Of a DNA stretch of 20,891 nt, positions 1-20,891 are shown piece by piece. The translations under genes were made by a program, and so were the position numbers. Each line of letters begins with the position of its first letter. The first letter of the stretch is position 1. The stretch lies in the IMG/VR virus record IMGVR_UViG_3300025120_000704, positions 1-20,891 of that record; one strand, 5' to 3'. Source of the stretch: a virus. The notes under the pieces were generated by a model. That model made no database searches. It saw only the letters and a program-made list of their open reading frames with translations, and was not told the origin of the DNA.

Positions 1-32
1 AGAACGCATCCTATAACTAGTAACGAATTCAT
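1..32 (-). CDS. Start of a further gene, possibly a short lipoprotein (partial, 11 codons)
   Basis: Reading the minus strand from ATG at 32 gives M-N-S-L-L-V-I-G-C-V-L before the window ends. The frame is closed upstream by the TAG of the holin-like gene, so this ATG is the only start. A hydrophobic stretch ending in V-I-G-C fits a lipobox, although only eight residues precede the Cys, which is short. The ribosome site is weak (AGG 11 nt upstream). A lipoprotein next to a holin would fit a spanin (Rz1-type), but 11 codons cannot prove it. Confidence 0.3.
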   Translation of the reverse strand, partial: MNSLLVIGCV

Positions 33-44
33 AACATCTAAAAC

Positions 45-227
45 CTATTCACTGTTCTTGGCATTCCCCAGATTGAGTGCCAGTACATCGACAACCTTTC
101 TGATCTGAGCAATCACCCCCGATGCAGCGGAAGCCTTCGGGAAGAGTGCGGCCACTGCGGCAGCGACAGACACTACTGTTGTCAACACGTTGAAGATCCC
201 ACTTACGTTCTGAGCTATCCATTCCAT
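45..227 (-). CDS. Holin-like small membrane protein (60 aa)
   Basis: One hydrophobic segment spans residues about 11-29 (IFNVLTTVVSVAAAVAALF). It is followed by 'PKASAASGVIAQIRKVVDV' and 'LALNLGNAKN'. The frame 'AA.AAL.P…I.K..D.LALN.G.AK' matches small one-helix proteins that are widespread in marine phages and usually placed in the lysis region. It may be a pinholin-like or other holin; no charged N-terminal regulatory motif is seen. AGGA lies 7 nt before the ATG at 227. No endolysin is visible in the window, so a lysis role depends on what lies further left. Confidence 0.6.
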   Translation of the reverse strand: MEWIAQNVSGIFNVLTTVVSVAAAVAALFPKASAASGVIAQIRKVVDVLALNLGNAKNSE

Positions 228-236
228 TTTTTAATC

Positions 237-632
237 CTATTCAAAGGGGAAGTTCTTTGATTCATCGCTCCCACCCCCCTCCATGAAAGCGTCAATAATT
301 TCACCATAGGCAGTCCAGTATACCGGACCATGCTCTGGCCTATCAAACTCAACCCTTGCGGGGGGCCACAGGTAAGCATGCGTGTACTCATGAAGGACCG
401 TCTCAATAACTTGAGATATCTGTAGACAGTTCTTCATGGAGATATGTATGACGAACCTATTCCTCTCCCTGTATGTCACCCCGTACCATCCCCTGGATAG
501 CTTGGTTGCATTCCCTGCCTCTGCGGGCGCATAGTCAGGGAACCTAACAACGCACACCTTCCCGCAAGGCCAAAGAGACTCAGCCCATTTCAATACCTGG
601 GTGCATCTCTCCTTGCGATTCAACCTAGGCAT
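237..632 (-). CDS. SprT-like zinc-binding protein with HExxH motif (131 aa)
   Basis: Counted from the ATG at 632, the protein has 'VLHEYTHAYLW' (H81, E82, H85) and 'PEHGPVYWTAYGEI' (third ligand candidate H101), the HExxH…HG..(W/F) layout of SprT/Spartan-type zinc domains. Length fits a single minimal domain. In other systems these proteases cut DNA-protein crosslinks; many phage members have no known substrate. A longer reading with a TTG at 677 exists, but it has no ribosome site and would overlap the phosphoesterase gene by 53 nt, so I prefer ATG 632 (8-nt overlap). Basic N-terminal residues (RLNRKERC) could contact DNA. It lies between the phosphoesterase and a holin-like gene, an unusual place for a lysis enzyme, so a DNA-related role is more likely. 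Confidence 0.65.
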   Translation of the reverse strand: MPRLNRKERCTQVLKWAESLWPCGKVCVVRFPDYAPAEAGNATKLSRGWYGVTYRERNRFVIHISMKNCLQISQVIETVLHEYTHAYLWPPARVEFDRPEHGPVYWTAYGEIIDAFMEGGGSDESKNFPFE

Positions 633-1734
633 TGATTGTTTGAACCTTGTCCACGGTAGAAGTCTCGTGATTAACAAATATCAATTGCTGGCTAGGAGGT
701 TCCGGCCTAAAGCCTGAATCATTTGCGTAACCGTTATGCCCTACGGTGCTTCCGTTGCTGACATGAGAGAAGAACGGTGAGGAAATAACATTAGATGAAT
801 GGTAATGGCCCTGAATCCAGAGGTTGAAGTCGTAGATCTTCTGCTGCTGGACTAGCCACGCCCATCGCGGCACCATCGCCCCGGCTGCGTTCTCTTTCAT
901 AGCCGCCCCCCTAGCGTGACCGTGGTGAGTCAGGGTGACGAAGTCCCCCACGCGCACAGGCGTGTAGTAAGTCCTAGCTATATGCCAATCAGGCTCAGGG
1001 TAAACCTGAGATAATCTATGGTAGATAGCGGTGTCGTAGCTCCTGTCAGAAGACATCCCCATCTGCATTTGATCGGTGTCTCTGTCATGGTTAGATACGT
1101 CTCCAGTAATTGTGACTGAGTCGCATGGTTGCTTGGGTAGCAATCGTCCAAGTTCTTCATGGAGCATTGAGTAAACAATCTCCATCTCCACCAATGGCTC
1201 ATGCGGCGTGCTTCTCTCCATCTTGTAGTGAAGATCGGCATTAACCATGAAGTCGCCAAGCAATGCTATGTGAAGATGAAATAGATCAGATTGCTTCGCT
1301 TCTGCCTTTAACGAGGAAAGAGCCTGATCCAGTACGGATCGGACTCTCTCTCTGCCTATCTCTTCATTGTGTTCATTAAGATTACATGTCGTCTTGGGAT
1401 TAACTAACTCCGTAAGATGTATGTCCGACAAGGCTATGATCGCGCTCTTGCGAACCTTGCCTCTTCTCCGGGGGACTTTCTTTTTCTTCGGATCAGCTAA
1501 TGACTTTAAGTTCTCCAGAGCGTTGACCCTATCTCTTAGGAACTCGTTCTCCTCATCTATTTGCTTGAGGTAAGTCTTCATCCTCCTTATCTCAAGTCGC
1601 TCCTTGGAATTAAAGAAGGCGCGCAACCCACTAACCCCGTTGCCACTAAGGACATCACTTGCTTCTTGCTGAAGTGATTCGGCCTGCTCAAGTATCTCTT
1701 CTACTTGATCAAGTTCGCTCTTCTTCTTCGACAT
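625..1734 (-). CDS. Calcineurin-like metallophosphoesterase with N-terminal coiled coil (369 aa)
   Basis: All five metal-ligand motifs are present and in order: 'SDIHL' (D104, H106), 'GDFMVN' (D161), 'SNHDRD' (N215, H216, D217), 'HHGHARG' (H270, H271, H273) and 'GHYHSS' (H310, H312). Residues 1-77 form a charged coiled coil (EEILEQAESLQQEASDVL, YLKQIDEENEFLRDRVNAL). A basic linker, KKKKVPRRRGKVRK, leads to the catalytic domain. The family includes phosphodiesterases, nucleases (SbcD/Mre11) and phosphatases, and the substrate cannot be told from motifs. The coiled coil plus basic linker suggests oligomerisation and nucleic-acid contact. The ATG at 1734 lies inside the upstream 88-aa gene (26-nt overlap). 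The downstream SprT gene begins 8 nt before its stop. Confidence 0.8.
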   Translation of the reverse strand: MSKKKSELDQVEEILEQAESLQQEASDVLSGNGVSGLRAFFNSKERLEIRRMKTYLKQIDEENEFLRDRVNALENLKSLADPKKKKVPRRRGKVRKSAIIALSDIHLTELVNPKTTCNLNEHNEEIGRERVRSVLDQALSSLKAEAKQSDLFHLHIALLGDFMVNADLHYKMERSTPHEPLVEMEIVYSMLHEELGRLLPKQPCDSVTITGDVSNHDRDTDQMQMGMSSDRSYDTAIYHRLSQVYPEPDWHIARTYYTPVRVGDFVTLTHHGHARGAAMKENAAGAMVPRWAWLVQQQKIYDFNLWIQGHYHSSNVISSPFFSHVSNGSTVGHNGYANDSGFRPEPPSQQLIFVNHETSTVDKVQTINA

Positions 1735-1975
1735 ATCTTCTCAACGCCACACGGACAGTAGTGATCGAACCGGGAGGCCCGCCTAGTACTTCCTGGCACT
1801 TACTAACAACATGCGCCAAAGGAAGCCCCCTAAGCACTGACTGTTTCACGGTCTCGATAAAGACACCCCCTTCGTCTGGGTTCTCATCAATCCACTTGTC
1901 TACCTTGCTTTTACGCACAGCCCTAGATTCTACACTAGCAATGATGTCATCAACGCTAGGTATCTTCTTCCCCAA
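1709..1975 (-). CDS. Unknown small protein, TTG start (88 aa)
   Basis: I do not recognise a family. The protein has 'SVDDIIASVESRAVRKSKVDKWIDENP', then a conserved-looking core 'LRGLPLAHVVSKCQEVLGGPP', and 'SITTVRVALRRYV'. The basic C-terminal helix after 'GGPPGS' resembles small DNA-binding helical domains, but this is a weak impression. The start is TTG at 1975, the only reasonable choice because no internal Met exists. AGGGG lies 6 nt upstream, the same spacing as for the giant gene. The gene starts 3 nt after the giant gene's TAA and overlaps the metallophosphoesterase gene by 26 nt, so these two are probably coupled. A role as a partner or regulator of the phosphoesterase is inference only. 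Confidence 0.55.
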   Translation of the reverse strand: MGKKIPSVDDIIASVESRAVRKSKVDKWIDENPDEGGVFIETVKQSVLRGLPLAHVVSKCQEVLGGPPGSITTVRVALRRYVEEEERT

Positions 1976-1978
1976 GCT

Positions 1979-4900
1979 TTACCCCTGACCGCCAAATGAC
2001 TTCGGCATTCTTGAGAAAATTCTTATCTCTCTCCTGCGGAGGTTTCGCAGACGCTCGCCCTTCTCTTCCTTAGAAAGACCAGACTCTCGTATAAGATCCC
2101 TTTGAGCCCTAATAACCTTCAGAGCCTTGTCCACTTCCCTAACGTAGGATCTAGCCCTGAGTGCTTCAGAGTTTTCTCTCCGATACTCATTTACCCTTGA
2201 AGGGTCGCGAGTCTTTAATTTGTTAACCGTAGTAACTACGCGGGAAACTTCATCTTTCATACGGTAGTAATCTTCCGCATAGCCTCTGCCAAGGTTGTTA
2301 ACTAGGAACCGTCTAAAGAAAGGTTTTTGAGTAACAAGCTCCCCAACATTGTCAGTCAGACCAAAGGCTGGTCTATTAATAACAATGTCAGTAACCAAGT
2401 CTATGTAGTTCCAGCCTGACCCAATGTATCCCCTCATTAGGTTGTCTATCTCAAGAGGAGATATGCCAGCCCACTCGGGCAACAGATTGCCAGTAACCCT
2501 GGCGAGAGCCGAGGTGCTTCCCCTGTACTGCTGCGCCTGATCCATCTTCTCCATATAGAAGGGAACGATGGGCTGACCAGTGAAGAAGTTGTAGTTGGTT
2601 GTCTGCTCGACTAAGGGTCGAATAGCTTGAGGGAGCGGGTTAAACGCCAAGGTGTTAGCAATGGAGTGACGCACCGCTCGCAGTCCTTCACCAGTAGACT
2701 CTCCAAGTGCCAGACGAACTAGCTGTTCAGGAAGAACCTTGAGTAAGATGCCCGCCTCGAACGGAATAGGGATGGCTATGTACTTATTCGACTCTGTAGC
2801 AAGCGGACCAAGAGATATTAACCAGTTATCATTCCGCCGGTACTCCGCTTCGTTCTCGAAATCATCGTCGTCTATCCCGTGCATGAGGGAGTAGAGGACA
2901 CCAGCCCCGAATACCAAAGAAGCACGATGCATCAACGCTCTTTTTGCTTCATCAGGATCCACGCCCAGAGTATTCTCACCGTTGTATGCGTTTCGGTAAA
3001 GGACATCCATGCCCTGGATGCGGGCGTTAAGGAACGGGATCGTCGCAGTCAAGAACCTCAACATCGGAGAGTTGCCCCTCCGGCTGAAGTTCAAAACTTC
3101 CATTGCCTGAAACGCAGCCTGACCTGTGGCGTGAGTATCAGCGTACTGAGTTAGGGCTTCACCAGTGAGACCTTTTTCTTTACCTTGCTTTCTAAACCTA
3201 ATCAGCTCGCGATCATAAGTCCTCTCGAATACACGCTGACGAGCAGCCGACTCAGAGAAGTTTCCTACGTCGCCAAGGAGATCCCAAGTCTTAGTCAGGA
3301 TTTCAGGTACAGAACCAGCGGAAGAGATCTTGCGACTGAATCGTTTTTCAATACCTTTGAGATCCACATCTTTAAGCTCTAGCCCACCGACAGCCCCAGC
3401 TTTAGTTAGCCTTTGCTGAGTAGACTTTCCGCCCTCTTCTCTAGCCATAGTGTCATTGAAGATTCTTTTAATAGAATCAGTCGTTGCACTAATTGGATTA
3501 CTGCTGGTCCCGTGCGTTAGCCAACTCAGAATTGCATCGCGAGTAGTATTCGCAAGAAGGAAGTCAGGCATTCTAGTTACGCCCTCACGAAGGATCTTTG
3601 CTGGCAACGCAAACACCTTAGTGATCCCCTCAAGCGGACCCTGACCATCAAATGACCCAACCATCACATCGTGAAGGAAGGGATCTTTGACGTAGTACCT
3701 AACAGTCTTTCCATTCTCATAAACACTAACAGCACTATGCTCAACTTTGCGATCAGCGAAGTTAGTCTCATCGAGACGCCTTGCATCACCAGTCACAACC
3801 ATGTTCCTAAGGAACCTACTGGATGCCACGTTCTTCATACCCTCATTGATGAGAGCCATAGAGTTCTTGATGGTGGACTCAATCGGATCGTCGAGGTTGC
3901 CCTCATCGAAGCCTCGGTACTTCTTGGACGGGCGCTTGGGCAACATGCTGTTAAGCATCTTGAAGTCGTCTTCAGAGTTGGAGGCTCTCCTAAACTTCTC
4001 CCTAAGTTCACCCTCCATCTCGCCGGTTGTGTCTAGGTAGAACGGAACGTAGTCAGCATACTCAAGCCAAATTTCTGCTTGCTGATCGTTCAAGACGCCA
4101 GTCTTTACAGAGAAGTCAACCAAGGACTTATTCCACTTTTGAAGGTTCGCAAAGGCAATGGCAATCTCAGGATTGTCATAACCAATCTGTAGGGCGTTCT
4201 CCATGTTCTCGCCCTTGAACTGATTAGGAACAGGCTTGCCCTGCTTATCAAGCCTATAGGCACGAACAGCCCTACCGTAGGTGAAGAACTTCTCAACATT
4301 GGAGTTGTTCATCCTAGATATGGAACTCAGGATCTTTATAAGTCCACCACTCCCTTCATACACTCCAGGCTTTTCTACTCGCCTTCTAACAACTCCCTCC
4401 CCAGGGACAAAGATGAGCGCATCATCAGCATAGTTTTCAAGACCCATGTCATTCACCATGACCGTGCCGTCCATCCAGTCACCACCCTCAACAGTGGTGA
4501 AGTCGATGGTTCCGTACTTGAGCATTGCCTCAAGGAATGCACCAGCCCGATCCTTCAGCATCATCATGGCATATGCCGAAGTGGAAGCCATCTCAGGGAT
4601 AGTCAGGCCAAGCTTCCCTTCCTTGCGGAGCTTGGCTGCGGCAGCTTTCTCATTCCTGAAAATGGCATCATACTTATCGATGTACTGATAACGGAACTCT
4701 TCCCAGAATGGAATATCTTGATAGGTTCGGAATGCGCTTGTTATGGAGTCTAAGAAGGATTGCTTATTCCCCCTCTGCCTCATACCACCCGGACTCATGT
4801 AGGCATCAATTGCCTTCTGTTCTCCAGCAGAAGAAACAGCAGCAAGGCGACTAGCAGCACGCCTACCCGTAAATGGACTGCCGAAGGATTCATTGACATC

Positions 4901-7900
4901 GTAAAAGTCTCTGACCGATTCGGGCTCTGCGGCTATGCCTTCACGGGGGCCAGATGCGAAGCTGCCGTCCGGTGAATTCGCAGAGTAATTTTCATTAGCG
5001 TAAGCAGTAGTTACGGTGTAACGAGGGCCAGACAAATACTCAGTTGGGGTATCGGAATACTGCATAACAACAACAGCCGGTGAATCAAAACCTTCACCCT
5101 CCCAAAAGAATTTAACCTTCTTACCCCAAGGATCATAATGAGCAGAGATCTCCCCTGAAGAAAGATCTTTTGGTGAGTTCTTTAACTGCCGAAAGAAGCC
5201 CGAAAGAAACTCTTCAGAATTAGCGTATGGAGTATTTCTTTCAATGTCAGCATCATGCCTCTCGATGTGCCTCTCACCAAATAAATCAGCAGATCCAGCG
5301 GGAATAAACACCGGTATACCGACGCGCTTATTGCCCGTAAACTTGCCAACAGGAGATATGCTGACATTACCCCAGGTTAACGCTTTCAATATTTGATTAG
5401 GATTGCGTCCTTCTGGAACTGCGTTGTACGGAGGAAGGGTGGGCTTGTCCCTATCTACAGGATTCTTTTCACTATCCTGACGGGGGTCTCTCTTGAAAGA
5501 GGAACGGCTAAGCGACTGCCTGCCCTGCCCGCCGGTTACATCGGGCTCAGACTTTACTTCAGATAACTGATCCTTCTGGAAAGCAACAACCTCAGCAAGA
5601 TCACCATCCATGAACTGGACTATTCCATCGTAACCTTTGCTTCTAGCTCTAGACCTGATTTTGTTTCTGACATAACCATGCTCTTCGTACTCTCTTTCGA
5701 CAGACTCAAAAGCTTTATCAGGATCCATACCTAACTGGACAAGGGCTGCGATTGATGGATCCCTAAGCTCCAGGGAGGCCGAACTGTCCGTCTCGATGAT
5801 CAAGGGGTTTTGGATGTCAGCCTCTATCTCGATTACATTAGATCCATAAGTAGAAGCTCTATCCGTATCAGGCGTAAGGTATATCCCATTGCCTATAGAG
5901 CCCCCCTCATTGCCGGACCTTATCTTCCCCTTGACACTACTGTCTGTCCCGTGGAAAAGACGGATTCCTCGAATAGCACCAGGGTTAATAGAGCCAGACG
6001 GATCTGTAATATCCTGAGGAGAGATCCTAGACCTAGCAGCCCTGCCTGTAGTAGCCTCGGCTTGACCTTCGACTCCACCTTCTTCCGCATCAGTGGGCTG
6101 GTCAACTCCAGCTAGAAGAGATGCCAATTCAGCGGTCGGAGCAACGGCACCAGTTCTTTCGAGAGCCCTAACAGTAGAGGGCTGGAGAGTCTGATCCACA
6201 TACGCTGCCTTAGTGATGGAAGCAATAAGCCGTTTGTACTCATCCTGATGGCGGCGCTTCTTGTAGTAAGCATCACGCATCATGTCTCGCTCCAAGCGTT
6301 GCATGAAGGTGTCACCATAAAGAATCTGGAAGACTTCATCAGAAGATCGGAACCCAGCCCCTCGGAAAGCATTCCCGGTATTAACTATGGCTCGACCCAT
6401 CTTCTGAAAGATGTTCGCAGGCTTACCTGAGATGTTCTTCCTGTCGGCACCAAAGTCCTGAGCCATGAAGGCAATGGCTTCTTCGATGTAGTCATCCCTA
6501 ATCCAACCTTCTGCCTTGCCTTGCTTAGCGTAAAGTTGATCAACCAACTGCTGATAAGTAAAGTCAGACGGTAAAGCTTCAAGGTTATTAGCCTTTAAGT
6601 ATTCCCTGATCGATTCGGATGGGGCTGCATTGATCGCTGCAAGAACAGAAGGCTTTATCGGAGTGCGAGCAGCGGCACGCTTGAATACGTTGTACTCGCC
6701 TCTTGTAATCAGACCAGACCTAAGAGACCAATGAACAAGCTCATGGTCAGCAAGCCTGTTTGCCTGAGCAACTTTCTCTTCAAAAGATAAGTTTGGATTA
6801 CTAAGAGACGGGTCATCAAGGGCAATTCTAATGACACCAGCAACAGGATCATACTGAGCCCCATCATCACCATTGATCGTATCGACTAACTCAACCTTGA
6901 ATAAGTCGAGCCCCCTATCTTTCCCAAGGTACTTCTGAACCTCTTTCCCTAAATCCTCAGACGCGCTAGCCGCCTCAGCGGGGACATCTTCACTGATCGG
7001 GAAATTCTTCTCGGCAAAGGCAACCGGGTCTTCTCTGAGTTCAGCAAGATCCTTGGCACTAAGACCAAGACCTTCCTCAATAGAGCCATCTTCCGAGACT
7101 TGCCTACCGAAAGACTCGGCACCGCCAGAAGCCTTGTCTCTGAGTCTCTGGGCTTCCGCATTAGCCTCGGCTTCCGTGAGTATCCCGTCGTTCTTCTTTA
7201 CCGGGACACCCCTAGCCCTAGTCTTCTTCCCACTCTCTAGCCCGGATTCATACTCAACAACGCTGAAGATATCTTCCTTGCTTGTAACACCGCTTATATT
7301 CTTCTCGCCTTCTTTTTTGCGGCGTTCGATGGCCTGACGAGCCTCTGAAGGAGTCTTGTGGTAGGAGAGGATGCCACCATCCCTATCCTTGACTACCCAT
7401 TCCTTGCTCTTCTTGACTTCGTACTCATATTCGCTGACAAGTTCAGGCTCTCCCTTGGGGCCAAAGGCAGCAAGCTCAGGTCGAGTTACATTGGCAGCAA
7501 TGACACGCGAAACTTCCCTCACGGAAAGCTCAGGGATACCGACAGGGCCTCTTCCTCGTTCTCCGATAGCCTTGGCTTCTGCTAAATAATCCTTCCTTGC
7601 CTGATCAGCTTCTTTCTGAGTATCGAATGTCCCAAGGCGTTCTAGCCGCCCACCACCTCTCTTCACCTCAACAGCGTATTTCTTCTTCCGGGCCTTAGGC
7701 GTTCTCGGAACAACTATCCGACCAGAGCCATCGCCAGCGATGTCACCCCTGGCGACAGCCTCATCCAAAGCATACTGGTAGTATCGGTCATTCCTAGACC
7801 CAGTGATCTCCTTCCACTTCTCAAGGTCAGGGTAGTAGCCATTGTTCTCTAGTCTCGCGTACCGTAGTACGGCGTCGTAGTCACTCTGAGGAAGAATACT

Positions 7901-9865
7901 ATCGATATCATCATCAAGAGCAGTACCAGCAAGAGATTCCCTAAAACTCTGAGCAGCTTCAACATCGACACTCACTTTACCCCTACGAGCGCCGATGCCT
8001 TCCTTTGTCACTAACCCAAGGTCGTCCAACCTATTACGGTAAGAAGAAGCAATTTCAGAAAGCTCTTCGTCTGTCGCAAGACGTTGATCAACTCCAAGAA
8101 GATTCGTCTCCTCCAAGGCATTGAGTATGTTTTGGTCAGAGAGTTCCTTCTTATTACTATTAAGAATGGACTCCACGAGATTGAGAGCATCACCCTTGGA
8201 GGCAATGGCTAAACTAATCTCTGCCTCCTGCACAGGGAGTGCCGAGATGGCTTGGTAAACCTGCTCAAGCTCTTGGGGATTTAGATCATCCAGCCTCGCT
8301 TTGCCCACCAGTCTTCTGGTAAAGGAGTGGAACCCCATATCCCTAGACTTGATGTTGCGGGATTCAGCAGCTTGGTGAACATCCTCGGCGGTGCGGCCAG
8401 ACTCTGTTAAGGGAAGTACTTGCTCAAGGAACTGAGCGCGCTGCTCAACGGCTTGTTGCTCAAGCTTCAGAGCTTCTTCTTCCTCGGCCCTCTTTGCCGA
8501 ATGCTTCTGGATCTTAAGGATCTCAGTTCTGGCATTCTCAACTGCCATTGCTGCCTTCTTTTCCTTGGAGTCTTGGTACTTGGCATTGACCGAACCAACA
8601 CCACCAAAGAACATGGAAGGCCCGATTGCAGTTAGTGCAATCTGGATGTACTCGCGAGCAGCCTCTTCATTAGCAGGGCTGATCGGTTCACCAGCAGCAA
8701 GTCTTTCCAAAGCCTGCTGCCCAACTTCGGCAACCTCTTCCTCAGCCATTGTGGCAACAAAGCGACGAAGAGGAGTGAGGTTATCAATACTTTCAATCTG
8801 CTCTGCCAGAGTTCTCATGGCAGTTTTTTTACCAGAACTACTGAGTGTCTTACCTACGTTTCCTACTACGAGAGATCCACCAGCAAGGAGAACCATCATA
8901 GATTCGAGTGCGGTCTGGCCTCCAGCGATAGCTATCTGACCCAGGACATCGTAGTCCTCTTCAGTCAGTTCTTCTCCGCGCTCCTCAGATTCCTGTATGG
9001 ATCTTTGGAGATTGCTAGCGAGATAGTTAGTCGTCTGGGTTCCGGTGTAACCCAAAGTTCTTCCGACAGTTCTACCAATAGATGCAGCCTTATAAGCCTT
9101 GCTTGCACGGTTGGCAACATTGAAGGCACCAAGCCCCCTGCCGAGAACCGTCCCTACCCCGGTGCCCACAACAGCACCTACAGGGCCACCAAGCATCGCT
9201 CCAGCAACCGTTCCCATCCTGCCGAGGACAGCGCCACCAACCAGGGAGGGAGCCATGTAGCCAATGCTCTGACCAGTGGTCTCAGTGGCAAGCTCAAGCC
9301 ACTTGGCTGTGGCCGAGATCAGTCCCTCATCATCGTATGCCTTAGAGACATCCTCTAGAGTGGTGAGCTTTCCGGCACGCTCTGCCATCCGCTCATCAGC
9401 TTGCTTGACTCTAGCCTTGCCAGCCTCAAAAGCGTCACCGTCTCCAGTGACCCCACCATACAGAGCTTGCGCTCCACCGGGGATACCCTCGATGGAGCCC
9501 ATGAGCCCACTGTAAAGAGAGGAGAAGAAAGTCCCTTCTTCAGGAGCAGGAGCAGGAGGAGTGTATGCCTCAAATGAAGATGGGAACTGTTCTCTGGCTA
9601 ATCGACTCGCCTCTGCCCTACTAACACCAGCAGGAACATTCATCACAGAGTAGTCAGGTAACTGCAACTGGTAAGAGTTCTGAGGAATGTCCTCCTCAAC
9701 TTCTTCAGTTACAGTCTCTTCTACATCCATAGTCCCCGGTTGGAGAAAAGGAAACTCGGACAGAACAGCAGAGCCAGGATCCTGACCAGCGTCTATCGCC
9801 TGCCGCTCAAGTTCCTCAGCCCTTTTGCGTTGCGTCTCAGTCAGTGAAGTAAAGTCGAAAGACAA
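1979..9865 (-). CDS. Giant polyvalent virion protein: membrane segments, zincin, ADP-ribosyltransferase, putative BECR nuclease, LPD38 (2628 aa)
   Basis: This gene fills 38% of the window. Order of regions: Gln/Glu-rich N-terminus with 'VPAGVSRAEASRLAREQFP' (about 77-95); glycine-zipper hydrophobic segments (about 200-250, 309-339, 406-427); charged coiled coil (about 432-485); three beta-alpha modules (about 726-912); zincin protease (HELVH 1041-1045, E1128/E1129); ADP-ribosyltransferase (H1305, Y1329, E1425); a nuclease-like region (H1533, H1537, TAY at 1620-1622); and a C-terminal LPD38-type module (about 1700-2500). Large polyvalent proteins of phages and conjugative elements combine such effector domains and are thought to enter the host with DNA. 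The start is TTG at 9865: AGGGG lies 6 nt upstream and the next Met (about residue 46) would discard a conserved-looking segment. It follows the 606-aa ejection protein by 9 nt. I saw no frameshift. The domain calls are motif-based. Confidence 0.85.
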   Translation of the reverse strand: MSFDFTSLTETQRKRAEELERQAIDAGQDPGSAVLSEFPFLQPGTMDVEETVTEEVEEDIPQNSYQLQLPDYSVMNVPAGVSRAEASRLAREQFPSSFEAYTPPAPAPEEGTFFSSLYSGLMGSIEGIPGGAQALYGGVTGDGDAFEAGKARVKQADERMAERAGKLTTLEDVSKAYDDEGLISATAKWLELATETTGQSIGYMAPSLVGGAVLGRMGTVAGAMLGGPVGAVVGTGVGTVLGRGLGAFNVANRASKAYKAASIGRTVGRTLGYTGTQTTNYLASNLQRSIQESEERGEELTEEDYDVLGQIAIAGGQTALESMMVLLAGGSLVVGNVGKTLSSSGKKTAMRTLAEQIESIDNLTPLRRFVATMAEEEVAEVGQQALERLAAGEPISPANEEAAREYIQIALTAIGPSMFFGGVGSVNAKYQDSKEKKAAMAVENARTEILKIQKHSAKRAEEEEALKLEQQAVEQRAQFLEQVLPLTESGRTAEDVHQAAESRNIKSRDMGFHSFTRRLVGKARLDDLNPQELEQVYQAISALPVQEAEISLAIASKGDALNLVESILNSNKKELSDQNILNALEETNLLGVDQRLATDEELSEIASSYRNRLDDLGLVTKEGIGARRGKVSVDVEAAQSFRESLAGTALDDDIDSILPQSDYDAVLRYARLENNGYYPDLEKWKEITGSRNDRYYQYALDEAVARGDIAGDGSGRIVVPRTPKARKKKYAVEVKRGGGRLERLGTFDTQKEADQARKDYLAEAKAIGERGRGPVGIPELSVREVSRVIAANVTRPELAAFGPKGEPELVSEYEYEVKKSKEWVVKDRDGGILSYHKTPSEARQAIERRKKEGEKNISGVTSKEDIFSVVEYESGLESGKKTRARGVPVKKNDGILTEAEANAEAQRLRDKASGGAESFGRQVSEDGSIEEGLGLSAKDLAELREDPVAFAEKNFPISEDVPAEAASASEDLGKEVQKYLGKDRGLDLFKVELVDTINGDDGAQYDPVAGVIRIALDDPSLSNPNLSFEEKVAQANRLADHELVHWSLRSGLITRGEYNVFKRAAARTPIKPSVLAAINAAPSESIREYLKANNLEALPSDFTYQQLVDQLYAKQGKAEGWIRDDYIEEAIAFMAQDFGADRKNISGKPANIFQKMGRAIVNTGNAFRGAGFRSSDEVFQILYGDTFMQRLERDMMRDAYYKKRRHQDEYKRLIASITKAAYVDQTLQPSTVRALERTGAVAPTAELASLLAGVDQPTDAEEGGVEGQAEATTGRAARSRISPQDITDPSGSINPGAIRGIRLFHGTDSSVKGKIRSGNEGGSIGNGIYLTPDTDRASTYGSNVIEIEADIQNPLIIETDSSASLELRDPSIAALVQLGMDPDKAFESVEREYEEHGYVRNKIRSRARSKGYDGIVQFMDGDLAEVVAFQKDQLSEVKSEPDVTGGQGRQSLSRSSFKRDPRQDSEKNPVDRDKPTLPPYNAVPEGRNPNQILKALTWGNVSISPVGKFTGNKRVGIPVFIPAGSADLFGERHIERHDADIERNTPYANSEEFLSGFFRQLKNSPKDLSSGEISAHYDPWGKKVKFFWEGEGFDSPAVVVMQYSDTPTEYLSGPRYTVTTAYANENYSANSPDGSFASGPREGIAAEPESVRDFYDVNESFGSPFTGRRAASRLAAVSSAGEQKAIDAYMSPGGMRQRGNKQSFLDSITSAFRTYQDIPFWEEFRYQYIDKYDAIFRNEKAAAAKLRKEGKLGLTIPEMASTSAYAMMMLKDRAGAFLEAMLKYGTIDFTTVEGGDWMDGTVMVNDMGLENYADDALIFVPGEGVVRRRVEKPGVYEGSGGLIKILSSISRMNNSNVEKFFTYGRAVRAYRLDKQGKPVPNQFKGENMENALQIGYDNPEIAIAFANLQKWNKSLVDFSVKTGVLNDQQAEIWLEYADYVPFYLDTTGEMEGELREKFRRASNSEDDFKMLNSMLPKRPSKKYRGFDEGNLDDPIESTIKNSMALINEGMKNVASSRFLRNMVVTGDARRLDETNFADRKVEHSAVSVYENGKTVRYYVKDPFLHDVMVGSFDGQGPLEGITKVFALPAKILREGVTRMPDFLLANTTRDAILSWLTHGTSSNPISATTDSIKRIFNDTMAREEGGKSTQQRLTKAGAVGGLELKDVDLKGIEKRFSRKISSAGSVPEILTKTWDLLGDVGNFSESAARQRVFERTYDRELIRFRKQGKEKGLTGEALTQYADTHATGQAAFQAMEVLNFSRRGNSPMLRFLTATIPFLNARIQGMDVLYRNAYNGENTLGVDPDEAKRALMHRASLVFGAGVLYSLMHGIDDDDFENEAEYRRNDNWLISLGPLATESNKYIAIPIPFEAGILLKVLPEQLVRLALGESTGEGLRAVRHSIANTLAFNPLPQAIRPLVEQTTNYNFFTGQPIVPFYMEKMDQAQQYRGSTSALARVTGNLLPEWAGISPLEIDNLMRGYIGSGWNYIDLVTDIVINRPAFGLTDNVGELVTQKPFFRRFLVNNLGRGYAEDYYRMKDEVSRVVTTVNKLKTRDPSRVNEYRRENSEALRARSYVREVDKALKVIRAQRDLIRESGLSKEEKGERLRNLRRREIRIFSRMPKSFGGQG
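1982..1986 (-). promoter_or_regulatory. Shine-Dalgarno AGGGG that supports the TTG start at 1975
   Basis: Minus-strand AGGGG sits inside the last codons of the giant gene and is followed by six bases (including its TAA) and TTG. Motif, spacing and overlap with the previous stop repeat those seen at 9872-9876. Confidence 0.7.
2366..3628 (-). other. LPD38-type C-terminal module of the polyvalent protein (residues ~2080-2500)
   Basis: The region has 'MPDFLLANTTRDAILSWLTHG' (split), then 'FLTATIPFLNARIQGMDVLYR' and a hydrophobic helix 'LVFGAGVLYSLMHGIDDDDFE', the combination I associate with the large polyvalent-protein-associated domain 38 of phages. The preceding 400 residues (from about 1700, 'SFLDSITSAFRTYQDIPFW') probably belong to the same structural unit. 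It is present near the C-terminus of many very large phage virion proteins. Confidence 0.6.
4976..5383 (-). other. Putative BECR-fold nuclease (PBECR-like) region of the polyvalent protein (residues ~1495-1630)
   Basis: The segment has 'VGIPVFIPAGS' followed by 'FGERHIERHDADI' (H1533, H1537), then strands 'VKFFWEGEGFDSPAVVVMQY' and 'PRYTVTTAYAN' (about 1617-1624). A conserved 'F(G)..HI..(R/K)H' helix and a terminal 'Y.VTAY' strand are hallmarks of barnase/EndoU/ColicinE5/RelE-like toxin nucleases in phage polyvalent proteins. I cannot see the full set of active-site residues, so this is tentative; it might be another small alpha/beta domain. Confidence 0.45.
5546..5974 (-). other. ADP-ribosyltransferase domain of the polyvalent protein (residues ~1298-1440)
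   Basis: Motifs in order: 'IRLFHGTDSS' (H1305), 'GSIGNGIYLTPDTDRASTYG' (Y1329), a strand 'VIEIEADIQNPLI', 'SKGYDGIVQF', then 'DLAEVVAFQKDQL' (E1425). H, Y and E at these places match the ART fold (NAD+-binding H and Y, catalytic E), and the 'HGT…G.GIY.T…YDGIV…EVVAF' frame matches the ART-PolyVal type. It would transfer ADP-ribose to a host macromolecule early in infection. The target is unknown. Confidence 0.75.
6296..6913 (-). other. Zincin metallopeptidase domain of the polyvalent protein (residues ~985-1190)
   Basis: The domain has 'GVIRIALDD' (strand), 'ANRLADHELVHWSLRSGLI' with the HExxH zinc motif at residues 1041-1045 and the catalytic Glu at 1042, and 'YIEEAIAFMAQDF' (E1128/E1129), a candidate third ligand. 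The pattern 'DHE.VH..…G..T..E' and 'EEAIA' is that of the MPTase-PolyVal type of zincins found in large phage polyvalent proteins. It could process the polyprotein itself or cleave host proteins. Confidence 0.7.
7130..7690 (-). other. Three tandem degenerate beta-alpha modules in the polyvalent protein (residues ~726-912)
   Basis: Each module has two or three strands, then a short 'T..EA' helix: 'YAVEVKRGGGRLERLGTFDT-QKEADQA' (first), 'YEYEVKKSKEWVV…YHKTPSEARQA' (second), and 'FSVVEYESG…ILTEAEANAEA' (third). The repeat layout resembles small nucleic-acid- or peptidoglycan-binding beta-alpha folds, but I cannot assign a family. Confidence 0.5.
8576..9298 (-). other. Glycine-zipper / hydrophobic N-terminal region of the polyvalent protein (residues ~190-430)
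   Basis: The first hydrophobic stretch is 'VGGAVLGRMGTVAGAMLGG' then 'PVGAVVGTGVGTVLGRGLG', with Gly every third or fourth residue, typical of helices that pack tightly in membranes. Two more hydrophobic stretches follow ('LESMMVLLAGGSLVVGNVG' and 'IQIALTAIGPSMFFGGVGS'). Such a region could let the protein cross or line a channel in the host inner membrane during ejection. Confidence 0.65.
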
Positions 9866-9871
9866 GTCTAT

Positions 9872-9876
9872 CCCCT
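9872..9876 (-). promoter_or_regulatory. Shine-Dalgarno AGGGG that supports a TTG start for the giant gene
   Basis: Minus-strand AGGGG, six bases, then TTG at 9865. The site overlaps the TAG stop (9877-9875) of the preceding gene, so termination and initiation are probably coupled. There is no ATG nearby in frame. Confidence 0.75.
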
Positions 9877-11695
9877 AAGGAGTGCCGGGAGCGAAAAGAT
9901 TAAAAACTCGCGGGCTTCCAATAAGTGCGATTTGCTGTTTTCGTAATTGTGCTATCTGACTATTGATACGATTCGTCTCATCTGTTTCAGGCCCATAGCC
10001 TAATTGAGCCTCAAGGGCAGTAATCTGAGATTGAATAGCGTCAGACTGTTCCCTTAGCCTCGCCTGATGCGATCTAGCATCAGCACTATACAATTGGGAA
10101 GTCACGTCCCCGATAGCTCTTCTACTCTGGAAATCACTATTGGCCTTAGCAATTTCTCTGGCATCCTTGGTGTTCGCCAAGGCTATCCGCGTAGCAACCT
10201 GGTGCTCGTTGTGTTTTTGGATCTGGCCCGCGCGGAACCGCTCTCTCTCATCTGCGGCTTGCATTTGCGCATTACGGGCTGCAATTTTGCTCCTGTTCTG
10301 TTCCGCCTCTGCTGCCGCACCAAACCGCGCCCTCTGATCCCTGCTTTGCATCAAAGCTTGTCGGGAAGCAATTCGGGTCTTGTTGTATTCCCTTTGGGCA
10401 GCAGCATCATCCCCGTATACCTTGCCGATACCGCCAGCCCCAGCGGATAGACCTTCAGCAAACGTAGGGGCACCTAAAAGTCCTTGGCCTAACGCCATAA
10501 GGGCTCTGCCCCTAGTGACATCAGAATTAGGAGCCGGGTTCAGTTCTTCAAGCATCGCCTCAAACTTGTCGAGGTCGCTGTAATCTGGTTTTGTAGGTTT
10601 GATTTCATTAAGCATTTTATTGAAATCATCAAGTTGGGTGGTGTACTTCACATCAGGTGGGGATGCATCGATAATTTCATTGAGGGAAGTAAGGTCTGTT
10701 TCAAACACCGGAGGCGTGTATTTACCGATAGATCCCTTTACTTCATCGTAACGAGTCTGAAAGGAAGGTGAACCTCTTTCACCAGTAACAACAGGAAGGA
10801 GACTTTCACTAGCAGCAGCTACCTCAGATCCCTCACGAGTATCGAGACGTTTAACTCTAGATGTCAAAGGGACAACAACGTCCCTAACTACAGGCTTATC
10901 TTCCTTAACCGAAACACCTAAATCTCTTTTCAACGCATCCTTTCGCGACATCTCCGCCTGTCCACTCTTTTCCGAAGCATCCAGCATCTTTCCAAGCGTA
11001 GGGCCAAGATTAACAGCACGAGCAGAAGCACTGCGAAAACCTTCATCAGGTCTTGGCTTAGTGCCGGGTTCGATCAAAGCAGAAAGTCGTTGCATCTCTT
11101 CAATCAATTCCGGGCTGCGCAATCCGGCATCTCTTGCTTTCTCTAATTCATTAAGTCTTCTGAAAACTTCTTTTTCTTCAGGACTACCCGGCTTAACAAT
11201 TCGGCTTAAGCCGAAAAAACCGCCGCCGCGTTGCGTCCCATAGATCTCCGGTCCCAGGTTTATGACATCACCGTCTTTAAATCCACGGACAACACCACCA
11301 TCCCTCATCATCTGCGTAGGCATACCCTGCATCGGCATATCCATAGGAGGCCCCATCTCGGGAGGCATACCTTGCATAGCCATTTCCTGAGGAGGCATAC
11401 CTTGAGGAGCGCCCATACCTGGGGGCATCATCCCTGAAGCTCCCATGTCTGGAGGCATCATCTCTGGAGGCATGGCCTGACCTACGCCGGAAAACTTGGC
11501 GAGCATCTCTTCAGCCATGGTGTTAGTTGGAGCTTGAGCTTGCTGTTCAGCAAACCTTTCTCGCATATCCGCACGCCTGTTCAACTCGGTAAACACAAGA
11601 AACTGTGGATACTGACCAGAAGGGTTTTCCAATTCTCTTGCGAGGAAATCGTCAGGTAGACCCTTCAGATCATCTTCTTGCCGGATGATGCTCAT
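9875..11695 (-). CDS. Probable ejection/internal virion protein, 'LKGLPDDFLARELENPSG' family (606 aa)
   Basis: The N-terminus has 'LKGLPDDFLARELENPSG.YP.FLVFTELNRR..MR', a pattern shared by many marine phage structural proteins of unknown function. Residues about 75-129 are a Met-Pro-Gly low-complexity linker (repeated MPPEM, GMPP). Residues about 131-143 carry 'DGGVVRGFKDGD', related to a motif in the 400-aa protein. Around residues 340-395 are three repeats of about 23 residues (LTSLNEIIDAS; LDDFNKMLNEI; LDKFEAMLEEL). They are followed by a 'RGRALMALGQGLLGAPTFAEGL' segment (split by one turn) and a long coiled coil to about residue 590. It overlaps the 349-aa gene by one base, with GGGAG 6 nt before the ATG. 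The protein is probably packed in the virion and ejected with DNA. No enzymatic motif is visible. Confidence 0.6.
   Translation of the reverse strand: MSIIRQEDDLKGLPDDFLARELENPSGQYPQFLVFTELNRRADMRERFAEQQAQAPTNTMAEEMLAKFSGVGQAMPPEMMPPDMGASGMMPPGMGAPQGMPPQEMAMQGMPPEMGPPMDMPMQGMPTQMMRDGGVVRGFKDGDVINLGPEIYGTQRGGGFFGLSRIVKPGSPEEKEVFRRLNELEKARDAGLRSPELIEEMQRLSALIEPGTKPRPDEGFRSASARAVNLGPTLGKMLDASEKSGQAEMSRKDALKRDLGVSVKEDKPVVRDVVVPLTSRVKRLDTREGSEVAAASESLLPVVTGERGSPSFQTRYDEVKGSIGKYTPPVFETDLTSLNEIIDASPPDVKYTTQLDDFNKMLNEIKPTKPDYSDLDKFEAMLEELNPAPNSDVTRGRALMALGQGLLGAPTFAEGLSAGAGGIGKVYGDDAAAQREYNKTRIASRQALMQSRDQRARFGAAAEAEQNRSKIAARNAQMQAADERERFRAGQIQKHNEHQVATRIALANTKDAREIAKANSDFQSRRAIGDVTSQLYSADARSHQARLREQSDAIQSQITALEAQLGYGPETDETNRINSQIAQLRKQQIALIGSPRVFNLFAPGTP
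11310..11473 (-). repeat. Met-Pro-Gly low-complexity linker region
   Basis: About 54 residues are made almost only of Met, Pro, Gly, Gln and acidic residues, in degenerate units such as G-M-P-P-E-M. The DNA shows a loose 'ggaggcat' periodicity on the plus strand (gcataccttg, ggaggcatac, ggaggcatca). It is probably a flexible linker between the globular N-terminus and the helical remainder of the 606-aa protein. Confidence 0.75.
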
Positions 11696-12744
11696 TACTT
11701 TCTCCCTGCCAAATACGCGCCACCAAGAGTCGCAGCCGTGCCGATTCCTTGTTGCAGGATGCTAGGCCCAGGCGTTCTCACATAAGCATTGGCCTGTGTA
11801 GGCACACCAGAGAATATTCCAGAAAGGAATCTCATCTGCTCCATTGGATAATCAAACTCCCTCATGTACTCGGCAAAACCCTGATCACGAATAGACTGCT
11901 CAAGCGCCTGACGTTGCGCTCCCGCAGCGGACACAGCGTCACGCCTCTGACCTCTTCTGGCTTGAGCCGCAGCATCAAGTTCAGAGAAGCGACCACCCAT
12001 GTCGGCATACGCCTGAGCTTGCCGAAGAGTATTAGCTTGGTTCTCCCTCGCTGCTTCCATTCTCTCGCCGGAAGCGTACCGTCTCGATTCGTCAGCCATA
12101 CGAGAAGCAGTAATACCAGCAGCACGATCTCTCTCTGCCTGCTCTTGAGCATCTCGGTAAGCAGCCTCAGAGCCCCTTCCTTGAATATCCGACATAACCC
12201 TGCCTTGTTGTGCCCGTGAGACAGCGTCATCGACAGCCTCTCGATAACCACCCCGCGCACCCGAAGCGATTCGCTCCGCGTCAGATCTGTTCTGCTGCCT
12301 CTCAAATTCATCACCAGCAGCCAGCATCTCTTGGTCTACAACAGACTGCATATAAGGATTCATGTATCTCTGGGCTACGTCTTGGTCAAAAGTCCCAAAG
12401 TTAAAATCCCGACCTTGATATGTGGGTTGTATGGCTTGCATGCTGGACAGTCCACCCATCGCAGCACCTAACGAGGCATCTCTCTCCCCGGAATACATAT
12501 CGCCGCTACTGAACGCATCCGCAGCATCTTGTTGAGCGCTGCTCTGGAATGGATCGAACTGGGCAAACCGAGGTGAAACTCGCGCCAAATAGTCATCAGA
12601 GACTTGATCATATCCAAAAGGCTCACCCTGCCGTCCGCCATAAGCATAGTCCGCTGCTGTATCCGCAAGCTCCATAAGATGCCCACGGAGCCACGGAGCA
12701 TACGGAGATGCTGTAGTCGTACTTTTACTCGGCTTACCACCCAT
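11695..12744 (-). CDS. Probable internal/ejection virion protein, Ala/Gln/Arg-rich coiled coil (349 aa)
   Basis: The core is a long polar helix rich in Ala, Gln, Arg and Glu (residues about 125-290; for example 'AYRDAQEQAERDRAAGITA', 'RENQANTLRQAQAYADMGG'). It is preceded by 'FAQFDPFQSSAQQDAADAF' and followed by 'QSIRDQGFAEYMREFDYPMEQ' and 'LSGIFSGVPTQANAY'. The pair 'FDPF' and 'Q.…Y..F..YP.…L..G..SG.P' marks a protein family common near the end of the structural block in marine phages. The last 20 residues are hydrophobic and Gly-rich (IGTAATLGGAYLAGRK). Its stop and start form TAATG-type overlap with the 606-aa gene, and its own ATG has GAGGG 7 nt upstream. A role in DNA ejection is inferred. 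Confidence 0.6.
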   Translation of the reverse strand: MGGKPSKSTTTASPYAPWLRGHLMELADTAADYAYGGRQGEPFGYDQVSDDYLARVSPRFAQFDPFQSSAQQDAADAFSSGDMYSGERDASLGAAMGGLSSMQAIQPTYQGRDFNFGTFDQDVAQRYMNPYMQSVVDQEMLAAGDEFERQQNRSDAERIASGARGGYREAVDDAVSRAQQGRVMSDIQGRGSEAAYRDAQEQAERDRAAGITASRMADESRRYASGERMEAARENQANTLRQAQAYADMGGRFSELDAAAQARRGQRRDAVSAAGAQRQALEQSIRDQGFAEYMREFDYPMEQMRFLSGIFSGVPTQANAYVRTPGPSILQQGIGTAATLGGAYLAGRK

Positions 12745-12746
12745 AA

Positions 12747-13193
12747 CTAAACCCTCATAGATATGACGATATGCGTCACATCAAATTTATTTAAACCTTT
12801 TTCTTGCCTGTCTTCTGAACTCTTAACTAAATCAATCATGTTGAACTTACCAACAGCACGGTCTATTGAGACCTGGGCTGTTATCGCACTACACCCTCTC
12901 TCTCGGGCATAAGGCTTGAGGAGATCAACATCTTCCTGATAGCGGAACATCTGATCACCCGAACACATACAAATAAACATCTCCCTTTGTCCGTCCGGGT
13001 ACTCCATCACATCAGTGAGCATCACTACGGTGTAGAATCCTTGCTTTTTGAATAACCAAAGCTCAAGCATCCCATCGTAGACTTTCCTAACAACATCCTC
13101 TTCAGGTGGAGAATGATCGTCCGTCTTCAGTGCTTTATGAAAGTAATGAAGATCTTCATCTTCTAATTGATGAGGGAGAATTTTTGAAAGCAT
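12747..13193 (-). CDS. GNAT-like virion-associated protein, T7 gp13-type (148 aa)
   Basis: The order of motifs is 'VYDGMLELWLF', 'VVMLTDVMEYPDGQREMFICMCSGDQ' (split here between strands) and 'LLKPYARERGCSAITAQVSIDRAVGKF'. It follows the small acetyltransferase-fold proteins found in T7-like and marine podoviruses, with the pattern 'G…LW…VT.V..YP.G…I…G' and then 'A.E.GC..I'. The usual 'GR.GW' near the end is replaced by 'SIDRAVGKF', so catalysis is doubtful. In T7 the equivalent protein (gp13) is needed for virion morphogenesis. The gene sits between two ejection-type genes, which fits. The ATG at 13193 has AGAGG 4 nt upstream. I saw no close match to a Gly-rich acetyl-CoA loop. A different alpha/beta fold is possible. 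Confidence 0.5.
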   Translation of the reverse strand: MLSKILPHQLEDEDLHYFHKALKTDDHSPPEEDVVRKVYDGMLELWLFKKQGFYTVVMLTDVMEYPDGQREMFICMCSGDQMFRYQEDVDLLKPYARERGCSAITAQVSIDRAVGKFNMIDLVKSSEDRQEKGLNKFDVTHIVISMRV

Positions 13194-13200
13194 CGTACCT

Positions 13201-14403
13201 CTACACGGGCATCATCATGGATGGGTCAATTGCCGGAGGTTGCTGAGTAGACCCGTTCCTTAGACCTCGGACTTTTCCAATCAAGTCGCGCAGCTCACGC
13301 GCACCTGATTCTGTGTCACCGTTACCCAATCCAGAGACAACGTCTGCGGGAACGATGTATTCACCCTCAGACAAAGCAACCTGTTCCATCCCGTCAATAT
13401 TCCCCGGTATAGAGTCACTCATTCCGTCGCTACGGAACTCATCCATACCCGACTCGATGCTGCGGATCACATGTTCTTGAAGGCTCATTAGTTCGTCTTC
13501 GCCAAAGGCTTCTACAAATCTTTCAACAGCATCTTCGGGATTCGGGTGGTTACCCTCAAGAGCAGCTTTCGCTTCCATGACAATTTTTAGCATTTCAGAT
13601 TCTGTGCCCGAAGGTGACTCCATAGCCTCCTCCTCCATCATCATCGACATCTCTTCTACACGGGGGTCCATCATCATCGACATCTCTTCTACACGGGGGT
13701 CCATCATCTCGCCCCCATCTCGGTACCCTTTTATCAGCCCGCCATTCTGGTATCGAGGGACAAGTCCACCCCCAGCCATGCCAATAGACATTCCAGAATT
13801 GGCTTTCCCGCCACCTCCTCCGAGCCTTCCTCTGGACGACTGAGTCATCGGAGTTCGGAACATGCCATACCCGCTGTAAGCAGCGTCCTGCATCATTTGA
13901 TTCAAATGGCGATTCGACGACTGAGACATCGGAGGCCGAGACATGCCATAGCTCATTCCTGAGGAACCTAACCCCTCATCCATCTGGCGAAGCTGATCCA
14001 TCAGAGACCCTCTCGCATCCATCATTTGCTGGCGTTGATTATTTCGATTAGCAATGGACTGATCAGACTCAATCATACTCGCCTGACCACCAGGGTTAGA
14101 TTTCATATACTCGCCGAAGTCAGAAGTAGTGATGACACCATCATTGTTAAAGTCGGAGAATGCATCGTAATTAGCATCCCCCTTCTTCGAGTTAAGGGAT
14201 GCCTGAACAAATGACTGACCAGTATTAGCCATGGGCGCACCTGTTCCAATTTGAGCGGCTTGGGGCTGAGGAGCGACGGGGCTTCCGTAACCAGAGGATG
14301 GCATTCCAAATGTGCCAAACCCACCCTGGCCTCCGGTGTTGAACCCAGGACGAAATGCCTGCGTCACGCTTCTGCTAAATTGATTGTCTACATTACCACC
14401 CAT
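13201..14403 (-). CDS. Probable internal virion protein with EF-hand-like loop and 'LSEGEYIVPADVVSGLGNG' motif (400 aa)
   Basis: The protein is low-complexity and rich in Met, Gly, Ser and Gln. Residues 84-95 form a textbook calcium loop (D-F-N-N-D-G-V-I-T-T-S-D; ligands D84, N86, D88, T92, D95), as in EF-hands and dockerins. Residues about 150-200 hold a duplicated 'YGM.R.PM.QSS' element. Around 206-230 is 'GGLVPRYQNGGLIKGYRDGG', followed by two copies of an 11-residue acidic Met-rich repeat. The C-terminus has 'LSEGEYIVPADVVSGLGNG', which I recall from marine phage proteins encoded near ejection genes. The gene has the strongest ribosome site in the window (AAGGAG, 6 nt before the ATG), suggesting high expression. 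A capsid-internal or tail role is inferred from its neighbours. Confidence 0.6.
   Translation of the reverse strand: MGGNVDNQFSRSVTQAFRPGFNTGGQGGFGTFGMPSSGYGSPVAPQPQAAQIGTGAPMANTGQSFVQASLNSKKGDANYDAFSDFNNDGVITTSDFGEYMKSNPGGQASMIESDQSIANRNNQRQQMMDARGSLMDQLRQMDEGLGSSGMSYGMSRPPMSQSSNRHLNQMMQDAAYSGYGMFRTPMTQSSRGRLGGGGGKANSGMSIGMAGGGLVPRYQNGGLIKGYRDGGEMMDPRVEEMSMMMDPRVEEMSMMMEEEAMESPSGTESEMLKIVMEAKAALEGNHPNPEDAVERFVEAFGEDELMSLQEHVIRSIESGMDEFRSDGMSDSIPGNIDGMEQVALSEGEYIVPADVVSGLGNGDTESGARELRDLIGKVRGLRNGSTQQPPAIDPSMMMPV
13634..13709 (-). repeat. 33-bp in-frame tandem repeat (2.3 copies), Met/Glu-rich
   Basis: The blocks 13634-13666 and 13667-13699 are identical, and ten further bases (13700-13709) begin a third copy. 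Each unit encodes 11 residues, M-D-P-R-V-E-E-M-S-M-M in circular permutation, so the expansion keeps the frame. The product is acidic and methionine-rich. Confidence 0.9.
13835..13951 (-). repeat. Diverged 36-bp direct repeat spaced 81 bp
   Basis: The segments starting at 13835 and 13916 agree at about 31 of 36 bases (gacgactgag.catcggag…acatgccata). The 81-base offset is 27 codons, so the duplicated peptide 'YGM.R.PM.QSS' stays in frame. It looks like an older duplication than the neighbouring 33-bp repeat. Confidence 0.75.
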
Positions 14404-14405
14404 CG

Positions 14406-15656
14406 TTATCTCCTTCTTAGGGAAGCTAGACCGCCCTGGTTAAATGGCAGCGTCACGCCAAATCTGTGCATTCCGCTTGGGTTAACGCTTGGCCTAATCT
14501 TAATCTGAACAGGCTCTTCGCTTAAAGGATTGTACTTCCCTGGTAAAGTAGGATCAGTAATCCTCTTAGCTAGTTCCGCTAGTCGAACAACTCGTTGTAT
14601 TGGAGTCTCAGGTTGAGCGGATCGTTTTTTAACTTCACCACCGTTATTAGCAGCCCAACTAATGCCAGGAGAAGAAGACCAAGTCTTATCGTAAGGCCCC
14701 TCATATCCAGCCAAGTAATCTTCTTCATCGTACTCAGACGGAAGCAGTGCTTCTGTCGCCATGACTGGGGCTATGTAATTAAGAGGATTCCCTGCATACT
14801 CCTTGAGAGCCTCACGACTAACAGAATCCGCCAGCCCTTCCTGGGTAAACTCGCTAGCAACCTGATCAATAAAACCAGGGCCTTCAGCAGGGGGAGTGTT
14901 AGTCGGCGCACCTGACATCTCTCCGGCGTTAACGGTCAGGGCCTCCCCGGAAAATTCGGCGAAACCGTCTGGCGCAACTCCGCTTGCTGATGCTCCAGTT
15001 ATATCTGCCGCTGTCTGACCAAAAGGCATGACTCCAGGCCCTCTCGGTGCTGACACAATCATTTCTTCTACTCCAGCCTCTGCCGCTTCTTTAAAAGCAG
15101 TGTCCATGGCTGCCTGTTCTGATGTCTTTCCCACTACCTCGGTTGTTCCTGTCTTTACTGCCTCGGCTGTTCCTGTCTTTACTGCCTCGGCTGTTCCTGT
15201 CTTTACTGCCTCGGCTGTTCCTGTCTTTACTGCCTCGGCTGCTCCTGTCTCAAGGGCACCCTGCACACTAGCATCTACAAGCGTATTCGCGGATGCATCA
15301 AGAGCGGCTTGAGTGCCAGCTTGAGCGCCTGACCCCATGGCAGCACCTAAGCCACCAGTCAATGCTCCAGTCGCCATACCAATACCAGCACCCTGAAGAA
15401 TCCCTTGCCACAAGGGAATCCCCTTCTGCTCTGCGGTTATGCCGCCGGAAGTAGCTCCTAGGATCGCCCCGATAATAAGTGACGTTATGATACCGGCTTC
15501 AGGCTGACCGGTCTCGGGATTAGTCGGAAGCTCACCAGAGGGAAGCAATGATCCCAGCCCCGCAAGCTCTGCTTCATTAACATGAAGTATGCGGGTATCT
15601 CCGAAGCGACCAGCCTCGGAAAGATCCTTTGCCATCTTCTCGTATTTTTTATTCAT
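14406..15656 (-). CDS. Probable ejection / internal virion protein with glycine zipper (416 aa)
   Basis: Residues about 15-60 carry 'AGRFGDTRILHVNEAELAGLGS' and 'PTNPETGQPEA', a pattern ('GR.GDT.L.HV…E…L', 'NP.TG.PE') seen in many marine phage virion proteins. Residues about 54-112 form a glycine-zipper hydrophobic stretch (IITSLIIGAILGATSGG, GAGIGMATGALTGGLGAAMG), suited to inserting into a membrane. It is followed by an Ala-rich region with a tandem 8-residue repeat (T-A-E-A-V-K-T-G) and a long low-complexity stretch. The C-terminus ends 'FNQGGLASLRRR', a GG motif shared with two neighbouring proteins. The ATG at 15656 has AGGA 6 nt upstream. The likely role is in the channel that carries DNA and proteins through the host envelope. 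The exact function is unknown. Confidence 0.6.
   Translation of the reverse strand: MNKKYEKMAKDLSEAGRFGDTRILHVNEAELAGLGSLLPSGELPTNPETGQPEAGIITSLIIGAILGATSGGITAEQKGIPLWQGILQGAGIGMATGALTGGLGAAMGSGAQAGTQAALDASANTLVDASVQGALETGAAEAVKTGTAEAVKTGTAEAVKTGTAEAVKTGTTEVVGKTSEQAAMDTAFKEAAEAGVEEMIVSAPRGPGVMPFGQTAADITGASASGVAPDGFAEFSGEALTVNAGEMSGAPTNTPPAEGPGFIDQVASEFTQEGLADSVSREALKEYAGNPLNYIAPVMATEALLPSEYDEEDYLAGYEGPYDKTWSSSPGISWAANNGGEVKKRSAQPETPIQRVVRLAELAKRITDPTLPGKYNPLSEEPVQIKIRPSVNPSGMHRFGVTLPFNQGGLASLRRR
14410..14415 (-). promoter_or_regulatory. Strong Shine-Dalgarno (AAGGAG) for the 400-aa gene
   Basis: On the minus strand AAGGAG lies 6 nt before the ATG at 14403, inside the end of the upstream gene. 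It is the closest match to the canonical site in this window. Confidence 0.85.
15148..15243 (-). repeat. 24-bp in-frame tandem repeat, four copies
   Basis: The unit 5'-cctgtctttactgcctcggc-3' plus 'tgtt' (plus strand) occurs at 15148, 15172, 15196 and 15220. The first three copies are identical and the fourth differs by one base at 15242. A more diverged copy precedes it at 15124-15147. On the coding strand each unit encodes A-E-A-V-K-T-G-T. Nucleotide identity, including third positions, points to recent expansion by strand slippage. There are no spacers, so it is not a CRISPR array. Confidence 0.95.
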
Positions 15657-15664
15657 AGTAATTC

Positions 15665-16072
15665 CTAAGAAGGCCCGTAGCCCGTGGACATCTCGACGCC
15701 AAAGGCAGTGATGTAAAGATTCCCGCCAGCATCTACTTCACAAACAAAATTAAGAACAGATTCAGGCGGCAGAGTCATATTCATATTCAAAACAGAATTC
15801 TGACCGTTATAGAAATAAAGACCGGTCATTAAATTCTGCGCTGTCGCACCAGCGTTACTTAAAGTAAGTTTCCCTGTCATGAGCTGGGCATTAGTGCCGA
15901 CATAAGAAAACACTACAGACGTGACAAGGGTCTGCACCTGTTGAGAAACAGCCTTAGGAGAAACTTCCACCGAGCCATAAGAGGTAGATGAAGCAGCCGG
16001 GACTGTGTAAAGAGCAGTGGTCCCGGTAGAATCAATATCTGCTTGACCTAGTATTTTATATGAATCAGACAT
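15665..16072 (-). CDS. Small virion protein with 'YKILGQ…LYTVP' motif (135 aa, function unknown)
   Basis: This short protein begins 'MSDSYKILGQADIDSTGTT' followed by 'ALYTVPA', a pattern I recall from small proteins of many marine phages, usually placed among tail or capsid genes without an assigned function. It has no cysteine-rich or membrane segment apart from one Cys near residue 113, and alternates polar and hydrophobic residues as in a beta-sandwich. This would suit a decoration or spike protein. I see no clear ribosome-binding site before the ATG at 16072; it lies 3 nt after the preceding stop, so translation probably relies on reinitiation. A single-domain jelly-roll is a plausible guess only. 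Confidence 0.6.
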   Translation of the reverse strand: MSDSYKILGQADIDSTGTTALYTVPAASSTSYGSVEVSPKAVSQQVQTLVTSVVFSYVGTNAQLMTGKLTLSNAGATAQNLMTGLYFYNGQNSVLNMNMTLPPESVLNFVCEVDAGGNLYITAFGVEMSTGYGPS

Positions 16073-16075
16073 AAA

Positions 16076-16606
16076 TCAGTGCAAAGCCCTTGCTATCTCG
16101 ACCCATACCACTCCTGACCTGATAAGAGTTACGTTGTCGTGTGCGTCATCAATCACAACAGTGCTAGTCGTAAGCTTTATAGAATTCGCCCCAGCCCCAG
16201 TCTCCTTTAACGTAACATCAGTGTCATCGCTGAAGGCCATAAGAGTAATGACATCGCCATCACTACCGCCAATGATGTACTCCAAGTCTGTAGTGACAGA
16301 TGGCTGCAATTTCACAAGACGATGACCTGTGTAATGAATTGATTTCGCAGTAGTGTCAACCACCGCCGTTACCCCAGGGCCAAATCTCAATCCGAGTGAA
16401 AGTGGGAAATTTCCTGAATACGGTCGGAGTAGGAGAGACTCGCGCTTCGACGCAGGAGAGGCTGCCCCTTCGTTGGCACTCTCTGATGAGTTAACCGCAG
16501 ATGAAATCTCAAGCAGGTATGTCTCAAGGTTTCTTCTAAACTGAGACTCTTCATCCTGCGAATAGTTATTCCCAGGCAAGCCAATGGGTCTGAAGTTTAC
16601 GCCCAT
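16076..16606 (-). CDS. Small virion structural protein, beta-rich (176 aa, function unknown)
   Basis: I do not recognise a named family. The first 60 residues are polar and probably helical (QDEESQFRRNLETYLLEISSAV). The remainder is beta-rich, ending in 'IDDAHDNVTLIRSGVVWVEIARAL', a strand-turn-strand end common in small phage head or tail spike-like proteins. A helical anchor followed by a beta head would fit an attached fibre or a connector. Its ATG overlaps the nozzle gene stop by one base (TGATG). Its place between the nozzle gene and another small beta protein implies a virion role, but this is inferred from context only. Confidence 0.6.
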   Translation of the reverse strand: MGVNFRPIGLPGNNYSQDEESQFRRNLETYLLEISSAVNSSESANEGAASPASKRESLLLRPYSGNFPLSLGLRFGPGVTAVVDTTAKSIHYTGHRLVKLQPSVTTDLEYIIGGSDGDVITLMAFSDDTDVTLKETGAGANSIKLTTSTVVIDDAHDNVTLIRSGVVWVEIARALH

Positions 16607-18993
16607 CAGCGCATCCCATCCGGCTGAGTGTCAATCCTAACATCGCCTAGACGCCACTGAGCAGTTGAGTTAGAACCTGAAACCTTGATAGCTGCGGCCC
16701 TAGCTCTTCCCCTTACCTGCATACTCTGCACATACGAATTCGAGTCACTCCCAGCACCTACCGTGTACTGCCTAATAACAGTGGGGTTGGTTCCGGTGGG
16801 ACCAGCGAAGTTGGCAGTTACTGAAGCTTTCTCCGAGGCGCTCTCACCCGGATAGTACTTGCCATTAATTGATATAGTTACAGCACTACTGCCAGAAGAA
16901 TTAAACATCAAAAGATCAGGCATAATCCGGCTGTAGAAGGAAAGCTCATTCCCGTCGGATATCTCCACATCGCCACTCTCAACGAAAGACTGCAAAGCAC
17001 TTCCTTGGGCAGCGGTGCCGAAGTCGTGCTTCATCACAGCAGTCTTCTGGACATTCGCCCCGGCTCTACTCCCAACATTCGATGGGTTGGAATCGTACTG
17101 ATATATGTACGCTGCCATCGGAACATCAGTGATTACCGCATCCCTCCAAGCAGTCCTGTTGTAAACAGAAGACTGAAGAGCTGCATCATTGTCTAAAGCG
17201 GACATGTCGAAGGAGCCGATAGTCCAAGTCTGATTTTCGTAGTTGAAGCAGACGAAACGATTAGCCTCAAAGGATCCGTTACTCGTCCCAGACTTGGACG
17301 GGTAGAACCAGAAGATCTCTGAGAACTTAGAATCAACCGCAGCAAAAGACTTGTTAGCCTGATCCATGTTTATGTCATCGTAGACATAATCCGCGACGGG
17401 GCATTCTAATGGCCGGACAGCACCACCGCCGTACACATAGAACCCGTCATTGCCCATGAAGAAGACTGAACTGGCTGCATCAACAGCCGTCTTATGGGAG
17501 AGGATCTCTACATTCTGAGAGATCAACGAGAATGAGAAGATATCGGGAGGACCGATAAATCTCATCGAGTACACGGCAGCATCAGTGAAGATCACCACCT
17601 CATCCTTGGTGGAGACTGCACCGATGATTCGGCTCCCCACTCTCAGGACTTGACCACCAGCAGTATTGGTCGGAGTTGGCGTCCAGTCGAATGGGTTATT
17701 CTGATCAGACCACCGGACCAGCAAGGAGTTCTGGGTCGTCCCGCCTATGTCGTTAGTACCGAAGCCTACGCAGCTACCGTCTCTCTTGCTGATAAGAAAA
17801 CTGTCCACAATAGTGGGGGGATCAGATGCACCCGTGAAGTTCGTCGAGTTAATCTCTTTAACAACATCACCAAGGCTGAACGTACCGCCGGAACCAGGGA
17901 TGCCATTCACGGTACTGGCGCTGGTGTCCCAGTAATAAAGTGGGCTACCAGAGTTTGCGAATATAATATCTTCACCGTAGTTATCGATGTAGACCCTTCG
18001 AGCTTCTCCAGTCAGGACAGGAGAAGCAGAGGCTTCGCCCCACCCCCTGCCTGTCGTAAACTTACCATTGGCACCCCCGCTACTACCGGGACTTCCACCT
18101 GATGTCGTGGGTCCAGTGAAAGTGAATGAAGTAGACGATGCATGGGTAAGTACTGTGAACTCACTCCCATTCAAATCAGCAGTATTGACACCATTTACTG
18201 TACCAGTCAAACCACTAAAGCGAACAATGTCACTCACTGCTGGCAAATCCGAAGCAGCGCAAGTCGCAGTTAGAGTAGCCGTGCTACTCCCGGTGGTGAT
18301 GTATGGGCTTGCGACATCAGCAATGGAAGTAGTCCCACCCCATATACCAGTGCCCCAGCCCATGCCTACCGTCTGGGCGTTTGATCCAGTCTGAGTTCTG
18401 TAGTGATACCCAACAGAACCACCCTCATACGCTCCAGAAGTAGTAGCAGCATTTACCGTTGACCCTGTAGTCTCATCAACTATCTGAATATAGAATGTAT
18501 CTAGATCGGGAACTTCAGTGATTTGAAACCCTGTTACTTGAGTCAGAATCGAGTCAGTGATCGCTGAGTCTATAGAGGAACCTATGGATACAAAATTGAT
18601 CCAATCGTCTACGGACCTTCCATGACCAACGATCTTTACTTCAACAAAAGGAGAACCGTCAGTCGTCTTGAAAGGATTGCTAACTGTCGATGGAGAAGCT
18701 GTGTCTGAAGGCACAATCGCAGTGATGTCGTAAGGAACGCCACCGACAATGACGTAGTACTTCCAGTTCGTGCCGACAAAAACATAGTTGTTGCCTGAGT
18801 AGTCACGGGAGCTAAAGCAATCCCTACCGATACCCTCAAGGGTATACATGTCGTCCCTGGCCCAGCCGCCTATTGACTCTGCAAAGCCACCCCGGAAGCG
18901 GATGTTGTTGCAGTCATACCAGCGCGCACCAGCAGCATACTCTGTCGAGTTCCGGCTAATCCCAGCAGGTATCTGGAGCTTAGTCAGGGGCAT
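16606..18993 (-). CDS. Tail nozzle / tail tubular protein B-like structural protein (795 aa)
   Basis: The N-terminus (MPLTKLQIPAGISRNSTEY, then 'GARWYDCNNIRFRGGFAESIGGW') is the signature I associate with the large beta-rich distal tail protein of many podoviruses, the functional counterpart of T7 gp12 and P22 gp10 (tail nozzle, beta-propeller). The rest has many short beta strands with GXG turns and blade-like stretches such as 'VVIFTDAAVYSMRFIGPP' and 'SSVFFMGNDGFYVYGGG'. Length is close to T7 gp12 (about 794 aa, from memory). The gene begins 1 nt after the fibre stop with a GGAAG ribosome site, and its TGA stop shares one base with the next ATG, so translation is probably coupled. A role as a generic structural protein cannot be excluded. 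Confidence 0.65.
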   Translation of the reverse strand: MPLTKLQIPAGISRNSTEYAAGARWYDCNNIRFRGGFAESIGGWARDDMYTLEGIGRDCFSSRDYSGNNYVFVGTNWKYYVIVGGVPYDITAIVPSDTASPSTVSNPFKTTDGSPFVEVKIVGHGRSVDDWINFVSIGSSIDSAITDSILTQVTGFQITEVPDLDTFYIQIVDETTGSTVNAATTSGAYEGGSVGYHYRTQTGSNAQTVGMGWGTGIWGGTTSIADVASPYITTGSSTATLTATCAASDLPAVSDIVRFSGLTGTVNGVNTADLNGSEFTVLTHASSTSFTFTGPTTSGGSPGSSGGANGKFTTGRGWGEASASPVLTGEARRVYIDNYGEDIIFANSGSPLYYWDTSASTVNGIPGSGGTFSLGDVVKEINSTNFTGASDPPTIVDSFLISKRDGSCVGFGTNDIGGTTQNSLLVRWSDQNNPFDWTPTPTNTAGGQVLRVGSRIIGAVSTKDEVVIFTDAAVYSMRFIGPPDIFSFSLISQNVEILSHKTAVDAASSVFFMGNDGFYVYGGGAVRPLECPVADYVYDDINMDQANKSFAAVDSKFSEIFWFYPSKSGTSNGSFEANRFVCFNYENQTWTIGSFDMSALDNDAALQSSVYNRTAWRDAVITDVPMAAYIYQYDSNPSNVGSRAGANVQKTAVMKHDFGTAAQGSALQSFVESGDVEISDGNELSFYSRIMPDLLMFNSSGSSAVTISINGKYYPGESASEKASVTANFAGPTGTNPTVIRQYTVGAGSDSNSYVQSMQVRGRARAAAIKVSGSNSTAQWRLGDVRIDTQPDGMR

Positions 18994-18994
18994 T

Positions 18995-20680
18995 CTACTT
19001 CCACGCCATAATTTTCAAGTTCCAATTCCCCTTAGTCATCTGTGAAGGATTGTTGTCCCCACTTGCATAACCAGTCTTAGGGAAGGCCCTCAGAGTTCCG
19101 GCCAAAGCATAAAAGACCTTACTAGAATTAGCGCCATACGTTCCGCCAGATGCATCATTGTTGTTACCAGTGTCGGAGCTAGCCAGACTTGAAAGCTCAA
19201 TCTCATCCCCAACGGCATATCCGTTATCAGTTGCTTCGCAAATTAAAACACAACGAAGAATCCGAGGCACCGCAGAAAAACTATGATCTGCGCTGTTGGC
19301 AGCAAGATTTGCAGAATCATCTAAATCAAATGTGACCTCAAAGTAAGAACCCTGACCATTAACCATGCCGGTATGGTAAGGCTGTCCCCAGTCGTCACTG
19401 TTGGTATTTTTTACGTTAAGGGTACCGCTGTTCTCCCTGATCCCGTGACCGCTCAATCCGGCTGTTGTACCAAAGCTGGCGTAAGCACCCGCATTGCTTA
19501 GATGGAGTGCACTGGATGTCCCTGTCCCTACGAGGACACTAAATGCTCCGTAGCTCGCAGATACAGCACCAATGGTGGCTCCATCAATATTGCCGCCGTT
19601 AATATCTACGCTGGAAAAAGTTGCGAGTGCGGAGAAGTTTGAAGTGCCGTCTACGTCTAGTGTGCCCAGAACTTCAAGCTCAGTGGTCGCGGCAGTAATG
19701 ATCTTCTCAGGCTCATTGTTGGTGTCAAACGTGAGCATTGTGCCAGTACTATCAGAGACAGTTAGTGCGGTAGCTGAAGCAGCATTGAGCCTAAGATCCG
19801 TAGCTTGAGTCGCTACGTCAACCGTAGCCGTGTCAATGTCAAGAGTCTCAAGATCCGAAGTCTCTTCACCGAAAACAATCTTCTTGTTCGCAGAGGTGTC
19901 AAACTTAATGTAGCTGTTAGTTCCTTCAAAGATTTCAAAAGAATCAGCATCATTGTCTCCAATGAGAAGATCAGTAGATTGACTACTTGCGTCTACCGAT
20001 GCTGACTGAATCTCTACTGTGTTTATCCCGCTACCGGGAGCTACCTCAAGATGGTTGTTATCCGTGTCAAAGCGGAGAAACTCGCTGTTACTGGCAGTGC
20101 TTTTGATTTCAAGAGCTGCCGTGAGCGAGTTAGCAAGCGTGATGTCAGCAGCAGCAGGGAATAGAAGATCATCAATCTGGAGCTTGGATAGAAGGTTGGA
20201 GACAGAGTTGTTAGTCAATCCTCCAGAAACAGTAGATCCAGTGAATAAACCTACAACCGCATAGCATCCATTCTGAATGGTAATCGTGTTGGTACTAAGG
20301 CTGCTGTTATTGTTTAATGTGAGAGTGTATGTGCTGTCTAAGTTATTTTGTATAATGTAAACACGGTCAACTAAGTCAGAACTTCCATTCCCCCTAAACT
20401 GGACGTTGGCATTTCCCGAAGGGTTACCATGGAAGGAAAGGAACGCAGACCTTCCTTGACTTCCGTCCGCATAAGCATCAACAGTGTCAGAGGTCTGGAA
20501 TGTAAGAGTCGGAGCAGACCAACTAGAGCCAGCCGGAGGGCTAGCGATGTTGATCTGAGATGCAGTGCCCAGAGCCTGTTCGATTCTCTTCAGGTTCTCG
20601 TTTGTGGACGTGCCCCAGGTACCAGCCTCTTCGCCAGTGCCAATAAGCTTGATCTGATAGTTGCTAGAAAAAGTCGGCAT
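18995..20680 (-). CDS. Tail fibre / appendage protein (561 aa)
   Basis: The protein is low in cysteine, rich in Ser, Thr, Asn, Asp and Gly, and predicted by eye to be beta-structured, as expected for a tail fibre. The N-terminus has the pattern 'Y.IKLIGTGEEAGTWGTSTN.NL..IEQAL' (residues 8-37), which recurs at the start of many marine phage fibres and probably anchors them to the tail. Residues about 188-330 hold three degenerate repeats of about 58 residues, each with an '(L/I).FDT' strand and, in the first two, a 'VD..(S/T)Q(S/A)TDL' turn. The C-terminal third (SGHGIRENSGTLNVKN onward) is probably the receptor-binding or trimerisation region. The ATG at 20680 has an AGGG ribosome site 7 nt upstream, overlapping the end of the adaptor gene. 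Host receptor is unknown. Confidence 0.75.
   Translation of the reverse strand: MPTFSSNYQIKLIGTGEEAGTWGTSTNENLKRIEQALGTASQINIASPPAGSSWSAPTLTFQTSDTVDAYADGSQGRSAFLSFHGNPSGNANVQFRGNGSSDLVDRVYIIQNNLDSTYTLTLNNNSSLSTNTITIQNGCYAVVGLFTGSTVSGGLTNNSVSNLLSKLQIDDLLFPAAADITLANSLTAALEIKSTASNSEFLRFDTDNNHLEVAPGSGINTVEIQSASVDASSQSTDLLIGDNDADSFEIFEGTNSYIKFDTSANKKIVFGEETSDLETLDIDTATVDVATQATDLRLNAASATALTVSDSTGTMLTFDTNNEPEKIITAATTELEVLGTLDVDGTSNFSALATFSSVDINGGNIDGATIGAVSASYGAFSVLVGTGTSSALHLSNAGAYASFGTTAGLSGHGIRENSGTLNVKNTNSDDWGQPYHTGMVNGQGSYFEVTFDLDDSANLAANSADHSFSAVPRILRCVLICEATDNGYAVGDEIELSSLASSDTGNNNDASGGTYGANSSKVFYALAGTLRAFPKTGYASGDNNPSQMTKGNWNLKIMAWK
19690..20117 (-). repeat. Three degenerate ~58-residue repeats in the tail fibre
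   Basis: Aligning the translation by eye gives three units starting near 'ALEIKSTASNSEFLRFDT', 'FEIFEGTNSYIKFDT' and 'LTVSDSTGTMLTFDT'. The first two also share 'SVDASSQSTDL' / 'TVDVATQATDL'. Identity is at protein level only, so the duplication is old. The last unit runs into 'LGTLDVDGTSNFSALATF', which looks like a related but shorter element. Confidence 0.6.
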
Positions 20681-20683
20681 TGT

Positions 20684-20891
20684 TTAGCCCTGCGGAACCG
20701 GAGGAGCCGCAATGGGCCTCGGTCGGTAGTCGTCTTGATTAAGTCTGTTCTCAGACAAGTTTTTAAGCAGCATCACACCATCCATGAACTGCTTCTCGTA
20801 CCACTGGATCATATCAGCCGAACCCTTCATGTAGGTGTACGCCTGAACCAGAGCCCCATACAGAAGTACATCGGGGAACATCACCGAAAGC
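20684..20891 (-). CDS. Head-tail adaptor protein, SU10-type, C-terminal fragment (partial)
   Basis: This is the C-terminal part of a gene whose start lies outside the window: the frame stays open to base 20891 (…LSVMFPDVLLYGALVQA…). A GTG at 20884 and an ATG at 20881 lie inside the conserved segment and are unlikely to be true starts. The pattern 'PD.LLYGAL..A..Y.K', then 'W…F..G' and a proline-rich tail, is what I recall from the SU10 adaptor family, which forms a ring below the portal in short-tailed phages. It lies 3 nt upstream of the tail fibre gene and next to a nozzle-like gene, which fits a connector role. Only about 69 residues are visible, so the family call rests on a short motif. 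Confidence 0.6.
   Translation of the reverse strand, partial: LSVMFPDVLLYGALVQAYTYMKGSADMIQWYEKQFMDGVMLLKNLSENRLNQDDYRPRPIAAPPVPQG

Follow-up and report, generated by a model that had tools for sequence, protein, structure and literature searches.

A giant protein of 2628 amino acids from an uncultured tailed phage carries a cargo between its zincin-like and BECR-like domains that, judged by comparison of aligned sequences, is exchanged among near-identical viruses, with breakpoints at short linkers. It is encoded in a 20,891-base virus record, here termed the window. A preliminary description had placed a zincin, an ADP-ribosyltransferase (ART) and a possible BECR nuclease in this one protein, and suggested that their order might be a new architecture. 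Proteins of this architectural kind were already known, and the main new result is the swappable slot together with its conserved linkers.

Frame and domains of the protein

The frame proposed earlier stands. The 2628 codons at 1979–9865 are uninterrupted by a stop and lie on the minus strand, which had not been named, and all the motifs listed in the preliminary description (HELVH, the ART H-Y-E triad, HI..RH and the threonine region) are present within it. The TTG start is conserved together with its Shine-Dalgarno sequence in two relatives, L001 and L003. The gene ends a run of minus-strand genes, and a stabilization-type structural protein of 795 amino acids in the same run places it among virion genes. 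Some phage matches of this neighbor are annotated 'phage stabilization protein', and many come from LUZ24-type podoviruses. The protein combines disparate domains with a class-specific LPD, as polyvalent proteins do: LPD38 and ART-PolyVal both score above cut-off, and a zincin-like domain accompanies them. These properties support its assignment as a polyvalent protein within a podovirus-type structural gene cluster. The features are as follows, all on the minus strand.

16606–18993, minus: neighboring virion structural protein of the P22/LUZ24 'stabilization protein' type (phrog_3287, E = 5e-67)
9871–9876, minus: Shine-Dalgarno sequence AGGGGA, 5 nt ahead of the TTG start, identical in L001 and L003
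1979–9865, minus: polyvalent protein gene, 2628 aa, TTG start, a single open frame
9152–9208, minus: marginal Gly-rich hydrophobic stretch, residues 220–238 (mean hydropathy 1.42)
8855–8911, minus: marginal hydrophobic stretch, residues 319–337 (mean hydropathy 1.56)
7088–7111, minus: degenerate linker FGRQVSED, residues 919–926, before the zincin; a weak case from sequence comparison, opposite VGRAAVDR of L006
6296–6979, minus: zincin-like domain, residues 963–1190 (alignment, AF2 model, Foldseek, hhalign to N4-type MPTases)
6731–6745, minus: HELVH, residues 1041–1045; HExxH invariant in 8 of 8 aligned sequences
6467–6484, minus: EEAIAF, residues 1128–1133, predicted third zinc ligand; E-E-A-x-A invariant in 8 of 8
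6026–6046, minus: linker 1, GRAARSR, residues 1274–1280, joint of zincin and cargo; DNA homology to L001 stops directly after it, at residue 1281
5525–6025, minus: exchangeable cargo slot, residues 1281–1447; ART here, GNAT in L001, about 910 aa in L003
5555–5965, minus: ART domain, residues 1301–1437 (PF18760 ART-PolyVal, E = 1.6e-9 with the slot alone, 6.6e-8 with the whole protein)
5504–5524, minus: linker 2, GRQSLSR, residues 1448–1454, joint of cargo and BECR-like domain; homology to L001 is back soon after, at about 1468
4946–5383, minus: BECR-like domain, residues 1495–1640 (alignment, AF2 model, BFVD Foldseek match)
4847–4867, minus: linker 3, GRRAASR, residues 1667–1673, joint of the BECR-like domain and the C-terminal core
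1982–4846, minus: C-terminal core, residues 1674–2628, where conservation within the family is highest (phrog_9854, E = 3e-40)
2387–2869, minus: LPD38 domain, residues 2333–2493 (PF18857, E = 2.1e-28)

Two side observations concern the surroundings. The product of the downstream gene on the same strand (625–1734) is of the phage exonuclease type (phrog_284, E = 2.8e-34). At about 12760–15390, genes of 400 and 416 aa match L001 only piecewise at 68–82% identity, with about 88–95% in both neighboring stretches; by this comparison the block is another variable block of the structural region.

The two ends of the protein form a conserved frame. The C-terminal LPD38 module was confirmed by Pfam. 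The 'membrane-type helices' of the preliminary description were its weakest element: both hydrophobic stretches are indeed N-terminal, but there are just two and they are marginal. Three relatives (L006, L019 and L036) have an SLT lytic transglycosylase domain at the N-terminus, and none was found in the window protein or L033.

As had been claimed, there is good support for a zincin in the HELVH region. In an alignment of eight sequences, with identity to the window ranging from 82 down to 23%, E-E-A-x-A follows HExxH by ∼80–110 residues. Since both elements are invariant, HELVH is more than a chance motif. The AF2 model has a helix, three strands, the HExxH helix and a later EE helix, with pLDDT of 86–94 around the HExxH helix. 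This is the textbook order, and that given for polyvalent MPTases by Iyer et al. 2017 (PMC5512222), i.e. an N-terminal helix, three strands and two helices; model helices 74–95 (HExxH) and 169–184 (Glu) agree with it in both ligands and core order. The top Foldseek matches are mostly zincins (abylysin, selecase, jannalysin, IrrE/PprI and aminopeptidases), none of them significant, but the region has no match in Pfam, PHROGs or PDB sequences. Using hhalign against eight N4-type MPTases, the strand before HExxH and the HExxH helix align weakly, with a probability of 54% over 32 columns. As a separate observation, the zincin core (window 6446–6985, residues 961–1140) has 69–89% DNA identity to L001 where its surroundings mostly have 94–100%. 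It counts among the two stretches that differ most between window and L001, and is distinct from the cargo slot.

The claimed ART was likewise borne out, and the ART-PolyVal match that had been predicted was found by Pfam at 39.1 bits against a curated cut-off of 31.2. The motifs are FHGTDS (1304–1309, with H1305), GNGIYL (1325–1330, with the Tyr) and AEVVAF (1424–1429, with E1425). The H-Y-acidic site of ART-PolyVal is therefore present; the published triad has Asp, and the best-placed residue here is Glu (E1425). The domain can be aligned with the ART of Roseovarius Plymouth podovirus 1 (RPP1; blastp E = 0.027).

The third enzyme had been put forward as a possible BECR nuclease, and we regard residues 1495–1640 as probably a BECR-like nuclease on the basis of alignment and model. 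The sequence FGERHIERH occurs at 1529–1537 and TVTTAYAN at 1617–1624. The AF2 model has a helix (or helices) bearing HIERH and then four strands, in keeping with the published BECR order of His in the N-terminal helix and Thr/Ser in strand 4 (PMC5512222). The helix His and the last-strand Thr/Ser are retained in 8 of 9 aligned sequences. In the ninth, L036 (residues 2005–2098), both are lost together (MGKRFLDSS and WSVVGLR), as if that domain had been inactivated. A BFVD Foldseek search lists as its third match a protein containing a MuF C-terminal domain (probability 0.97, E = 0.009), but the other searches were negative. No fold in the PDB matched significantly, and the anticipated PBECR match was not obtained: all nine members are unmatched by the PBECR family profiles, and the region has no Pfam, PHROG or PDB profile match. 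Moreover, hhalign to the MuF-C of phage Mu, taken as a BECR yardstick, gave nothing. For want of a PBECR or MuF-C profile match we do not file the region as a PBECR member. These blank searches, together with its location in the conserved frame instead of the swapped cargo, would suit a structural or adaptor domain rather than a nuclease, a reading that deserves serious thought while being the less probable one. The retention of His and Thr/Ser and their joint loss in L036 is the pattern of a catalytic pair, and along with the fold order and the MuF-C-containing match this argues for the nuclease.

The exchangeable slot

The relatives are few, comprising nine contigs beside the window, some of them near-duplicates and all derived from metagenomes; none was found in bacterial genomes. 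The clearest comparison is with L001 (IMG/VR, a 44.6 kb contig), which is 92% identical to the window protein over residues 1–1280 and 98% over 1448–2628, with an unrelated middle. By blastn the DNA homology ends at residue 1281 and resumes at about 1468. The slot of the window protein, which holds the ART, is 167 residues long, and that of L001 has about 310 with a GNAT acetyltransferase (PF13508, 28.0 bits for a cut-off of 27; PF00583, 23.4 bits for a cut-off of 20.7). In L003 and L002 the flanks are 78–82% identical to the window, and about 910 unrelated residues fill the slot. This 910-aa cargo (L003 residues 1272–2188, L003:3867–6617) has no meaningful Pfam match. It includes a second HExxH (HEVAHG, 2038) and the sequence GRRSVSR at 1871, which may divide it.

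A second swap involves L032 and L033, which belong to a distant lineage. Their DNA is 96–97% identical on either side of a segment that is unrelated between them (1.5 versus 0.9 kb), and the upstream breakpoint lies inside the second copy of the linker sequence SGRERASL, at L033 nt 5714. The L032 segment is similar to the L036 slot, in which there are an FHGT motif and further ART-like features but no Pfam match. Within the first cargo of L032 (13900–14546) the frame is broken, in the VVGHEGRHRAMAL region that is ParB-like by eye; it is intact in L033, and the break is either a sequencing error or real decay. Counting by linkers, the slot holds three modules in L006 (3513 aa) and two in L035. 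The second L006 cargo (L006:7874–9178) is weakly DUF7178-like (E = 0.05), and the third (L006:9200–9973) matches phrog_2563, of unknown function (E = 6e-7).

Wherever the N-terminal part of a member is complete, the zincin lies immediately before the slot. The slot differences are very unlikely to be assembly chimeras, despite the metagenomic origin of all the contigs and the frameshift within the slot of L032, since two slot types each recur in separately numbered metagenomes (L002 and L003 are 99.9% identical through the slot, and L033 and L034 are 99.6% identical in DNA) and the frames run on through the joints in the window, L001, L003, L006 and L033–L036.

Linkers at the module joints

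The case for the linkers comes from the relatives and the breakpoints, and not from the window protein's own copies. In L006 the sequence [RE]RVGRAAxxRG is found four times: ahead of the zincin, at two positions between cargos and ahead of the BECR-like domain; abbreviated forms stand at two further joints. REAAGLPxDPxRSRAS is present three times in L035, and SGRERASL twice each in L033 and L034. The linker repeat scores for L006, L033 and L035 are 59, 51 and 60 respectively, versus maxima of 41, 39 and 40 in shuffled sequences. As repeats the window linkers are not significant, scoring 35 against a shuffle mean of 35.3. The motif GRx[AS]xxR gives p of about 0.002 in the window by shuffling, but was picked after seeing the sequence. 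With a PSSM of the L006 linkers, positions 1273 and 1666 of the window rank first and second of about 2600, with scores that are within the shuffle range.

No repeated linker is clear in L019 or L036. The motif [FLA]SR was not found in the LPD38 proteins L009–L014. None of the six LPD38 proteins that lack this zincin has linker repeats above shuffles, a comparison of small numbers in which L009 has two other HExxH sequences. In IMG/VR RVGRAAxxRGE has three matches on the L006 contig itself; on other contigs it occurs as single matches and never as a repeat, and no such match was in an ORF of more than 784 aa.

The codons of the repeated linkers bear on how they are maintained. One pair of L006 copies is 90% identical in DNA, and so was recently duplicated. 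The other pairs share 8–9 residues and 2–4 codons, about what is expected from codon use alone for these residues. The L035 copies share 15–18 residues and 10–11 codons. Retention of the peptide while the codons diverge suggests that, besides duplication, there is selection on the linker peptide, for example as protease sites. The linkers have low predicted confidence in the AF2 model, and are therefore probably flexible.

Proposed module release and related systems

We consider it rather likely that this is an ejection-type polyvalent protein of a podovirus with swappable cargo, whose modules are freed by cutting of the linkers, most probably by the zincin. The conserved frame, made up of the N-terminal region and the large LPD38 C-terminal core, would place the protein in the virion and carry the modules into the host cell together with the DNA. 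Between the parts of the frame would sit the zincin, the slot with its exchangeable cargo (the ART here) and the probable RNase of BECR-like type. Each module would be bounded by short linkers, where recombination exchanges the cargos. After injection, or on packaging, the linkers would be cut, and the ART and BECR-like enzyme would leave the frame to act on host proteins and RNA. The SLT domain of L006, L019 and L036, the weak hydrophobic stretches and the LPD38 core ending the structural genes together suggest an effector-bearing ejection protein. Release of modules by cutting is suggested by the place of the zincin next to the slot and by the conservation of the joint peptides. The sequences themselves show the frame, the zincin signature, the ART, the slot exchange, the breakpoints at linkers and, in relatives, linkers conserved at the peptide level, whereas the location in the virion, injection, cleavage and the activities are inferred.

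Linker cleavage by the zincin may be the natural mechanism, and is the candidate we favor from these sequences. The earlier suggestion that the zincin might release the two downstream effectors gains some indirect support from the conserved joint linkers, which would be concrete candidate sites. Iyer et al. 2017 (PMC5512222) proposed that zincins, the commonest domain of polyvalent proteins, process them. In the publications consulted we found no description of the cleavage sites of polyvalent-protein zincins. The N4 virion RNA polymerase has a zincin yet is packaged uncut (PMC5512222), which counts against cutting. More tentatively, the linkers could be the recognition sites of the zincin itself, so that an injected self-cutting polyprotein frees an interchangeable effector cartridge in the host. 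Under that proposal linker and zincin would co-evolve, and this would explain why the linkers are lineage-specific.

A possible but doubtful alternative is that the linkers are recombination seams or flexible spacers, that the protein acts uncut, and that the zincin is itself an anti-host effector. The cargo swaps do break at the linkers, the 90% identical pair of L006 points to duplication, the linkers are probably flexible, and the N4 precedent fits an uncut protein. The divergence of the zincin between window and L001 also favors its attacking a host protein, although roles in module release and against a host protein can both be true. However, most linker copies keep their peptide despite silent drift, which neither seams nor spacers would need. 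It is less likely again that the linkers are cut by a host protease or a separate virion protease and not by the zincin in cis. Their Arg-rich sequences would suit trypsin-like or host proteases, and the processing enzyme of P1 DdrB is merely predicted (Iyer 2017, PMC5512222), but the constant position of the zincin just before the slot and the lack of linker repeats in the six LPD38 proteins without it (small numbers, as above) argue against a separate protease.

Release of exchangeable modules, our preferred reading, can be compared with several known systems. T7 gp16-type ejection proteins have a lytic transglycosylase N-terminus and a position ending the structural genes. The present family resembles them in layout, with the SLT N-terminus of three relatives, weak hydrophobic stretches and a very long conserved C-terminus; the window protein, in contrast, is without an SLT domain and bears effectors. 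Polymorphic toxins such as CDI and Rhs carry their variable toxin at the C-terminus and direct it against competitors, and some have a processing peptidase. A fixed delivery part with interchangeable toxic domains is common to both, but the present family has an internal slot, and its carrier is probably a virion protein.

The closest likeness is to the phage-type polyvalent proteins of Iyer, Burroughs, Anand, de Souza and Aravind 2017 (PMC5512222). These are also giant multi-domain proteins adjoining virion genes, with LPD38, ART-PolyVal, zincin and BECR-like domains, lysozyme-type domains in some, and GNAT also listed. Since that study already describes MPTase fused to ART, PBECR1 and lysozyme, and ART is just one of several slot cargos, the order zincin-ART-BECR is ruled out as a new architecture. 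What differs here is a defined slot swapped between near-identical viruses, with lineage-specific linkers repeated at the joints; the word 'linker' is absent from PMC5512222. The jhp1044-type proteins of Helicobacter phages, which are PBECR mosaics (PMC5512222), likewise have effector domains extensively shuffled within a single orthologous protein, but several PBECR domains are duplicated and rearranged there, whereas here the BECR-like domain belongs to the fixed frame and it is the preceding slot that varies. The N4-like virion RNA polymerases with MPTase (plus ART in Roseovarius Plymouth podovirus 1) share a zincin in a giant virion protein and an alignable ART; they differ in that no RNA polymerase was found in the window protein and the zincin match is weak.

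Specific candidate sites for the zincin, open to a test in vitro, are provided by the repeated linkers of L006, L033 and L035, whose peptides are conserved. If the self-cutting proposal is true, a domain arriving between two linker copies of its lineage would be released in the host. The slot offers a route to unknown phage effectors, in that whatever relatives carry in the interval from the zincin to the BECR-like domain is a candidate for host takeover or counter-defence.
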